DNA of 64,000 bases from Cyanobacteria bacterium M_surface_10_m1_298 (GTDB lineage: Bacteria > Cyanobacteriota > Cyanobacteriia > PCC-6307 > Cyanobiaceae): positions 1 through 64,000 of the forward strand of contig VGPT01000004.1 of NCBI GenBank assembly GCA_016882485.1, read 5' to 3'. Position numbers and translations under genes: made by a program. Shown here in pieces: positions 1-64,000 of the stretch (position 1 is the first letter of the stretch; each line of letters starts with the position of its first letter). The notes under the pieces were generated by a model that saw only the letters and a list, made by a program, of their open reading frames with translations, searched no databases and was not told the origin of the DNA.

Positions 1-27
1 GCTGTTCTGATCCCAGCAGCGACTAGC

Positions 28-58
28 AAGCCCGGGATGGATCCATTCCGGGCTTTTT
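28..58 (+). terminator. Rho-independent terminator of a gene left of the window
   Basis: A nearly perfect inverted repeat with 8-bp GC-rich outer arms (AAGCCCGG / CCGGGCTT) encloses the palindrome ATGGATCCAT and is followed by TTTTT on the plus strand. The T-run lies on the plus side only, so it most likely ends a rightward gene outside the window, convergent with msrB. Confidence 0.7.
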
Positions 59-82
59 GATGCGTAGACGACTCGGTGTCCG

Positions 83-553
83 CTAGGTACTGGGCTTAAA
101 GGTGAGGGCGACCCCGTTGTTGCAGTAGCGCTTGCCGGTGGGTTTGGGGCCATCGCCGAACACATGACCCTGGTGACCGCCGCAGCGCCGGCAGTGGTAT
201 TCGGTGCGGGGCACGATCAGCTTGAAGTCGATCTTGGTGCCGATCGCCTTCGGCAGCGGCTCCCAGAAGCTTGGCCAGCCGGTTCCGCTCTCGTATTTGG
301 CCTTGGAGCTGAACAGGGGCAGATCGCAACCGGCGCAGTGATAGATGCCGGCGCGCTTCTCGTTGTTGAGCGGGCTGCTGAAGGGCCGTTCGGTGCCTTC
401 CTTGCGCAGGACGTCGTAGGCGGCAGGGCTTAGGCGCCGTTTCCACTCCGCATCGGAAAGCTGCCACTTGGGATCTGCTGCAGCAGAAGCCGCTTCGGCG
501 GGACGAGCCCCCACCAGAGCTACGAGGGACGCGAGCAAGCCTCGACGGGTCAT
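83..553 (-). CDS. msrB: Peptide-methionine (R)-S-oxide reductase MsrB, probably exported
   Basis: This 156-residue protein reduces the R epimer of methionine sulfoxide in oxidised proteins. The SelR fold is clear: zinc-binding Cys73/Cys76 (CAGC) and Cys121/Cys124 (CRRC), the GTGWPSF segment near 91-97, and the catalytic Cys144 in RYCNN. The first ~22 residues (MTRRGLLASLVALVGARPAEAA) form a twin-arginine-like or Sec-like signal, so the enzyme may act in the periplasm or thylakoid lumen; this is inferred from residue pattern only. Its start codon overlaps the last base of secG, and gpmI lies upstream on the same strand, so the three may be co-transcribed. A separate msrA with a Sec-type signal is at 37.7 kb. 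Confidence 0.93.
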   Translation of the reverse strand: MTRRGLLASLVALVGARPAEAASAAADPKWQLSDAEWKRRLSPAAYDVLRKEGTERPFSSPLNNEKRAGIYHCAGCDLPLFSSKAKYESGTGWPSFWEPLPKAIGTKIDFKLIVPRTEYHCRRCGGHQGHVFGDGPKPTGKRYCNNGVALTFKPST

Positions 554-789
554 CAGATGCCCTTCAGCCAGCCTGCACTCAGGGCCGTCGCCAGGCCCAA
601 AAACAGGGCCAGCAGTGTCCAGGTGATGCGGTTGAGGGTGGCTTCCGCGCTGCGTGCGCTGCTGAACATGGAGCTGCCGCTGGAGGCCAGACCGCCCATG
701 CCATCACCTTTCGGGCTATGCAGCAAAACGGTGATCACCAGCAGAACGCCGCTGCTCAGCCAGATCCAGGTCAGAACGGATTGAATCAT
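553..789 (-). CDS. secG: Preprotein translocase subunit SecG
   Basis: This 78-residue integral membrane protein has two hydrophobic helices (about 7-24 and 54-72). They flank the cytoplasmic loop LHSPKGDGMGGL followed by a Gly/Ser-rich stretch, which is the hallmark of SecG. It is an accessory part of the SecYEG channel and stimulates SecA-driven export. Its length is typical of cyanobacterial SecG. It sits 19 bp downstream of gpmI on the same strand, a common neighbour pairing in bacteria, and touches msrB at its 3' end. Confidence 0.93.
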   Translation of the reverse strand: MIQSVLTWIWLSSGVLLVITVLLHSPKGDGMGGLASSGSSMFSSARSAEATLNRITWTLLALFLGLATALSAGWLKGI

Positions 790-808
790 CGGTCCAGGTT
801 AGGGCCCT

Positions 809-2530
809 TCAGACGCCCAGGGTCTGAGGAATCCTGTTGAGAACAGCTGGGCTGCCCACTGGCACGATCAGCGATTCTCCGGTCATGCGGGAGGGTTGGG
901 GTAGACCCAGAATCTCCAGCAGGGTCGGGGCCACATCCGCCAGACCACCTCCGCTGCGCAGTTCAACGGCGTTTCCATGGCCGGGAAGTTTGCGCTTCTC
1001 CCCCTCCACCAGGATCACGGGCACCGGATTGGTGGTGTGGGCCGTCCAGGGCAATCCATCGGGGCCCTCCATCAGTTCAGCATTGCCGTGATCTGCCGTC
1101 ACGAGCAACGTGCCGCCCATGCGGTTTGTGGCCTCCAGCAGGCGCCCCACACTGCGATCAACGGTGCCAATCGCTTCGATGGTGGCGTCCATCTCGCCGG
1201 TGTGCCCCACCATGTCGGGGTTGGCGTAGTTGATCACCACCAGGGAGTAGATGCCCTTGTTGATCGCTGAGATGCAGTTCTCGGTGAGTTGCTCGGCTGA
1301 CATCGCCGGTGCCTGGTCGTAGGTGGCGACCCGCGGCGAGGGAACCAGATGCCGGTCTTCGCCGGGGTAGGGCTGCTCAATGCCACCGTTCATGAAATAG
1401 GTGACATGGGGGTATTTCTCGGTTTCAGCGGTGCGGAACTGGCGCAGACCCGATTCCGACACCACTTGCCCCAGCAGGCCATCGAGGGATTCCGGAGGGA
1501 AGGCCACCGAAACCGGCAGTCCGGCTTCGTACTGGGTGAAGGTGACCACCTTGAGGTCGCTCACCTGCTGGCGATCAAACCCTTCAAACGAATCCAGAAC
1601 CAGGGCTTTGACCAGTTGCCGCACCCGGTCTGGGCGGAAGTTGAAGCAGACCACCCCATCGCCGGGGCTGATCACCGCCTCGCTCAGGCGCGTGGGCTCG
1701 AGAAACTCATCGAACACCTCGTTGGCATAGGAGCTCGCCAGAACCTCCTGGGGGCTGAGGTTGCTGATTTCCGTGGCTTCGGTCAACAGGCGGTAGGCCC
1801 GTTCGGTGCGCTCCCAACGGTTATCCCGGTCCATCGCCCAGTAGCGACCGCAGAGGGTGCTGATCTCGCCGATGCCACTGCTTTGGATCTGCGACTCCAC
1901 CGTTGCGAGGAACGGGGCAGCACTCTGGGGCGGGGTGTCGCGTCCGTCGGTGATCACGTGGATGCAGACGCGCTGCAGGCCGCGTGCCTTGGCCCAGCGC
2001 AGCAGGCCTCCAAGGTGATCGATGTGGCTGTGAACGCCACCGTCCGAGCAGAGACCGATCAGGTGGAGGGTCTTGCTGCTGCTCAGTAACCCGTCTGCCA
2101 GGGCGTTGAGCTGAGGGTTATCCGCAAGGCTTCCATCCCGCACCGCTTGAGAGATGCGAACCAGCTCCTGGCGAATGATGCGACCCGCTCCGATCGTGAG
2201 GTGCCCCACCTCGGAGTTCCCCATCTGGTCATCGGGGAGGCCGACATCGGCTCCGCTGGCTTCAATCAGGGTGTGGGGATAGGCGTGCCACAGGGCATCC
2301 ATGACCGGCGTATGGGCCGAGCGGATGGCGTTGTGGGCGTCGTCGTGGCGATAGCCCCAGCCATCGAGGATGCAAAGAACTACCGGGGCGACGGAACCCT
2401 GGGTTTCAGCTCGCCCTGAACCGTGCTCTGATCCGTCCGCAATGCCAGTGCTGCGCTTCGGGGCCGGGTTGGCGTCTGATTCAGTCGACGGTATGACTGT
2501 CACCCTGGAAAACCCCGCCCCTTCCTGCAA
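809..2530 (-). CDS. gpmI: 2,3-bisphosphoglycerate-independent phosphoglycerate mutase
   Basis: It interconverts 3- and 2-phosphoglycerate using two Mn ions. The alkaline-phosphatase-like fold is shown by LCILDGWGY near residue 52, the phosphoserine nucleophile in QMGNSEVGH (Ser106), a metal-binding [10 protein letters not shown] segment, [13 protein letters not shown], and VTADHGNAE near the C-terminus. The chosen ATG gives 573 residues. The first ~45 residues are low-complexity and absent from typical family members (~510-545 aa), so the true start may be further in; no obvious ATG lies closer to the conserved core. It is divergent from pyrR. Confidence 0.95.
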
Positions 2531-2644
2531 CTCTTCTTAAGCCAACTTACCGCGTGCCTTGGATTGAACCAATCTCCAGGCGCCTTGCGTCAGCTTTTGG
2601 CTACACCGGAACAGACCGCATTCCTGCGCCCCGCGAGCTCCGCC

Positions 2645-3199
2645 ATGTCTGCTGATCGCGTTGAAATCCTGTCAGCAGTGGAGTTGGGCCGCACGCTCAA
2701 CCGCCTCGCCTCCCAGGTGCTCGAAAGCGTTGATGAGAGCCGCGATCTCGTTTTGTTAGGGATTCCAACTCGTGGCGCGGCCCTTGCCGAGGTGCTCGCC
2801 AGTCGCCTGGAGCAGCTCTGCGGGCATCCTGTCGACTGCGGCAGCCTCGATCCCACCTTTCATCGTGACGACCTCGAGCGGGTCGGCACCCGTCTGGTGG
2901 CACCGACCCAGTTGCCCTCCAGTCTCGATGACAAGACCGTGGTGCTGGTCGACGATGTGATTTTCACCGGTCGCACGGTGCGAGCGGCTCTCGAGGCGCT
3001 GCAGGCCTGGGGGCGCCCCTCCCGGGTGGCTCTGCTGGCGATGGTGGATCGCGGCCACCGGGAGCTGCCGATCCAGCCTGACTTTTGTGGGCGTGTTGTT
3101 CCCACCAACCGTCAGGAACTGATCGCTCTCTGCCTCAACGGCATCGATGGAGAGGAAGGGGTGTTCCTGATCAAGGAGGAGCCAAGCTCCGTCAGCTGA
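2645..3199 (+). CDS. pyrR: PyrR: uracil phosphoribosyltransferase / pyr regulator
   Basis: This 184-residue protein belongs to the PRTase family. The PRPP-binding loop VVLVDDVIFTGRTVRAA is near residues 98-114 and the LLGIPTRGAALAE substrate loop near 35-47. The ATG at 2645 gives the usual family length (~180 aa); an upstream in-frame start at 2564 would add 27 residues that look non-conserved. PyrR makes UMP from uracil and PRPP, and in firmicutes also binds pyr mRNA. No pyr operon follows here, so in this organism the salvage role is the safer inference. Its 3' end overlaps ftrV by 8 nt in convergent orientation. Confidence 0.9.
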   Translation: MSADRVEILSAVELGRTLNRLASQVLESVDESRDLVLLGIPTRGAALAEVLASRLEQLCGHPVDCGSLDPTFHRDDLERVGTRLVAPTQLPSSLDDKTVVLVDDVIFTGRTVRAALEALQAWGRPSRVALLAMVDRGHRELPIQPDFCGRVVPTNRQELIALCLNGIDGEEGVFLIKEEPSSVS

Positions 3200-3437
3200 C
3201 CGCTTCCAGTTCGTCGCTGCGGAAGTGGGCGCGGAAACGCCCGAAAGCCACGATCACCGGCAGGGTGGGGCTGATGGTGCGGCCCTTGAAGTCGTTCAGC
3301 ACCTGAAACACCTCGCCCTGTTGGCCTTTGAGATCAAAGGCCTGGCCGCGGTGCTCAGGATGGTGAAACACCACAACGCTCTGGCTCACCTTGACCTGAT
3401 CTCCAACCTGCATGAAGGGCGCGCGCGGTGCGGCCAT
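3192..3437 (-). CDS. ftrV: Ferredoxin-thioredoxin reductase variable (alpha) chain
   Basis: This 81-residue SH3-like beta-barrel protein has the family segments VGDQVKVSQSVVVFHHPEHR, FDLKGQQGEV, RTISPTLPVIVAF and FRAHFRSDELE. FtrV pairs with the Fe-S catalytic chain FtrC to pass electrons from ferredoxin to thioredoxin in light-dependent redox control; FtrC is not in this window. It lies 14 bp downstream of the membrane-anchored protein at 3452-4288 on the same strand and may be the last gene of that transcript. Confidence 0.92.
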   Translation of the reverse strand: MAAPRAPFMQVGDQVKVSQSVVVFHHPEHRGQAFDLKGQQGEVFQVLNDFKGRTISPTLPVIVAFGRFRAHFRSDELEAVS

Positions 3438-3451
3438 CCTGTCACGCGTGC

Positions 3452-4288
3452 TCAGCGGCGGCAGGCCGTTTCCGGTCCGGCTTCCACCACCCGGCCCCCC
3501 AACTCCCGGCAGGCTTCGCTGAAGGCCTCCCAGTCGTCTTTCCCCTGGGAGAGCTTGGCGTTGACCCGTTGGCTCAACTGGTCTGCGGGAATGTTCGAGT
3601 CCAGGGAGCCGTGGGAGTCGTGGTCGTGCTCGGCGTCGTGCTGCTTGCGCAGCCCTTCAATGCCCCGCTCCACCTGTTGTCGCAGATCCGCTGTCTGGGC
3701 TTTCCACCAGGGGTGATCGATGCGGTTAAGCGCATCCAATGCTTCCCACCAGCGCGATTGGGGGATCAGTTGTTTGGCCCGTTCCTTCTGAAAGCGGTTG
3801 CGATTCCAGTCTTCCCGCAGCTGATCGCCTAAGGCGGTGCCTTCCGTGTTGTGGGCGGCGTTGAGGTCCCTCAGCACCGCCAGGGCCTGATCGAGATTGC
3901 CACTGCGGTAGAGCCTGAGGGCTTCCTGCTCCAGTTGCCGCTGCCAGGTGAGCAGGCGTTGTTGATCGGCGACGGTGCTGCTGCCGGAGTTCACCAGCAG
4001 GCGTTGCAGGCGCAGCGCTTCACCGCGCGCATTGCTGCGCCAGAGCTGTTCGGCTTTGAGGCGCCTACAGCGGTTTTGCTCCTGCGGTGCCCGCCCTCCC
4101 AGCCAGCGCAGGGCCGAGAGCTGCTCCCCGTAGCGCAGGCAGTCGTCCAGGCGACCTTCTGCCGCAGCACGCTCCAGGCGCTGCGGCAGCTGCTTTTCCC
4201 ACCAGTAGGCAGCGCCCACGGCTCCGCTGACCAGGCCCAGGGTGAGCACCAGCCAGAAGCGTGGAAGCCGGTGCCGCCGGATGGCCAA
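3452..4288 (-). CDS. Membrane-anchored helical-repeat protein next to the Hsp70-like gene
   Basis: I cannot assign a function to this 278-residue protein. It has a basic N-terminus and one transmembrane segment (about 11-28, WLVLTLGLVSGAVGAAYWW). The rest is a long polar, alpha-helical, TPR-like region rich in Leu, Arg and Gln (RLYRSGNLDQALAVLRDL near 122-139). A His/Asp cluster (HDAEHDHDSHG) lies near 217-227. It follows the Hsp70-like gene by 82 bp in the same direction and precedes ftrV by 14 bp. A partner or client-recruiting factor for that chaperone is an inference from position only. Confidence 0.75.
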   Translation of the reverse strand: MAIRRHRLPRFWLVLTLGLVSGAVGAAYWWEKQLPQRLERAAAEGRLDDCLRYGEQLSALRWLGGRAPQEQNRCRRLKAEQLWRSNARGEALRLQRLLVNSGSSTVADQQRLLTWQRQLEQEALRLYRSGNLDQALAVLRDLNAAHNTEGTALGDQLREDWNRNRFQKERAKQLIPQSRWWEALDALNRIDHPWWKAQTADLRQQVERGIEGLRKQHDAEHDHDSHGSLDSNIPADQLSQRVNAKLSQGKDDWEAFSEACRELGGRVVEAGPETACRR

Positions 4289-4370
4289 TCTGCGCGTGTC
4301 ATGAGCACAACTGTTTTATGTAGCCAGGCCCCTGTCATCACTGCAGCGGGGGCAGCGCTGCAGCCGGCCC

Positions 4371-5939
4371 CTAGCGCACGGGACCGAGGTTCACGGGAGG
4401 CTCGCTCTCCTGGGTGATCAGATCCTTGCTTTCCACCATCAGCTGTCCGGCTTCGTTGATCCAGAACCCCAGTTCCAACCGGTCGACGCCTGGGTCCCCC
4501 GGGGGATCCAGGCGCAAGGCCAAGGCCTCCTGATCCCAGGGTTTGACACGGGCACCTCCGGCTGCACGGCGACGCAACACCGGCAGGCCATCCACGTAGA
4601 CCACTTCGCTGCGCTGTTCGAGCTCTGGTTCCCCCAGCACCAGTTCGAGTGACGTCTGGGCTGGCTCGCTGCAGGCCAGACGTAGCCGTAGCGGTTGCTC
4701 CACCGGCCAGCTCTGTCCCGCGATGAACAGGGGGTGCCAGCGGTGTTCTCCACTGCGCTGGTCCCAGCAGCGCAGCGAGACACCCTGATGCAGCACATCC
4801 TTCACTGTGACCCCTGGCGTCAGGCTGAGAGCCCCCAGCGCCACCGCTTCCACTGGGCGATCGCCACGAATGGGAACCCCTGGCAGGGCGTTCGCCAGCC
4901 AGGAGCGGATCAGGGGCATCTGACTGCTGCCCCCCACCGGCAGCACCGCATCGATCTGGTCTCGGCGAACGCCCGCGGCGCGGGCTGAGGCCAGCACGGA
5001 TTCGAGCAGTTCATCCAACAGGTTGAGCAGGCCCCGGCGCTCCAGAAGGGCCTCCAGATCCGGACGGCGCAGCCGCAGCTCGACAGGTGGCTGCCGGGGG
5101 TCTGGTGTCCAGAGCCCGAGGGCTTCGCTGCGGGTGCTCAGCTGACATTTCAACCGTTCGCAGGCACTGAGCAGGCCCGCTGGAGGGCCCTCGAGGCCGT
5201 GGGCTTGCGCAGGCATCAGCTCCACTGCGATCCAGCCATCGAGATCGCGACCTCCGATGGCGCACCCCGCTTTGCCCAGCACATCAGCGGTGCGCAGGGT
5301 TTGTTGGCTGTGATTGAGCTCGCGTCCTGCAAAGCGCAGGAGTTGGGCGATCGGGGCGGCTTTCCCCTCGCCTCCTTGCAGGGCCACGAGGCAGAGATCG
5401 GTGGTGCCTCCGCCGATGTCCACCACCAGCACCCGGCTGCCCGCCGGCAGTCCGGCGCCGATGGCGGCCGCAGTGGGCTCATCCACCAGCGCCACCTCGG
5501 GCACCGGAAGGTCAGAGAGGGCGTCGAGCAGCCACTGGCGGTAGGTGCGGTAGCTGTCGATCGGGGCTGTGAGAACCAGCCGCTCCGGTTGGAGATCGTG
5601 GGGGAGTTGGCTCCAGATCCGTTGCAGAAGCAGGCATCCGCTCTGCTCCGGGCTCAGCAGGCTTGGCGGACCGGTGCGGGCTGGGGCGCCAATCTGGCGC
5701 TTGAAGTCGCGCTGCAACTGCGGACCACCGCGCTCCAGCAGGCCCGCCTCCAGCACCTGACGGCCGATCAGGGGGCGCTCCGTCTCCTCGCCGTTCAGCC
5801 AGATCAGGCTGGGAATCACCGGGGGATCATCCGTGCTGAAGGGTGGAATGGGCAGGAGCCGAGGGTTCTGTTGCGTGGGATCGAGGTGGGCCACCACCGT
5901 CGTGCTGCTGCCGAGATCGATGGCAAGGGTGCCGGCCAT
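4371..5939 (-). CDS. Atypical Hsp70-family (DnaK-like) protein
   Basis: This 522-residue protein carries the Hsp70 ATPase signatures: phosphate-1 AIDLGSSTTVVAHLD at 6-20, VDEPTAAAIGAG, phosphate-2 VVDIGGGTTDLCLV, and the adenosine motif LPVGGSSQMPLIRSWL. After the nucleotide-binding domain comes only ~150 residues of a beta-rich region, so the helical lid of canonical DnaK (630-650 aa) is short or missing. It is therefore not a general DnaK but one of the extra Hsp70 paralogues of cyanobacteria. It heads a minus-strand run with a membrane-anchored helical protein and ftrV. Substrates are unknown. Confidence 0.85.
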   Translation of the reverse strand: MAGTLAIDLGSSTTVVAHLDPTQQNPRLLPIPPFSTDDPPVIPSLIWLNGEETERPLIGRQVLEAGLLERGGPQLQRDFKRQIGAPARTGPPSLLSPEQSGCLLLQRIWSQLPHDLQPERLVLTAPIDSYRTYRQWLLDALSDLPVPEVALVDEPTAAAIGAGLPAGSRVLVVDIGGGTTDLCLVALQGGEGKAAPIAQLLRFAGRELNHSQQTLRTADVLGKAGCAIGGRDLDGWIAVELMPAQAHGLEGPPAGLLSACERLKCQLSTRSEALGLWTPDPRQPPVELRLRRPDLEALLERRGLLNLLDELLESVLASARAAGVRRDQIDAVLPVGGSSQMPLIRSWLANALPGVPIRGDRPVEAVALGALSLTPGVTVKDVLHQGVSLRCWDQRSGEHRWHPLFIAGQSWPVEQPLRLRLACSEPAQTSLELVLGEPELEQRSEVVYVDGLPVLRRRAAGGARVKPWDQEALALRLDPPGDPGVDRLELGFWINEAGQLMVESKDLITQESEPPVNLGPVR

Positions 5940-6025
5940 GGATCAAAGCTGAAGGGAAACGGCCGAGCACGAGCGTGACGCATTTCACGACTCCATGGTG
6001 AGACCAGTGGGTCTTGCGAGGCGTG

Positions 6026-6331
6026 ATGGACCGGGTTGCGGTGGCGGTGTGGTCGTTTTATCGGGAGGATCCGGCTCTGGCCCGGCGGCTGGATCCCCTG
6101 CTGGCAGCTCGCCTGTCTCGCGGTTGGGGGGCGCTCAAGGTGGAGTGCCGTGACCTGGCTCACCGCGCCATGGTCTGTGGCGTGATCGATCTGCTGCGGC
6201 CACCCCTGGAGGCGTTGCAGCTGGCCCGGGAGATTCGTCTGCTGGTGCCGGGGGAGGAGCCGCTGGTCTTCCCGGTCACCGTTCCGTTGCCCAGCAGTCT
6301 GCTGGCCTACGATGGGTCGATTGGCGAATAG
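6026..6331 (+). CDS. Conserved hypothetical protein upstream of rpoZ
   Basis: This 101-residue soluble protein is mixed alpha/beta with no signal or membrane segment. I recognise no catalytic motif. The ATG at 6026 (DRVAVAVWSFYRED) is chosen over TTG 6014, because the extra four residues look spurious. It ends 3 bp before rpoZ, so the two are almost certainly translated from one message. It is divergent from the Hsp70-like gene, with the shared promoter region at 5940-6025. Confidence 0.75.
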   Translation: MDRVAVAVWSFYREDPALARRLDPLLAARLSRGWGALKVECRDLAHRAMVCGVIDLLRPPLEALQLAREIRLLVPGEEPLVFPVTVPLPSSLLAYDGSIGE

Positions 6332-6334
6332 TGC

Positions 6335-6565
6335 ATGTATCTCGGCGTCAACGTCAGCCCCAAAGAGCTCGCCCAGCGCGCCGAGAATCTGGTGCGGCAC
6401 TCCAGCAACCGTTACCTGACCACGGTTCGCATTGCCTTCCGCGCGAAGCAGCGCCGTTTCGATGACTTCGACGGTCTGCTGGAGGATTCGATGGTCAAGC
6501 CTGTGCAGCGGGCCATCATCGAGCTCAGCGATGAGCAGGATCAGCCCGATCTGCTGCCTGGCTGA
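6335..6565 (+). CDS. rpoZ: DNA-directed RNA polymerase omega subunit
   Basis: This 76-residue protein has the cyanobacterial omega core [20 protein letters not shown] followed by [30 protein letters not shown]. Omega wraps the beta' C-terminus, aids core assembly, and in cyanobacteria influences sigma-factor recruitment. Length and both motifs fit the family. It lies between two conserved cyanobacterial hypothetical genes in a tight plus-strand run. Confidence 0.93.
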
Positions 6566-6579
6566 GCGGTTCGTTCGCT

Positions 6580-6951
6580 GTGATTCAGCGTGAAGGTGAG
6601 GGATGGCGATTGGCCTGGAATGCCAGCCGCCATCCCTTTCCTGTGTTGATCGCTGGGAATGGTTGGGCGGCTGAACTCAGCGATGCCGAGGCCCTGGCGC
6701 TTCGGGATGGTGTCTGGGATCTAGTCGAGCAGCACCGTCAGTTGGTGGATCAGCTGATGGCCGAGGAGGCGATTGAGCTGGAGCTGGAGCGCGGGGTCTG
6801 GTGGCTCTCGATCGAGGGGGATCGCCAGAGCTGGGCGTTGCGGGCGGTGCTCAGTCCTGACCCCTCCCAGCGCGCGCTGGAGTGCTTCTGGCCGGAAGCG
6901 GCGGCGGGGCCCTTCACGGTTGCTTTGCAGCAGCTGTATGGCCAGCCGTGA
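6580..6951 (+). CDS. DUF1818 family protein
   Basis: This 123-residue protein begins with GTG (VIQREGEGWRLAWNASRHPF). The opening EGxGWRLA segment and the internal Trp-rich ERGVWWLSIEGDRQSWALR block are typical of DUF1818, a family restricted to cyanobacteria and plastids with no established reaction. It follows rpoZ by 14 bp. Its last 38 nt overlap, tail to tail, the convergent dehydrogenase at 6914-7792. Confidence 0.82.
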   Translation: MIQREGEGWRLAWNASRHPFPVLIAGNGWAAELSDAEALALRDGVWDLVEQHRQLVDQLMAEEAIELELERGVWWLSIEGDRQSWALRAVLSPDPSQRALECFWPEAAAGPFTVALQQLYGQP

Positions 6952-7792
6952 GGGCGTGCAAGGCGCAGTAGTCGAGTGGGTCCAGCCCTGCCTGAGTGGC
7001 GTTCTCGAGGAGCTCAAGCAATCCCTCAAGCCCCTGGTTGTCGAGTCCCGTGGCTTGTGCGGCCGCTTGGAACAGAGCTAGGTCTTTGCGCAGATGGGCT
7101 GTCGGGAAATTGGGGTTGCTGTAGTCGCCCTTCAGTTCCCGCTCGAGCTTTTTGTCAAAGGTCGGGGCGTAGAGAGCGCTGCTGCGCAGCAGATCCATGA
7201 AGGCCTCCACCTCCACGCCACTGCGCTGCACCAGATGCAGCGACAGGCTGAAGGCATGGGTGAGGCTGGCGATCAGCTGATTGAGGGCGAGCTTCGCGGC
7301 CATCGCCGTGCCCACCTCCCCCAGATGCACCGGGGTGGCACTGAGCTGGCTCAGCAGCGGCAGGGCTTGCGCATAGAGCTCTTTGGGACCACCGGCCATC
7401 AGCTGCAGGCTTCCGGCTAAGGCCTCTGGCTTGCTGCCCAGCACCGGGGCCTCCAGATAGCGCCCACCGCGCTGGGCCACCGCCTCGGCCAGCTCACGGC
7501 TTTCATCTGGACCGATTGTTCCCATCTGGATCACGGTGCGGCCCCGCAGGCCGCCGTTGATCTGCTCCAGAAGGAGCTCACGGGTGCTGGGACCGTCACT
7601 GAGCACGGTGATCAGCCACGGGGCCTGCTGGGCGGCCTCCAGAGGCCTGAGCGCCTGCTGGGCTCCCAAGGCCTGCAAGGGCTGACAGCGATCAGGGGAG
7701 CGATTCCAGACCCATAGCTCCTGGCCGTACTGCAACAGACGCTGGGCGATGGCGCCGCCCAGCAGGCCAGTTCCGAACAGGGCAGCCGTCAT
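6914..7792 (-). CDS. NAD(P)-dependent beta-hydroxyacid dehydrogenase
   Basis: This 292-residue oxidoreductase belongs to the 3-hydroxyisobutyrate dehydrogenase / glyoxylate-succinic semialdehyde reductase family. The Rossmann start ALFGTGLLGGAIAQRL (4-19) binds the cofactor. The substrate segment APVLGSKPEALAGSLQLMAGG (near 135-155) and the catalytic-lysine helix GTAMAAKLALNQLI (near 181-194) follow. The substrate cannot be read from sequence; reduction of glyoxylate or a small semialdehyde is the usual role of cyanobacterial members. Its 3' end overlaps the DUF1818 gene. Confidence 0.87.
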   Translation of the reverse strand: MTAALFGTGLLGGAIAQRLLQYGQELWVWNRSPDRCQPLQALGAQQALRPLEAAQQAPWLITVLSDGPSTRELLLEQINGGLRGRTVIQMGTIGPDESRELAEAVAQRGGRYLEAPVLGSKPEALAGSLQLMAGGPKELYAQALPLLSQLSATPVHLGEVGTAMAAKLALNQLIASLTHAFSLSLHLVQRSGVEVEAFMDLLRSSALYAPTFDKKLERELKGDYSNPNFPTAHLRKDLALFQAAAQATGLDNQGLEGLLELLENATQAGLDPLDYCALHALTAGHTAAAKQP

Positions 7793-7857
7793 GGCGTGGT
7801 GTGGCTCTCGTCAGCATGCCTGAACCGAACCTGAGATCAGCCCTGAGAACGTTGTGG

Positions 7858-7876
7858 TGATCAGCACTGCTGATCA
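7858..7876. repeat. 19-bp perfect palindrome
   Basis: TGATCAGCA and TGCTGATCA flank a single central C. Its position 65 bp upstream of the leftward dehydrogenase start suits a dimeric repressor or activator site, but no known consensus is matched. Confidence 0.5.
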
Positions 7877-7926
7877 GAGGGTTTCTCCCTGGCTAGGGGG
7901 AGCTGTTCCCCAACGTTTTGCACCTG

Positions 7927-7935
7927 TTTTCCACA
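7927..7935 (+). promoter_or_regulatory. DnaA box (TTTTCCACA)
   Basis: It is an exact match to the TTTTCCACA box used by cyanobacterial DnaA. An opposite-strand box with one mismatch, TGTGGAGAA, lies at 7972-7980. No dnaA or dnaN gene is nearby, so binding could be regulatory rather than replicative. Confidence 0.4.
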
Positions 7936-8077
7936 ACCCTGCCTCAGCAGATCCCCCTGGCCTCGGGCGGCTGTGGAGAACCAGGCAGGATTCGGCAACG
8001 CTGGTTGACAAGCCTGGGCCCCCTGCCCAGCTGCCTGGCTGCCCGGGATTCAGCCCTGGGAGATGCGTTGGGCCATG

Positions 8078-8100
8078 GGCCATCTCACGCTGAGATGGCC
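8078..8100 (+). other. Perfect 10-bp stem-loop upstream of DUF2811
   Basis: GGCCATCTCA and TGAGATGGCC pair exactly around a CGC loop, ending 79 bp before the DUF2811 start. No T-run follows, so it is not a standard terminator. It may be a 5'-leader structure. Confidence 0.4.
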
Positions 8101-8179
8101 TTGGAATGCCACTCCGGGTCGCGGGTTGACCGTTGCCGCTTGTTGTGGGGAACTGGTGCTCGTCCGACGAGGTGAGTGC

Positions 8180-8407
8180 ATGGAGCCAACAGGCACGGTG
8201 AGCATGTGTGCTGAGGTCCCCGAGCCCCTGTTGCAGTCGATGCAGGGCTTCATCGAGGCCCATCCGAATTGGGATCAATACCGCTTGTTCCAGGCCGCCT
8301 TGGCCGGGTTCCTGGTGCAGAACGGTGTGCAGACCCGAGAGATCACCCGCTGTTACCTCGCCAACCTGTTCCCTCAGCAGTCCCGCTTCAGCGATCCGAT
8401 CGCCTAA
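8180..8407 (+). CDS. DUF2811 family small protein
   Basis: This 75-residue soluble protein contains CAEVPEPLLQSMQGFIEAHP, NWDQYRLFQAALAGFLVQNG and a C-terminal TRCYLANLF segment, the pattern of the cyanobacterial DUF2811 family. The fold looks like a short ribbon-helix-helix-type protein, but no function is known to me. The ATG at 8180 is preceded by an AGGTGAG-like ribosome-binding site. Its stop overlaps the end of the convergent membrane protein gene by 4 nt. Confidence 0.75.
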   Translation: MEPTGTVSMCAEVPEPLLQSMQGFIEAHPNWDQYRLFQAALAGFLVQNGVQTREITRCYLANLFPQQSRFSDPIA

Positions 8408-9153
8408 GCCCTCGCGCTCGTGAAGCTGTTGGTCACCGTGGTGGCCAGCAGCGGCAGGGCGATCACCAACGCCACCGCGGTGATCGGTAGCCCGAGGCCT
8501 TCCAGCAGCACTTCCGCCACCAGCCCCAGCAGCAGCGGCGCCATGGCGATCAAAAGCACAACGCCAGCGAGCCCCAGCAGGCCTGCGCTGCGCCGGGGGA
8601 GCAGGGCCCAACCCCTCTTCAGGGCGGCCAGGGGATCGAGGTCGTCCGACACGATCCAGCAGGCCAGAAACAGTTGGCTCAGAGCCAGGGCAACGCTCAG
8701 CAGCAGCCCCACGGCAACGGCGAGGGGAGCCAGGGCCGGCAGCAGGAGCAGAAGCAACGACCAGAGGCCAAAGCTGCTCAACACAATCAGGCTGATCAGC
8801 GCCATCAGCAGCAACAGCCCACGGCACAACTGCCAGCTGCAGTGGCCATGCCAGCGAAATAGGGCGTCGGCGCGCGGTGCCTCGGCGGCGGCAAGGCTCA
8901 ACCCGGCGCGGGTGAAGCCATCGATCATCCAGATCAGGCTTCCGAAGTAGAGAACGATGCCCAGCAGATGGGCCGTGGTGTTGAGCACCGCACTCCCGGC
9001 CTGCTCGGCACTGGCGAACACGCCCCAGCCCAGCAGGTGCAGGCCGCAGGTGGTGGCGCTGAACCCCAGGAGAGGCCAGGGATGCTGCCAGAGCTGCTGA
9101 GCGCTGGCCCGCAGCGCCCGCAGGGGCCGCAGTGCGCGACCGTGACCGTTCAA
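8404..9153 (-). CDS. Polytopic membrane protein of unknown function
   Basis: This 249-residue protein has about six hydrophobic segments (roughly 28-50, 57-78, 108-130, 132-165, 190-215, 220-240) rich in Leu and Ala. No transporter signature is visible. Its organisation resembles the DUF975/DUF7544-like glycerophosphoryl-type membrane proteins, but I cannot assign it. The start is TTG at 9153, overlapping the stop of the EVE-domain gene as TTGA, which suggests translational coupling. Confidence 0.75.
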   Translation of the reverse strand: MNGHGRALRPLRALRASAQQLWQHPWPLLGFSATTCGLHLLGWGVFASAEQAGSAVLNTTAHLLGIVLYFGSLIWMIDGFTRAGLSLAAAEAPRADALFRWHGHCSWQLCRGLLLLMALISLIVLSSFGLWSLLLLLLPALAPLAVAVGLLLSVALALSQLFLACWIVSDDLDPLAALKRGWALLPRRSAGLLGLAGVVLLIAMAPLLLGLVAEVLLEGLGLPITAVALVIALPLLATTVTNSFTSARA

Positions 9154-9617
9154 AGGGGGCCCAACAGGCTGAGCAGGCGCTCGGCACTGGCCTCCGGCAC
9201 GGGAAGGATCGAGAGTCGGTTGCCCTGACGCACCACGGGCAACTCCTCGATGCTGAAGCTTTCGCGGAGGGCGTCGAGGCTCAGCAGTTCAGCGAAGGTG
9301 CCCAGATAACGCAAGCGGGCGCAGTCCCATCGGGGCGCGTCAGGTTTCGACTTCGGGTCGAAATACTTGTTGTTGGGATCAAATTGGCTCGGATCGGTGA
9401 TTCGGGTTTCAATCACCTCCATCAGCCCCACAATCCCCGGTGGCTTGGCATTGGAGTGGTAGAAAAAAGCCCGGTCGCCAGGTTGCATCGTGCGCATGAA
9501 GTTGCGCGCCTGGTAGTTACGAATGCCGTCCCAGAGGGTGGAGCCTTCCTGCTGGAGATGCTGAATCCCGTAGACATCGGGTTCGCTTTTCATCAGCCAG
9601 TAGGCCATGACCACCAT
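9150..9617 (-). CDS. EVE-domain protein
   Basis: This 155-residue PUA-like protein opens with MAYWLMKSEPDVYGIQHL and has the family markers WDGIRNYQARNFMRTMQPGD, FFYHSNAKPPGIVGLMEV and YFDPKSKPDAPRWDCARL. EVE proteins (thymocyte nuclear protein 1 family) are predicted to read modified bases in RNA or DNA; the cognate base here is unknown. Two in-frame ATGs, 9617 and 9608, are possible, and the second matches the conserved N-terminus better. It lies 30 bp downstream of murD on the same strand. Confidence 0.9.
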   Translation of the reverse strand: MVVMAYWLMKSEPDVYGIQHLQQEGSTLWDGIRNYQARNFMRTMQPGDRAFFYHSNAKPPGIVGLMEVIETRITDPSQFDPNNKYFDPKSKPDAPRWDCARLRYLGTFAELLSLDALRESFSIEELPVVRQGNRLSILPVPEASAERLLSLLGPL

Positions 9618-9647
9618 CAGCTATGGCGGCGAGTGTAAAGCGATTGA

Positions 9648-11057
9648 CTAGCCCGCCTGAAGACTGTTTGTCAGCGCACGAAAATGATCGCCACGGGCTT
9701 CAAAGTCGCTGTACTGATCAAAGCTGGCGCAGGCTGGTGACAGCAGCACCGCTTCGCAGCCGTGGTTGCGGCTGAGCTGATGGGCGCTGCGCACGGCTTC
9801 AGCTAGATCCGCGTGGCGTTCGATCACCCCGCCGAAGTGCGCGTTCTGCAGCATCTGCTCAAACGTCTCCTGGGCCGCGCCAAACAGCACCACTGCGGCG
9901 GCCTTCTCGTGGAGAGCCTCGAGCCAACCGCTGGCCTCGCCCTGTTTGGCCTCCCCTCCAGCCAGCACCACCAGGGGGCCATCCAGAGCCCGCAACGCCA
10001 CTTCGGCAGCGTCGTAGTTGGTGGCCTTGCTGTCGTTGATCCAGCGGATCCCTTCGAGCTCGCGGATCAGCTCCAGCCGATGGGGCACGCCCGGGAACAC
10101 CCGGAGAGCCGCTTCCATCTCTGGGCCCTTGAGGCCCAACTCCAGGCCAACCGCGACGGCCAGCAGCATGTTCTGGCGGTTGTGGGCACCGGGCATCGCC
10201 AGGGATCCAGCCTTCAGTAGGGGACCATCGGCGTGCATGACCTGGTCGGCCTCGATCCAGAGCCAGGGGTCGATGCCTTGGCTCCGGGCCCGGGCGGGAT
10301 CGGCAGCGGTGACCCAGCGGGCCTGATCCCAGCTGGAGGCTCGGCTGGCGAGATCCGGATCATCAGCGTTGAGGATGCGCACGCGGGAGTGCTCCAGCAG
10401 GCTGCGTTTGATCGCCCGGTAGTTGTCGAGGGTGCCGTGCCGCTCCAGATGATCCGGGGTGAGGGTGGTCCAGATGCCGATCTCCGGAGCCAGAGCCGGC
10501 GCTGATTCGATCTGGTAGCTGCTCAGTTCCACCACCAGCCAAGCGGGGAGACCGGCGGCCGACGCCAGGCGCTCGAGGGCTAACTCCGCCGCCGAGTGCC
10601 CCACGTTGCCGCACATCGGCGCATCGAGACCGGCCTGCTTGAGCAGGTGAGCCACCAGATGGGTGACCGTGGTTTTGCCATTGGTTCCTGTGATGCCAAT
10701 CCAGGGAACGGGGCGCGTGGCTTCCCAGGCGGTGCTGATCTCGCCATCCGTTGGGATACCCCGCTCCCGCAGGGCCTCGAGCACAGGGTGGTCCCAGCGG
10801 ATGCCAGGGCTGACAATCACCCTCTGGATCGGGGCGTTGAGCCCTTCAAAGCTCGAGAGGGCGAGCGGTTGCCCCAGGCGAACCGCGATGCCCTCCTGTT
10901 GCAGCAGGTCTGCTTTGCGGTGATGCTCCGGGCTGTCACCGCTCTCCAGCACCAAAACCGGCTGGCCGTGGCGGCGCAGCAGACGCGCTGCCCCGAGGCC
11001 TGATCGCCCCAACCCGAGCACAACGGTTTGTGCTGAACTGCTCTGCTCGGCCGTCAT
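9648..11057 (-). CDS. murD: UDP-N-acetylmuramoylalanine--D-glutamate ligase
   Basis: This 469-residue cytoplasmic ligase adds D-glutamate to UDP-MurNAc-L-Ala in peptidoglycan synthesis. The N-terminal Rossmann-like part (VVLGLGRSGLGAARLL, 11-26), the ATP loop GITGTNGKTTVTHL (near 116-129), and the C-terminal INDSKATNYDAAEVALRAL and SPACASFDQYSDFEARGDHF segments are all present. Length is normal. tRNA-Val lies just upstream on the same strand. Confidence 0.95.
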   Translation of the reverse strand: MTAEQSSSAQTVVLGLGRSGLGAARLLRRHGQPVLVLESGDSPEHHRKADLLQQEGIAVRLGQPLALSSFEGLNAPIQRVIVSPGIRWDHPVLEALRERGIPTDGEISTAWEATRPVPWIGITGTNGKTTVTHLVAHLLKQAGLDAPMCGNVGHSAAELALERLASAAGLPAWLVVELSSYQIESAPALAPEIGIWTTLTPDHLERHGTLDNYRAIKRSLLEHSRVRILNADDPDLASRASSWDQARWVTAADPARARSQGIDPWLWIEADQVMHADGPLLKAGSLAMPGAHNRQNMLLAVAVGLELGLKGPEMEAALRVFPGVPHRLELIRELEGIRWINDSKATNYDAAEVALRALDGPLVVLAGGEAKQGEASGWLEALHEKAAAVVLFGAAQETFEQMLQNAHFGGVIERHADLAEAVRSAHQLSRNHGCEAVLLSPACASFDQYSDFEARGDHFRALTNSLQAG

Positions 11058-11093
11058 CGCTCGCGCAGGTGGGCGTTTTGACCCTTGGGGAAG

Positions 11094-11165
11094 TGGGCGA
11101 TACTGGAATCGAACCAGTGACTCCTACCGTGTCAAGGTAGTGCTCTACCTCTGAGCTAATCGCCC
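11094..11165 (-). tRNA. tRNA-Val (GAC)
   Basis: On the minus strand the 7-bp acceptor stem GGGCGAT/ATCGCCC encloses a D arm (AGCTCAGAGGTAGAGC), an anticodon stem CTACC/GGTAG around loop TTGACAC (anticodon GAC), and a T arm with GGTTCGATTCC. CCA is not encoded. The discriminator base is A. Confidence 0.95.
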
Positions 11166-11222
11166 TCAGAAGCCTTTCGGCCTAGGGAACTTAGCAGTTG
11201 GTCAGGAGCAGGCTGCCTGGGC

Positions 11223-12008
11223 TCAGCGGCGCTCCATCACCACGCGCCAGCGGTCGCGCTTGGTCGGTTGGATCTCCTGAATTTCCAGTTCTCCCCGGCC
11301 ATCCAAGCGGATGCGATCACCGCGCTGCACCTCCCGGCTCGGGCTGGTAATCACGCTCCAATTCACCCGCACTGCTCCCGCGCGGATCAGATCGGCCATG
11401 CGGTTGCGCGAGAGGCCGAGTCCCGCAGAGCCCACCGCATCCAGGCGTAGGGAAGCCTCCACGCTGGAGAGCTGCTTTGGGCTGCGGCTGGCGGGGAGTT
11501 GCAGCTGTGCCAGTGGCACCAGCTCCGCCTGCACCTCCACGCTGCGCACCTGGGCTGCTCTGCCCTGCCAGAGCTCCGCCTGCTCCGCGCTGATCACCAG
11601 TTGCGCGCCCCGATCGCCGCGCATCCAGATGTCCCCCAGGCTGCTGGGGTCGGCACCGGCCTCGATCAATCCCCGCCGCACGTCCGAGGGTTCGGCAGGG
11701 TCAAACAGGAAGTTGCCGCTGAGCAACAGGCCCATCAGTGGAGCTGAGAGCACGAGCTCCTCGCTGGCCTGTTCGCGGCGATGCAGCAGCAAGCGTCGCC
11801 GCTCCGCCTGGGGCCAGCCTCCGTCGCTGATCAGTGCCACTTCGCTGAGGCTCCCCAGCAGGCGCTCCACCTCCTCACGGCCGTCGGCGGCCAGAAATCC
11901 TGTCCAGACCGGTTCCCAGGTGCGAAGCGCCTGCTCCGCCTGATCAATCACCACCGTGAGCAAGTCGGGGTTGCGGCTCCCCTGCAGCAGTTCCGAGCGC
12001 GGCAGCAT
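11223..12008 (-). CDS. Photosystem II S4-domain protein
   Basis: This 261-residue protein belongs to the cyanobacterial/plastid 'photosystem II S4 domain' group related to YlmH. The N-terminal part resembles the YlmH domain, with LFDPAEPSDVRRGLIEAGAD. The C-terminal S4 RNA-binding motif runs from SVEASLRLDAVGSAGLGLSR to about residue 250 (NRMADLIRAGAVRVNW, GDRIRLDGRGELEI). A role in PSII assembly or RNA binding is taken from the family name, not shown here. It is followed by tRNA-Val. Confidence 0.88.
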   Translation of the reverse strand: MLPRSELLQGSRNPDLLTVVIDQAEQALRTWEPVWTGFLAADGREEVERLLGSLSEVALISDGGWPQAERRRLLLHRREQASEELVLSAPLMGLLLSGNFLFDPAEPSDVRRGLIEAGADPSSLGDIWMRGDRGAQLVISAEQAELWQGRAAQVRSVEVQAELVPLAQLQLPASRSPKQLSSVEASLRLDAVGSAGLGLSRNRMADLIRAGAVRVNWSVITSPSREVQRGDRIRLDGRGELEIQEIQPTKRDRWRVVMERR

Positions 12009-12017
12009 GCGGTTCCC

Positions 12018-12521
12018 TCAGCCCTCGTTCAGGCGCACCACGCTCTGGGGTTTGGCCTCCTGGAGCCGCGTCCAGGGAATGTCCACGCCCGTGGCGGTTT
12101 CAACCAGCAGAAGCCAGTTGCCCTCCTCCAGGCGGTTGCGCAGGGCGCGCACCCGGTCATCCACCTCCGAGGTCACGCTGGCCGCGGCGGCGAAGCTGCC
12201 CATGAGGCCGGACCCGAGCCCCAGCAAACCACCGATCAGATGGGAGCCGATCGGCCCGGCAAAGGCGAAGGTGTCCAGATCGGTGATGTAGGTGAAGGTG
12301 AGGCCTGCGAAGAAGCCAAAGGGCATCAACCAGGTGGCCATGCCCCGCTGCCGCCGTCGCCGCGCGATGGCGGGGTTGAGTTCATCCACGGAGGCCAGAT
12401 CGGTTTCGGATTCACCGATCGCCACCAGCCGGATCGGCGCGGGGGTCAGGGCTGCCAGCTGGTCCTTCAGCCGATGCAACTGCTGACGCCCTGAGAGCAC
12501 CACCACAACGCTGCTGCCCAC
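12018..12521 (-). CDS. Conserved cyanobacterial membrane protein beside serA
   Basis: This 167-residue protein has an N-terminal alpha/beta segment (SSVVVVLSGRQQLHRLKDQL) and two transmembrane helices in the middle (WLMPFGFFAGLTFTYI, then HLIGGLLGLGSGLMGSFAAA). A C-terminal cytoplasmic-type domain contains NWLLLVETATGVDIPWTRL. The architecture resembles membrane-embedded glycine-zipper proteins; function unknown. GTG 12521 is preferred because an upstream ATG at 12602 adds a low-complexity Pro-rich leader, though that start is possible. It ends 9 bp before the S4 protein and is divergent from serA. Confidence 0.7.
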   Translation of the reverse strand: MGSSVVVVLSGRQQLHRLKDQLAALTPAPIRLVAIGESETDLASVDELNPAIARRRRQRGMATWLMPFGFFAGLTFTYITDLDTFAFAGPIGSHLIGGLLGLGSGLMGSFAAAASVTSEVDDRVRALRNRLEEGNWLLLVETATGVDIPWTRLQEAKPQSVVRLNEG

Positions 12522-12642
12522 GAGTTCACCGCCAAGACCTGGCAATTCTCCATGCTTCTGCCCTGGGCTGGGCCTTGGTTTGAGGGGCCTTTGGGGGCCC
12601 ATCTCTACACTTCACCTCCGGCCGCCCCCACCCCGCCGGGTC

Positions 12643-14229
12643 ATGACGAAGGTTCTGGTTTCTGATCCCATTGATCAAGTAGGGATCGACATCCTGTCCC
12701 AAGTGGCCCAGGTGGATGTCCGCACGGGCCTACCGCCCGAGCAGCTCAAGGAGATCATCGGCGACTACGACGCCTTGATGATCCGCTCCGGCACCACGGT
12801 GACGGCCGACATCATCGAAGCCGCAGGCAAGCTGCGGATCATCGGCCGTGCCGGCGTTGGCGTTGACAACGTGGATGTGCCGGCGGCCACCAAGCGAGGC
12901 GTGATCGTCGTGAACTCGCCCGAGGGCAACACGATCGCCGCGGCTGAGCATGCCCTGGCCCTGATGCTCTCGTTGTCGCGGCATGTGCCCCACGCCCACG
13001 TGAGCACCATGGCCGGCGGTTGGGATCGCAAGAAATACGTCGGCAACGAGCTCTACAAGAAGACTCTTGGCGTGGTGGGTCTGGGCAAGATCGGCTCCCA
13101 TGTGGCCCGCGTGGCCAAGGCCATGGGCATGGATGTGATGGCCTATGACCCCTTCGTTTCAGCTGAGCGCGCCCAGCAGATGCAGGTGCGCTTGATGGAG
13201 CTACCGGCCCTCTTCGCTGAGGCCGACTACGTGAGCCTGCACCTGCCGCGCACGCCCGACACCGAAAACCTGGTGAACGCCGAGCTGCTGCGCACGATGA
13301 AGCCCACCGCGCGCATCGTGAACTGTGCCCGGGGCGGGATCATCGATGAGAAGGCCCTGGCTGAAGCCGTTGAGAAGGGCGTGATCGCCGGCGCGGCTCT
13401 CGATGTCTATGCCAAGGAGCCCCTGGAGGCCGATTCCGCGCTGCGGAGTGTCAGCGAGCGCCTGATCCTCACTCCCCACCTCGGAGCCTCGACGGAAGAG
13501 GCCCAGGAAAACGTGGCGGTGGATGTGGCGGAGCAGATCCGTGATGTGCTGTTGGGCCTGCCCGCGCGCAGTGCCGTGAATATCCCAGGCCTGAACGCCG
13601 AGGTGATGGAGCAGCTCAAGCCCCATCTGCAACTGGCCGAAACCCTCGGTCAGCTGCTCGGTCAGCTCGCCGGTGGGCAGATCAGTGAGCTGGAGGTGCG
13701 TCTGCAGGGCGAGTTCGCCACGCACCCTGCGCAACCTCTGGTGATCGCATCCCTCAAGGGTCTGCTTTCGAGTGCCCTGGGCGATTCGATCAACTTTGTG
13801 AACGCCGGCCTCGAGGCGAAGGAACGCGGCATCCACGTGCTCGAAGTGAAAGACGACGCAGCCCGGGATTTTGCTGGCGGTTCACTCCAGCTCAGCGCCA
13901 AAGGGGCCAAGGGCAGCCATGCCGTGACCGGCACCGTGTTTGCCGATGGCGAGCTGCGGGTGACCACCATCGACGAGTTCCCGGTGAACGTGTCCCCCAG
14001 CAAGCACATGCTGTTTACCCGTCACCGGGACATGCCGGGGATCATCGGCAACCTGGGTTCCGTGCTCGGTGAGCACAACGTGAACATCGCCTCGATGCAG
14101 GTGGGTCGCCGCATCGTGCGGGGTGATGCGGTGATGGTGCTGAGCCTCGATGACCCCCTGCCCGCCAGCCTGCTGGCCACCATTCACCAGATCAACGGGA
14201 TCCAGGAAGCCCACCCCGTGACCCTCTGA
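12643..14229 (+). CDS. serA: D-3-phosphoglycerate dehydrogenase
   Basis: This 528-residue enzyme commits 3-phosphoglycerate to serine synthesis. The NAD-binding loop VVGLGKIGSHVARVAKAMGM (near 146-165), the substrate Arg in NCARGGIIDEKALAEAVEKG, and the His in LILTPHLGASTEEAQENV define the catalytic domains. An intervening ASB domain and a C-terminal ACT domain (TRHRDMPGIIGNLGSVLGEH) make it the long, allosteric form. The ATG at 12643 fits the conserved MTKVLVSDPI start. prmA follows after 19 bp. Confidence 0.96.
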   Translation: MTKVLVSDPIDQVGIDILSQVAQVDVRTGLPPEQLKEIIGDYDALMIRSGTTVTADIIEAAGKLRIIGRAGVGVDNVDVPAATKRGVIVVNSPEGNTIAAAEHALALMLSLSRHVPHAHVSTMAGGWDRKKYVGNELYKKTLGVVGLGKIGSHVARVAKAMGMDVMAYDPFVSAERAQQMQVRLMELPALFAEADYVSLHLPRTPDTENLVNAELLRTMKPTARIVNCARGGIIDEKALAEAVEKGVIAGAALDVYAKEPLEADSALRSVSERLILTPHLGASTEEAQENVAVDVAEQIRDVLLGLPARSAVNIPGLNAEVMEQLKPHLQLAETLGQLLGQLAGGQISELEVRLQGEFATHPAQPLVIASLKGLLSSALGDSINFVNAGLEAKERGIHVLEVKDDAARDFAGGSLQLSAKGAKGSHAVTGTVFADGELRVTTIDEFPVNVSPSKHMLFTRHRDMPGIIGNLGSVLGEHNVNIASMQVGRRIVRGDAVMVLSLDDPLPASLLATIHQINGIQEAHPVTL

Positions 14230-14248
14230 GCACGGAGCTCCCCCACCG

Positions 14249-15172
14249 ATGACGCTCTCCTGGTGGCGCCTCGAACTGCTCTCGCTTCCAGAGCTTGAGG
14301 AATCGCTGATCTGGAAGCTCAACACCCTGGGGATCCCCAGGGTGGCGGTGCGCCATCGCCCGGAGCAGCCTGACCAGCGCCAGCTGGTGGCCTGGTTGCC
14401 GGCCTCAGACTGGCCGGAGGCGGAGCGAATCCAGCTGGAGCAGGCTCTAGCCCCCTTGGCGGACACCTTTGGGCTTCGCCTGCCCTCGATCGCCTGGGAG
14501 CAGCAGGATGATGAGGATTGGAGCCTCAGCTGGAAACAGCACTGGGAGGCTGATCCGGTGGGCCAGCGCCTGTTGATTCTTCCCGCCTGGCTCGAGCTGC
14601 CCGCCGAACATGCGGATCGCCTGGTGATCCGCATGGATCCAGGCAGCGCCTTCGGCACAGGTAGCCATCCCACCACCCGCCTTTGTCTCGAGGCGATTGA
14701 GGTCCTTGCGGAGCAGAGGGGCACCCAGGGGGCTCCTGACCTGGGCCCGATCCGGGTGGCCGATCTGGGCTGCGGCAGCGGCATTCTTGGCATTGCGGCC
14801 CTGCTGCAGGGGGCAACGACGGTGGCCGCGGCTGACACCGACTCTCTAGCGGTGCGTGCCACCCGCGATAACGCGGTGGTCAGTGGCTTCAGCGATCGCT
14901 TGCAGGTGGAGTTGGGCTCGGTCGAAACCCTCGCGGAGCTGCTACAGGGCCAGCCCGCGGATCTCCTGCTCTGCAACATTCTGGCGCCAGTGATTGAAGC
15001 GCTCTGCCCCGCCTTCCAGAGCGTTCTCGCGCCCACGGGCCTGGGCCTGCTGAGTGGTCTGCTGGTGGAGCAGGCTCCGCGTCTGCAGGCGGCACTGCTG
15101 GAGCAGGGTTGGCAGGCGGAGCTCGCCGCACAGCAGAGCCAGTGGGGCTTGATGACGATTAGGCGGGCCTGA
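14249..15172 (+). CDS. prmA: Ribosomal protein L11 methyltransferase
   Basis: This 307-residue SAM-dependent enzyme trimethylates ribosomal protein L11. The N-terminal L11-recognition domain is followed by the diagnostic MDPGSAFGTGSHPTTRLCLE, motif I VADLGCGSGILGIAALL, and the post-I/IV segment DLLLCNILAPVIEAL. Length is normal (~290-310). It sits 19 bp behind serA on the plus strand and is probably co-transcribed. Confidence 0.95.
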   Translation: MTLSWWRLELLSLPELEESLIWKLNTLGIPRVAVRHRPEQPDQRQLVAWLPASDWPEAERIQLEQALAPLADTFGLRLPSIAWEQQDDEDWSLSWKQHWEADPVGQRLLILPAWLELPAEHADRLVIRMDPGSAFGTGSHPTTRLCLEAIEVLAEQRGTQGAPDLGPIRVADLGCGSGILGIAALLQGATTVAAADTDSLAVRATRDNAVVSGFSDRLQVELGSVETLAELLQGQPADLLLCNILAPVIEALCPAFQSVLAPTGLGLLSGLLVEQAPRLQAALLEQGWQAELAAQQSQWGLMTIRRA

Positions 15173-15350
15173 ACAAAATTCGGCAACCCCCGTTGTTGCA
15201 TAAGTCACGCTGATGTGTGCCTGGCTGTCCCATTGGCCTTCGCGGGCAGATGGCCACAGAACCCCTGGATCAGCCCTTGTCGGATGTAGGAAGGGTCCGT
15301 CCTACGGGCCCGGGAACAATCCCAGGAGCCTGTGAGCCCCAATCCCTTCC
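15173..15350 (+). promoter_or_regulatory. Leader and promoter region of the ferredoxin gene
   Basis: This 178-bp gap includes a 6-bp-stem inverted repeat GTAGGA/TCCTAC at 15286-15305, about 45 bp upstream of the ferredoxin start. It is probably a leader hairpin or protein site. No confident -10/-35 pair is visible. Confidence 0.35.
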
Positions 15351-15650
15351 ATGGCTTCCTACAAGGTCACCCTCATCAGCGAGGCAGAGGGCCTCAACAA
15401 GACCATCGAGGTTCCCGACGATCAGTACATCCTCGACGCCGCTGAAGAGCAGGGCATCGACCTCCCCTACTCCTGCCGTGCTGGTGCTTGCAGCACCTGC
15501 GCCGGCAAGCTGACCGCTGGCACCGTTGACCAGTCCGACCAGAGCTTCCTCGACGACGACCAGATCGAAGCTGGTTTCGTGCTGACCTGCGTGGCCTACC
15601 CCACCAGCGACTGCACCATCAAGACCCACGCCGAAGAAGAGCTGTACTGA
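15351..15650 (+). CDS. petF: Plant-type [2Fe-2S] ferredoxin
   Basis: This 99-residue acidic protein carries electrons from photosystem I to FNR, FTR and other acceptors. The cluster ligands are in the plant-type spacing: [14 protein letters not shown] gives Cys-x4-Cys-x2-Cys (about 42, 47, 50), and the fourth cysteine is in [11 protein letters not shown] (about 80). Its size and C-terminal EEELY are typical of photosynthetic ferredoxin I. It appears monocistronic, with its own leader and a strong terminator. Confidence 0.95.
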
Positions 15651-15658
15651 GCTCCTCA

Positions 15659-15680
15659 GGGGCGTGCCTGTTCACGCCCC
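15659..15680 (+). other. 8-bp stem-loop just after the ferredoxin stop
   Basis: GGGGCGTG and CACGCCCC pair perfectly around CCTGTT, starting 8 nt after the stop codon. It has no T-run of its own. It probably protects the 3' end of the mRNA ahead of the real terminator. Confidence 0.45.
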
Positions 15681-15698
15681 GGCATTGGTTTCTCCCTC

Positions 15699-15722
15699 AC
15701 CACCCTTCGGGGTGGTTTTTTT
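15699..15722 (+). terminator. Rho-independent terminator of petF
   Basis: ACCACCC and GGGTGGT form a 7-bp stem closed by a stable TTCG tetraloop, followed directly by a six-base T-run. It ends about 70 nt after the ferredoxin stop. Confidence 0.88.
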
Positions 15723-15748
15723 GTCTTCAGAACCCTTCGCGTTCGACC

Positions 15749-16156
15749 GTGACCGCCGCCGCTTCCGCATCGGTTTCCGCACCAGCCCCGATCGATGCTG
15801 TCTATGCGTCCGGCAGTGAGCACACCAGCCCCGGGGCGCAGTACAGCTTCCGTGTGATCGGCCCCTGCTGTCGCCTGTTTGATCGCGAGGAGCTCCCCTG
15901 GCCTTGCTGTCGTCTGGCCTGGCGCAGCAAGGAGCCCAGTTGGAGGCGTGTGGGTCGTCGCTTCGTGGCGGATCTGGCCTCCCGCCGCTGCCCCTCCTAT
16001 GCGGTGGAGTTGCTTCAGCCGGGTTCTAGGCCCACCGTCACGGTGCTCACGCTGTTCTCGATGCGGCTCAGTGGGCCTCTACAGGAGTGGTGGTACAGCA
16101 AGCAGCCCAGCTCCTTCGATCCGGCCAATCAGAGGCCTCCGGCCCCCTCCGCTTGA
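15749..16156 (+). CDS. Hypothetical protein between petF and psbV
   Basis: This 135-residue open frame begins with GTG. After an Ala/Ser-rich N-terminus, the body (about 30-125) is rich in Trp, Cys and Arg with two CC pairs (IGPCCRLFDREELPWPCCRL), a YAVELLQPGSRPTVTVLTLF beta-like stretch and a terminal LQEWWYSKQPSSFDP. I recognise no family. The residue composition and independent position after the petF terminator support a real gene, but a spurious frame in GC-rich DNA cannot be excluded. Confidence 0.5.
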   Translation: MTAAASASVSAPAPIDAVYASGSEHTSPGAQYSFRVIGPCCRLFDREELPWPCCRLAWRSKEPSWRRVGRRFVADLASRRCPSYAVELLQPGSRPTVTVLTLFSMRLSGPLQEWWYSKQPSSFDPANQRPPAPSA

Positions 16157-16168
16157 GCCACAGCCAAC

Positions 16169-16193
16169 AAAAAGCCCCGCCGCTGGCGGGGCT
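16169..16193 (-). terminator. Rho-independent terminator of psbV
   Basis: Read on the minus strand, AGCCCCGCC and GGCGGGGCT form a 9-bp GC-rich stem with a 3-nt loop, followed by TTTTTG. It starts 27 nt after the psbV stop codon. Confidence 0.88.
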
Positions 16194-16219
16194 GAAGCGA
16201 TTGAGCTCGTTGGGATCGA

Positions 16220-16732
16220 TCAGAAGTAGATCTTGCCGCCGCCCCACTGGAGACCTTGAACCTTGGGAGCAGTGAGGATGAAGCCGGCCATCAGGCGCAG
16301 GTCATCGTCGCTCAGGTCGCGCATCTTCACGAACACATCGCTGCTGCGGATGCTGGGGTGCACGTCAGCAATGCTGTATTCGCCGTCGTAGCTGGTGGGA
16401 TCCTTCATGTAATCCACCAGGGCATCCACGTTGTCCCGGGCGGGGCTTGCCAGGGCGAGGGTCTCGGGATCGAGGCCCACGTTGTGGTTGGTCTTGGTGA
16501 TGCCGCCGGCGTGACACTCGCCGCAGCTGGAGTTGAAGATCTTGCGGCCCGCTTTGATCTCCTGCTCACTGAAGGTCACCGTGGTGCCGCTGGCATCGGC
16601 GGGAACGGTGAGCTGCTCAGTGGTCCACTGGGCTGCCTGGACAGGGCCGGCAAGACCCACCAGCAGGGCGAGCGGGAGAAGCAGCAGCCGGGCCAGGGAC
16701 CGGAGTGCAGAGGAGAAGGAAGAGGCCATCGA
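16220..16732 (-). CDS. psbV: Photosystem II extrinsic protein PsbV (cytochrome c550)
   Basis: This 170-residue preprotein has a Sec signal peptide (about 1-33, a Leu-rich core ending LAGPVQA) that exports it to the thylakoid lumen. There it stabilises the Mn4CaO5 oxygen-evolving cluster. The c-type haem site is CGECH, followed by AGGITKTNHNVGLDPETL; the distal His is probably the one in ADVHPSIRSSDVF. The ATG at 16732 starts the signal peptide directly; an ATG at 16780 would add 16 unlikely residues. It has its own terminator. Confidence 0.93.
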   Translation of the reverse strand, partial: SMASSFSSALRSLARLLLLPLALLVGLAGPVQAAQWTTEQLTVPADASGTTVTFSEQEIKAGRKIFNSSCGECHAGGITKTNHNVGLDPETLALASPARDNVDALVDYMKDPTSYDGEYSIADVHPSIRSSDVFVKMRDLSDDDLRLMAGFILTAPKVQGLQWGGGKIYF

Positions 16733-16835
16733 AAAAGCCGGCAACGTGGCGTTTAGATCGCGCCAGAGCTCTTGTATCACGGCCGATGGGCTTGCTGGTT
16801 GGCCTGGCGCCAGGCACTCACGAACTGTTGCAGCC

Positions 16836-17786
16836 TCAGGAATCGCTTGCGGCTACTTCCAGGGTGAGGAAGTCTTTAGCCAGTTCGGTGTTGGGGAAGA
16901 TGGCCCTGGCCTCCGCCAGCAGATCGTCAGCGGTGACCGGGTTGCCCGGCACATAGCGCGGCGAGAGGTGGGTGAGCGCCAGCTGTTTCACACCGGCGGC
17001 CAGGGCTGTCTGGGCGGCCATGGTGCTGGTGGAGTGCTGCCGCGCGAAGGCCATCTCCGCTTCGGCGTGGGCAAAGGTGCTCTCGTGGATCAAAAGATCG
17101 GCGCCGATAGCCAGTTCCACGGCCGCGTCACAGAACACCGTGTCGGTGCAGTACACCACGCTGCATCCGGGGCGCTCCGGACCGCAGAGGCTGGCGCCGT
17201 TGATGATCCGGCCGTCCTCCAGCACCACCTCGCGCCCTGCCTTGAGCTCGGCGTAGATCGGTCCGGGGGGGATGCCGAGGGCTTGGGCCTGGGCCACATC
17301 AAAACGGCCGGCACGGGGTTTCTGATCCACCCGGTAGGCATAAGCCGGCACCCGGTGGGTCAGCAGGGTGCATCGCACGCTGATGTCGTCGTCATCCAGC
17401 AGCACCGCTCCACTGCTGGCCGCCTCCTTGACCCGATGGGTACGCAGCGGGTAGCTAATCCGCATCGAGGAGGTGCGCATGACCCCTTCGAGGTAGTCCC
17501 GCAGGGGGTCGGGACCATACAGGTCGATGCCATCGCAGCTGCCCGCCAGCCCCAGGCTGGCCAGCAGGCCCGGCAGGCCAAAGATGTGATCCCCATGCAT
17601 GTGGGTCACAAAGACCCGGCTCAGCTGGCTGACCCTCAGATCACTGCGCAGAAATTGGTGCTGGGTGCCCTCTCCGCAGTCGAACAGCCAGAGCTCTGAA
17701 CGCTGGGGCAGCCGCAGGGCCACGGCGGAGACGTTCCGCGCCCGGGTGGGGACCCCTGAACTGGTGCCGAGGAAAGTGACCTGCAC
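16836..17786 (-). CDS. rnz: Ribonuclease Z
   Basis: This 316-residue metallo-beta-lactamase-fold nuclease trims the 3' trailers of tRNA precursors. That suits this genome, because the tRNAs seen here do not encode CCA. The motif [14 protein letters not shown] binds the two zincs; further ligands are expected in YCTDTVFCD and LTHLSPRYV. The preferred start is GTG 17786 ([15 protein letters not shown]), which has a GGGGAG site upstream and matches family length. An ATG at 17861 would add 25 residues. Confidence 0.93.
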
Positions 17787-17884
17787 GGCCGGTGAGCTCC
17801 CCGGTCTCTCTGAAGAGATCGTGCCACGCCGGGGCTGGTCAGGCCCACGGGCGCTCGTCACAATGGCCTGCCTTCACCCCTGCC

Positions 17885-19177
17885 ATGAGACGCCCTCTGT
17901 CTGGGATCCGCTGGTGCGCCCTGGCGCTCGCCCTGCCGCTGCCGCTGGCGGCTGAGGTGCGCCTGCAGGAGGGCCAGAAGGAGCCCTGGCTGCGGGTGTT
18001 GGTGCTCGAGGCCCCCAGTGTTCGTGTGCGCCCGCCCGCCGAGGCCCAGGGCATGCGGGTGCTCGATGAACGCGGTCTGCCGTTGGGCCTTGAAACCCAG
18101 GGCAGCACCCTGGAGCTGGATGGGGCCCGTCAACAGCGCGAGTTGTGGCTGGAAGCGGTCTCCGCTCCCGGCGCGGATGACCCTGGGCTTTGGCTGGATT
18201 CGCGCCGTTTCCGCGGTCGCCTGCAGCTGCGTCCCGTGGGGGGACAGCTGCAAGTGGTGAATCACGTTCAGCTGGAAACCTATTTGCCCAGCGTGGTGGG
18301 CAGCGAGATGCCCGCCAGCTGGCCTGAGGCAGCCCTGAAGGCCCAGGCGGTGGCGGCGCGCACCTATGCCCTCAAGGCGCGCAAGCCAGCGGCTCCCTAC
18401 GACGTGAAGGCCACGGTGGCCAGCCAGGTTTACAAGGGGGTCGAGGCGGAAACTCCGAGCACCTGGGGTGCCGTGAAAGCCACCCGCGGGATGGTGCTCA
18501 CCTTCGGCAACGCCTTGATCGATGCGGTGTTCCACAGCAGCAGTGGTGGAGCCACCGAGAGCAGCGGGGATCTCTGGAGCCGTCAGCTGCCCTACCTGGT
18601 GAGCGTGCCGGATTTTGACCAGGCCTCTCCGGTGCACCTCTGGCGTAAGCCCCTTGATGCGGCCCTGTTGCAGCAGGCCTTCCCTGAGTTGGATCAGGTG
18701 CTGGCCATCACGGTGCTCTCCACCACTCCATCCGGTCGGGTGCGTCAGGCCCGCGTCGTTGGACCCGGAACGGAACTGCTGCTCACGGGTGCCCAGCTGC
18801 GCAGTCGGCTGGGGCTCCGCAGCACCTGGGTTCGCTTTGAACTGGAACCCCGCGCTCTCTCCGCCAGAACGTCCGCGCCGTCCCTGGTCTGGCCGGCCTC
18901 ACCGCCGCCCCTTCCGGCCTTCAGCCTGCCGCCTGCCCAGGAGTTCTCCAGCGAGGTGCTGCAGCTGGTGGCCGTGGGCCGCGGCTACGGACACGGGATT
19001 GGCATGAGTCAGTGGGGCGCCCTAGCCATGGCCCAGAGGGGCGAGAGCTATGAATCGATCCTTCATCACTACTACCGAGGCGCCCAGCTCCAGCCCTACG
19101 CAGCCCTGGCGCAAACCCCTGCTCCTCGGTCAGGCTCAGGGGCGGACGCACTGCAGGCCCTGGCCCCCTCCCCTTGA
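17885..19177 (+). CDS. SpoIID/LytB-domain protein
   Basis: This 430-residue exported protein has a signal peptide (about 1-21, WCALALALPLPLAA) and a SpoIID domain: NHVQLETYLPSVVGSEMPAS, WPEAALKAQAVAARTYALK, VFHSSSGGATESSGDLW, and a terminal YGHGIGMSQWGALAMAQRG. SpoIID of Bacillus is a lytic transglycosylase that trims stripped glycan strands; in cyanobacteria the family is thought to act in cell-wall remodelling, without sporulation. It overlaps nagB by a TTGA junction, linking two genes of amino-sugar or wall metabolism. Confidence 0.88.
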   Translation: MRRPLSGIRWCALALALPLPLAAEVRLQEGQKEPWLRVLVLEAPSVRVRPPAEAQGMRVLDERGLPLGLETQGSTLELDGARQQRELWLEAVSAPGADDPGLWLDSRRFRGRLQLRPVGGQLQVVNHVQLETYLPSVVGSEMPASWPEAALKAQAVAARTYALKARKPAAPYDVKATVASQVYKGVEAETPSTWGAVKATRGMVLTFGNALIDAVFHSSSGGATESSGDLWSRQLPYLVSVPDFDQASPVHLWRKPLDAALLQQAFPELDQVLAITVLSTTPSGRVRQARVVGPGTELLLTGAQLRSRLGLRSTWVRFELEPRALSARTSAPSLVWPASPPPLPAFSLPPAQEFSSEVLQLVAVGRGYGHGIGMSQWGALAMAQRGESYESILHHYYRGAQLQPYAALAQTPAPRSGSGADALQALAPSP

Positions 19178-19947
19178 CCCCCTCTCTCCCCTTGGCTCGC
19201 CCCCCGCTTCTGGTGGAGGCGGATGCCTTTGCCGTGGCGGATCAGGTGGCTGGGCGTTTGCACGAGGCCCTGGCCTCTGGGCGCACCCTGGGGCTGGCCA
19301 CCGGACGCACCATGGAGCCGGTGTATCGAGTCTTTGTTGCCCGCCTTCGGGCCTTGCCGCCGCAGGAGCGTCAACGCCTGATCTCCAGCTGGAGCAGCTT
19401 CAACCTCGATGAATACGTGGGGCTGGGTGATGGGGATGCCTGCTCCTTCGCCCAGTTCATGGCGCTTCAGTTGGGCGAGCCCTTGGATCTTCCTCAGGGT
19501 TGCCTGCGTCTTCCCGATGGCCGCGCTGTAGATCCAGAGGCCGAGGCGATCCGTTATGCCCAGCAACTTCGGGCCGCCGGGGGCATTGGCCTTCAACTTC
19601 TGGGCCTGGGTCGCAACGGTCATGTGGGCTTCAACGAACCCCCCTGTCGGCCCGAGGCTTGCTGCCGCTGTCTCACGCTCAGTGCCAGCACGCGCCAGCA
19701 GAACGCCGCTGCCTTTGGCGGAGACCCTCAGGCCGTTCCGGCTCGAGCCATCACCCTTGGCCTAGCCGAGATCCTTGCAGCAGAAACGGTGTTGTTGGTG
19801 GTGACAGGGGCGGAAAAAGCCGAGATCCTCCGGCGCAGCCTGCAGGAGGCCCCCTGCCCGGAGGTGCCCGCCAGCTGGTTGCAGCACCATCGCGGCCTCC
19901 AGGTGATTGCCGACCAAAGCGCAGCCTCGGCCTTGTGCCTCAGCTGA
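19174..19947 (+). CDS. nagB: Glucosamine-6-phosphate deaminase
   Basis: This 257-residue enzyme converts glucosamine-6-phosphate to fructose-6-phosphate and ammonia. The family motifs are [11 protein letters not shown] and [15 protein letters not shown], with [12 protein letters not shown] for phosphate binding. The length is close to E. coli NagB (266). The start is TTG at 19174, nested in the upstream stop codon (TTGA). A 6-phosphogluconolactonase is the main alternative, but NGHVGFNEP favours NagB. The 3' end overlaps yebC by 8 nt. Confidence 0.88.
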
Positions 19948-20713
19948 GGGCGGCCTGCATCAGGGCTTCATCGGCTTCGAGGTTGGAGGTCACACTGCGC
20001 ACGTCATCGAGCTCTTCAAGGGCATCGAGCAACTTCAAGCAACTGGAGAGAGCGGCGGGATCCTCCAGAGGGCAGGGGGTGCCGGCAATCCAGCGGTGCT
20101 CCCAGCTCGCCACGGGCAGCCCCAGGTTGCGCAGACCGTCCTGCAGGGCTTCCAGTTGCTCGAAGGCGCCATAGACCTCGGCTCCCTCCTGATCGAGCTC
20201 GTAGCCCAGGGCTGCTGGCCCTCCCTGCTCCTCCAGCTGCAACAGCTGCTCCAGCAAGGTCTCCTCCTGCAGCTGCTCCTGTTCGAGACGCACCACGCTG
20301 CGGTGCTCGAACAAGTAGCCCACGCAGCCCGTTTCGCCGAGGTTGCCTCCGTTTTTGTTGAAGGCCAGCCGAATTTCGGCGGCGGCCCGGTTGCGGTTGT
20401 CGGTGAGGGATTCGATCAACACAGCCACGCCCCCCGGGCCGTAGCCCTCGTAGCGCACCTCTTCGAAGGCGTCGGCGCCGCTGCCCCCCTGGCCTGATCC
20501 CTTGGCGATCGCCCGTTCGATGTTGGCGTTCGGAACCCTGGCCGCCTTGGCCTTTTCAATGGCCGTGCGCAGTTGAAAGTTGCCGCTGGGATCGGCCCCG
20601 GCCCTCGCGGCCACCATGATCTCGCGCCCCAGGCGTGTGAACACGGCCCCCCGCTTGGCATCCACCATCGCCTTGGTGCGCTTGATCTGGGCCCATCGGC
20701 TATGGCCGGCCAT
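19940..20713 (-). CDS. YebC/PmpR-family protein
   Basis: This 257-residue protein starts [20 protein letters not shown] and contains [20 protein letters not shown] and [20 protein letters not shown], the standard YebC pattern. Members were first described as DNA-binding regulators; recent work on the family implicates some in relieving ribosome stalling. The role here is not determined. It lies 25 bp downstream of truB on the same strand. It is slightly longer than the ~245-residue norm. Confidence 0.93.
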
Positions 20714-20738
20714 GTGGCAAGGAAGGCAGGGAAGGGTC

Positions 20739-21656
20739 TCAGCCCGCGGCGTCGATCACGAGCCTGGGTTGCAGGCTGCCGACCTCCGCCACGCGGGCCA
20801 TGCCCGCCAGGTTGCCATCTGGATCGACCACCACCACCGCGCTTTCGCAGGCCCAGCTCTGTTCGCACGGCTGCTGCTGGCCGAAGCGCCAGCTGGCGAG
20901 ATCCGAGGCCGTGAGCTGGTGGGTGGGGAGGTGCTGCAGGGCCTCGAGAGGGCTCAGCAGGGCCGGTGGCTGCGGTTCTGCGTCCAGTTGCTCAAGGGTC
21001 ACCGCCTGGGCGAGTTCAAACCCCAGGGCCTGGGTTCGCCTCAGTTCAGCCAGGCAGCCACCGCAGCCCAGGGCTGCCCCCAGATCCCGGGCCAGGGAGC
21101 GGATGTAGGTGCCGGAGCTGCAGTGCACCTCCAGCTCCAGGCGACCCTGCTCGGGATTCCAGCCCTCCAGGGAGAGCTGGTGAACCGTCACCGGCCGGGG
21201 CGGGAGATCCAGCTCCACCCCAGCTCGGGCCAGCTTGTAGGCCCGCTCTCCGTTCACATGCACCGCTGAGACAGCGGGTGGACGCTGCTGGATCGCTCCG
21301 CGAAAGGCGGTGAGCGCCTGCTCTAGCGCCTCGCGGCTCAGGGATGGCACGGCCTGCCGGTTCAGCACGGTGCCCTCCAGGTCATCGCTGTCTGTGCGGA
21401 CACCGAGCTGCACCACGCCCCGATAGGTCTTGTCGCTGCGCAGATAGGGCAACAGCCGGGTGGCCGGTCCCAGGGCGATGGGTAGCACTCCGGTCACCGC
21501 TGGATCCAGGGTTCCCCCATGGCCCACCCGCTTGAGGCAGTAGGCGCGTCGCACCCTCGCGACACAGGAGTGGGAGCTCAGGCCCGCGGGCTTGTCGAGC
21601 ACCAGAAAGCCGCAGATCAAGCCGCTGTTCACAGGAGCGCCCCGCAATCGTGCCAT
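20739..21656 (-). CDS. truB: tRNA pseudouridine(55) synthase TruB
   Basis: This 305-residue enzyme makes pseudouridine 55 in the T loop of tRNAs. Motif [21 protein letters not shown] is near 18-37, the catalytic Asp is in [15 protein letters not shown], and [16 protein letters not shown] and [15 protein letters not shown] follow. TruB is often near the clock cluster in picocyanobacteria, as here (3 kb away). It is divergent from the queuosine-precursor transporter. Confidence 0.94.
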
Positions 21657-21702
21657 TCGCGCTCAACTGCGGCAGGGTGAAGCGTGTGGTGGTTCTGCCT
21701 GG

Positions 21703-22449
21703 ATGCCGATGCCTCGCCCTGACGCGCAAGAGCTGCAGCAGCGCCGTGAATTGGCCTTCCTGGTGCTGGCCGGTCTGTTTCTCGGCACCATGGGCATGCT
21801 CAACATCCTTGGGCTGACACGGTTTTTGCAGCTGGGTCAGATCGGTTCCTGGCCTGTGGTGGTGGCGGTGGGAGCGTTGCCTTACCCCGTGACGTTCCTC
21901 TGCACCGATCTGATCAGTGAGATCTGGGGGGAGCGGCGGGCCAACCAGCTGGTCTGGGTGGGTTTGCTGCTGAATGGCTGGATTGTCTTGGTGCTTTGGC
22001 TCGGGGGCGTGCTGCCGGGCTTACCCGGTGCTCCTGATGAGGCGTTCTTCTCGGTGCAGAGACTGGCCTTTGGGGCCGTGGTCGCCTCCATGGCGGCCTA
22101 CATGGCGGCCCAGTTCACCGATGTGCGCTTGTTTCACTTCTGGAAACGCCGCACCGCGGGCCGTGCCCTCTGGCTGCGCAACAACGGATCCACCTTGGTG
22201 AGCCAGCTGGTGGATACCTCCGCGGTGGTTCTGATCAGCCATTACGGAGCCCATGTGCTTCCGGTACGCCCCGAGCTGCCGGTGCTCCCCCAGCTCGGCA
22301 GCTACATCGCCAGTGGCTACCTGTTCAAGGCGCTGGCTGCCCTGCTCGACACCTTGCCCTTCTACCTGCTGACCGGCTGGCTGCGGCGTTGGCTGCACGT
22401 GCCCGGAGCCGGCGCGGAGTTGGTGGGTGAGCAGCTGCCACTACGGTGA
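21703..22449 (+). CDS. Queuosine precursor transporter (YhhQ/VUT family)
   Basis: This 248-residue protein has about six transmembrane helices. The family signature is PYPVTFLCTDLISEIWGERRA (around 60-80), followed by FWKRRTAGRALWLRNNGSTL and QLVDTSAVVLISHYGA. Members import 7-cyano-7-deazaguanine or 7-aminomethyl-7-deazaguanine, the substrates that lead to queuosine; queA is at 54.8 kb in this window. The ATG at 21703 is preferred over an upstream frame that overlaps truB. Confidence 0.85.
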   Translation: MPMPRPDAQELQQRRELAFLVLAGLFLGTMGMLNILGLTRFLQLGQIGSWPVVVAVGALPYPVTFLCTDLISEIWGERRANQLVWVGLLLNGWIVLVLWLGGVLPGLPGAPDEAFFSVQRLAFGAVVASMAAYMAAQFTDVRLFHFWKRRTAGRALWLRNNGSTLVSQLVDTSAVVLISHYGAHVLPVRPELPVLPQLGSYIASGYLFKALAALLDTLPFYLLTGWLRRWLHVPGAGAELVGEQLPLR

Positions 22450-22455
22450 TCAGCC

Positions 22456-23202
22456 ATGACCGCCATCCCTGCCCTCTCCCTCGATCACTTTCTCGAGGGG
22501 GGCTTTGATCTGCGCCAGCATCTGGCGGACCATCTCGCCTTAAGCCTTCCGGAGCTGGAGCGCCGTCTCCCCTTGGCCACAGCTGAACTGGCAGCGGCCC
22601 ACCCCGGGGCGTTTAACCCCGATCAGGCCGGCAGTTTCTATGAAACCGCTGTGGGGAACGCCCACCTGCTCGAGTTATCGGCCTGGCACCTCGGCAGTGC
22701 TGACTACATCGCCGACACCCTGCGGCTTCAGGAGCGTTTTGCCCGCGGGCATGTGCTCGATTTCGGTGGTGGTATCGGCACCCATGCCCTGGCGGCCGCG
22801 GCTCGACCGGCGGTGGAGGCGGTCTGGTTTGTCGACCTCAATCCCGCCAACCGTGCCTTTGTCACGGCTCGGGCGGAGCACTTCGGATTGGGCCACAAGC
22901 TGCGCTGTTTCCGCGATCTCTCTGACCCAGCACTGCCTGAGCGCTTCGACACGATTGTTTGCCTGGATGTTCTGGAGCACCTCAACGATCCCTCCGCTCA
23001 GCTCGAGGAGTTCGCGGCCCGCATGAATCCGGAAGCGATCGCCCTGCTCAATTGGTATTTCTTCAAGGGATTCAACGCTGAATATCCCTTCCACTTCGAT
23101 GATCCAGAGCTGGTGGAGCACTTTTTCCGCACGCTCCAGAGCCGGTTCCTGGAGGTGTTTCACCCCTACCTGATCACCACCCGCGCCTATCGCCTCGCCT
23201 GA
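22456..23202 (+). CDS. Class I SAM-dependent methyltransferase
   Basis: This 248-residue protein has the Rossmann methyltransferase motif VLDFGGGIGTHALAAAA (about 99-115), an acidic post-I strand VEAVWFVDLNPANRAFV, and motif IV/post FDTIVCLDVLEHLNDPSAQL. The substrate is unknown; the fold suits a small molecule as well as a macromolecule. It starts 6 bp after the queuosine-precursor transporter, so the two may be co-expressed. It converges with rpmA across a terminator. Confidence 0.85.
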   Translation: MTAIPALSLDHFLEGGFDLRQHLADHLALSLPELERRLPLATAELAAAHPGAFNPDQAGSFYETAVGNAHLLELSAWHLGSADYIADTLRLQERFARGHVLDFGGGIGTHALAAAARPAVEAVWFVDLNPANRAFVTARAEHFGLGHKLRCFRDLSDPALPERFDTIVCLDVLEHLNDPSAQLEEFAARMNPEAIALLNWYFFKGFNAEYPFHFDDPELVEHFFRTLQSRFLEVFHPYLITTRAYRLA

Positions 23203-23217
23203 GGCGGCAGCGCCAAC

Positions 23218-23249
23218 AAAAAAGCCGGTACTCCTTGAAGAGCACCGGC
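23218..23249 (-). terminator. Rho-independent terminator of rplU-rpmA
   Basis: On the minus strand, GCCGGT(G)CTC and GAG(T)ACCGGC form a 9-bp stem with one mismatch around a 6-nt loop, followed by TTTTTT. It lies 26 nt after the rpmA stop. Confidence 0.88.
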
Positions 23250-23274
23250 CCGGTGACCAGTTCGGCCTTGGCTC

Positions 23275-23538
23275 TCAGCCGACGGAAACGTTGATGCGCT
23301 TGCGGGTCCGCAGACCGCGCTTGATGGTGTCGAAGCTGACCACACCATCTACCAGGGAGAACAGGGTGTCATCAGCACCACGGCCCACGTTGATGCCGGG
23401 CAGCACCGAGGTGCCGCGCTGACGAATCAGGATCGAGCCGGCATTGACCGATTCACCGCCGTAGCGCTTCACACCCAGGCGCTTGGAGTTGGAGTCGCGG
23501 CCGTTGCGGGTGGAGCCGGTGCCTTTCTTGTGGGCCAT
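23275..23538 (-). CDS. rpmA: 50S ribosomal protein L27
   Basis: This 87-residue basic protein begins [20 protein letters not shown], which is invariant for L27 and places its N-terminus at the peptidyl-transferase centre. [17 protein letters not shown] and [14 protein letters not shown] complete the family pattern. It is downstream of rplU (42-bp gap) in the usual L21-L27 operon. Confidence 0.97.
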
Positions 23539-23580
23539 GGTTCAGGAGGTAACGAAGGAGATCTGGTTCGAAGGAGAGGC

Positions 23581-23934
23581 TCAGGCCAGAGCTTTGCCGC
23601 CAACGCTGATGGACTTGACCATCACGCGGGTCAGCTCCTGACGGTGACCGTTCTTGCGGCGGGTCTTCTTCTTGGGACGCATCTTGTAGACGATGACCTT
23701 GGCGCCGCGGCGGTGGGCCATCACCTGCAGTTCAACGGTGGCACCCTTCACATAGGGCTGGCCCACGTTGGCCGACTTGCCGTCGTTGACCAACAGCACG
23801 TTCTCGAGGGTGAGGGTGCTGTCGACCTCCGCGTGGATCCGGTTGAGGTCGTAGTAACGGTTGGGTTGCACCCACACCTGGGTTCCCGACGTTTCAACAA
23901 TGGCGTAGGGACCGACTTGAGACTCAGTACTCAT
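23581..23934 (-). CDS. rplU: 50S ribosomal protein L21
   Basis: This 117-residue protein shows [20 protein letters not shown] near the N-terminus, the [18 protein letters not shown] middle segment, and a basic C-terminal [21 protein letters not shown] tail that binds 23S rRNA. It is divergent from kaiA across 145 bp. The rplU/kai neighbourhood is a conserved picocyanobacterial arrangement. Confidence 0.97.
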
Positions 23935-24079
23935 GGCGTTACGGGCGTGGTCAGGCTGACGGAGCTGAGCCCGTCATTGCGGCCTGCCGCACGGCATTTG
24001 GAAGACAAACAAAGATCTTCCCAGCCCAAGGTCATTCCCGTCAACACTGTGGGCGTGCGTAGGGGCCCGATCGCGGCAG
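23935..24079. promoter_or_regulatory. Divergent promoter region between rplU and kaiA
   Basis: This 145-bp gap must hold the leftward rplU promoter and the rightward kaiA promoter. A locally AT-richer stretch (GAAGACAAACAAAGATCTTCC, 24001-24021) contains the 6-bp arms GAAGAC/ATCTTC and is the likeliest site of control. No exact known clock element is visible. Confidence 0.45.
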
Positions 24080-24928
24080 ATGACCCAGCCGGCTCTCACG
24101 ATTGCTTCTCTGCTCTCGGATCCGCGCCTGGTCAAAGCGGCTGGTAACTGGCTGAAGGGCGAGCGTTACCGCCTGGAAGACCTTGGTTCCTGCCCCGATC
24201 CGGTGGTGGAGTTGCTGCGCCGCCGTGATGCCTTTGACGTGGTGCTCCTGCAGCAGGGGGTGACCCAGCCTGAGGCGATTGAAGCCTTGCGCAATCAGGG
24301 CGTTCTATTGCCGGCCGTTGTGGTGGGGGAAGTGAGCGGCCGGGTCGATTACCACGAGGCCGAGGTTCATCTGCCTCAGGACCAGCTCGAGCAGATCGTT
24401 TACAGCCTCGATGCGGCGGTCTCGCGTTTTCTGCGCCTGGGGCTGTCGGTGGGGCGCGAAGGATCGGATACGGGAACTTCGGGAACGCCTGTCCCCTGGC
24501 GCCTTCCCAACCGCCTGCAGGGTCGCCTTGGCTACCTCGGCGTTTTCTACAAGCGGGATCCTTCCCTGTTTTTGCGCAACCTCCCCGAGGGCGATCGCGA
24601 CGAGCTGCTGCGCTCGCTGGAGCGGGGTTATCGCGACTTATTGATCAGCTACTTCAAGGATCCGGCGGCGGCGAACCAGGCGATTGAAAGCTTTGTGCAC
24701 AGTGCTTTTTTCTGTGATTTGCCGGTCAACAAAGTTGTGGAGATCCACGTGGACCTGATGGAAACCTTCTGGAAGCAGCTCCGTCTGGAGGGTCACAAAA
24801 ACGATTTCCTGCAGGACTACCGACTTGCCCTTTTAGATGTGCTTGCCCATCTTTGTGAGATGTACCGACGTTCGATTCCACCGGACACACCCCTGGAGCT
24901 GCCACCTCCAGAAGGTGTGGCCAGTTAA
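24080..24928 (+). CDS. kaiA: Circadian clock protein KaiA
   Basis: This 282-residue protein stimulates KaiC autophosphorylation by engaging its A-loop. The N-terminal ~130 residues look like a pseudo-receiver domain (DAFDVVLLQQGVTQPEAIEA). The C-terminal four-helix dimer domain is unmistakable: GRLGYLGVFYKRDPSLFLRN, RDELLRSLERGYRDLLISYF, SFVHSAFFCDLPVNKVVEIH and a HKNDFLQDYRLALLDVLAHL helix. An intact kaiA separates this genome from Prochlorococcus. It is followed by kaiB after 24 bp. Confidence 0.96.
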   Translation: MTQPALTIASLLSDPRLVKAAGNWLKGERYRLEDLGSCPDPVVELLRRRDAFDVVLLQQGVTQPEAIEALRNQGVLLPAVVVGEVSGRVDYHEAEVHLPQDQLEQIVYSLDAAVSRFLRLGLSVGREGSDTGTSGTPVPWRLPNRLQGRLGYLGVFYKRDPSLFLRNLPEGDRDELLRSLERGYRDLLISYFKDPAAANQAIESFVHSAFFCDLPVNKVVEIHVDLMETFWKQLRLEGHKNDFLQDYRLALLDVLAHLCEMYRRSIPPDTPLELPPPEGVAS

Positions 24929-24952
24929 GTCCTTGTTCAGGAGGTGATCGCA

Positions 24953-25300
24953 ATGAGTCCGCGCAAGACCTACATCCTCAAGCTCTATGTGGCGGGGAAT
25001 ACGCCCAATTCCATGCGTGCGTTGAAGACGTTGCGCAACATCCTCGATACAGAATTTCAGGGGGTCTATGCCCTGAAGGTGATCGATGTGCTCAAGAACC
25101 CTCAGCTGGCCGAAGAGGACAAGATTCTCGCCACGCCAACCCTGGCCAAAATCCTGCCACCGCCAGTGCGACGGATCATCGGCGACCTGTCTGACCGGGA
25201 GCGGGTGCTGATTGGCCTGGATCTGCTCTACGAGGAGCTCAGTGACGAGGCCTTGGCTGAGTCCATGGTCGATGACGCCACCAGTGGCGATCTGGTTTAA
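24953..25300 (+). CDS. kaiB: Circadian clock protein KaiB
   Basis: This 115-residue fold-switching protein binds phosphorylated KaiC and sequesters KaiA. The thioredoxin-like sequence [40 protein letters not shown] and [20 protein letters not shown] is highly conserved. The start is ATG 24953, just downstream of a perfect AGGAGGTGAT ribosome-binding site; the GTG at 24944 lies inside that site. The acidic C-terminal tail is longer than in some strains. Confidence 0.97.
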
Positions 25301-25364
25301 AACCGCCAAACTTCGTGGCATAGACGCCCACCGCCACTAACTTGTCAGTAGGACCACCCTCCCC

Positions 25365-26909
25365 ATGCAGGACCCCAGCCCCCAGCAGCATTCCCTCTCT
25401 TCGGTTCAGAAGCTTCCAACCGGAATTGAAGGGTTTGATGACATCTGTCAGGGTGGCCTGCCGATCGGTCGCTCGACGCTCATCAGCGGTACCTCGGGCA
25501 CGGGTAAGACGGTTTTCTCCCTGAATTTTCTCTACAACGGCATTCGTCAATTCGACGAGCCTGGAATCTTTGTCACCTTCGAAGAATCGCCGCTCGATAT
25601 TCTGCGCAATGCCGCCAGCTTTGGCTGGAATCTTCAGGAGATGGTGGAGCAGGATAAGCTCTTTCTCCTTGATGCATCTCCTGATCCGGAAGGTCAGGAT
25701 GTAGCGGGAAACTTTGATCTCTCAGGTCTGATTGAGAGAATTAATTATGCGATCCGTAAATATAAAGCCAGGCGTGTTGCGATCGATTCCATCACGGCTG
25801 TCTTCCAGCAATACGATGCCGTTTCGGTGGTGCGTCGTGAGATTTTCCGCCTGATTGCTCGGCTCAAGGAAATCGGTGTCACCACTGTGATGACCACCGA
25901 GCGCATTGATGAATATGGCCCCATTGCTCGCTACGGCGTTGAGGAATTTGTCAGCGACAACGTTGTGATCCTGCGCAACGTGCTGGAGGGCGAGCGTCGC
26001 CGCCGCACGGTGGAAATTCTCAAGTTGCGCGGCACCACCCATATGAAGGGAGAGTTCCCCTTCACGATGGGGTCCCATGGCATCAGCATCTTCCCCCTGG
26101 GAGCGATGCGACTCACCCAGCGCAGCTCGAATGTGCGGGTCAGTTCCGGTGTGCCCCGGCTCGATGAGATGTGTGGCGGCGGTTTCTTCAAGGATTCGAT
26201 CATCCTGGCCACCGGTGCTACCGGCACCGGCAAGACCCTGCTCGTCAGCAAGTTTGTCGAGAACGCTTGCGCCAACAAGGAGCGAGCGATTCTGTTCGCC
26301 TATGAGGAGTCACGGGCCCAGTTGCTCCGCAATGCCACCAGCTGGGGCATCGATTTTGAGGAGATGGAGCGCGAGGGGCTGCTCAAGATCATCTGCGCCT
26401 ATCCCGAATCCACAGGTCTTGAAGATCACCTGCAGATCATCAAGACCGAGATCGGCCAGTTCAAGCCCTCACGGATGGCGATTGACTCCCTCTCCGCCCT
26501 GGCCAGGGGTGTGAGTCACAACGCCTTCAGGCAGTTTGTGATCGGGGTGACGGGCTACGCCAAGCAGGAGGAGATTGCTGGGTTCTTCACCAACACCTCC
26601 GAAGAATTCATGGGCAGTCACTCCATCACCGACTCCCACATCTCCACCATCACCGACACGATTCTGTTGCTGCAGTATGTGGAGATTCGCGGTGAGATGG
26701 CCCGCGCCCTGAACGTGTTCAAGATGCGCGGCTCCTGGCACGACAAGGGGATTCGAGAATTCGTGATCACCGGCAATGGACCGGAAATCAAGGACTCCTT
26801 CTCCAACTTTGAGCGGATCATCAGCGGCGTTCCCCATCGCATCAACACCGATGAGCGCAGCGAGCTCTCGCGCATCGTTCAGGGTGTCGCCAGCGACGAA
26901 CGCCTTTAG
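25365..26909 (+). CDS. kaiC: Circadian clock ATPase/kinase KaiC
   Basis: This 514-residue protein has duplicated RecA-like domains. CI has Walker A GTSGTGKT (42-49) and catalytic Glu pair TFEES (73-74). CII has GATGTGKT (284-291) and AYEES (314-315). The phosphorylation sites are Ser427/Thr428 with neighbouring Thr422 in ITDSHIST, shifted by four from the S. elongatus numbering (431/432, 426). The 64-bp kaiB-kaiC gap suggests one transcript. The stop overlaps the convergent nblS stop by 4 nt. Confidence 0.98.
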   Translation: MQDPSPQQHSLSSVQKLPTGIEGFDDICQGGLPIGRSTLISGTSGTGKTVFSLNFLYNGIRQFDEPGIFVTFEESPLDILRNAASFGWNLQEMVEQDKLFLLDASPDPEGQDVAGNFDLSGLIERINYAIRKYKARRVAIDSITAVFQQYDAVSVVRREIFRLIARLKEIGVTTVMTTERIDEYGPIARYGVEEFVSDNVVILRNVLEGERRRRTVEILKLRGTTHMKGEFPFTMGSHGISIFPLGAMRLTQRSSNVRVSSGVPRLDEMCGGGFFKDSIILATGATGTGKTLLVSKFVENACANKERAILFAYEESRAQLLRNATSWGIDFEEMEREGLLKIICAYPESTGLEDHLQIIKTEIGQFKPSRMAIDSLSALARGVSHNAFRQFVIGVTGYAKQEEIAGFFTNTSEEFMGSHSITDSHISTITDTILLLQYVEIRGEMARALNVFKMRGSWHDKGIREFVITGNGPEIKDSFSNFERIISGVPHRINTDERSELSRIVQGVASDERL

Positions 26910-28909
26910 ACCAGGGCCCGGCTGCTGAGGCGTTCAGCATCAAGGCGCAGTTCATCGCCGTCGGCATCCTCCAGGGGCAGGTCAAACCAGAAGGTGGTGC
27001 CAACCCCCAGCTCGCTGGCCATCCGGGCCGTGGTGCCATGTTTCTCGAGGATGCCCCGAACGATCGACAAGCCCAGCCCCGTGCCCACTTCGGTGTGCAC
27101 TGCGTTTTCGACCCGATAGAAGCGCTCAAAGATTCGCTCCTGATCTTCCCGGGAGATGCCTGAGCCTGTGTCGGCGATTTCGACCCGCAGCTTGGGCAGC
27201 GGAGCGGTGAGATCGCACACGGGATTCTCCCCATCGGCGGCGGTGCTCGGATCGAGCTGGCAGCTATCGGGCCAGGGATAGGCCCTGAGGCAGAGGCGCC
27301 CCCCTGCGGCGGTGAATTTCAGGGCGTTCCCCACCAGGTTGTCGAACACCTGCAGGAGAAGATCCCAGTTGCCCAGCACCTGGGGGAGGTGTTCCTCCAC
27401 CTCCAGTTCCAGGGCAACCCCTTTGTCATCAGCGTTGAGCCGGTAGTTGCGCAGGGTCTGCTCCATGGCGGCCCGGAGTTCCAGCGGCTCCATCACCCAG
27501 GCACGATCACTCTCCAGGCGCGAGAGATCGAGCACATCGTTCACCAGGCGGGTCAGTCGGTCGGTTTCGGCGTTGGCAATCGCCAGAAATTCCTGCTTTT
27601 CCTCCTCGCTCAGTTGATCGCCCAGGTCGTGGAGCGTTTCCACATAGCTCTTGATGTTGAACAGCGGGGTGCGCAGCTCGTGGGAGACGTTGCTGATGAA
27701 TCGGCTCTGGGCGGCGTTGAGTTCCACCTCCCGCGTGAGGTCTTGCACTGTGACGGCGATTCCTTTGAGGGTTTCACCGCTGGCATCACGCACGGACTGC
27801 AGCACGATCCGCAGGGTGCGGGCGGGTTCGCCGAAGCTGCAGCGCACGTCGCTGCTGTCCTTCTCGTTATCCAGCAGACTTTCGAGGGGGGCCTGTAGAT
27901 CCAAGGCGAGGGCCTCCGGCAGCTCGGCCATCAAGGATGTGCCTTCGATATTGCGGCCCTCCCAGCGGAACAGCCGGCGGGCGGTGGGGTTGGCCAGCAC
28001 CACCTGCCCTTCGGAATCCAGCAGCAGGGCCCCATCGGCCATGGTCGCGATCAGCGACTGCTGCTTCACCTGCGCTGCGGTGAGTTCTTCGATATTGGCT
28101 TCGTTGTAGGCCTCCAACTGGGAGGCCATGTCGTTGAAGCCATCGAGCAGCTCCCCCAGTTCTCCGCCCACGGGCAGGGCAATGCGGGCCTCGAAATCAC
28201 CGCCGGCGATCGAGCGCACCCCCCGCAGCAGCTCCTTCACCGGTTGTGTGATCGTCAGAGCGTTGAACACCGCCCCGAGGATCACCAGAACCCAGATCGA
28301 GATGAACACAGCCACGGTCACTTCGCGGCTCAAGGCGGCGCTGGCCAGGACTGCCTCATTGGGGTTGATCCCCAGCGCCAGAACCCCGAGATAGCGTCCG
28401 CCCGACATCAGCGGCACGAACACATCCGTCACCTGACCGTCGGGGGTGAGGTGTTGGCGAATCAGGGGGTTCTGCGGCCGCCGGGCGAGATCGGCGGGGA
28501 GCTCCAGCTTGCGGCTCAGCAGGAGCTCACTGCTGCCACTGGTGCCGCTGATGGGGATGCCGAGGTAGATGACTCCGTCGGGATCGGCGAAGAAGATGTA
28601 GCGAAGGCTCCGGCTTGAGCGCCAGAAGCGTTCGGCTACATCCGCCAACTCCCGGTCGTTGCCCTTCTCCACCAGAGGCGTCACGTTGGCGGAGAGCAGC
28701 AATCCCAGATCGCGGGCGAAGCGGGTGTCGCTCATGCGCACATCCGCCTGGATGCCGTTGAGCGCAAAGAAGGTGATCCCCGTCATCATCAGGCTCACCA
28801 CCAGGGTGGCCGCCGCCAGCAGCTTGGTCTGCAGGCTGAATTCGGCCCACCAGCGCGCTAGCCGCTGCCACCATCGGCGCTGTGCTGGGCTGGCGGAGCT
28901 GCTGATCAC
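26906..28909 (-). CDS. nblS: Membrane sensor histidine kinase NblS
   Basis: This 667-residue kinase has TM1 at about 29-50, a periplasmic domain, TM2 at about 196-217, HAMP (to ~270), a PAS domain (~285-390), and HisKA with phospho-acceptor His410 in FISNVSHELRTPLFNIKSYV. The HATPase domain has DNLVGNALKFT, VEIADTGSGI and GTGLGLSIVRGILEKHG. NblS/Hik33 governs high-light, nutrient and cold responses, signalling to RpaB. Its cognate RpaB is not in this window. purD lies 9 bp upstream on the same strand. Confidence 0.92.
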   Translation of the reverse strand: MISSSASPAQRRWWQRLARWWAEFSLQTKLLAAATLVVSLMMTGITFFALNGIQADVRMSDTRFARDLGLLLSANVTPLVEKGNDRELADVAERFWRSSRSLRYIFFADPDGVIYLGIPISGTSGSSELLLSRKLELPADLARRPQNPLIRQHLTPDGQVTDVFVPLMSGGRYLGVLALGINPNEAVLASAALSREVTVAVFISIWVLVILGAVFNALTITQPVKELLRGVRSIAGGDFEARIALPVGGELGELLDGFNDMASQLEAYNEANIEELTAAQVKQQSLIATMADGALLLDSEGQVVLANPTARRLFRWEGRNIEGTSLMAELPEALALDLQAPLESLLDNEKDSSDVRCSFGEPARTLRIVLQSVRDASGETLKGIAVTVQDLTREVELNAAQSRFISNVSHELRTPLFNIKSYVETLHDLGDQLSEEEKQEFLAIANAETDRLTRLVNDVLDLSRLESDRAWVMEPLELRAAMEQTLRNYRLNADDKGVALELEVEEHLPQVLGNWDLLLQVFDNLVGNALKFTAAGGRLCLRAYPWPDSCQLDPSTAADGENPVCDLTAPLPKLRVEIADTGSGISREDQERIFERFYRVENAVHTEVGTGLGLSIVRGILEKHGTTARMASELGVGTTFWFDLPLEDADGDELRLDAERLSSRALV

Positions 28910-28918
28910 GGGGCGAGC

Positions 28919-30226
28919 CTAGGTGCTGCGCACCTGATGACCGATGTCGCGTCGGTAGGTCATGCCGTCGAACTGCACCTGCTCCAGGCCGGAGTAAGCC
29001 AGGGCGAAGGCGCGATCGAAATCATCGGCCTGGGCCACCATCGCCAGCACGCGGCCGCCGCTGCTCACGCAATGACCCTGTTCATCGCGTCTGGTGCCGG
29101 CATGAAACAGCTGCAGGTCATCCCCGTTGGCCAGTTCTCCGGTGATGCGATCGCCTGTGCGGATCTCGCCCGGGTAGCCCTGGGCGGCGGCGATCACGCA
29201 GGCGCTGCAGCGCCCCGAAATGGTCAGGCTGGGGGCGGTGTGCAGCTGGCCTAGGGCGCAGGCCAGCAAGACCGTGGCCAGTTCCGGGCCCATCAGGGGC
29301 ATCAGGGTTTCGCATTCGGGATCCCCGAAGCGGCAGTTGAACTCGATCACGCTCGGCCCGGCCTCCGTGAGCATCAGGCCCGCATAGATCACGCCGCGGT
29401 AGTTGATCCCGCGGGCCTGCAGGGCCTTCAAGGTGGGCTCCAGCACCAGCTGTCGCACCTGCTCCAGCCCGGCCTGATCCAGCAGGGGAGCTGGGGCATA
29501 GGCGCCCATGCCACCGGTGTTGGGACCGGTGTCGCCCTCCCCGATGCGCTTGTGGTCCTGCGCGGGTGGCAGCAGCACCATGCGCTCCCCATCACAGAGC
29601 GCGAACACCGACACCTCCGGGCCATGGGTGCGCTCCTCCAGCACCAGGGAGGCACCATCGCCAGCCCCGAAGCGGCCCGCAAAAATGTCTTCAATCGCTG
29701 CTCGGGCTTCCTCCAGCGTTTCTGCCACGGTGACCCCTTTGCCGGCCGCCAATCCATCGGCCTTCACAACCAGCGGTTTGCCCTGGGCTTCGAGAACGGA
29801 CAGCGCTTCAGTGCGGCTATTGGCGGGCCAGAACCCTGCGGTCGGCACACCGGCCTCCACCATCAGGGCCTTGGCCCACTGTTTGCTGGCCTCCAGCTGC
29901 GCCCCATCGGCGCCGGGGCCGAACACGGGAATCCCGTGCTGCCGCAAACGATCCGCCAGCCCAGCGGCCAGAGGGGCCTCAGGGCCCACGACCACCAAAT
30001 CAATGCGCTGCTCCTGGCAGACCCCCAGCAGTGCGTCATGGTCCGACTCCACAACCGACAGCTGATGGCAACCTGTCAGCTCTGAAGTGCCGCCGTTGCC
30101 CGGAGTCACCCAGACCGCCTCCACGCCAGCACTGCGACACAGGGCCCAGGCCAGGGCGTTCTCGCGGCCACCGCTCCCCACCACCAGCACATGGGCAGGA
30201 CCTTGCAGCGATGCGGAGGCGTTCAT
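28919..30226 (-). CDS. purD: Phosphoribosylamine--glycine ligase (GAR synthetase)
   Basis: This 435-residue ATP-grasp enzyme catalyses step 2 of purine synthesis. LVVGSGGRENALAWAL opens the N-domain, PLVVKADGLAAGKGVTVAET is the ATP-grasp lysine strand, and IEFNCRFGDPECETLMPLM holds the metal-binding residues. Length is normal. It is divergent from the secreted helical protein that precedes purC, so two purine genes flank the same short promoter region. Confidence 0.95.
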   Translation of the reverse strand: MNASASLQGPAHVLVVGSGGRENALAWALCRSAGVEAVWVTPGNGGTSELTGCHQLSVVESDHDALLGVCQEQRIDLVVVGPEAPLAAGLADRLRQHGIPVFGPGADGAQLEASKQWAKALMVEAGVPTAGFWPANSRTEALSVLEAQGKPLVVKADGLAAGKGVTVAETLEEARAAIEDIFAGRFGAGDGASLVLEERTHGPEVSVFALCDGERMVLLPPAQDHKRIGEGDTGPNTGGMGAYAPAPLLDQAGLEQVRQLVLEPTLKALQARGINYRGVIYAGLMLTEAGPSVIEFNCRFGDPECETLMPLMGPELATVLLACALGQLHTAPSLTISGRCSACVIAAAQGYPGEIRTGDRITGELANGDDLQLFHAGTRRDEQGHCVSSGGRVLAMVAQADDFDRAFALAYSGLEQVQFDGMTYRRDIGHQVRST

Positions 30227-30290
30227 TGGGAGCAGAGAGGGATGTCGAATCGGAGAGCTCCCCTAGGTTGTCCCCAGAGGACCGCTGTCG

Positions 30291-31343
30291 TTGCCATCTC
30301 TTCTTTACACGCCGGTGGGTCAGCGCAGACGGCTGCTGCTGGCGGTTGCGCTTGCTGTGCTGCCCGTCCTGGGCGGGGTGATGACGCCGGTCGAAGCCAA
30401 GTTGCCCCTGATCGGTGATCTGCTGCGGGGCAAGCCGGCCCCGAAGAAGCCCAGCGGACCCTCAGCTCCCGAGGTGGAGGGGAGCATGCCCGAGGCGGAG
30501 TTTCAGGAGCTCCTGAAGACAGGCGATCTGCAGGCCCTCAACCTGGCCTGCCAGGAAGCGGCCAGTTTCGATTTCGTGACCCGCCTGAGGCTGCTGCAGC
30601 AGCGCCTGTTGGAGATCGCACCGGCCCCGCAACCCTTTTCAGTGGTGCTGATCAATGCCAATGCGCTGCTGAGTTGCCGAGCTCCCGAGGGCGCCCTGGC
30701 CGTGCTCAACCGCTACGGGCCGGCGCCGGGGCTGGAGCGGGAACAGTGGCTGGTGCAGCGTTGGCGGGCTGCCCAGGCTGGCCTGCACCATGCCTTGGCG
30801 GCCCAGTTGCTGGAGCAGCTCACCGCTGGAGCGCCTCAGGTGCTGGAGGCGATAGCCCTGCCGCTGCAGGTTCGAGAAGACGGCACTCTGCTCACCAAGC
30901 CCGCCCTGGATCTCTACGCCGAGCACTTGATCGTCCTCGGACGCTCCAAGGAGGCCGCGGCCGTGCTGCTGGGAGGCCAGCGTCCAGGCGAGCTGGCCGC
31001 CGAGCGCCTGAGGCTCGCCGCACGGCTGCTGGAGCGCCTCCCCCTGGCGGAGCGGGATCAATTGATGGAGCGGGCCCTGGATCAGGCGGCTTCCGTTCAG
31101 GCCTGGGGTCTGGCGGCTGAGCTGCTGGAGCAACAGCGCAACCTGATCGAGTCGGAGTCTGGGGGTGCTGTGGCGCAGCGGGCCCGCTCACGTCTGGTCA
31201 AGCTCAGTCAGCGGGTGGATGACGCTTACAGCGAATGGCGCCTCACACGCCAGGATCCTGTGAAGACCGCTCGCGCCGAGCAGCTGCAGCAACAACTGCG
31301 CTCCCCCCGCGAACCCGGAGGCCACGCCGCACCGCAACCATGA
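30291..31343 (+). CDS. Secreted helical-repeat protein upstream of purC
   Basis: This 350-residue protein starts with TTG and has an N-terminal signal or anchor (about 13-36, [22 protein letters not shown]). A Pro-rich linker follows, then a long all-helical body resembling TPR or HEAT repeats ([39 protein letters not shown]). No catalytic motif is visible. Its stop overlaps the purC start as ATGA, so the two are translationally coupled. A periplasmic scaffold is a guess. Confidence 0.72.
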
Positions 31344-32095
31344 CCGCCTACACCCTCGGATCCCTGCTCTATGAAGGCAAGGCCAAGCGGGTCTTCCAAA
31401 CCGACCAGGCCGATCTGGTGGCCGTCGAATACAAAGACGACGCCACCGCCTTCAACGCCCTCAAGAAGGCCCAGCTGGCGGGAAAGGGTTTGATGAACTG
31501 TCAGATCTCCGCCCGCCTGTTTGAGCTGCTCGAGCGGGAGGGGATCGCCACCCACTACCTGGCCCTGCAGGAGCCCAACTGGATGGTGGTGAAGCCAGTG
31601 AAGATCGTGCCGGTCGAGGTGGTGGTGCGCAACATCGCCTTCGGATCCCTCTGCAAACAGATGCCGATTGATCCCGGCACTCCCCTGGATCCACCCCTCC
31701 TCGATCTCTATTACAAAGACGACGCCTATGGCGATCCGCTGTTGACCGAAGCACGCCTGCAGCGGCTGGGTGTGTTGACCCCCGAGCAGCGTCAGGAGCT
31801 GGAGCGCCTGGCGATGGCTGTGAACAACGCCCTGCGCAGCTTCTTTGCGGGCATCGATCTGGAGTTGGTGGATTTCAAGATCGAGCTGGGCTTCGATGCC
31901 GCCGGTCAGCTGTTGGTCGCCGATGAGATCAGCCCTGACACCTGCCGCCTCTGGGATCGCCGCATCAGTGATGCCCAGGACCGCATCCTGGACAAGGATC
32001 GTTTCCGTCAGGATCTTGGCGGTGTTGTCGAGGCCTACGGGGAGGTTCTCAAACGGGTCCAACAGGCCTGCCCAACCCCCCGCACATCCAAGTAG
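31340..32095 (+). CDS. purC: SAICAR synthase (phosphoribosylaminoimidazole-succinocarboxamide synthase)
   Basis: This 251-residue enzyme couples CAIR and aspartate in step 8 of purine synthesis. [20 protein letters not shown] binds ATP, FKDD-like [20 protein letters not shown] follows, and [23 protein letters not shown] carries substrate-binding residues. The ATG at 31340 gives the standard length and overlaps the preceding stop by 4 nt. The outer-membrane assembly gene follows after 41 bp. Confidence 0.95.
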
Positions 32096-32136
32096 GTTCG
32101 GCGTCATTTGCGGCTCGCCGCTCAGACCCCGCACCG

Positions 32137-34401
32137 ATGGCTGCTCTCCGCAACGGCAAGAACCGCATCGCCGGTCTGGGCAGCTCCCTGAGCCTGGCCC
32201 TCTCGCTGCCTGTTCTGGCAGGCGCCACCCTGTTCAGCCCGCCGGTCTGGGCCCAGGACGACAGTCCGCAAAGCGACACCGCTCAACCTGAAGCAGCGCC
32301 AGCCCAGTCAGCACCGCAGTCGGTCGACAGCTTGGCCCCGGCTGCGGAGAAGGCCGAACCCAAGGTGTTGATCTCCGAGGTGGTGGTCAAAGGGGCTGAG
32401 GGGCACCCCGAGCAGGAGCGCCTCGAAATTGCCGTCTACGACGCCATGGCCACCAGGCCTGGTAGCCGCGTGACCCGCAGTGAGCTGCAGAACGACCTCT
32501 CAGCGATCTACGCCACCGGCTGGTTCTCCGATGTGCGCATCCAGCCTGTGGATGGCCCCCTCGGGGTGCGTCTGGTGGTGACGGTGGTCCCCAACCCTGT
32601 GCTCACCAAGGTGGAGCTCGATGGGGTGGGTGCGAAAACCAAGCTTCCCCCGAATCTGATCCCCGACACCTTCGCGGCGGACTACGGCAAGACCCTCAAC
32701 CTCAATGCCCTGCAGGGCCGCATCGCCGAGCTGCAGAAGTGGTACGCCGATCAGGGTTACTCCCTGGCCCGCGTGAGCGGGCCCACCCGCGTGAGCCCGG
32801 ATGGTGTGGTGCAACTGGTGGTGCGCGAAGGCACCGTTGCCGGCGTTGAGGTGCAGTTCCTCAACAAGGAAGGGGAGAGCACCAATGACAAGGGCAAGCC
32901 CATCAAGGGCAAGACCAAAACCTGGGTGATCACCCGCGAAATTTCGATCAAGCCCGGAGACACCTTCAACAGGCGGCAGCTCGAGGAGGACATCAAGCGC
33001 CTCTACGGCACAGGCCTGTTTGGCGATGTGAAGGTGACCCTGCGGCCCGTGGCGGGCACCCCCGGCGAGGTGACGATCGTGCTGGGGGTGGTGGAGCAGT
33101 CCACCGGCTCCCTCTCCGGCGGTATTGGTTACAGCCAGAGCCAAGGCATTTTCGGCCAGGTTCAGATTCAGGACAGCAACCTGTGGGGGCGCGCCTGGGA
33201 TTTGGCCCTCAACATCACCTACGGCCAGTTCGGTGGTCTGGCGGATTTGTCCTTCACCGATCCCTGGATCAAAGGAGACAAGTACCGGACCGCCTTCCGC
33301 ACCAAGGTGTTCCTCAGCCGCGAGGTGCCCCAGGTTTTCCAGAGCCAGCAGAACGGCAACTTCTACACCGTCTCTGATGTGTCGTCGGGCTTCTACAACG
33401 CCCCCAGCACGGCGATGGCGTACCAGAGCAACTCCACCGTCAACGCCGGTCCCTACGCCTCTCCGGCGGCGGCGAAGGCCGCCAACCCTCAGCTCGGTGA
33501 GAACAACAACTGGTTCTCCCTCGATGGCAACGCGGTGGCGATCCAGCGCGTTGGCGGCAACGTGCAATTCGTTCGCCCGCTCAATGGCGGCGACCCCTAC
33601 AAGAAGGCCCCCTGGAATGTGGTGGTGGGCCTCAATGCGCAGCAGGTGAAGCCGATCAACTTCGCCGGCGAGTCGATGCCCTACGCCGTGGCCTCCAACA
33701 ACTTCACCGGAAACGGCACCACCACGGTTAGCAATGTGATCTGTGTGGCCTACAACTGTGAGAACGGGGCCACCACCAACCAGTTGGTGGGCGTTCGGGT
33801 CGCCACGTCGATGAACACCCTCAACGATCCCCGCAATCCCACCAAGGGCAACTTCCTCAGCCTGGGGTCAGAGCAGTTCTTCTCAGTGGGGCCCAATTCA
33901 CCCACCTTCAACCGCCTGCGGGCCAGCGCCACCCATTACATCCCGGTGAACTGGCTCAAGCTCTACAAGGGCTGCCGGCCCAAGCCTGGCCAGAAGGAAG
34001 ACTGCAAACAGGCATTGGCTTTCCAGGCATCGGTTGGCACCAACCTCGGCAACCTGCCGGTTTACGAAGCCTTCTGCCTGGGTGGCTCCAACTCCGTTCG
34101 TGGTTACTACGACTGTGATCTCGGCGTCGGTAAGAGCTTCGGTGAAGCCACGATCGAATACCGCTTCCCGATCTTCAGCATCATCAGCGGCGAGGTGTTC
34201 ATCGATGCCGGTTCCACCTTCGGCTCCCAGGCCAACGTTCCCGGCAACCCAGGCACCCTGCTCGACAAGCCCGGTCAGGGCGTGTCTCCCGGTGTGGGTG
34301 TGATCGTGACCACGCCGGTGGGCCCCCTGCGTTTGGAGATCGCCAGCCAAGACTTCACCGAGGAGTGGCGCTTCAACCTCGGCGTGGGTTGGAAGTTCTG
34401 A
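32137..34401 (+). CDS. Omp85/BamA-family outer-membrane assembly protein
   Basis: This 754-residue protein has a signal peptide (about 1-43, ending PPVWA), a Pro/Gln-rich linker, and POTRA domains. The first runs from VLISEVVVKGAEGHPEQER, and others contain DQGYSLARVSGPTRV and RQLEEDIKRLYGTGLFGDVK. The 16-stranded barrel includes SGGIGYSQSQGIFGQVQIQD, the VRGY motif in GGSNSVRGYYDCDLG, and FNLGVGWKF at the C-terminus. It inserts barrel proteins into the outer membrane and is the relative of plastid Toc75. The gene directly precedes the lpx genes, a common linkage. Confidence 0.93.
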   Translation: MAALRNGKNRIAGLGSSLSLALSLPVLAGATLFSPPVWAQDDSPQSDTAQPEAAPAQSAPQSVDSLAPAAEKAEPKVLISEVVVKGAEGHPEQERLEIAVYDAMATRPGSRVTRSELQNDLSAIYATGWFSDVRIQPVDGPLGVRLVVTVVPNPVLTKVELDGVGAKTKLPPNLIPDTFAADYGKTLNLNALQGRIAELQKWYADQGYSLARVSGPTRVSPDGVVQLVVREGTVAGVEVQFLNKEGESTNDKGKPIKGKTKTWVITREISIKPGDTFNRRQLEEDIKRLYGTGLFGDVKVTLRPVAGTPGEVTIVLGVVEQSTGSLSGGIGYSQSQGIFGQVQIQDSNLWGRAWDLALNITYGQFGGLADLSFTDPWIKGDKYRTAFRTKVFLSREVPQVFQSQQNGNFYTVSDVSSGFYNAPSTAMAYQSNSTVNAGPYASPAAAKAANPQLGENNNWFSLDGNAVAIQRVGGNVQFVRPLNGGDPYKKAPWNVVVGLNAQQVKPINFAGESMPYAVASNNFTGNGTTTVSNVICVAYNCENGATTNQLVGVRVATSMNTLNDPRNPTKGNFLSLGSEQFFSVGPNSPTFNRLRASATHYIPVNWLKLYKGCRPKPGQKEDCKQALAFQASVGTNLGNLPVYEAFCLGGSNSVRGYYDCDLGVGKSFGEATIEYRFPIFSIISGEVFIDAGSTFGSQANVPGNPGTLLDKPGQGVSPGVGVIVTTPVGPLRLEIASQDFTEEWRFNLGVGWKF

Positions 34402-34411
34402 GGCCCGAGCT

Positions 34412-35254
34412 GTGACGGATTGGCCCAGCGACTACAGCCAGGCTTGGACGCTGGCGCACTCGGTTCAACGCTGTGGCGTCGGTCTGCACAGCGGTGCCCA
34501 GGCGCGGGTGCGGCTTGAACCCAGCGATCAGCCTGGCTTTGAGGTGGCCTGGTTCGATCAGCCCGAGCGGGCCGCGGTTCGCTTGGAACCTTCTCAGGTC
34601 TGCGAGACCCAGCTGTGCACGGCTCTCCAGCTCGAGGGCCGCCGCCTGGCGACCGTGGAACACCTGCTCGCCGGCCTGGCGGGCGTGGGCATCAGTTCGG
34701 CGCGTTTGGTGGTGGATGGCGGGGAGATTCCTCTAATGGATGGATCCGCGCAGCCCTGGGTGGAGGCTGTTGCGGAGGCGGGCCTCCACTGCCTCGGGGC
34801 CCGGGACCCGCAGCCCGCGTTGGCTGAGCCCATCACCCTGCAGCAGGGGCAGAGCTTTGCCACGGCGCTTCCCAGCGATCATCTGCGTTTGGGGGCTGCG
34901 ATTGAATTCCCCCACCCGGCCATTGGCCGCCAGCTGTTCAGCCTTCAGCTCACGCCCGATGCCTTCGTGAAGGAGATTGCCCCGGCGCGCACCTTCGGCT
35001 TCAAGGATCAGGTGGAGCAGTTGCTGGCTGCAGGCTTGATCAAAGGCGGGGCGCTCGATAACGCCCTGGTCTGCGATGGCGATGGCTGGATCAATCCACC
35101 CCTGCGCTTTGCCGACGAGCCCGTGCGCCATAAGCTCCTTGACCTATTGGGTGACCTCGCCCTGGCGGGTCTGCCTCAAGCCCAGGTGTTTGCCTTCCGT
35201 GGTTCCCACGGCCTGCACACCTCCCTGGCCGCCGCCCTGGTCTCTTCCCGCTGA
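34412..35254 (+). CDS. lpxC: UDP-3-O-acyl-N-acetylglucosamine deacetylase
   Basis: This 280-residue Zn amidase commits UDP-GlcNAc to lipid A. The [13 protein letters not shown] start, zinc ligand His in [33 protein letters not shown], and the His/Asp ligands in [15 protein letters not shown] are present, as is [20 protein letters not shown]. It begins with GTG at 34412, 10 bp after the Omp85 gene. It is slightly short (E. coli 305). Confidence 0.94.
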
Positions 35255-35259
35255 ATCCC

Positions 35260-35718
35260 TTGTCCGTTACTCCCTCGCCATCGGTCCCTGTGCTCACCAA
35301 TGAGCAAATTCAGGGTCTGCTGCCCCACCGCTATCCCTTTGCGTTGGTGGATCGGGTGATTGAGCATGAGCCGGGCAAACGGGCTGTGGCCATCAAGAAC
35401 GTGACCTTCAACGAGCCCCAGTTCCAGGGGCATTTCCCGGGTCGACCCCTGATGCCCGGTGTGCTCATCGTTGAAGCCATGGCTCAGGTGGGGGGGCTGA
35501 TCGTCTCGCAGATGCCTGATCTGCCCAAAGGGCTGTTTGTGTTTGCAGGGATCGATGGGGTGCGCTTTCGCCGCCCCGTGGTCCCCGGGGATCAGCTGGT
35601 GATCAGCTGCGAGCTGCTCAGCCTCAAGCGACAGCGCTTTGGCAAGGTCAAGGCCGAAGCCACCGTTGATGGACAGCTGGTCTGCGCCGGCGAATTGATG
35701 TTCTCCTTGGTGGACTGA
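35260..35718 (+). CDS. fabZ: 3-hydroxyacyl-ACP dehydratase FabZ
   Basis: This 152-residue hot-dog-fold dehydratase of fatty-acid elongation has [16 protein letters not shown] and the catalytic His/Glu pair in [20 protein letters not shown]. It starts with TTG at 35260, only 5 bp after lpxC. It shares the hydroxyacyl-ACP pool with LpxA, which explains its place between lpxC and lpxA. Confidence 0.95.
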
Positions 35719-35725
35719 TCTCCCC

Positions 35726-36556
35726 ATGAGTTACGCAGTCTCAGGCGGGGAGACCCGCATCCACCCCACCGCCGTCGTCGACCCGAAGGCGCAGATCGAC
35801 CAGGGCGTCGAGATCGGTCCCTACGCGGTGATCGGAGCGGAGGTCTCCATCGGGGCGGGCAGTCGCATTGGCCCTCATGTGGTGCTCGATGGCCGGGTGC
35901 GCATGGGTCGCGGCAACCGGATCTTCCCTGGGGCGTCGATTGGGGCGGAACCCCAGGACCTCAAATACAACGGTGCCCCCACCGAGGTGGTGATCGGTGA
36001 TGACAACGCCATTCGCGAGTGCGTGACCATCAACCGTGCCACCCATGAAGGTGAGCAAACCCGGATCGGCAACGGAAACCTGCTGATGGCCTACAGCCAC
36101 CTCGGGCACAACTGTGATCTCGGGGATCGGATTGTGATCGCCAACGGTGTGGCGGTGGCCGGGCACGTGGTGATAGCTGATCGGGCCGTGATTGGTGGCG
36201 TGCTGGGCATCCACCAGTTCGTGCACATCGGCACCATGGCGATGGTGGGCGGGATGAGTCGCATCGATCGGGATGTGCCTCCCTTCGCGATCGTTGAGGG
36301 GCATCCGGGTCGCTTGCGGGGCTTGAATCGCATCGGCCTCAAGCGCAGCGGACTGGCCGAGATCGATGGTGGGGCCCAGATCAAGCAACTGCAGCAGATC
36401 TGGTCGCAGATTTACCGGAGTGACGCCGTACTGGCGGATGCTCTGGCTGAGGCGCGTCAGCAGACCTTGCTGCCCCCGGCCGAAACGCTGGTGAGCTTCC
36501 TGGAGGCTTCCATTGGCCCCGGTCGCCGGGGACCCCTGCCCGCCGGGCGTTCATGA
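35726..36556 (+). CDS. lpxA: UDP-N-acetylglucosamine acyltransferase
   Basis: This 276-residue left-handed beta-helix trimer transfers a hydroxyacyl chain to UDP-GlcNAc. The hexapeptide repeats start at [20 protein letters not shown]. The catalytic His is in [15 protein letters not shown] (near 125), and [20 protein letters not shown] follows. The C-terminal helical domain is shorter and more Gln-rich than in E. coli. The stop overlaps the lpxB start as ATGA. LpxD, the next acyltransferase, is not in this cluster. Confidence 0.95.
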
Positions 36557-37734
36557 AGCGTCTGCTGATCAGCACCGGGGAAGTGTCCGGTGATCTTCAG
36601 GGGGGCCTGCTGGTGCAGGCTCTGCTGCAGGAAGCTCAGCACCGCAGCATCGAGCTGGAGGTGGTGGCCCTCGGTGGTCAGCGGATGCGGCAGGCCGGCG
36701 CCACGCTCCTCGCCGACACCACCGCCATGGGGGCCATCGGCCTGTGGGAAGCGGTGCCGATGGTGTGGCCCACCGTGCGGGTGCAGCGCCGACTGAGCCG
36801 GTGGCTGCGGTCCACGCCTCCGGATGGCGTGGTTCTGATCGACTACATGGGGGCCAACATCAACGTGGGCCTCAAGGTGAAGCGCCGTTTACCGGGAACG
36901 CCGATCCTCTATTACATCGCTCCTCAGGAGTGGGCGTTCCGCATCGGTGAGGGCGGCTCCACCCGTCTGATCGGTTTCACCGACCGCATCCTGGCGATTT
37001 TTCCTGAGGAGGCCCGCTTCTATGCCGCTCGGGGCGCCCAGGTCACTTGGGTGGGGCATCCCTTGCTGGATACCCTCACGGATCTGCCCAGCCGCGAGGC
37101 GGCGAGGGCTCAGCTGGGTCTTCAGAGCGGTGAGTCGTTGCTGCTCCTGTTCCCCGCTTCCCGCCAACAGGAGTTGCGTTACCTCTTGCCGACCCTGGCT
37201 CAGGCTGCCGCTGCCCTGCAGCGGCGTTGCCCAGGACTCCAGGTGATGGTGCCCGCCGGTCAGGCCAGTTTTGAGCCGGTGTTGCGTGAGATTTTGGAGC
37301 GGGCTGGGGTAAAGGCGCGGGTGATTCCTGCCGCTGAGGCCGATCCGATGCGTCCGGTGCTCTGTGCAGCGGCGGATCTGGCCTTGAACAAATCCGGCAC
37401 GGTGAATCTGGAGTTGGCCCTGCGTGGTGTGCCCCAGGTGGTGGTGTACCGCGTCAGCCGGCCCACCGCCTGGGTGGCGGAGCACGTCCTGCGCTTCCAG
37501 GTGGAGCACATCTCGCCGGTGAACCTGGTGCTGGAGGAGCGCCTGGTGCCGGAACTGCTCCAGGATCAGTTCACACCGGAGGCGGTGGTTGAGGCCGCTC
37601 TGCCCCTGTTGGAGAACCCCCAGGCCCGTGAGGCGATGGCCGACGGCTACCGACGCCTGCGTGAGCACTTGGGCGAGCCGGGCGTGACCCGCCGTGCCGC
37701 CGCCGCCATCCTGGATGCCCTGCCGGAGCATTGA
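36553..37734 (+). CDS. lpxB: Lipid-A-disaccharide synthase
   Basis: This 393-residue GT19 glycosyltransferase condenses UDP-diacyl-GlcN with lipid X. It opens [21 protein letters not shown], and has [35 protein letters not shown], the donor segment [20 protein letters not shown], and [15 protein letters not shown]. Length is normal (E. coli 382). It overlaps lpxA by 4 nt and msrA by a single base, completing a five-gene polycistron from lpxC. Confidence 0.95.
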
Positions 37735-38378
37735 TGAAACGGCTTCTGCTGCCCTTGTTGCTGCTGTTGGTGCTGTTGGCTGGGCCATGCGCCTCGGCTC
37801 GGGCTGCCATTGAAGAGGCGGTGTTTGCCGGCGGCTGTTTCTGGTGCCTGGAGCACGACCTCGAGCATCTACCCGGGGTGCTGGATGCCGAAAGCGGCTA
37901 CAGCGGCGGCAAGCTGGCCAACCCCACTTATCAGCAGGTCAGTGCAGGCGGCACCGGGCATCAAGAAGCGGTGCGCGTGCGGTTTGACAGCGCCAAGATC
38001 AGCTATCCCACGTTGCTGCGGGCCTTCTGGCGCAATGTGGATCCACTTGATGGTGGAGGGCAGTTCTGCGATCGCGGCAGCTCCTACCGGCCTGTGATTT
38101 TCCCGATTGGTCAGCAGCAGCTCGATCAGGCTCGCTCCAGCCTGAAGGCGGCCTCTCGGGAGCTTGGGCGTCCTGCCACCGCGATCAAGGTGCAGATCAA
38201 ACCCTTCGAGAGGTTCTGGCCGGCTGAGGGCTATCACCAGAACTATGCCGAAACCAATGCGGTGAAATACCGCTACTACCGCTGGGCCTGCGGCCGCGAT
38301 CGGCGCCTGGATGCGGTGTGGGGATCACGGGCGCGGCAATCCCGCAACTGGGTTGCTGCACCCACACAAAAGACTTAA
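37734..38378 (+). CDS. msrA: Peptide-methionine (S)-S-oxide reductase MsrA, exported
   Basis: This 214-residue protein has a Leu-rich Sec signal peptide (about 1-23, ending ASARA) ahead of the MsrA fold. The nucleophilic Cys35 is in FAGGCFWCLE; GVLDAESGYSGGKLANPTY and PAEGYHQNYAETN complete the family pattern. Its C-terminus is extended by a ~25-residue basic tail (DRRLDAVWGSRARQSR). The start is ATG 37734, sharing one base with the lpxB stop. Export to the periplasm or lumen is likely and parallels the signal on MsrB at 83-553. Confidence 0.92.
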   Translation: MKRLLLPLLLLLVLLAGPCASARAAIEEAVFAGGCFWCLEHDLEHLPGVLDAESGYSGGKLANPTYQQVSAGGTGHQEAVRVRFDSAKISYPTLLRAFWRNVDPLDGGGQFCDRGSSYRPVIFPIGQQQLDQARSSLKAASRELGRPATAIKVQIKPFERFWPAEGYHQNYAETNAVKYRYYRWACGRDRRLDAVWGSRARQSRNWVAAPTQKT

Positions 38379-38437
38379 TCCAATCCTGAGAAAAATCTGA
38401 AGTTTCTCTGTGCTCAAATTCGGGAATCTTCAGTCGT

Positions 38438-38459
38438 GGTCGGTTTTTTCGACCTTTTT
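38438..38459 (+). terminator. Weak terminator after msrA
   Basis: GGTCG and CGACC form a 5-bp stem (6 with a G-T pair) around a T-rich loop, followed by TTTTT. It is the only plausible stop signal between the lpx-msrA polycistron and the next small gene. It could instead belong to that gene's leader. Confidence 0.5.
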
Positions 38460-38510
38460 CCTCCCGTCGGTGGGATCTACGGTTCAACGGTCTCGACTGC
38501 AGGTGTTTGT

Positions 38511-38699
38511 ATGTATCTGCTGACGATTCGCGATGGTCTCGTGACGCGTCATATCGGTCCTTATCAGAGCCCGAAGCAGGCCTCTGATGATTTGGATCGC
38601 CTCCTTCGGCACTTTGGGGATCGTGCCCGCTGGCAGATTCACGCGTTGGAAGAGCCTGCCAGCGTGATCGGCTCCAGCTCTGTTGCGACCGCGGCCTGA
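38511..38699 (+). CDS. Small conserved-looking soluble protein
   Basis: This 62-residue protein (MYLLTIRDGLVTRHIGPYQS..., then DDLDRLLRHFGDRARWQIHA) appears well folded: a beta pair, an amphipathic helix, and a final strand. The ATG at 38511 is preferred; an upstream extension of 25 residues from 38436 looks non-coding. It is preceded by an unusually AT-rich 130-bp leader. I recognise it as a picocyanobacterial-type small protein without a known role. Its stop is 7 bp from the convergent membrane gene. Confidence 0.68.
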   Translation: MYLLTIRDGLVTRHIGPYQSPKQASDDLDRLLRHFGDRARWQIHALEEPASVIGSSSVATAA

Positions 38700-38705
38700 T
38701 CCGCC

Positions 38706-38945
38706 TCAGGGGTTGGGTTTCTGCCCTGGATAACCTCGCAGCAGGCCGCTTTCCACCATGAGCCCTACCCCCGCCACGATGGCGACCAGGCTGAGGGTTC
38801 CGTACCAAAACCAGGGGCCGTGGGGCTGACCCATGGCCTGGAGGGTTCTGCGTTGCACTGCCTCACCAAATAGGCAGAGACCAGCGGGCAGCAACAGCAC
38901 GCTGACCTGGGCCTTCACGTACCAGCGAAGTTTCCGCACGGCCAT
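38706..38945 (-). CDS. Small two-helix membrane protein
   Basis: This 79-residue protein has a basic N-terminus (MAVRKLRWYVK), one hydrophobic segment at about 12-28 (VSVLLLPAGLCLFGEAV), and a second at about 46-64 (WYGTLSLVAIVAGVGLMVES). No family is recognised. It lies 32 bp downstream of pepA at the end of the minus-strand run that begins with the LuxR-type gene. Confidence 0.7.
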   Translation of the reverse strand: MAVRKLRWYVKAQVSVLLLPAGLCLFGEAVQRRTLQAMGQPHGPWFWYGTLSLVAIVAGVGLMVESGLLRGYPGQKPNP

Positions 38946-38977
38946 GGGGTCAGGGCGTCTTCTGGGTTGGGATCAGC

Positions 38978-40480
38978 CTAGGTCGGCCCCCCGGCCCGCA
39001 CCCAGTTCACCAGGGTGCGCACCCCAAAGCCGGTGGCGCCGGCGGGATCGAGGCCACGTCCCTTATCGCTCCAAACGGTGCCGGCGATATCCAGGTGAGC
39101 CCAGGGGATCTCGCCGTTGACGAAGTCCTGCAGGAAGAGGGCGGCGGTAATTGATCCTCCCGGACGGGGGCCGGTGTTCTTCATGTCGGCCAGTCCGCTC
39201 TTCAGGCCCGCCCGGTAGGAGGCTCGAAGGGGCATCCGCCAGAGGTTTTCGCCCCCTTGTTCGGCGGCGTTGCGCAGGGCATCCGCCAGGCCGTCATTGG
39301 GGGACCAGAGACCGGCGATCTCTTCGCCCAGGGCAATCACACAGGCACCGGTGAGGGTCGCGAGGTCCACCACCGCATCCGGTTCGAGCTTGCAGGCGTA
39401 GACCAGGGCATCGGCCAGGGTCAGACGGCCTTCGGCATCGGTGTTGTTGATTTCGATCGTTTTGCCGTTGGAGGCCTTCACGATCGCGCCGGGGTGAATG
39501 GCTCCGCCGCTGATCATGTTTTCGCAGGCGGCCACGATCATGTGCACTTCAACGCCAGCCGGTTTGAGTTCGGCGATGGCTCGCATGGCCCCCAGGACTG
39601 CCGCGCTGCCGCCCATGTCGTACTTCATCATTTCGATCTGGGAGCCGGCGGTTTTGAGGTTGTAGCCGCCGGAATCGAAGGTGAGGCCCTTGCCCACCAG
39701 CACCAAACGCCGCTCGGCCGTGCCGGCTGGGCGGTAGGTGAGATGGATGAATTTCGGGGGTAGGTCTGAGCCCTGGGCCACCGCCAGATAAGAGCCCATC
39801 CCCAGCGCTTCACAGTCGGAGCGCTCCAGCACCTTGAGCTCCAGGCCGAAGTCTCGGGCTAATCCGGCGGCGGTCTCCGCCAGGGCTGTGGGGGTCAGCA
39901 CGTTGGGAGGGGCCGCCACCAGCTCCCGCGCCAACTCCACGCCGCTGCAGATGGCTGCTGTGCTGCTGATCGCAGCGGAGGCCTCATTGAGCGCTGCCGC
40001 CGGCAGGCCCAGCAGCTCCACGCTCGATGGCGTGGATTTGGGCTCGCTTTCGCTTTTGAAGCGTTGATCGCTGAACTGGATCAGGCGGGTGGCCTCCGCC
40101 ATGGCCGAGGCTGCCGCTGCGGGCGCGAAGCCCTCCAGGGGCATGGCGATGCCGAGGCTGCCGGCTCCGGTCGCTGCGGCTGCTTTGATCCCGTTCGCCG
40201 TGGCCTGCCGCAGTTGTTCGGAGCCGAAGGCGGCGGGCTCGCCCAGTCCCACCAGCACCACGGCGCCGGGTTGCGGCCCCAATAGGGAGAAGCTGACGCT
40301 CTCTCCGGCTTTGGCCTTGAAGCGGCGCCGCTCCAGCTCCTGATTCAGAGCGGCTCCAAAGCGAGCGTTCAGCAGATCCTGACTGGCCTGGCTGGCGCCG
40401 TCACTGAACAGACCCACCACCAGGGCTTCACCAGTCCAGTCCTGGGCCGTGGTGCTGCTGCAGCGAATCTCCATGGCCAA
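38978..40480 (-). CDS. pepA: Leucyl aminopeptidase (M17)
   Basis: This 500-residue two-zinc hexameric peptidase removes N-terminal residues. The metal and catalytic segments are LVGKGLTFDSGGYNLK, MKYDMGGSAAVLGAMRA, and the signature NNTDAEGRLTLADALVYA (near 345-362), with ATLTGACVIALGEE after it. E. coli PepA also binds DNA in Xer recombination and regulation; whether this one does is unknown. An internal ATG two codons in is equally possible. It lies 31 bp downstream of the GIY-YIG gene. Confidence 0.95.
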   Translation of the reverse strand: MAMEIRCSSTTAQDWTGEALVVGLFSDGASQASQDLLNARFGAALNQELERRRFKAKAGESVSFSLLGPQPGAVVLVGLGEPAAFGSEQLRQATANGIKAAAATGAGSLGIAMPLEGFAPAAAASAMAEATRLIQFSDQRFKSESEPKSTPSSVELLGLPAAALNEASAAISSTAAICSGVELARELVAAPPNVLTPTALAETAAGLARDFGLELKVLERSDCEALGMGSYLAVAQGSDLPPKFIHLTYRPAGTAERRLVLVGKGLTFDSGGYNLKTAGSQIEMMKYDMGGSAAVLGAMRAIAELKPAGVEVHMIVAACENMISGGAIHPGAIVKASNGKTIEINNTDAEGRLTLADALVYACKLEPDAVVDLATLTGACVIALGEEIAGLWSPNDGLADALRNAAEQGGENLWRMPLRASYRAGLKSGLADMKNTGPRPGGSITAALFLQDFVNGEIPWAHLDIAGTVWSDKGRGLDPAGATGFGVRTLVNWVRAGGPT

Positions 40481-40511
40481 TGCGAAGGCAATGGGCGCGA
40501 TGGTAGGTCGA

Positions 40512-41120
40512 TCAGTCGAGCTCGGCGGTGAAGGGGGTGGCCCAGCGCGCCCGGGTTTCCTTGTTAAAAGGCGGTAGCCAGTGCCGGATCAGCGCCTGCT
40601 CCAACGCTCGCCGTGCTTTCACCCCCTCCGGGGCATCCAGCCAGAAGCGGATGCTCAGCTGACTGCCCAGCCCCACCTGTTGCAGGGCTTCTCCGTAGGC
40701 AGCGAGGTAGCTCTTGCAGTCGTGATCGCCTTTCCAGCGGCGATCAGCCTGTCCCGTTTCACCCACGTAGAGCAGCAGCGGTCCATCGAGATGGGGAGGC
40801 CGATCGAGCACGAAATAGAGAGCGGCACCGTCCCCCTGGCGTTCGGGCCAGCGCCAGAACTGCAGGTGTTGAGCCGCCAGAGCCAGCGGATTGAGCCGTT
40901 GCACCGCCACCGCAGTGCTGCTGGTGCCGCGAAACAGATCCATTTGCCCTGGAGCAAGCTGACTGCCCGCTGCCACCGCATCAAAGCGAGGGCGCTGGAA
41001 GTCGAGCAGGCGCTGCTGCCAGGCCATCAGCTGATGCTCCTGCATCGGCAGAGCGTCCCCGGCACCACCGCTGGCTGAGGCGGTGGTCTGGAAGAGATCT
41101 CCCTGGCGACCCTGTGGCAT
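40512..41120 (-). CDS. GIY-YIG nuclease-like protein
   Basis: This 202-residue protein has a GIY-YIG-type segment in its C-terminal half, LLLYVGETGQADRRWKGDHD (about 116-135), followed by CKSYLAAYGEALQ and a terminal QALIRHWLPPFNKETRARW. The N-terminal half (MPQGRQGDLFQ...) is Gln-rich and contains repeated DLF motifs. Family members cut DNA in repair, recombination or restriction; activity is unproven here. It begins 6 bp after the helix-hairpin-helix gene, implying joint expression. Confidence 0.78.
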   Translation of the reverse strand: MPQGRQGDLFQTTASASGGAGDALPMQEHQLMAWQQRLLDFQRPRFDAVAAGSQLAPGQMDLFRGTSSTAVAVQRLNPLALAAQHLQFWRWPERQGDGAALYFVLDRPPHLDGPLLLYVGETGQADRRWKGDHDCKSYLAAYGEALQQVGLGSQLSIRFWLDAPEGVKARRALEQALIRHWLPPFNKETRARWATPFTAELD

Positions 41121-41126
41121 CGGGCT

Positions 41127-41774
41127 TCAGGCTGAACGCGGCAATTCAGGCCCGGCGGGGCCCTGACCGAAGCGCACCTTGCCGATCAGCTCTTCCACCA
41201 CGGCCGGTGGCAGCTGCAGGCGCTGCTGCAGGTCGGCCAGATCTTGAAACGGAGCGCGCTGCCGCTCCCGTAGCAGCCGTTGCCGGCGCTCAGCGTTGAG
41301 TTGGGGCAGTTGCCGCTCCAGGCTGCTGCGGCTGGCGCGGTTGAGATCGAGCCGCACAGGCGTGATCGCTGACGGTGAACCATCGCCATACCAGCGGAAC
41401 TGAAGCAGGGGCTCCCAGCTACGCACCAGGGCATCGGGAACATCAAGAAGCTTTTGGAGATCATCCGGGCCACTCAGCTGGACCCCTCCCTGCTGCAGTC
41501 GCAACAGCAGATCCACCTGCTGGGGCTGGATCTGGGGAAGGCGCAGCCAGTCGGAGGCGGTGGCCCGGTTCACATCCAGTCGCCAACCCAGGGCAGCGGC
41601 ATGGCGCACATCCTCATCGCTGCGCAGGCGCAGGCCCGGATCCTGCTGCAGTTTCAACTCCAGCAGGTCTTGCTCGACGCGTCGATCGGGGGGCGGATCG
41701 GCGCGTCGGGGCAGCTGGCCTGCTGCTTCCAGCAGACCGCGGGCCAGGGGATCCAACCAGTGGCCGCGGGCCAT
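41127..41774 (-). CDS. Helix-hairpin-helix (ComEA-like) protein
   Basis: This 215-residue protein contains two or three HhH-type repeats: LDVNRATASDWLRLPQIQPQ, VQLSGPDDLQKLLDVPDALV, and LDLNRASRSSLERQLPQLNA followed by RAPFQDLADLQQRLQLPPAV. HhH repeats bind DNA backbone non-specifically, as in ComEA and UvrC. There is no signal peptide, so it is more likely cytoplasmic than a competence receptor. The ATG at 41774 avoids overlap with the LuxR-type gene. It sits between that gene and the GIY-YIG gene. Confidence 0.8.
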   Translation of the reverse strand: MARGHWLDPLARGLLEAAGQLPRRADPPPDRRVEQDLLELKLQQDPGLRLRSDEDVRHAAALGWRLDVNRATASDWLRLPQIQPQQVDLLLRLQQGGVQLSGPDDLQKLLDVPDALVRSWEPLLQFRWYGDGSPSAITPVRLDLNRASRSSLERQLPQLNAERRQRLLRERQRAPFQDLADLQQRLQLPPAVVEELIGKVRFGQGPAGPELPRSA

Positions 41775-41806
41775 GGTGGTGCGTTGCTGCAGCGGATGGG
41801 CCGACC

Positions 41807-42517
41807 TTAACGAGAGTCTGGCCACTCCACCAAGCCCAGCCGGATCCCAGCCACGGCCGCCTGAATCCGACCCCGTGTGTCCATCTTGCGCAGGATGTGA
41901 CGCACGTGATCTTTCACGGTTTCCACCGAGAGGTGCAGTTGCTTGGCGATGGCTCGGTTGGGGGTTCCCTCGGCCATCCGCTGCAGGATGTCCACTTCCC
42001 GGGGGGTGAGTTCTGCTAGGGGGCTGCCCGGGCCACCGCCCAGCTGTTGGAAGTAGCTGCGGCTCAGGTTGTTGTCGATGTACACCGCTCCGGACTGCAT
42101 CGTGCGGATGGCGTTAAACAACGTGCCGAACCCCAGTTGTGTCTCCAGGCAGATGCCATCGCAGTTGGCCTGCAGTGCCTGGTGGATCGCCATCAGCCGT
42201 CGCGGTTGGGTCACCACCATCAAGGTTGCAGGAGGCTTACTCAGTTGTTTGGCTGCAGCCACCAGGCAGCCGCCATTGCCCTGCTCCAGCCGGTCGGTGC
42301 AGATCAGCACATCGCCCTGCTGGCTTTCGAGCGCCTGGAGGGCTCCTTCCATCGTTGTGCCAGCCCAGACAATCTGCGGGCCCGGTTGGCAGGCCGCAAT
42401 GAAGAGCGTCAGTGCGAGGCGGCTGCCCATGCACACCACCAGCCGGGAGTCAGCTAGCAGTTGGTTGCCGCGCGCCACGTTGTTGCGCACCTGAGCGATG
42501 GCTGGGGTGTAGTCCAA
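41807..42517 (-). CDS. LuxR/NarL-type regulator with degenerate receiver domain
   Basis: This 236-residue protein ends in a typical LuxR helix-turn-helix: LTPREVDILQRMAEGTPNRA, IAKQLHLSVETVKDHVRHIL, RKMDTRGRIQAAVAGIRLGL. The N-terminal ~150 residues look like a receiver domain. A candidate acceptor Asp lies in DVLICTDRLEQGNG, but the acidic pair normally at the end of strand 1 is missing (RLVVCMGSRLAL). It may therefore respond to something other than phosphorylation. It heads a minus-strand run with HhH, GIY-YIG and PepA genes, and is divergent from DUF1825. Confidence 0.88.
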   Translation of the reverse strand: MDYTPAIAQVRNNVARGNQLLADSRLVVCMGSRLALTLFIAACQPGPQIVWAGTTMEGALQALESQQGDVLICTDRLEQGNGGCLVAAAKQLSKPPATLMVVTQPRRLMAIHQALQANCDGICLETQLGFGTLFNAIRTMQSGAVYIDNNLSRSYFQQLGGGPGSPLAELTPREVDILQRMAEGTPNRAIAKQLHLSVETVKDHVRHILRKMDTRGRIQAAVAGIRLGLVEWPDSR

Positions 42518-42644
42518 GGTCGCCGTCCAGTTGCACCCTCTTCAATCTGTGCCGCTGGCCAGGATTTGGCAGCTATTACGCCAATCCGCACTCGCCAGGC
42601 CAGGCCCAGCTCAGCAGAATTCAGCCACCGCCGGCTCCAGTGCC

Positions 42645-42968
42645 ATGGCCTTTTTCGAATCCGAGATCGTCCAGGATGAGGCGAAGCGTCTGTTTGGCGA
42701 CTACCAGCAGTTGATGCAGCTGGGGGGTGAATACGGCAAGTTCGACCGCGAGGGCAAAAAGCTGTTCATCGAGCGCATGGAGGAGCTCATGGACCGCTAC
42801 CGGGTGTTCATGAAGCGCTTCGAGCTATCCGATGACTTCCAGGCCAAGCTCACGGTGGAGCAGTTGCGCACCCAGCTCAGCCAGTTCGGCATGACGCCTG
42901 ACCAGATGTTTGAGCAGATGCAGCGCACCCTGGATCGGATGAAGGGAGATCTCCAGAAGGAGAGCTGA
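42645..42968 (+). CDS. DUF1825 family protein
   Basis: This 107-residue acidic, helical protein matches the cyanobacterial DUF1825 pattern: MAFFESEIVQDEAKRLFGDY, LMQLGGEYGKFDREGKKLFI, and FMKRFELSDDFQAKLTVEQL. Its function is not known to me; the fold is probably a helical bundle. The ATG at 42645 is chosen because an extension from 42531 is non-conserved and Arg/Gln-rich. tyrS follows after 43 bp. Confidence 0.82.
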   Translation: MAFFESEIVQDEAKRLFGDYQQLMQLGGEYGKFDREGKKLFIERMEELMDRYRVFMKRFELSDDFQAKLTVEQLRTQLSQFGMTPDQMFEQMQRTLDRMKGDLQKES

Positions 42969-43011
42969 TCCTTCGCTGCCTACGATCCGGCCCTGAACAG
43001 CAGCGGCAGCG

Positions 43012-44283
43012 ATGGCCAAGGGTGCGTGGGGATTGCCGCAGTGGATCGAGCGCGGCGTGGCCGATCTGTTCCCCGCTGGCATGGCCGAGGGTGCTGTCAC
43101 GGATCCTGATCAACAGATGGCTGCGCGCCTGGCGGAGGCCGAGCGCGAAGGCCGGCCGCTGCGGATCAAGCTCGGCATCGATCCCACCGGCTCCGACATC
43201 CACCTGGGCCATTCGATCCTGTTCCGCAAGCTGCGGGCCTTCCAGGACGCGGGCCATACGGCGGTGCTGATCATCGGCGACTTCACCGCCCGCATCGGTG
43301 ATCCCACCGGCAAGAGCGCCACCCGCGTGCAGCTCACGGCGGAGCAAGTGGAAGCCAATGCCGCCACCTACCTCGCCCAGCTCGGGCAGGGGCAGGATCC
43401 CGCCAGGGCCCTGCTCGATTTCGAAACCCCCGGGCGGCTTGAGGTGCGCCGCAATAGTGAGTGGTTAGCCGCTCTCGATCTCCCGAAGGTGATCGAGCTG
43501 CTGGGCATCTCCACCGTGGGCCAGATGCTGGCTAAAGAAGATTTCGCCAACCGCTACGGCTCCGGAACACCGATCTCTCTGCACGAATTCCTCTATCCGC
43601 TGCTGCAGGGCTACGACTCCGTGGCGATTCAGGCCGATCTCGAGCTGGGCGGCACCGATCAGAAGTTCAACGTGGCGATGGGCCGCGATCTGCAGCGCCA
43701 TTTCGGCCAGCGCACCCAGTTCGGGATGTTGTTGCCGATCCTGCCGGGCCTCGATGGCGTGCAGAAGATGAGCAAGAGCCTCGGCAACACCGTGGGGCTC
43801 TCCGAAGACCCCCTCTCGATGTACTCCAAGCTCGAGAAGGTGCCCGATGCGGCGGTGGAGGAGTACCTCACCCTGCTCACCGATCTCGATCTTGAGGCCC
43901 TACCGGTTAACCCGCGCGAGCGTCAGAAGGCGATGGCCCTCGAGATCACCCGCCAGCGCCACGGCGATGCGGCGGCCCAACAGGCTCAGGCTGATGCCGG
44001 CAAGTTGGTGGGTGGTGCCAGCGGCAGCGGCGCGGCCGATGCGGAGGTGCCGGAAGCCTCGCTGGCAGAGGTGAACTTCCCGGCCAAGGCGTTTTATCTG
44101 CTCAGTGCGGTGGGAATCTGCGCCAGCAGCAGCGAAGCGCGGCGCCAGATCCAGGGCGGCGGCGTGAAGCTCGATGGCGAGAAGCTCAGCGATCCCAACC
44201 AGGAATTCAGCGGCGCCGCGGAGCTGGAGGGCAAGGTGCTGCAGCTGGGTAAGAAAACCTTCCGGCGCTTGGTGGTCGGCTGA
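43012..44283 (+). CDS. tyrS: Tyrosyl-tRNA synthetase
   Basis: This 423-residue class Ic synthetase charges tRNA-Tyr. The HIGH-type motif is [10 protein letters not shown] and the second signature is [15 protein letters not shown], a KMSKS form typical of the TyrZ branch. [20 protein letters not shown] binds tyrosine. A C-terminal S4-like domain ([20 protein letters not shown]) binds the tRNA arm. It converges with the cupin gene 6 bp later. Confidence 0.96.
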
Positions 44284-44289
44284 GGCGCG

Positions 44290-44703
44290 TTAGAGCGAGC
44301 GGAGCACTGCGAGATCTTCCGCATCTAGGGGGGTGGGGATGCCGTGCTCGAGCAGATCGGCGAAGCCGCCATCACAGCTCAGCACCGTGAGTAGGTAGAG
44401 GCGCTCGGGACCGGGATTCTCCAGGTCGTGCAACGCCTCTTCCGGCACCACCACAAAATCGCCGCCGCTGGCGCTGATCGAGCGCTCATCCACGTGAAAC
44501 ACCACCGTGCCCCGCAGCACGAAAAACAGCTCCGCGGCGTGGTGGTGGGAGTGGGGCGGCACCCGATCGCAAGGGTCGTGCACCTCCAGAAACACGGTGC
44601 AGCCGCCTGCTTCCGGTTTGCTGAGCAGGGCCAGACGGCAATGGTCGTGGCTGCCGAGCCGGTAGCCCTGCAGCTGCTCGGGATGCAGGATGCGCGGCAG
44701 CAT
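44290..44703 (-). CDS. Cupin-domain protein
   Basis: This 137-residue single-cupin protein has motif 1 [20 protein letters not shown] (four His plus Glu for metal) and motif 2 [20 protein letters not shown] (His). Such small cupins bind Fe, Mn or Ni and can be isomerases, dioxygenases or sensors; nothing here decides which. It stands alone between tyrS and pyrF. Confidence 0.82.
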
Positions 44704-44799
44704 GAGATTTCGGGAGCGTTCGCTTCATGCTGCGGCCGCCGCGCAGAAGCCGCCAGCACGCTTCGTAGCCTGAGATTTCGTCAGAGAGCCGGATCCCGC

Positions 44800-45516
44800 G
44801 TGAACAGGTCTGCCGCCGATCGGATCATCGTGGCCCTCGATGGCATGGCTCCGGAGCAGGCCCTGGGTTTGGCCGCGGCGGTGCCTGAACTCCGCTGGGT
44901 CAAGGTCGGCCTGGAGCTGTTTGTGGCCAGCGGCCCGGATGTGGTGCGCCAGCTGCGCGATCAGGGCAAGCGGGTGTTCCTGGATCTCAAGTTCCACGAC
45001 ATCCCCGCCACCATGGCCGGGGCCTGCCGCAGCGCGGCGCGGCTGGGCGCCGAGCTGATCACCGTGCATGCCTGCGCAGGGGCCCAGGCCCTGCGGGCTG
45101 CTCGGGATGCCGCCATCGATTCGGCCGCTGCTGCGGGCATGCCAGCTCCCACCTTGCTGGCAGTCACGGTGCTCACCAGCTGGGATCCGGCTCGCTTTGC
45201 CGCTGAACTGTCGATTGATGAACCGGTGGCGGCCTACGTGCCCAGGCTCGCTGCGCTAGCGGCTTCCGCCGGCATCGGCGGTTGTGTGTGCTCCCCCCTG
45301 GAGGTGGCTGCCCTGCGAGCGACCCATCCAGAGCCCTTTGCCCTGGTGACCCCCGGGATCCGCCCTGCAGGGAGTGCCCTGGGCGATCAGCAGCGGGTGA
45401 TGACGCCGGCCGAGGCCATCGCCGCCGGCTCCAGCCAGTTGGTGATCGGCCGGCCGATCACGGCGGCGGCAGATCCGGCCCAGGCCTTTGCCGCCTGCTG
45501 CGCGGAGCTGGTCTAG
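44800..45516 (+). CDS. pyrF: Orotidine-5'-phosphate decarboxylase
   Basis: This 238-residue TIM-barrel enzyme forms [23 protein letters not shown] opens the barrel, [20 protein letters not shown] carries the catalytic Lys-Asp pair, [12 protein letters not shown] and [20 protein letters not shown] bind phosphate, and [12 protein letters not shown] ends the active site. The start is GTG 44800; the longer upstream frame is antisense to the cupin gene. It overlaps the glycosyltransferase by 4 nt. Confidence 0.94.
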
Positions 45517-46685
45517 GCCGCGGCGGTGCCCTGGGGCACCAGGTCGCCGTAGAGGCGCTCGAGCTGATCGATGTTTCGAGTCAGGGTGTAGCGCTCCAGT
45601 GCTCTCTGGCGGCCGCGCCTGCCCAGCTCTTCAATCAGCACCGGTTGGTCCCGCAGCACCGGCAGCAGGGTGCGCAGCTGGGTCGTCACCCCCTGGGTGC
45701 TGATCACAATGCCGGCACCGCCCTGAAGCACCTCACCATCGGCACCGGCGTCGGTGGCCACGCAGGCCGTGCCGCTGGCCATGGCCTCCAGCAGTGCGAG
45801 AGAGAGCCCTTCCACCAGAGAGGGCAACAGGAACACCTCGGCGAGCTGCAGCAGGGCCACCCGCATCGCCTGCTCCGGTTCATGGCCCCACCAGTGCACC
45901 TGGCAGTCGGCTCCATAGCTCTGCATCAGGGATTGGCGCATCGGGCCATCGCCCACCACGACGAGGGTGCAGCCCTCCGGTTGCACCAGTCGCCAGGCCC
46001 GCAGCAGGGCTTCCACGTTCTTCTCGGTGGCGATGCGACCCATGTAGAGGAACACGCGTCGTCCTGAGAACTGTTGCCGCAGCGTCTGCAGTTGGGGTGA
46101 CTCCTGGCCGGCCACGGAAGGGCTCCAGCGCTCTGGATCGACCCCGTTCGGGATGATCGACAGTCGGCTGCTGGGCACGCCGAGGCGCATCAAGACATCG
46201 GCCTGCAGCTCGGAGAAGACCACCACCCGGTCGTAGCGAGCGAGGGACGGGGCGTAGAGCTGGTAGGTGAGCTGCTGGGTGCCGGAACTCAGATTGCGCA
46301 GGCTGGCATCAAACGGTGGGTGGAAGGTGGCCACCAGGGGAACAGACAGCTGCTGGCAGAGATCCGGTAGGCGGAAATCGAGAGGAGAGAGGGTGAGGCT
46401 GGCGTGCACCAAATCGGGTTTCAGCCGCTCCAGCGATTCCCTGAGTTCCCGCTGGGCCCCCGGCGACGGAATGGTGTACACCTGGGATTTCACCAGGTAG
46501 GGCAGGGCGACCTCCGGGCTGGCTTCGCTGCTGTCGACTGGGCGTCCCAGTGACGCGGCAGGGGTGTCGAAGTGAATGAAGCTGATCTCGTGGCCCCGCT
46601 GCCGCAGGGCTTCCGTGGTGGTCAGGCCGTAGGTGACGTTGCCGCAGAAGGGTGACTTTTTGCCCAGCCAGGCGATGTGCGCCAC
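45513..46685 (-). CDS. Family-4 glycosyltransferase
   Basis: This 390-residue retaining GT-B enzyme has an N-terminal acceptor domain ([40 protein letters not shown]). The GT4 donor domain has [35 protein letters not shown] and the E-x7-E segment [20 protein letters not shown]. The N-terminal sequence looks like a widespread cyanobacterial enzyme; a glycolipid synthase such as the DGDG type is one possibility but I am not sure. The MFS transporter gene is 28 bp upstream on the same strand. Confidence 0.85.
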
Positions 46686-46713
46686 GCAGAAGCAACTCGA
46701 CCAATAGTCGACG

Positions 46714-48051
46714 CTAGCAGCGTTTCCAGGGTTGCTCGAGCAGAGCCGCCCCCAACGCCAAGGCCGCCAGGGCCCAGAGCACCGGCAGCAGCCCGTAGCG
46801 GCTCACCACGGCGCCCGCCAGCGCCAGAGGAAGGCTGAGGGCGATGTTGATCAGGTTGTTCTGCAAGCCAAAGACCTTGCCGCGCATCGACTCAGGAGTG
46901 TCTTCCTGGATGGTGGTCTGAGCAGGAATCGCCAGCAGGGCGGCCCCCACCCCGAGCACGGCGCAGAGGGTGAGGGTGAAGCCGAGGTTGCCCCGCAGCT
47001 GCCCCAGCAGCACCAGGCTCCAGGCGATCGTGCCCAGGCCAGCGGAGGCCAGGCGGCGGCGGTTGAATTGATGGCCCACCTGGGCCACCGCCACGGCCCC
47101 CAGGGCCAGGCCGATACCACTCATCGCCAGCAGCGTGCCGAACTGGGTGGGCCCGAGTTGCCGGATCGCCGAGGCCAGGCTGATTGCCAGCACGTAGAGG
47201 GCCGCCAGCAGGCTGTAGAGCAGAACCAGTTGCAGCAGGGCACTGCGCACACTGGGGCGCTCCTTGAGAACAGCCAGGCCATCGGAGATTTCCCGCCAGA
47301 TGTTCTCGTCGTGGCGGCGGTTCGGGGTCTCCTCAATGCGGATCCAGGCGATGGAGAGGGCCGCAAGGCCGTAGCAGAGGGGCAGCAGGGCAAATTCGCC
47401 ATTGCTGATCCCCACAGCGCTGAGGCCGTATTTCAGGAGCCGCAGCACCGGATCCCCCAGGGCAAAACCCACGATCGTGGCCGCCATGCTCGTGGCCTGA
47501 TACAGCGAGTTTGCCGCCAGCAGCTGCCGACTCGGCACCAGCATCGGGATGGCCGCCTGTTCAGCGGGGGCAAAGAACTGGGTGAGCACCGATTCCAGAA
47601 AGGTGATCACCAGCAGGGCCCAGTAGCCCCAGCTCAGCCCCAGCCAGTGGGGGCCATCCAGCAGGCAGAAGGGAGTCAGCAGGGCCAGTCCGGCGCGGAT
47701 CGCATTGGAGGCCACCATCACCTCCCGCTTGGGCCAGCGATCGGCCCAGACCCCGGCCACCAGGCCCAGCACCATCGCGGGGATGGTGTTGGCCACGTAG
47801 ATCCCTGTGGCCAGAAGGGTGATCAACTGGGCCCGGCTTTCCAGGTTGAGGTTGAAGGCCCCGGCGGCTTCGGCCAGGGCGCCGCCCTCGGGAGGTGTTG
47901 CTGTCACCCAGTACTGGGCAATCAGGAACACCATCAACACGATGTAGAACTTGTCGGCGAGCTGGCTGAAGATCTGCCCCAGCCACAGCTTGCGAAATTC
48001 CGGTAGGGCCAGAACGCCCTGGAGCCCCGAAGATCGCGGAAGTTCGCTCAA
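46714..48051 (-). CDS. MFS transporter
   Basis: This 445-residue protein has about 12 transmembrane helices. LPEFRKLWLGQIFSQLADKF leads helix 1, and the MFS loop GVWADRWPKREVMVASNAIR lies between helices 2 and 3. GLALGAVAVAQVGHQFNRRR is in the second half. It resembles efflux-type members of the LmrP/MdtG kind; the substrate is unknown. The start is read as TTG 48051, which overlaps the recO stop (TTGA) and has AGGAG just upstream; an ATG at 48099 is the alternative. Confidence 0.88.
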   Translation of the reverse strand: MSELPRSSGLQGVLALPEFRKLWLGQIFSQLADKFYIVLMVFLIAQYWVTATPPEGGALAEAAGAFNLNLESRAQLITLLATGIYVANTIPAMVLGLVAGVWADRWPKREVMVASNAIRAGLALLTPFCLLDGPHWLGLSWGYWALLVITFLESVLTQFFAPAEQAAIPMLVPSRQLLAANSLYQATSMAATIVGFALGDPVLRLLKYGLSAVGISNGEFALLPLCYGLAALSIAWIRIEETPNRRHDENIWREISDGLAVLKERPSVRSALLQLVLLYSLLAALYVLAISLASAIRQLGPTQFGTLLAMSGIGLALGAVAVAQVGHQFNRRRLASAGLGTIAWSLVLLGQLRGNLGFTLTLCAVLGVGAALLAIPAQTTIQEDTPESMRGKVFGLQNNLINIALSLPLALAGAVVSRYGLLPVLWALAALALGAALLEQPWKRC

Positions 48052-48866
48052 GGTCTCCTCGGTCCGCCGGCACCCGATGATGCCCCATCGCTGAAACACT
48101 GTCTCAACAGCCGCCAGGAGCGCGCGCTGCGGCCGAGGTGCTCCCGACTCCAGAGTTCCAGCAGTTGCAGGAGCCGCAGCCAGACCGGTTCCGGGCCCAT
48201 CAGCTCACCATCGCGCCGGCGCGGCAGGGCCGGGCGCAACAGACGCTGCAGCAACGCCAGTTCGGACGCATTGAGGACCAGCTGGGCGCCGGGCACCGCC
48301 CCGATCACAAATCCTTCATTGGGGATCAGGCTGCAGCGCCAGTCCCAGTTGCCGAGGGGAGGATCCAGAGCTTCTCCGCTGCGGGCGCAGGCGGCGAGGG
48401 GCAGGGCGTAGCCCCCCAGGGCCAGCAAGTGGGTGATCCCCTGCACCGCAATCGCCAGGGCCTCCAGGTTGTCCTGCTGCTCCTTCACCACCAGCTCCAG
48501 CCGGGTGAGCTGCACCAACAGATCCTCCAGAAGACCCTCCACGGCATCGCCGCTGGGCACCAGGGCCAGGGCCAGTTCCGCCAGGCCCTGGGCGGCGGCG
48601 AGGGTCTCCAGGCGTTCCGCCAGGCCGGAGAAGTTGCGCAGCACCCGCAGTTGCCGGATGCGCTTCAGGCCGCTGCGCCCCCCCACCTGCAGGCTCAGCA
48701 CCGCCAGGGGCACGGCGGCTGCCAGGGAGCTCTTCGGTTTGCGGGCTCCGGGGGCCGCCAGTCGGGTCAAGCCCTCCGCGTTGCTTAGCAAGGTGATCAG
48801 CCGGTCTTGTTCGCCCAGGGGGCTGCTGCGCAGCACCAGACCTTCCAGGCGCTGCTCTCCACTCAC
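48048..48866 (-). CDS. recO: DNA repair protein RecO
   Basis: This 272-residue protein mediates RecA loading in the RecFOR pathway. The N-terminal OB fold LEGLVLRSSPLGEQDRLITL, the AAPGARKPKSSLAAAVPLAV segment, and a central helical domain are diagnostic. The C-terminal ALPLAACARSGEALDPPLGN contains a single Cys rather than a full zinc-binding set. The start is GTG 48866, which overlaps the deoC stop as GTGA. Confidence 0.9.
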   Translation of the reverse strand: MSGEQRLEGLVLRSSPLGEQDRLITLLSNAEGLTRLAAPGARKPKSSLAAAVPLAVLSLQVGGRSGLKRIRQLRVLRNFSGLAERLETLAAAQGLAELALALVPSGDAVEGLLEDLLVQLTRLELVVKEQQDNLEALAIAVQGITHLLALGGYALPLAACARSGEALDPPLGNWDWRCSLIPNEGFVIGAVPGAQLVLNASELALLQRLLRPALPRRRDGELMGPEPVWLRLLQLLELWSREHLGRSARSWRLLRQCFSDGASSGAGGPRRP

Positions 48867-49531
48867 GGTTCCGCGCGCAGGCTCTCGATCAGGGCGACCC
48901 CCCGACTCGTGCCCAGACGGCTGGCGCCGGCCTCCACCAGGGCGATCGCCTGATCGAGATCGTTGATGCCTCCCGAGGCCTTCACCGCGGCCCGCCCCCT
49001 GGCGAGCTGCTGCAGCTGTTTCACCTGATCCACGCTCACCGGTGGGCCAAATCCCGTGCCGGTCTTGAGCATGGTCGCCCCCACATCGATGCTGGCCTCC
49101 ACGGCCCAAGCCAGGGTGTCTGGGGTGAGGCGGGCCACCTCAAGGATCACCTTCACGGGCAGCCCCAATTCGGTGATGGGGGCTAGGTCATTGCAGAAGG
49201 CGCGGCTGTCCCCATCGGCGAGGGCCCCGAAGTCGGGCACCACATCCAGTTCCTCAGCTCCCGCCGCGGCGGCCCATTCCGCTTCCGCCCGTTTGATCTC
49301 AGCGGGGATCGCTCCGAAGGGGAACCCCACCACGCTGATCAGCTTCGGACCCCGGCCTCCGCTGGGCCCCAGGCGCTCGCGCGCGGCGGGCAACCAGCGC
49401 GAGGCCACACAGACTCCGGCAAAGTTGAAGTGCCGTGCCTGCTCACAGCACTGCATCACCGCCTCGCGGCCCTGGTGGGGATCCAGCAGGGCGTGATCGA
49501 TCAGCGGGGCGAGGTCGGGCAGGTCGCGCAA
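48863..49531 (-). CDS. deoC: Deoxyribose-phosphate aldolase
   Basis: This 222-residue class I aldolase splits 2-deoxyribose-5-phosphate to acetaldehyde and glyceraldehyde-3-phosphate. LIDHALLDPHQGREAVMQCC opens the barrel, VKVILEVARLT holds the Schiff-base-region residues, and AVKASGGINDLDQAIALVEA carries the second conserved Lys. It is the first gene of a deoC-recO-MFS run with NTGA overlaps. Confidence 0.92.
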   Translation of the reverse strand: MRDLPDLAPLIDHALLDPHQGREAVMQCCEQARHFNFAGVCVASRWLPAARERLGPSGGRGPKLISVVGFPFGAIPAEIKRAEAEWAAAAGAEELDVVPDFGALADGDSRAFCNDLAPITELGLPVKVILEVARLTPDTLAWAVEASIDVGATMLKTGTGFGPPVSVDQVKQLQQLARGRAAVKASGGINDLDQAIALVEAGASRLGTSRGVALIESLRAEP

Positions 49532-49571
49532 GGCAGGGCGCTGATGGCTGGGCTCAGTTTCAGGCCCCGCG

Positions 49572-50159
49572 TCAGGCTTTGGCCTGAATCACACCAAAGC
49601 CGCCGTGATTCCGCCGGTAAGCCACCTGCAGCTCCCCGCTGGCCGCATCGCGGAACAGATAAAAGTCGTGGTCGATCAGCTCCAGCTGATGCAGGGCTGC
49701 CTCCACGCTCATCGGGGTCATCTCGAAATACTTGCGGCGCACACCGCGGCTGGGCAGAGACGCCTCTTTGCCATCCAGCAGTGAGCCATCGACGGCACCG
49801 TCTCCGGCCATCTCCGTGAGGCTGGGGGTGTGGCTGGCGTGATGACCGTGGCTGTGGTGGTGGTCTCCTTGCCGGTCCTTGTAGCGACGCAGTTGTCTGG
49901 CGAGCTTGCCGGCCACCAGATCGATGCTGGCGTAAAGGTTTTCGCTGCGCTCCTGGGCACGAATCACGGTGCCGTTGGCGAACACGGTGACCTCCGCGGT
50001 TTGCTGAGGCACCCGCGGGTTGCGGGCCACCGAGAGATGCACGTCCGCCTCCTTGACCATCCCGTCGAAGTGGCTGATGGCGCGCTTCAGCTTGTCTTCG
50101 GTGTAGTCGCGGATGGCTGGAGTGACCTCCAGATTGCGGCCGTGAATCAACAGCTTCAT
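49572..50159 (-). CDS. hpf: Long-form ribosome hibernation-promoting factor (LrtA-type)
   Basis: This 195-residue protein has the N-terminal S30AE domain LIHGRNLEVTPAIRDYTEDK, ANGTVIRAQERSENLYASID, a His-rich linker (DHHHSHGHHASH, near 99-110), and the C-terminal dimerisation domain RRKYFEMTPMSVEAALHQLE, FYLFRDAASGELQVAYRRN. Long HPF pairs 70S ribosomes into inactive 100S dimers. The cyanobacterial homologue LrtA is light-repressed. It is divergent from lipB across 47 bp. Confidence 0.95.
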   Translation of the reverse strand: MKLLIHGRNLEVTPAIRDYTEDKLKRAISHFDGMVKEADVHLSVARNPRVPQQTAEVTVFANGTVIRAQERSENLYASIDLVAGKLARQLRRYKDRQGDHHHSHGHHASHTPSLTEMAGDGAVDGSLLDGKEASLPSRGVRRKYFEMTPMSVEAALHQLELIDHDFYLFRDAASGELQVAYRRNHGGFGVIQAKA

Positions 50160-50206
50160 CCCTGACCTCCTGGGCGTTCGGCTTGCTCAAACGCTAGGAA
50201 CGGTGG

Positions 50207-50902
50207 GTGATTTCCACCACGGCCCTGACCAGCGGCGACGCAATCTGTTTTGAGCCTCCCGGGCTGGTGCCGTTTGAGCGGGCCTGGGCGTGGCAGCAGG
50301 AGCTGCAGCAGCGTTTGCTGGAGGATCCCAGTGCGCCTGAAGCCGTGCTGCTGCTGGAGCACGAGGCCTGTTACACCCTGGGCCGTGGCGCCGATCCCAG
50401 CTTTCTGGGCTTTGATCCGGCCGATCCACCGGCCCCCCTCTTCCGCATCGATCGGGGAGGCGAGGTGACCCATCACTGTCCGGGGCAACTGGTGCTCTAC
50501 CCCGTCCTCAACCTGCAGCGCCATGGGGCGGATCTGCATGAGTACCTCCGGGAGCTGGAGGCGGTGGTGATCGACCTGCTGGCGGAGCTGGGGCTCCAGG
50601 GTGGCCGCATCGACGGGCTCACCGGGGTCTGGTGCGAGGGCCACAAGCTGGCGGCCATCGGTGTGGGGGCGCGGCGCTGGATCAGCCAGCACGGATTGGC
50701 CCTGAATGTGGATGCCGATCTCCAGGGGTTTGCCGCTGTGGTGCCCTGCGGCATTCGTGACCGGCCCGTGGGACGCGTGGCGGATTGGTGTCCTGATCTG
50801 TCGGCCTCGGATCTCCGCGCACCGCTGCTGGCGGCGTTCAGCCGGCGCTTTGGTTTGTCACTTCGTCCTCCAACCCCCCAAGAGAGGCTTCAGGGGTGGT
50901 AA
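50207..50902 (+). CDS. lipB: Lipoyl(octanoyl) transferase
   Basis: This 231-residue enzyme moves octanoate from ACP to lipoyl domains, including that of PdhC at 53.5 kb. [20 protein letters not shown] is the substrate loop, [20 protein letters not shown] carries the catalytic Lys, and [14 protein letters not shown] and [16 protein letters not shown] (catalytic Cys) follow. It begins at GTG 50207. Confidence 0.94.
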
Positions 50903-50954
50903 GACCGGGGCCGTGTGCCTCCAGTGCTGCGTCGTGATGCGTTCCCAGACCGCA

Positions 50955-52880
50955 ATGGCCGAGATCAGCTGGAGCGGTAGTCGCCAGGATCAGCGAGCCC
51001 TGGCGGAACGGCACGATTGGGGATCCCTGCAGGGCCTGGAGCAGCTTTGGGGTCAGCTGGCGGAACTCTATGGAGAGGCCACCGCTCTGGATGCTCCCCA
51101 TGCCAAGCCCCCTGAGCAGCTGAGCTTCAACGCGCTGCATCGCCGCATTGAGCAGGCGGCCGCTGGATTCAGCGCCCTTGGGGTGCGCCCCGGTGATGTG
51201 GTCGGACTGTTCTCGGAAAACAGCCCCCGCTGGTTGGTGGCGGATCAGGCCCTGATGCGTCTGGGTGCCGCCGACGCGGTGCGCGGCAGCAGCGCCCCAG
51301 TGGATGAGTTGCGCTACATCGCCGCCGACAGTCAGGCCGTGGCCCTGGTGCTGGAGTCGGCCGATCTGCTCCAGGAGCTCAAGCTCAGCAGTGAACTGCT
51401 GGGGCAGCTGCGGTTTGTCGTGCTCCTTCAGGGGGATCGTGGTTCGGTGGTGCCGGTGGTGCCCTGCTTCACCTGGGAGGAACTGATGCAGCGGGGCGCC
51501 TCGGCCCCGGCCCCGGCTTGGCCCGAGGGTGGTGAACAGAGGCTAGCCACGGTGCTCTACACCTCTGGCACCACAGGGCGCCCCAAGGGTGTTCCCCTCA
51601 CCCACGCCAACCTGCTCCAGCAACTGCGCCATCTCGGGGTGGCGGTGGCGCCCCGACCTGGCGATCGCGTGTTGAGCGTGTTGCCGATCTGGCATGCCTA
51701 TGAGCGCAGTGCCGAGTACTTCCTGCTCTCCTGCGGCTGCGAGCAGACCTACACGACCCTCAAGCAGCTGAGGCCTGATCTGCAACGCGTCCGGCCCCAC
51801 TATCTGATCAGCGTGCCTCGCTTGTGGGAGGCCCTGCTCAGTGGCTTTGAAGATGCCCTCGCGGCGATGCCCGCCAGCCGGGCCAAGCTGCTGCGCTCGG
51901 CCCTGGCCCTGAGCCGTTTTCACTGCCTCGCGCGCCGGGTGGCTGCTGATCGCACGTTGGCACCGGAGTCGAAGCGCGGCCGCGCGCTGTCCGCTGCGGG
52001 CGCCCTGATCAGCTGGCCCCTGCACGCTCTGGCGGGGCAGCTGTTCTGGCCGAAGGTGCGCAGCCAACTGATCGGTGGTCGCCTGCGCACCGCCATCAGC
52101 GGTGGTGGAGCCTTGGCCATGCATGTCGATGGCTTCTTCGAGGCGATCGGCATTGAGCTGCTGGTGGGCTACGGACTCACGGAAACCAGCCCAGTGCTCA
52201 CCTGCCGCCGCCGTTGGAACAACCGCCGCGGCAGCTCTGGTCAGCCCCTGCCGGGCACCGCGATCAAGATCGTTGATCCGGAGTCCGGCGCCGTTCTGGG
52301 CATTGGAGAGCGGGGCAAGGTGCTAGCCAAGGGAACCCAGGTGATGGGGGGCTACTTGGGCAAGCCCGAGGCCACCGCCAAGGTGCTGGATGCCCAGGGC
52401 TGGTTTGACACCGGTGATCTGGGCCAGCTGTTGGCGGACGGAACCCTGGTGCTCACCGGACGCGCCAAAGACACCATCGTGCTCAGCAGCGGGGAGAACA
52501 TTGAGCCTGGCCCCCTCGAGGAGTGCCTGGTGGCCTGCACCCTGGTCGAGCAGGTGATGCTGGTGGGGCAAGACCGCAAGGCCCTCGGTGCCTTGGTGGT
52601 GCCCAGGATCGAGGCGCTTAACGCCTATGCCCAGGAGCAGGGCCTGCCGCCGCTGCAGGGAGCCGTGGCTGATCCGGCGCTGCTCAAGGCGTTGACCAGC
52701 CGACTCAACCGTCGGTTGCAGGCTCGGCCGGGCTCCAGGCCCGATGAGCGTCTCGCTGGGCTGGCCCTTGTGGAGCCGTTCAGCATCGATAACGGCTTGC
52801 TGACCCAGACCCTGAAGCAGAAGCGAGACCGCATTGCCGATCGCGATGCCTCCGCCATTGCCTCGATCTATTCCCGCTGA
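50955..52880 (+). CDS. Long-chain acyl-ACP synthetase / acyl-CoA ligase
   Basis: This 641-residue AMP-forming ligase activates free fatty acids. The AMP-binding loop is LYTSGTTGRPKGVPLTHANL, the adenine motif LVGYGLTETSPVL, and the hinge AQGWFDTGDLGQLLADGTLV with LTGRAKDTIVLSSGENIEPG. Length and sequence fit the cyanobacterial Aas that recycles fatty acids to ACP. ATG 50955 is chosen; ATG 50937 gives six more residues. The next gene, YlqD, is 86 bp downstream. Confidence 0.93.
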   Translation: MAEISWSGSRQDQRALAERHDWGSLQGLEQLWGQLAELYGEATALDAPHAKPPEQLSFNALHRRIEQAAAGFSALGVRPGDVVGLFSENSPRWLVADQALMRLGAADAVRGSSAPVDELRYIAADSQAVALVLESADLLQELKLSSELLGQLRFVVLLQGDRGSVVPVVPCFTWEELMQRGASAPAPAWPEGGEQRLATVLYTSGTTGRPKGVPLTHANLLQQLRHLGVAVAPRPGDRVLSVLPIWHAYERSAEYFLLSCGCEQTYTTLKQLRPDLQRVRPHYLISVPRLWEALLSGFEDALAAMPASRAKLLRSALALSRFHCLARRVAADRTLAPESKRGRALSAAGALISWPLHALAGQLFWPKVRSQLIGGRLRTAISGGGALAMHVDGFFEAIGIELLVGYGLTETSPVLTCRRRWNNRRGSSGQPLPGTAIKIVDPESGAVLGIGERGKVLAKGTQVMGGYLGKPEATAKVLDAQGWFDTGDLGQLLADGTLVLTGRAKDTIVLSSGENIEPGPLEECLVACTLVEQVMLVGQDRKALGALVVPRIEALNAYAQEQGLPPLQGAVADPALLKALTSRLNRRLQARPGSRPDERLAGLALVEPFSIDNGLLTQTLKQKRDRIADRDASAIASIYSR

Positions 52881-52966
52881 AGGCTCTGGTCCGGAAACCC
52901 GCCCTGCCTGTGGCGTTGTCGCAGGGGAGGGCGGCTGACAGGCTGGGCGCCCTGTCTCTTGACTCC

Positions 52967-53410
52967 ATGGCTGAGGGTTCTCTCTCGATCAAGCGCTCCA
53001 TCACCGTGCGCGCTGTGGTCACCCCTCGCTGGAAAGAGGACGCCGAACGCGAGATCAGCACGGCCATCGCCGGCAGTGACGCGCAATTGGCCCAGCTCGA
53101 GCAGGAGGGTCAGCAACTGGTGGAGGCGATCCGCAGCCAGAGCGCCAACCCCCTCGACCCCCGTGTGCAGGAGCAGGTGGCTTCCGTGCAGGAGCAGGTG
53201 GCCGCCAAGCGGGCCGAGCTGGAGGAGCAGAAGCGTCAGCTGCTGGAGCAGCAACGTCAGGTGCGTGAGCTGGAGATGGAGCAGATCGTGGAACAGGGTC
53301 AGCTCGAAAGCTTCACCGACGTGACGGTGGGCGACAACCTGGTGGAGAAGCTTCAGGTGGCTGTGGTGGTGCGCGACGGCGTGATCGAGGCGATCGAGGG
53401 AGCTCTCTGA
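52967..53410 (+). CDS. YlqD-family coiled-coil protein
   Basis: This 147-residue protein has a beta-rich N-terminus (LSIKRSITVRAVVTPRWKED), a long Glu/Gln coiled coil (about 40-112), and a C-terminal beta pair FTDVTVGDNLVEKLQVAVVV. This is the YlqD pattern known from Bacillus and cyanobacteria, with no assigned role. It precedes pdhC by 67 bp on the same strand. Confidence 0.82.
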   Translation: MAEGSLSIKRSITVRAVVTPRWKEDAEREISTAIAGSDAQLAQLEQEGQQLVEAIRSQSANPLDPRVQEQVASVQEQVAAKRAELEEQKRQLLEQQRQVRELEMEQIVEQGQLESFTDVTVGDNLVEKLQVAVVVRDGVIEAIEGAL

Positions 53411-53477
53411 GGCTCAACCGCGAGGTGGCAGCCGCTGTGCCACGTAAAATCCGGCCCAATTGAGCGGCAGAACTCCG

Positions 53478-54803
53478 TTGGCCACCCACGAAATCTTTAT
53501 GCCCGCCCTCTCCTCCACCATGACGGAGGGCAAGATCGTGGAGTGGCTCAAGAAGCCCGGAGACAAGGTGGCCCGCGGTGAGTCCGTGCTGGTTGTCGAA
53601 TCCGACAAGGCCGACATGGATGTGGAGTCCTTCAACGAGGGCTACCTGGCGGCCGTGCTGATGCCTGCCGGCAGCACCGCCCCGGTGGGCGAGACCATCG
53701 GTCTGGTGGTCGAAACCGAGGCAGAGATCGCCGAAGCCCAGGCCAAGGCCCCCAGCGCCCCTGCCGCCGCTGCAGCTGCAGCCCCAGCTCCAGCCCCTGC
53801 GGCGGCGCCAGCACCGGCCGCGGCAGCTCCTGTTCCAGCACCGGTTGCCGCCGCTCCGGTGCCGGCTCCGGCGCCGGTCGCCAACGGTCGCGTGGTGGCC
53901 AGCCCCCGGGCCAAAAAGCTTGCCAGTCAGCACGGTGTAGCCCTCGAAAGCCTGCGCGGCAGCGGCCCCCACGGGCGCATTCAGGCAGAAGACGTGGAGC
54001 GGGCCTTGGGCCTCACCGTGGCCGTGCCACGGGTGGCCGAAGGCTCGGCTCCTGCTGCCACAGGTTCAGGCAACGGTTCCGTGGCTCCTGCGGCTGCACC
54101 CGCTGGTAACGCCTTCGGTCGCCCCGGTGAGAGCGTTGCCTTCAACACCCTCCAGAACGCGGTCAACCGCAACATGGTGGCCAGCCTGGCAGTGCCCACC
54201 TTCCGCGTGGGCTACACCATCACCACCACCAAGCTCGACGCCTTCTACAAGCAGGTGAAGAGCAAGGGCGTGACGATGACCGCCCTGCTGGCCAAGGCCG
54301 TGGGCGTGGTGCTGGCCCGTCACCCTCAGGTGAATGCCGCCACCAGCGCCGATGGGTCCGCCATGGTCTATCCGGCTGCAGTGAACGTGGCCGTGGCTGT
54401 CGCGATGGAAGACGGTGGTCTGATCACCCCGGTGCTGGCCAACGCCGACAAGACTGATATCCACTCCCTGGCGCGCAACTGGGCCGATCTGGTCAGCCGT
54501 GCTCGCAGCAAGCAGCTGCAGCCCGAGGAATACAGCACAGGCACCTTCACCCTCTCCAACCTGGGCATGTTCGGAGTGGATCGCTTCGACGCGATTCTTC
54601 CTCCCGGCACCGGGGCGATCCTGGCCGTCGCTGCCTCTCGCCCCACAGTGGTCGGCGGGAAGGACGGCTCCATCCGCGTGGCCAACCAGATGCAGGTGAA
54701 CCTCACCTGTGATCACCGCGTGATCTATGGCGCCGATGCAGCTGCATTCCTCAAGGATCTGGCTCAGCTGATCGAGACCAACCCCGAGAGCCTGGCCTTC
54801 TGA
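53478..54803 (+). CDS. pdhC: Pyruvate dehydrogenase E2 (dihydrolipoamide acetyltransferase)
   Basis: This 441-residue E2 core has an N-terminal lipoyl domain ([20 protein letters not shown], lipoyl Lys near 46), an Ala/Pro-rich flexible linker (about 90-140), a peripheral-subunit-binding domain ([20 protein letters not shown]), and a catalytic domain ending [15 protein letters not shown]. Where most E2s have HRxxDG, this has HRVIYG, as I recall for cyanobacterial and chloroplast E2s. The start is TTG 53478 ([15 protein letters not shown]); an earlier TTG at 53460 adds six residues. Confidence 0.95.
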
Positions 54804-54807
54804 TCGA

Positions 54808-55935
54808 TTGCCGTTGAGCGATCACCGCAACGCTGCGTCTGAGGACCAGCGCCTCTCGAGCTACGTCTTTGATCTGCCCGAGTCGTTCATCGCGCAACGG
54901 CCCGTTGAACCGCGCCATGCCGCCAGGCTGCTAGCGGTGGAGGGCCCTGAGGGCTGTTCACACCACACGGTCTGGAAGTTGCAGGAGCTGCTCCAACCGG
55001 GGGATCTGCTCGTGGTCAACAACACCCGGGTGCTCAAGGCTCGGCTCCAGGCGCGCCGATCCAGTGGAGGGGCGGTTGAGCTCCTGGTGCTCGAGCCTGT
55101 CCACGGCAGTGACTGGTTGTGTTTGGCGAAGCCCGCCAAACGGCTCAAACCAGGAGAGGTGCTCCTGCTGGAGCATGGGGCTGAGGCGTCGATTCCACTG
55201 GAGATCGTCTCCGTGGATGAGCCCACCGGTGGACGGGTGATGCGGTTCCCGCCGGAGTGCACCAGTGCGGAGGCGATCGAAGCGCTGCTGGCGCGCTATG
55301 GGGAGATGCCACTGCCTCCCTATATCCACCAGCACTCCGATGACGACGATCAGCGCTATCAGACGCGCTTTGCTTCAAAGCCAGGTGCGGTGGCGGCCCC
55401 CACGGCTGGGCTGCATCTGAGCGATGAGCTGCTGGTCGCCATTCGTGATCGAGGTGTGCAGATGGTCACGCTCACCCTGCATGTGGGTCTGGGCACGTTC
55501 AGACCGGTGGAAACTGAAGACCTCAGCCAGCTGGAGCTGCACAGCGAGTGGGTGGAGGTTTCAGACGACTGCGTTGAGGCCGTCGCCCGCTGCCGGGCCC
55601 GCGGCGGCCGGGTGATCGCTGTGGGCACCACTTCTGTGCGCAGCCTGGAGGCGGTGGCCCAGCTGCATGGCGGTGTGCTCAAACCCCACACCGGACCGGT
55701 GAATCTGGTGATTCAACCCGGCTATCGCTTTGCGGTGGTGCAGGGCCTGCTCACCAACTTCCACCTGCCGAAAAGTTCCTTGCTGCTGCTGGTGAGTGCC
55801 CTGATCGGCCGCCAACGCCTGCTTTCGCTCTACGAAGAAGCGAAGGCTGAGGGCTATCGCTTCTTTTCCTACGGGGATGCCATGTGGATTGCGCCTGAGG
55901 CTGTGCTGGCGAGTGCACGGCCCCACCAACCATGA
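54808..55935 (+). CDS. queA: tRNA preQ1(34) S-adenosylmethionine ribosyltransferase-isomerase
   Basis: This 375-residue enzyme makes epoxyqueuosine at tRNA position 34. The segments [80 protein letters not shown] and [19 protein letters not shown] are all family hallmarks. It starts 4 bp after pdhC at a TTG (54808 or 54814; the choice is unclear). A queuosine-precursor transporter is at 21.7 kb. Confidence 0.94.
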
Positions 55936-55963
55936 AAAAGCCCCCCGGATCCTTCCGGGGGGC
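55935..55963 (-). terminator. Rho-independent terminator of sodB
   Basis: On the minus strand, GCCCCCCGGA and TCCGGGGGGC form a 10-bp stem with a 4-nt loop, followed by TTTTT. It begins 26 nt after the sodB stop and its T-run abuts the queA stop codon. Confidence 0.9.
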
Positions 55964-55989
55964 AGTGGTGTTCCGTGGGGTTCGGACGA

Positions 55990-56589
55990 TCAGGCCGCAG
56001 CCAGGTTGGCGGACACGAAGTCCCAGTTCACCAGCTTGTCGAGGTAGGTGCTGATGTAGTCGGGGCGGCGGTTCTGGTAGTCGAGGTAGTAGGCGTGCTC
56101 CCACACATCCATGGTGAGCAGGGCCTTCTGACCGTGGGCCAGGGGCAGATCAGCGTTGCCGGTCTTGGTGACTTTCAGGGTGCCGTTGTCGAGCACCAGC
56201 CAGGCCCAGCCGCTGCCGAACTGGGTGGCGCCGGCGGCCTTGAACTCCTCAACGAACTTCTCGAAGCTGCCGAAGTCAGCGTTGATCTTGTCGAGCAGGG
56301 CGCCGCTGGGGGTGCCGCCACCACCGGGCTTGATGCACTGCCAGTAGAAGCTGTGGTTCCACACCTGGGCGGCGTTGTTGAACACACCGGCCTTGCTGGA
56401 GTCACCGGCCACGGCGGTGATGGTGTCTTCCAGGCTCTTGCCTTCCAGGTCGGTGCCAGCCACCAGATTGTTGAGGTTGGTCACGTAAGCGTTGTGGTGC
56501 TTGCCGTGGTGGAACTCAAGGGTCTGGCGGGAAATGTGGGGCTCGAGGGCATCGAGGCCGTAGGGCAGCGCGGGCAGCGTATGAGCCAT
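55990..56589 (-). CDS. sodB: Iron superoxide dismutase
   Basis: This 199-residue enzyme dismutates superoxide. The metal ligands are His27 (EFHHGKHH), His79 (QVWNHSFYW), Asp161 and His165 ([13 protein letters not shown]). The [20 protein letters not shown] segment and the Gly-rich [10 protein letters not shown] point to the Fe form rather than Mn. No signal peptide is present, so it is cytoplasmic. It has its own terminator and is probably monocistronic. Confidence 0.95.
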
Positions 56590-56673
56590 GAAACGAGGGA
56601 TCGTGCTGTTGGATGCCCGGACATGTGCCGGACGGCGGCGGCATCCTAACGATCACTCGAGGTTTCGATAGTC

Positions 56674-56704
56674 GCGAGAACCGCACTCTTGGCACGGTTC
56701 TCGC
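56674..56704. other. 10-bp stem-loop after the FKBP gene
   Basis: GCGAGAACCG and CGGTTCTCGC pair perfectly around an 11-nt loop, directly downstream of the FKBP stop. No T-run follows on either strand. It may be an mRNA 3'-end structure. Confidence 0.4.
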
Positions 56705-56711
56705 TGGCGGT

Positions 56712-57326
56712 TCAGCTCTTGATTTCCAGCAGTTCCACCTCAAAGATCAAGGTGGCGTTGGGGGGGATCACGCCGCCGGCACCCCGCTCGCCGTAGGCCA
56801 GATCAGGGGGGATCACCAGCTTGCGCTTGCCACCCACCTGCATGCCGGCGACACCTTCATCCCAGCCCTTGATCACCCGACCGGCGCCCAGAGGAAAGGA
56901 GAACGGTCCGCGGCCGTAGCTGCTGTCGAATTCCTTGCCGTTCTCGAGGGTGCCGCGGTAGTTCACCACCACCAGCTGACCAGAGCTGGCTTCGGGGCCG
57001 TCGCCGATCACCAGGTCCGTGATGCGCAACCCGCTGGGGGTCATCCGTTCTTTGGCCGCAGTCATTTCTCCTCCGAGGGCTGAGGCCCCACTGTCGGCGA
57101 TCAGGTCGCTCGACACGTCGCTGGCCATGGTGAACAGGCTGGGGTTGGGATCTTCAGGATCGAGCTCAAAGGTGCTCGACACTGCAGCCGGAGCGGAGAT
57201 CACGGCCTGAGACACCGCGGGGCGCGACACAGCAGCCTCCACGGTGGAGGGGGAGACGATCTGACTCACGAGGGCGAGTAGAAGGCAGCCCACGCACACA
57301 GCTGAGCTGATCAAGATGTCTCGCAT
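56712..57326 (-). CDS. FKBP-type peptidyl-prolyl isomerase, exported
   Basis: This 204-residue protein has an N-terminal hydrophobic segment (about 4-24, [18 protein letters not shown]) as signal or anchor, and an Ala/Ser-rich spacer. A C-terminal FKBP domain (about 110-204) has [40 protein letters not shown] and [20 protein letters not shown]. It should isomerise X-Pro bonds in the periplasm or thylakoid lumen. sodB lies 122 bp further downstream on the same strand. Confidence 0.92.
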
Positions 57327-57373
57327 GGGTGAATCGAAGTCGCCGATGCGGCGATTCTGACCCAGCCCCCCGG

Positions 57374-57715
57374 TTAGTCAGGGATCTCCCAGCGGCCTTG
57401 CTGTTGACGGAGCTGTTGCTCAAGTCGATCGATCCGGCCCCGCAGTTCATCCACCTCCCGTTGCCTCGCCAGGCCCAGGTCCTGCAACAGGTGATCGAGA
57501 TTGCGCTCCACCTGTCGCTCGGTTTGCTTCTCCAGCTCTGGGTTCTCGCCCCGCAGGCTGGCGAGCACGTCGTCCACCAGGGCGCTGGCTTGAGAGGGAT
57601 CGAGGCGTCCGCTGCTCACCCAGGCCTGGGTGACGCCGCGCAGACGTTCCGCCACGAGGGAGGTGGTGCCAAGGCCGCGCAGCAGCAGTTGCTGCAGGGG
57701 TCTGCTGGGGTCCAT
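57374..57715 (-). CDS. Phasin-like helical protein
   Basis: This 113-residue protein is almost entirely helical: [20 protein letters not shown] and [19 protein letters not shown] start it, and a C-terminal coiled coil ([20 protein letters not shown]) ends it. It resembles the small cyanobacterial 'phasin family' or PhaE-like proteins often found without PHA genes. The ATG at 57715 is preferred to one at 57766, which would overlap lnt. It is divergent from lnt. Confidence 0.72.
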
Positions 57716-57758
57716 GGGTCGATGGGCTCTGTCAGAACCTTGACGCTCTTTAAGGTCG

Positions 57759-59216
57759 ATGGCCATGGCAGAGAACCGGCAGCTCTGGTGGACCGTCGCA
57801 GCGGCGTCAGGGCTGTTGGCGGGGTGGTCGTTGCCGCCGGTGGGGTGTCCGCCTCTGCTTTGGCTTGCGTTGGTTCCCCTCTGGGCTCTGAGCCCTGGCC
57901 AGGGCGCCCTGTGGGGCGCGATGGCGGTTTTGATCAGTCACCGCTGGTTGCTGTGGCTGCATCCACTCGATTGGGTGGGGGTGCCCTTGCCCTTGAGCCT
58001 CCCCGTCTGCTTGCTGCTGTGGCTGGGGTGCGCGCTGCTCGGGGCCCTGTTGGTGGGCAGCTGGCGCTGGCTGGTGGGTCGCTTGGGGGTGGAGCGCTTC
58101 GCGTCGGCCTTGCTTGCTGCAGCCCTCTGGGGCCTGGCTGAGGTCTGGCTGGCCCGGGGGCCACTGTTTTGGCTGGGGCTTGGATCAGCAGTGCTGCCCG
58201 GCGATCGCGCGCTGGCGGGATTGGCCCAGCTGGTAGGAGCGGGCGGGCTGGCGATGCTGCAGCTCTTGATCGCCTGGGGGCTCTGGCAGGGATGCACGCG
58301 GCGTCGTGCTGCTCGGCGTTGGCTGGTGGGATGGATGCTGGCGCTCGTGCTGCTCCATGCCCTGGGTTGGCAGCAGCTGCGTGCCGATCCCGCGGGTGAT
58401 CGGGCGGCGAAGCCGGAGAGGGTGATGGTGCTGCAACCCGCCATCCCCACCCGGGAGAAGTTCAGTTGGATCCAGCAACGTTCCCTGCAGGAGCAGTTGC
58501 TTGCAGCACTGGAGCAGGCGCAGGAAAGAGAGGCTGATCTGCTGGTGCTGCCCGAGGGTGCGCTGGCGTTGGGGCAGGACCTGCCCACGGCTCCGGCGCT
58601 CGAGGTGCTCAGTGGAGGCTTCCGTCAGCAGGGGATTGAGCTGCGCAGCGCCCTGCTGCAGTTTCCCCCTGGAGCCAGTGAGGCCCAGGGCGCCCTCGAC
58701 AAACATCGCCTGGTTCCTCTGGGGGAATGGATTCCCGGCAGCGGGCTGTTGGGCTGGGCGGGGCTCTCCGCAGTGGGAGGCGTGTCGCCTGGGGACGCCT
58801 CTCGGCTGTTGCCCCGCGCCGATGGATCCCTGGCGGTCGCCATTTGCTACGAGCTCTCCGATGGCGCGAGCCTGGTTTCAGCCAGTCGCCATGGGGCGGG
58901 CTGGATTCTGGCCAGTGCGAACCTCGATCCCTATCCCCTGCAGTTGCAGCAGCAGTTCCGAGCTCTGGCGCAGCTGCGGGCGATCGAGGCCAGTCGCTGG
59001 CTGGTCAGTGCGGCCAATACCGGGCCCAGCCTGGTGGTGAATCCAGAGGGAGTCGTGCTCCAGCAACTGAGATCAGGGCAGCCGGGGACCCTGCTCAGCG
59101 CGGTCATCCCCCGGGATCTGATCACGCCCTACGCCCGCTGGGGAGAGTTTCCCCTGCTCCTGCTGGCCGTAGTCGCCGGCCTGCACTTGACCTGGTCTCG
59201 CGTGCGACAATCTTGA
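57759..59216 (+). CDS. lnt: Apolipoprotein N-acyltransferase
   Basis: This 485-residue membrane enzyme N-acylates lipoproteins. It has about six N-terminal transmembrane helices (to ~210), then a nitrilase-fold domain with the catalytic triad Glu in LLVLPEGALALGQD, Lys in GALDKHRLVPLGEWIPGS, and Cys in VAICYELSDGASLV. A final TM helix follows (LLLAVVAGLHLTW). Lnt substrates are outer-membrane lipoproteins, matching the Omp85/Lpx genes of this window. Confidence 0.93.
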   Translation: MAMAENRQLWWTVAAASGLLAGWSLPPVGCPPLLWLALVPLWALSPGQGALWGAMAVLISHRWLLWLHPLDWVGVPLPLSLPVCLLLWLGCALLGALLVGSWRWLVGRLGVERFASALLAAALWGLAEVWLARGPLFWLGLGSAVLPGDRALAGLAQLVGAGGLAMLQLLIAWGLWQGCTRRRAARRWLVGWMLALVLLHALGWQQLRADPAGDRAAKPERVMVLQPAIPTREKFSWIQQRSLQEQLLAALEQAQEREADLLVLPEGALALGQDLPTAPALEVLSGGFRQQGIELRSALLQFPPGASEAQGALDKHRLVPLGEWIPGSGLLGWAGLSAVGGVSPGDASRLLPRADGSLAVAICYELSDGASLVSASRHGAGWILASANLDPYPLQLQQQFRALAQLRAIEASRWLVSAANTGPSLVVNPEGVVLQQLRSGQPGTLLSAVIPRDLITPYARWGEFPLLLLAVVAGLHLTWSRVRQS

Positions 59217-59223
59217 GACTTTC

Positions 59224-59763
59224 TTGAGATTGCTCTTGGGGGTTGCCGCTCGCCGCTGCGCTCTGCTGGTCGGGTTGCTCGGCTGGGCGGCGTTGCCCGC
59301 CTGGGCCTCCAGTGAGCGCCTGCTCGATCAGGTGCGAGAGATCGGCGTCGTGGTGGTGGAGAGCTCAAATTGTCTGGGGCCGAAGCAGTTGGCCACCTAC
59401 AACATGGGAGCGAATCTGCTCTGCCTGAGTCCGGCGTTGCGGCGTGATCCGCTGCAGCAGGCCAAGGTGATCCAGCACGAACTGGTGCATGTCATTCAGG
59501 ATTGCCTCGACGGGCTGGACACCCCCACGTCCCTGAGCCTCGCCGAGGGGTTGCGTGCCAGCTCCAGCCTCAGTGCTGGCCAGGTGAATGGATTCTTCCT
59601 GCAGCACTTGCGCCGGCAAGGCAATCTCCAGCATGTGGTGGCCGCCACCGCCTCGCTCCCTCAGGACTCCAAGCAGCGGGAGTTTGAGGCCTATGCCCTC
59701 CAGGGTGACGCCCAGATGGTGGAGTACCTGTTGAAGCAAACCTGTCGCCGGCCGCGGTCTTGA
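59224..59763 (+). CDS. Secreted protein with HExxH motif
   Basis: This 179-residue protein starts with TTG and has a signal peptide (about 1-28, LVGLLGWAALPAWA). The mature part has HELVH at 85-89 (His85, Glu86, His89), a zinc-peptidase-type motif, followed by VIQDCLDGLDTPTSLSLAEG. It contains three further Cys residues (50, 67, 174) besides Cys94. Peptidase activity is inferred from the motif only; no family is recognised. It begins 7 bp after lnt and is probably co-transcribed. Confidence 0.78.
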   Translation: MRLLLGVAARRCALLVGLLGWAALPAWASSERLLDQVREIGVVVVESSNCLGPKQLATYNMGANLLCLSPALRRDPLQQAKVIQHELVHVIQDCLDGLDTPTSLSLAEGLRASSSLSAGQVNGFFLQHLRRQGNLQHVVAATASLPQDSKQREFEAYALQGDAQMVEYLLKQTCRRPRS

Positions 59764-59885
59764 TGAGGATTGCTTCTAGGTAATTGCGCGCAAGTCTGAA
59801 TACTTAATCTCGCAATTGTGTGCCATTTGGCACTGGAAGAAGGGGCTAGACCGGAGTTAGGAAGAGAGGAGTCGCCGCCGCTTCA
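59764..59885. promoter_or_regulatory. AT-rich leader before a microprotein candidate
   Basis: This 122-bp stretch is distinctly AT-richer than its surroundings. It holds a 7-bp inverted repeat AATTGCG (59782-59788) / CGCAATT (59811-59817), a TACTTAATCT segment that may be a -10 region (59801-59810), and TGCCATTTGGCA (59821-59832), a small hairpin. Confidence 0.4.
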
Positions 59886-60050
59886 GTGGTTACTTACCCC
59901 TGCTGTTCAGCTTGCAAGAACTTCATCCTTGCCGGGGGAGTGGGCGTCTGCCGCTGCTGGCGAATGATGATGAGTCTTGAGGAGGCCAAGGCCCAGGTGC
60001 GCTGCCCCTACTGGTCCCGCGCAGAGGCGGAGGAGGCCTGGCCGGCTTGA
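59886..60050 (+). CDS. Cysteine-rich microprotein candidate
   Basis: A 54-codon frame opens with GTG: VVTYPCCSACKNFILAGGVG, then VCRCWRMMMSLEEAKAQVRC and PYWSRAEAEEAWPA. It has six Cys in a CC-x2-C ... C-x-C ... C pattern, suited to a zinc or redox knot. An AGGAG lies about 14 nt upstream of the GTG, which is a little far. An in-frame TAG bounds it on the left. Function unknown, and it could be a chance frame. Confidence 0.38.
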   Translation: MVTYPCCSACKNFILAGGVGVCRCWRMMMSLEEAKAQVRCPYWSRAEAEEAWPA

Positions 60051-60060
60051 GCCTTGAGAC

Positions 60061-60264
60061 TTGAATCGGTGCCGTGAATCACCGCCGGATGTGCCGCAGT
60101 TGCCTGCCGTCTGCTTTGGGCTGGTCGAGCCTGGTGCACTGAATCCAGAGCTGGCCCCCATGCCTGATGGACTGTCCCTCACGGCGATCCTGCTGTATCT
60201 GACGGCCCGCTGGGTCTATGCCCATTGGCTGGAGCGGGGGCCCGCTGCAGGCGGTAGGTCTTGA
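60061..60264 (+). CDS. Doubtful small hydrophobic ORF
   Basis: This 67-codon TTG frame has an unconvincing N-terminal half. From an internal ATG at 60160 it encodes 34 residues with one transmembrane-like stretch (MPDGLSLTAILLYLTARWVY, then AHWLERG). If anything is real it is that short membrane peptide. No match to a known photosystem or b6f small subunit is recognised. Confidence 0.25.
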   Translation: MNRCRESPPDVPQLPAVCFGLVEPGALNPELAPMPDGLSLTAILLYLTARWVYAHWLERGPAAGGRS

Positions 60265-60294
60265 ACGCAGTTTCGCGTGGGCCTGGAAACAACA

Positions 60295-60323
60295 AAAGCC
60301 CCTGGCGAAGAACCAGGGGCTTT
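60295..60323 (-). terminator. Terminator of the tRNA-Ala gene
   Basis: AAAGCCCCTGG and CCAGGGGCTTT form an 11-bp stem with a 7-nt loop, 12 nt past the tRNA 3' end. On the minus strand the stem ends in TTT(T)G. The A/T ends are symmetrical, so it could act in both directions. Confidence 0.78.
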
Positions 60324-60334
60324 GTGTTCGTGAA

Positions 60335-60407
60335 TGGAGCCAAGGAGACTCGAACTCCTGACCCCCTGCATGCCATGCAGGTGCTCTACCAGCTGAGCTA
60401 TGGCCCC
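60335..60407 (-). tRNA. tRNA-Ala (GGC)
   Basis: On the minus strand the acceptor GGGGCCA/TGGCTCC (one G-U) frames a D arm with AGCTCAGCTGGTAGAGC, an anticodon stem CCTGC/GCAGG with loop ATGGCAT (anticodon GGC), and a T arm with GTTCGAGTC. CCA is not encoded. The discriminator base is A. Confidence 0.95.
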
Positions 60408-60496
60408 GTAGGTATCGATTGACTGCACTGGCGCTGGTCGCCAGGGCTGGCCCGAAGGCCGCGTCGCCGATGCAAAGAGCTTACACCGCAGAGGGT

Positions 60497-61123
60497 TTAA
60501 ACCTGGCGCCAGACCGCCACCAGCTTTCCCTGGATCGCAATCTGATCGGCGTCCACCAGGATCGGTTCGTAGGCAGGGTTGGCAGCTTCCAGGCGCACCT
60601 GACGACCATCGCGGTGGAAGTGCTTCAGGGTGGTGCCGCTGCCGGGCACCAGGGCGCTCACGATCGTGCCCTCCTTCAGGCGGCTGGGTTCATTCACCGG
60701 CTCCATCAGCACCACGTCGCCATCGGCGATGTGGGCATCCACCATCGAGTCGCCGTTCACGGTCAGGGCAAACAGGCCCCGGGTGGCCAGAACAGGCTCC
60801 AGGTCGAGTCGCTCCTCCACATCGTCGAAGGTTTCCACCAGGCCGCCGGCCGCCACGGCCCCGAGCACCGGGATGCCTCCGCCCAGGGCGTCACCGAGCA
60901 GCTGAAGAGTGCGGGCTTGACCCTCCTGCCAGGTGATCCAGCCCTTCTGTTGCAGATGGCGCAGCCGGCTCTGGATCGGGGCGGGAGAGCGCAGGCCCAT
61001 CGCCTCCATCATTTGGCGGATCGAGGGGCTATGGCGATGCACCCCGATGTAGTCAGAGAGCCAGTCGTAGAGCTCTTGCTGGGCGGTGGTGAGGGGCTCG
61101 GGCGATCCTGCGGGCACCGGCAA
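60497..61123 (-). CDS. lexA: LexA repressor
   Basis: This 208-residue transcriptional repressor has an N-terminal winged helix (LTTAQQELYDWLSDYIGVHR, SPSIRQMMEAMGLRSPAPIQ) and a C-terminal latent protease. The cleavage bond is Ala92-Gly93 in GAVAAGGLVE, and the Ser126 (VNGDSMVDAHIADGD) / Lys167 (GTTLKHF) dyad is intact. A RecA-stimulated SOS switch is therefore plausible, unlike the LexA of some freshwater cyanobacteria that has lost these residues. A LexA-box-like operator lies 15 bp upstream of its start. Confidence 0.93.
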   Translation of the reverse strand: MPVPAGSPEPLTTAQQELYDWLSDYIGVHRHSPSIRQMMEAMGLRSPAPIQSRLRHLQQKGWITWQEGQARTLQLLGDALGGGIPVLGAVAAGGLVETFDDVEERLDLEPVLATRGLFALTVNGDSMVDAHIADGDVVLMEPVNEPSRLKEGTIVSALVPGSGTTLKHFHRDGRQVRLEAANPAYEPILVDADQIAIQGKLVAVWRQV

Positions 61124-61137
61124 TGCAGATGTTCGTC

Positions 61138-61151
61138 AATACATATGTACC
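61138..61151 (-). promoter_or_regulatory. LexA box upstream of lexA
   Basis: Read on the minus strand, GGTACATATGTATT matches 12 of 14 positions of the cyanobacterial SOS box AGTACWNWTGTACT. It lies 15 bp before the lexA start codon, inside the 56-bp gap after argF, as expected for autoregulation. Confidence 0.65.
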
Positions 61152-61179
61152 GCTCGCCGGCTGTCTTGGCAAGGCTCGC

Positions 61180-62124
61180 CTAGCTGAGCAAGGCCGCCAA
61201 CAGGGCCTGCTGGGCGTGGAGGCGGTTCTCGGCTTGATCGAAGATCCGGCTGCTGCTGCCTTCCATCGCTCCTGAGCTGATTTCCAGACCCCTGTAGGCC
61301 GGCAGGCAGTGCAGCACGATCGCTCGGGCATCGGCTTCTGCGACCAGATCCTCGTTGAGGCACCAGCCGCTGAAGGCCTGCTTCCGTTCACCCTTTTCCT
61401 CTTCCTGTCCCATGGAGGCCCACACGTCGGTGTAGAGGGCATGGGCGCCGCGCACGGCACTCACCGGGTCATGGACCACCTCGATGCTGCAGCCCTCCCC
61501 CGCTAGAGCGCGTGATTGTTGCAGCACCGCTTCGGAGGGCGCATAGCCCTGAGGGCAGCCGATGCGCACATTCACCCCCAGCAGGGCCCCGCAGAGCATC
61601 AGGGAGTGGGCCACGTTGTTGCCGTCTCCCACGTAGGAGAGGGTTAAACCATCCACAGCTCCAAAGGCTTCCCGCAGGGTCAGGTAGTCCGCGAGGGCCT
61701 GGCAGGGGTGCTCCAGATCAGTGAGGGCATTCACCACCGGAATCGAGGCCCAGTGTGCGTACTCCTCCAGCTCCTCCTGGGCGAAGGTGCGAATGGAGAG
61801 GGCGTCCACATAGCGGCTCAGCACCCGGGCGGTGTCGGCCACCGGTTCCCCTCGCCCCACCTGGGACACTTGGGGGTTGAGGTCGATGGTCTGGCCCCCC
61901 AGGCGGGCCATGGCCACGGTGAAGCTCACCCGGGTGCGGGTGGACGCCTTGCTGAAAATCAGGCCCAGCACCTTGCCGCTGAGGTCGATGCTCATCCGGC
62001 CGGCCTTCAGGTCAGCGGCCAGATCCAGAAGGGCGGTGGTCTGCTCCCCGCTCACATCGGCCGACGACAGGAAGTCGTGTCCGCTCAGATCGGCGAGGGA
62101 GGGATAGCCGCTGAGGGCAGCCAT
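61180..62124 (-). CDS. argF: Ornithine carbamoyltransferase
   Basis: This 314-residue enzyme makes citrulline from ornithine and carbamoyl phosphate. The carbamoyl-phosphate motif FSKASTRTRVSFTVAMARLG (near 59-78), PVVNALTDLEHPCQALADYL (HPCQ), and the ornithine Cys segment IVLHCLPAYRG are present. Length is normal. It is upstream of lexA on the same strand but a separate lexA operator lies between them. Confidence 0.96.
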   Translation of the reverse strand: MAALSGYPSLADLSGHDFLSSADVSGEQTTALLDLAADLKAGRMSIDLSGKVLGLIFSKASTRTRVSFTVAMARLGGQTIDLNPQVSQVGRGEPVADTARVLSRYVDALSIRTFAQEELEEYAHWASIPVVNALTDLEHPCQALADYLTLREAFGAVDGLTLSYVGDGNNVAHSLMLCGALLGVNVRIGCPQGYAPSEAVLQQSRALAGEGCSIEVVHDPVSAVRGAHALYTDVWASMGQEEEKGERKQAFSGWCLNEDLVAEADARAIVLHCLPAYRGLEISSGAMEGSSSRIFDQAENRLHAQQALLAALLS

Positions 62125-62186
62125 GGGCCCGTCTTCAAAGAACCCTTATCCGGGATCACGGGCCCTCCCGTCAAGCCCTAGGGGCT

Positions 62187-64000
62187 TCAGGCGATGGCCT
62201 GGGCGTCCTCGGGCATCACGCTGCTGGAGAGGAGGCTCTTGAGGTCATCGCCCTCGATCACCTCTTTCTCGAGGATCTGCTGGGAGATGCTCTCCATCAG
62301 ATCGCGGTTGTGGCGCAGGATCGAAAGGGCCCGGTCATGGGCGCGATCCACCAGGGTGCGCACCTCCTTATCGATGGCCTGAGCGGTGGCATCACTCACC
62401 ACGCGGCGGGGGTTGTTCGCGCCCCCCAGGAAGCGGCTGCCGCCCTGCTTGTCGTAGGCCAGAGGGCCGAGCACGTCGCTCATGCCGTAGGTGCCCACCA
62501 TCTGCTCGGCGATGTCAGTGGCGCGCTGGAGGTCGTTAGCGGCGCCGGTGGTGACTTCACCGAACACGATCTCCTCGGCGCTGCGGCCCCCCAGCAGGGT
62601 GGCGATCTGACCTTCGAGATCTTCCTTGGAATTGAGGAAGCGCTCCTCGGTGGGCAGCTGCAGGGTGTAGCCCAGGGCTGCCATGCCGCGGGGCACGATC
62701 GAGATCTTGGCCACCTTGCTGCCGCCCGGCATCAGGTGACCAACAATCGCGTGGCCCACTTCGTGATAAGCCACCACCTTCTTCTCATCGGGCTGGAGCA
62801 CGCGGCTCTTTTTCTCAAGGCCAGCCACCACGCGCTCGATCGCTTCGTTGAGGTCGCCCTGTTCCACGCTGGTGCGCATGGCCCGGGCCGCCAGCAGCGC
62901 GCCTTCGTTGACCAGGTTGGCCAGATCAGCACCGGCGAAGCCACTGGTGGCCTGAGCGATCTTGTCGAGATCCACGCCAGGAGCGAGTTTGACCTTGCGG
63001 GCATAGATGTCGAGGATCGTCTTGCGGCCGGAGAGGTCGGGGCGATCCACCAGCACCTGACGGTCAAAGCGACCGGGACGCAGCAGCGCGGCATCGAGGG
63101 TTTCGGGCTGGTTGGTGGCGGCTAGCACAATCACCGGCTTGTCTTTGGCCGCAAAGCCATCCATCTCCGTGAGCAGCTGGTTGAGGGTCTGCTCCCGCTC
63201 GTCGTTGCCGCCCACCACGCCCATCGAGCCGGCGCGACTCTTGCCGATGGCATCGAGTTCGTCGATGAAAATGATGCAGGGCGCCTTCTTCTTGGCTTCT
63301 TCGAACAGATCGCGCACCCGGGCGGCACCAGCGCCAACGAACAGCTCAACGAATTCCGAGCCGGAAATGATGAAGAAGGGCACGCCCGCTTCACCGGCCA
63401 CGGCCTTCGATAGCAGGGTCTTGCCGGTGCCGGGAGGTCCCACCAGCAACACACCTTTGGGGATGCGGGCGCCGATGGCGGTGTAGCGCTCCGAAGACTT
63501 CAGGAAATCAACGATCTCGGTCAGTTCCTGCTTGGCCTCATCAACCCCGGCCACATCGGCGAAGGTGACCCGTGATTCCTCATCGGGCACATAAACCTTC
63601 GCTTTGCTCTTGGTGAAGCTCAGGGCTCCCTGGGCGCCACCCATGGAGCGGCGGGCGAAGAACTGCAGCACCAGGATGAAGATCAGGGGCGGCACGATCC
63701 AGCTCAGGGCCGTGGTGATGAAGCTGGGCTTCTGGGGTGGGGCGGCGGCGAACTCGACGCCGTGCTCCTCGAGCCGCTTCGGCAGATCCATGTCGAAGAT
63801 CGGCGTGGTGGCCAGCACCGAGGGAGCACCCTCGGCGGGGGCTTCCTTCAGCTCATAGCGGATCTGCTCCTGGGTGATGTAGGCCCGGCGCACATTGCCG
63901 TCATCCACCTGGCTGACGAACAGCGAATAGGGCACCCGGGGCACCTGCTGCATGCCCTGGTTGGGCAGGAAGCTGCTCACCAGCAGCAGCACTCCGAAGC
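62187..64000 (-). CDS. ftsH: ATP-dependent zinc metalloprotease FtsH (truncated at window edge)
   Basis: At least 603 residues are visible. The frame remains open at the right edge, where hydrophobic codons ([12 protein letters not shown]) show the first membrane helix, so the N-terminus is outside the window. After a lumenal or periplasmic segment and TM2 ([15 protein letters not shown]) come Walker [18 protein letters not shown], Walker [10 protein letters not shown], the SRH, and the zinc site [17 protein letters not shown]. FtsH degrades damaged membrane proteins such as photodamaged D1. The paralogue type cannot be fixed here. argF is 62 bp downstream. Confidence 0.95.

Follow-up and report, generated by a model that had tools for sequence, protein, structure and literature searches.

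A predicted beta-clamp-docked GIY-YIG endonuclease in picocyanobacteria as a candidate strand-cutting partner of MutS without MutL

The window, which is the whole stretch of 64,000 nucleotides analysed here (contig VGPT01000004.1), carries a run of five minus-strand genes. The ORF calls agree with the preliminary description on the position of these genes and on the gaps of 32, 6, 31 and 32 bp between them. The genes are as follows.

41807..42517, minus strand: LuxR/NarL-type regulator (Pfam GerE, 2.9e-17); its receiver-like N-terminal half is weak, with Response_reg at only 0.048
41127..41774, minus strand: helix-hairpin-helix (HhH) protein of 215 aa with two HhH-rich segments (Pfam HHH_3, 1.6e-7)
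40512..41120, minus strand: GIY-YIG endonuclease-like protein of 202 aa, called GIY below (ORF, homologues, model)
38978..40480, minus strand: leucyl aminopeptidase PepA, M17 (NCBIfam NF002076, 768 bits, over the cut-off)
38706..38945, minus strand: small protein of 79 aa, of membrane type as read by eye (ORF)

The starts of the LuxR protein (MDYTP) and the HhH protein (MARGHWLDP) are backed by alignment to homologues, and PepA may start at ATG 40474 instead of TTG 40480, which would make its gap to GIY 37 bp. Judging by profile, PepA is an ordinary M17 aminopeptidase (Pfam match 5e-122). The Pfam search of the 79-aa protein gave no convincing match and no family over the cut-off. That a GIY-YIG-type protein is encoded next to an HhH protein, as already noticed in the preliminary description, is borne out by PF01541 in relatives, the model fold and HHH_3. 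Within GIY, three features can be placed.

40542..40871, minus strand: GIY-YIG catalytic domain, about residues 84-193 (homologue alignment, model, VIA-align, PF01541)
41091..41105, minus strand: first QxxLF motif, QGDLF, residues 6-10 (conservation, shuffle test)
40932..40946, minus strand: second QxxLF motif, QMDLF, residues 59-63 (conservation, shuffle test)

The structure model of the protein (m9133fb43a501; pLDDT 87.4, pTM 0.82) has a strand-strand-helix-strand-helix arrangement, i.e., a beta-beta-alpha-beta-alpha core, and on this model GIY almost certainly has the GIY-YIG fold. With the model as query, the top ten rows of VIA-align are all GIY-YIG nucleases at Z 5.5-7.1, for example T4 EndoII (Z 7.1), Eco29kI (Z 6.5) and the UvrC N-domain (Z 6.1), with every Z under 8. 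Foldseek returned no PDB match at E<=0.001, the best being Eco29kI at E 0.33; APOBEC, TNF-type and Csy rows in the fold searches fall outside the GIY-YIG nucleases and were taken as background. By sequence, no relatives were found in the PDB (best E 0.53, unrelated), and NCBIfam gave nothing relevant among the 49 GIY members. PF01541 matches 44 of the 49 aligned relatives at E<=1 (best 2.7e-6); the copy encoded in the window has no Pfam match. Residues Y102, Y118, R128, E174 and N186 are invariant in the 49 aligned homologues, and we take them to be the GIY Tyr, the YIG Tyr, and the catalytic-set Arg, Glu and Asn, respectively. The conserved residues and the modelled fold make it likely that GIY is an active nuclease.

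The N-terminal region of GIY is variable, with the two motifs conserved in it. Q6 of the first motif is invariant, with L9 and F10 conserved at >=90%, and likewise Q59 and L62 of the second motif stand at >=90% (49 homologues). Model confidence is 56-75 around both motifs, the first of which sits in a low-confidence, probably flexible stretch. Both QGDLF and QMDLF match the beta-clamp docking consensus Q-L-x-L-F as published (excerpt of PMC4549789). Among 130 distinct homologues, both motifs occur in 124 (67/69 in the family Cyanobiaceae and 57/61 outside it), a count that drops four duplicate rows (L019, L071, L074, L185) and treats as motif-lacking L017, where an ambiguous base truncates the sequence, and L024, shortened by the start chosen. 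In 1000 shuffles, at most 4 homologues per group showed both. Among the 62 ORFs of the window, the pattern Q.[SDNETQ]LF occurs in the GIY ORF only, and there twice; as a control, DnaE of the same genome carries QGNLF at 936 of 1188. From these sequence features, docking of GIY on the beta clamp is predicted with high confidence, and the combination of a nuclease fold with clamp docking is well supported by motif conservation and model.

GIY is present in all 120 genomes of the order that were searched, those of 1.5-1.7 Mb included, and in 161 of 232 genomes of the class; outside the family its retention is patchy (134/205). Beyond the class, a phylum draw of 244 genomes, many of them class members, gave one weak match, and a search of 50,697 phage records gave no match to GIY. 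MutL (TIGR00585) is over the cut-off in 0 of the 120 order genomes, where only weak matches to stretches of about 50 residues occur, and in 201 of the 205 class genomes outside the family. GIY is found in 132 of these 201 MutL-bearing genomes and missing from 69. GIY does not, on this distribution, appear to be simply a MutL substitute, because it occurs in so many genomes that have MutL. Ten cyanobacterial MutL sequences were read, and they carry a near-canonical endonuclease motif (EQHIAHERVLYE-like) together with ACR and CPHGRP segments. The possibility that cyanobacterial MutL is without a nuclease motif, and hence needs GIY, is not supported by these ten.

Absence of MutL and presence of GIY co-occur in 29 of 31 genomes, 27 of the 31 being of one family. 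Genome G249 (99%-complete) has MutS and neither MutL nor GIY, and two genomes outside the family, G139 and G156, have no MutL over the cut-off and keep GIY. MutS1 matches 27/27 family genomes and, in a second draw, 34/34 family genomes of good quality; the match in the genome under study is over the cut-off at 890.8 bits. Here mutS and the GIY gene lie on different contigs (C24 and C4), and the neighbours of the GIY gene show no repair link. The MutS1 proteins of the family have an N-terminal extension with QxxLF in 37 of 41 cases (shuffle expectation 3.0), and outside the family this was seen in 0 of 39. Two of the four family MutS without the strict motif show QLSLV. Such an N-terminal extension is missing from the MutS of G156. 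A C-terminal clamp-like motif is found in 20/39 MutS outside the family and in 0/41 within it. The presence of MutS without MutL in Prochlorococcus is already in print, where the excerpt of the paper states no strand-cutter (PMC2921402).

These observations can be brought into one scheme. The two short motifs in the flexible N-terminal arm would tether the GIY endonuclease to the beta sliding clamp, so that it would cut DNA that has only just been replicated. In picocyanobacteria, the family to which this genome belongs, MutS1 is kept and MutL is missing, and GIY would make the mismatch-repair incision: MutS, docked on the clamp via its family-specific N-terminal motif, would find the mismatch; the clamp, loaded so that it faces the newly made strand, would position the GIY nuclease for cutting that strand. 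We consider a clamp-tethered GIY-YIG endonuclease to be the most likely strand-cutting partner of MutS without MutL in these organisms, with the chances for and against about balanced. The role in mismatch repair itself is proposed tentatively, and the partnership with MutS and the choice of strand are what we infer. Similarly tentative, a little short of an even chance, is the wider suggestion that Prochlorococcus, marine Synechococcus and Cyanobium may have a MutL- and MutH-free mismatch repair in which both proteins are clamp-docked, MutS by its newly gained N-terminal motif and the GIY nuclease by its two, as an unfused counterpart of plant MSH1.

The alternative that survives best, though we hold it to be unlikely, is a MutS-independent nuclease tethered to the clamp at replication forks, with flaps, gaps or branched DNA as its substrates; it would work much as Slx1 does or serve as a backup excision nuclease. 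The same fold and motif evidence fits such a role, Slx1 itself belongs to the GIY-YIG nucleases and is among the VIA-align rows, though weakly (Z 2.1), and in the 132 MutL-bearing genomes with GIY no replacement of MutL would be needed. However, it leaves unexplained why the family that is without MutL is exactly the one whose MutS1 acquired a clamp-like motif at the N terminus, and why retention is universal in the order (120/120) and patchy outside (134/205). Distinctly less probable is that GIY serves as the general mismatch-repair strand cutter of cyanobacteria, which are without MutH, working with MutL where it is present and without it in picocyanobacteria. An analogue of MutH has been postulated (excerpt of PMC4390886), and outside the family both the motifs and the GIY domain are kept (57/61); but 69 of the 201 MutL-bearing genomes do without GIY, and MutL may cut by itself, since the ten sequences read keep the near-canonical endonuclease motif with the ACR and CPHGRP segments.

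The gene order bears on the preliminary proposal that the run is a DNA-processing module under one regulator. The order is kept within the family: PepA lies directly downstream of GIY in 68/68 testable loci, HhH lies upstream in 64/68, and a homologue of the small protein is found in 48/54, these and the following locus counts being taken without removal of duplicates. However, the divergent neighbour DUF1825, of other function, is equally kept (48/48), and the linkage is lost outside the family, where, of 60 loci of other cyanobacteria, 0 have PepA and only two have HhH at a distance of up to 4 kb from the GIY gene. The LuxR gene leads the run in the preliminary description; 37 of the 54 testable loci of the family have it and 17 do not. 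HhH is missing in Prochlorococcus loci, and elsewhere it is widespread but unlinked to GIY and present in many GIY-less genomes, and so it was rejected as an obligate partner. Short gaps are ordinary in the window, where the greedy ORF set has 37 pairs of same-strand neighbours and 24 of these are <=50 bp apart, and a scan for sigma-70-like promoters inside the run found none (only 0.5 expected by chance). The run appears from these comparisons to be real, but mostly a shared neighbourhood; the five genes were rejected as a unit, and one regulator governing LuxR, HhH, GIY and PepA as a DNA-processing module is, in spite of the common strand, the short gaps and the order kept in the family, highly improbable. 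The early suspicion of DNA repair was right in our judgement, with the interest lying in the GIY gene. The reading of GIY as a clamp-tethered nuclease does not need the HhH, PepA, LuxR and small-protein genes.

GIY offers a concrete strand-cutting candidate for the MutL-less picocyanobacteria, present in every order genome searched. If the proposed role is true, it would account for replication accuracy in phototrophs that rank among the most abundant on Earth and would be a second clamp-based, MutL-free design of mismatch repair. Should the repair role prove mistaken, a GIY-YIG nuclease that docks on the clamp and is conserved across much of the class would still be a part of replication or repair, unstudied in the open literature searched.

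The GIY-YIG superfamily (UvrC N-domain, R.Eco29kI, T4 EndoII, Slx1) shares with GIY the predicted fold and the invariant set of Tyr, Tyr, Arg, Glu and Asn. In contrast to these proteins, GIY has in addition an N-terminal arm with a conserved helix (WKQRI..YQ type) and two putative motifs for clamp docking, is without the partner domains of UvrC or restriction enzymes, and in the window's copy falls below Pfam detection. Endonuclease-type MutL makes a clamp-dependent incision next to MutS; such a MutL is found in other cyanobacteria, whereas picocyanobacteria have none, and the GIY fold is unrelated to it. NucS/EndoMS is a clamp-binding nuclease that repairs mismatches without MutL, as is proposed for GIY, but it recognises mismatches itself without MutS, and its nuclease domain is RecB-like, a fold different from that of GIY. 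In plant MSH1, an organellar MutS fused to a GIY-YIG domain, a GIY-YIG nuclease is likewise joined with MutS and MutL is missing. An excerpt of PMC12292046 proposes that the loss of MutL may be connected with accessory nuclease domains in MutS proteins. Unlike in MSH1, MutS and the nuclease are here separate proteins from separate genes, and they would meet on the clamp.

The run under study and its immediate flanks consist of the following genes:

38436-38699, plus strand, convergent ORF of 87 aa
38706-38945, minus strand, small membrane protein
38978-40480, minus strand, PepA
40512-41120, minus strand, GIY-YIG endonuclease-like protein of 202 aa (the GIY protein)
41127-41774, minus strand, helix-hairpin-helix (HhH) protein
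41807-42517, minus strand, LuxR-type regulator
42621-42968, plus strand, DUF1825 protein (PF08855, 3.1e-51)

The ORFs of the window confirm the place of the five minus-strand genes and their gaps of 32, 6, 31 and 32 bp. Pfam and NCBIfam profiles identify the regulator as LuxR/NarL-type, its receiver half matching poorly, the 41127-41774 product as an HhH protein and PepA as a leucyl aminopeptidase of family M17; neither the GIY protein nor the small protein has a family over cut-off. Tight gene spacing is common in the window: of 37 same-strand neighbour pairs in a greedy ORF set, 24 are separated by no more than 50 bp. The convergent ORF is likewise without a Pfam or NCBIfam family; its homologue stays beside MsrA in most family loci, and it looks like a real small gene.

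Gene order was compared at 71 loci of the family (Cyanobiaceae) that carry the GIY gene, excluding the own locus, L064 and L065; the counts cover loci long enough to test and retain a few near-identical ones. PepA follows the GIY gene in 68/68 and the HhH gene precedes it in 64/68, the exceptions (L046, L049, L055, L060) all being labelled Prochlorococcus. The small protein is present in 48/54 and the LuxR gene in 37/54. At L054, L056, L057, L058, L062 and L063 the small membrane protein lies ~1.4 kb past PepA vs the usual ~40 bp, which implies an insertion between them. The DUF1825 gene, divergent from the place of the LuxR gene, is found in 48/48 testable loci, and positions are likewise kept by TyrS on one flank and by MsrA, LpxB and LpxA on the opposite flank. 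Hence, the entire neighbourhood is stable within the family, and not the run in particular. The conserved order does not extend to other families: among 60 loci, with ~4 kb inspected on each side of the GIY gene where the contig allows, none shows PepA, and the two that show HhH belong to the same genus. The HhH-protein profile matches 170/232 genomes of the class (Cyanobacteriia), many of them without the GIY protein, and none of the 10 genomes of one genus (g2, 1.6-1.7 Mb). Taken together, these observations make the proposal of a DNA-processing module under one regulator a weak one.

The GIY protein itself is more informative. Its AlphaFold2 model, built from 49 sequences (pLDDT 87.4, pTM 0.82), has strands at 100-106, 115-122 and 155-160 and helices at 134-148 and 167-181. 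Foldseek matches to the PDB are weak (best E 0.33; rows 1-8 all Eco29kI), and the top VIA-align matches, T4 EndoII, Eco29kI and UvrC, all GIY-YIG nucleases, reach Z 5.5-7.1. Since every Z is below 8, the fold call draws jointly on VIA-align, on the PF01541 profile (matched by 44/49 members) and on Y102, Y118, R128, E174 and N186, invariant in the 49 sequences and presumably the catalytic positions of GIY-YIG nucleases.

The first 80 residues are highly variable in sequence and length; the constant elements are a helix around W34/Q42 and two pentapeptides, here QGDLF (residues 6-10) and QMDLF (59-63). The 130 distinct homologues comprise 69 from the family and 61 from elsewhere; 124 of them carry Q..[LF][FLWV] on both sides of this helix (67/69 and 57/61), and 1000 shuffles of the same stretches gave at most 4 per group. 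The strict form Q.[SDNETQ]LF occupies both sites in 46/69 family and 30/61 other homologues (shuffles at most 1); among the 62 window ORFs it occurs in the GIY protein only, twice. Model confidence is low around both pentapeptides, as expected of flexible docking peptides. As a control, DnaE of the own genome has QGNLF at position 936 of 1188, close to the place of the clamp motif in the E. coli enzyme. Several outside GIY homologues have exactly QLSLF, the form that the clamp-docking consensus takes in print (PMC4549789).

The GIY protein is found in 120/120 genomes of the order (PCC-6307), as a single match save for a weak second one in one genome, and in 161/232 class genomes, three by weak E-values only. 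A phylum draw returned 69/244, with one weak match beyond the class, and phage records returned none. The copies in G487, G534 and G452 are fragmented or contain internal stops, which suggests that the gene is decaying in f32, a family outside Cyanobiaceae.

MutL (TIGR00585) exceeds the cut-off in 0/120 order genomes, 23 of which have sub-threshold hits over ~50 residues, and in 201/205 class genomes outside the family. The GIY protein accompanies 29/31 class genomes without MutL over cut-off and 132/201 with it; 27 of these 31 belong to one family, so the co-occurrence is close to a single event. G139 and G156 are further genomes with the GIY protein and no MutL over cut-off; G205, 62% complete, and G249, 99% complete, lack both proteins. 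Ten cyanobacterial MutL proteins (L105-L114) read EQHI(A or V)HER at the site of the endonuclease motif, canonically DQHA, and keep the remaining endonuclease segments. The absence of mutL and mutH from Prochlorococcus MED4 is already in print (PMC2921402), as is that of mutL from several strains and of mutH from all cyanobacteria surveyed (PMC5101192). The present analysis adds how widely MutL has been lost and how MutS has changed.

MutS1 (TIGR01070) is matched in 27/27 family genomes of the class draw. In a second draw it exceeds the cut-off in 53/61 family genomes, and those of good quality have matches in 34/34, a count that may include the paralogue MutS2. An N-terminal extension is present in 41/41 family MutS1 read, the open frame before the first domain being at least 78 residues (n=41) vs at most 56 outside (n=39). 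It contains a QxxLF-type motif in 37/41 (shuffle expectation 3.0; QGTLF in the own genome, G000:C24:6488-8977, L218), which none of the 39 outside proteins has N-terminally. Conversely, a C-terminal Q[LMITV]x[LMIF][FL] occurs in 20/39 outside vs 0/41 family proteins. From this gain and absence of motifs, the family that lost MutL appears to have shifted the docking of MutS on the clamp away from the C terminus and onto a new arm at the N terminus. MutS of G156 has the C-terminal motif and no N-terminal extension.

Sequence gives good support to the predicted GIY-YIG fold of the GIY protein, to an active site that is intact and to docking on the clamp. Because MutL is lost, MutS is rewired and the GIY protein is retained in the smallest genomes, we infer a partnership with MutS, in which this putative clamp-tethered nuclease would be a candidate strand cutter in mismatch repair. 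In the open-access literature, judged by titles and abstract openings, no report of this protein or of a clamp-docked GIY-YIG nuclease in cyanobacteria was found. The nearest precedent is plant MSH1, a MutS that carries its own GIY-YIG domain (PMC12292046).
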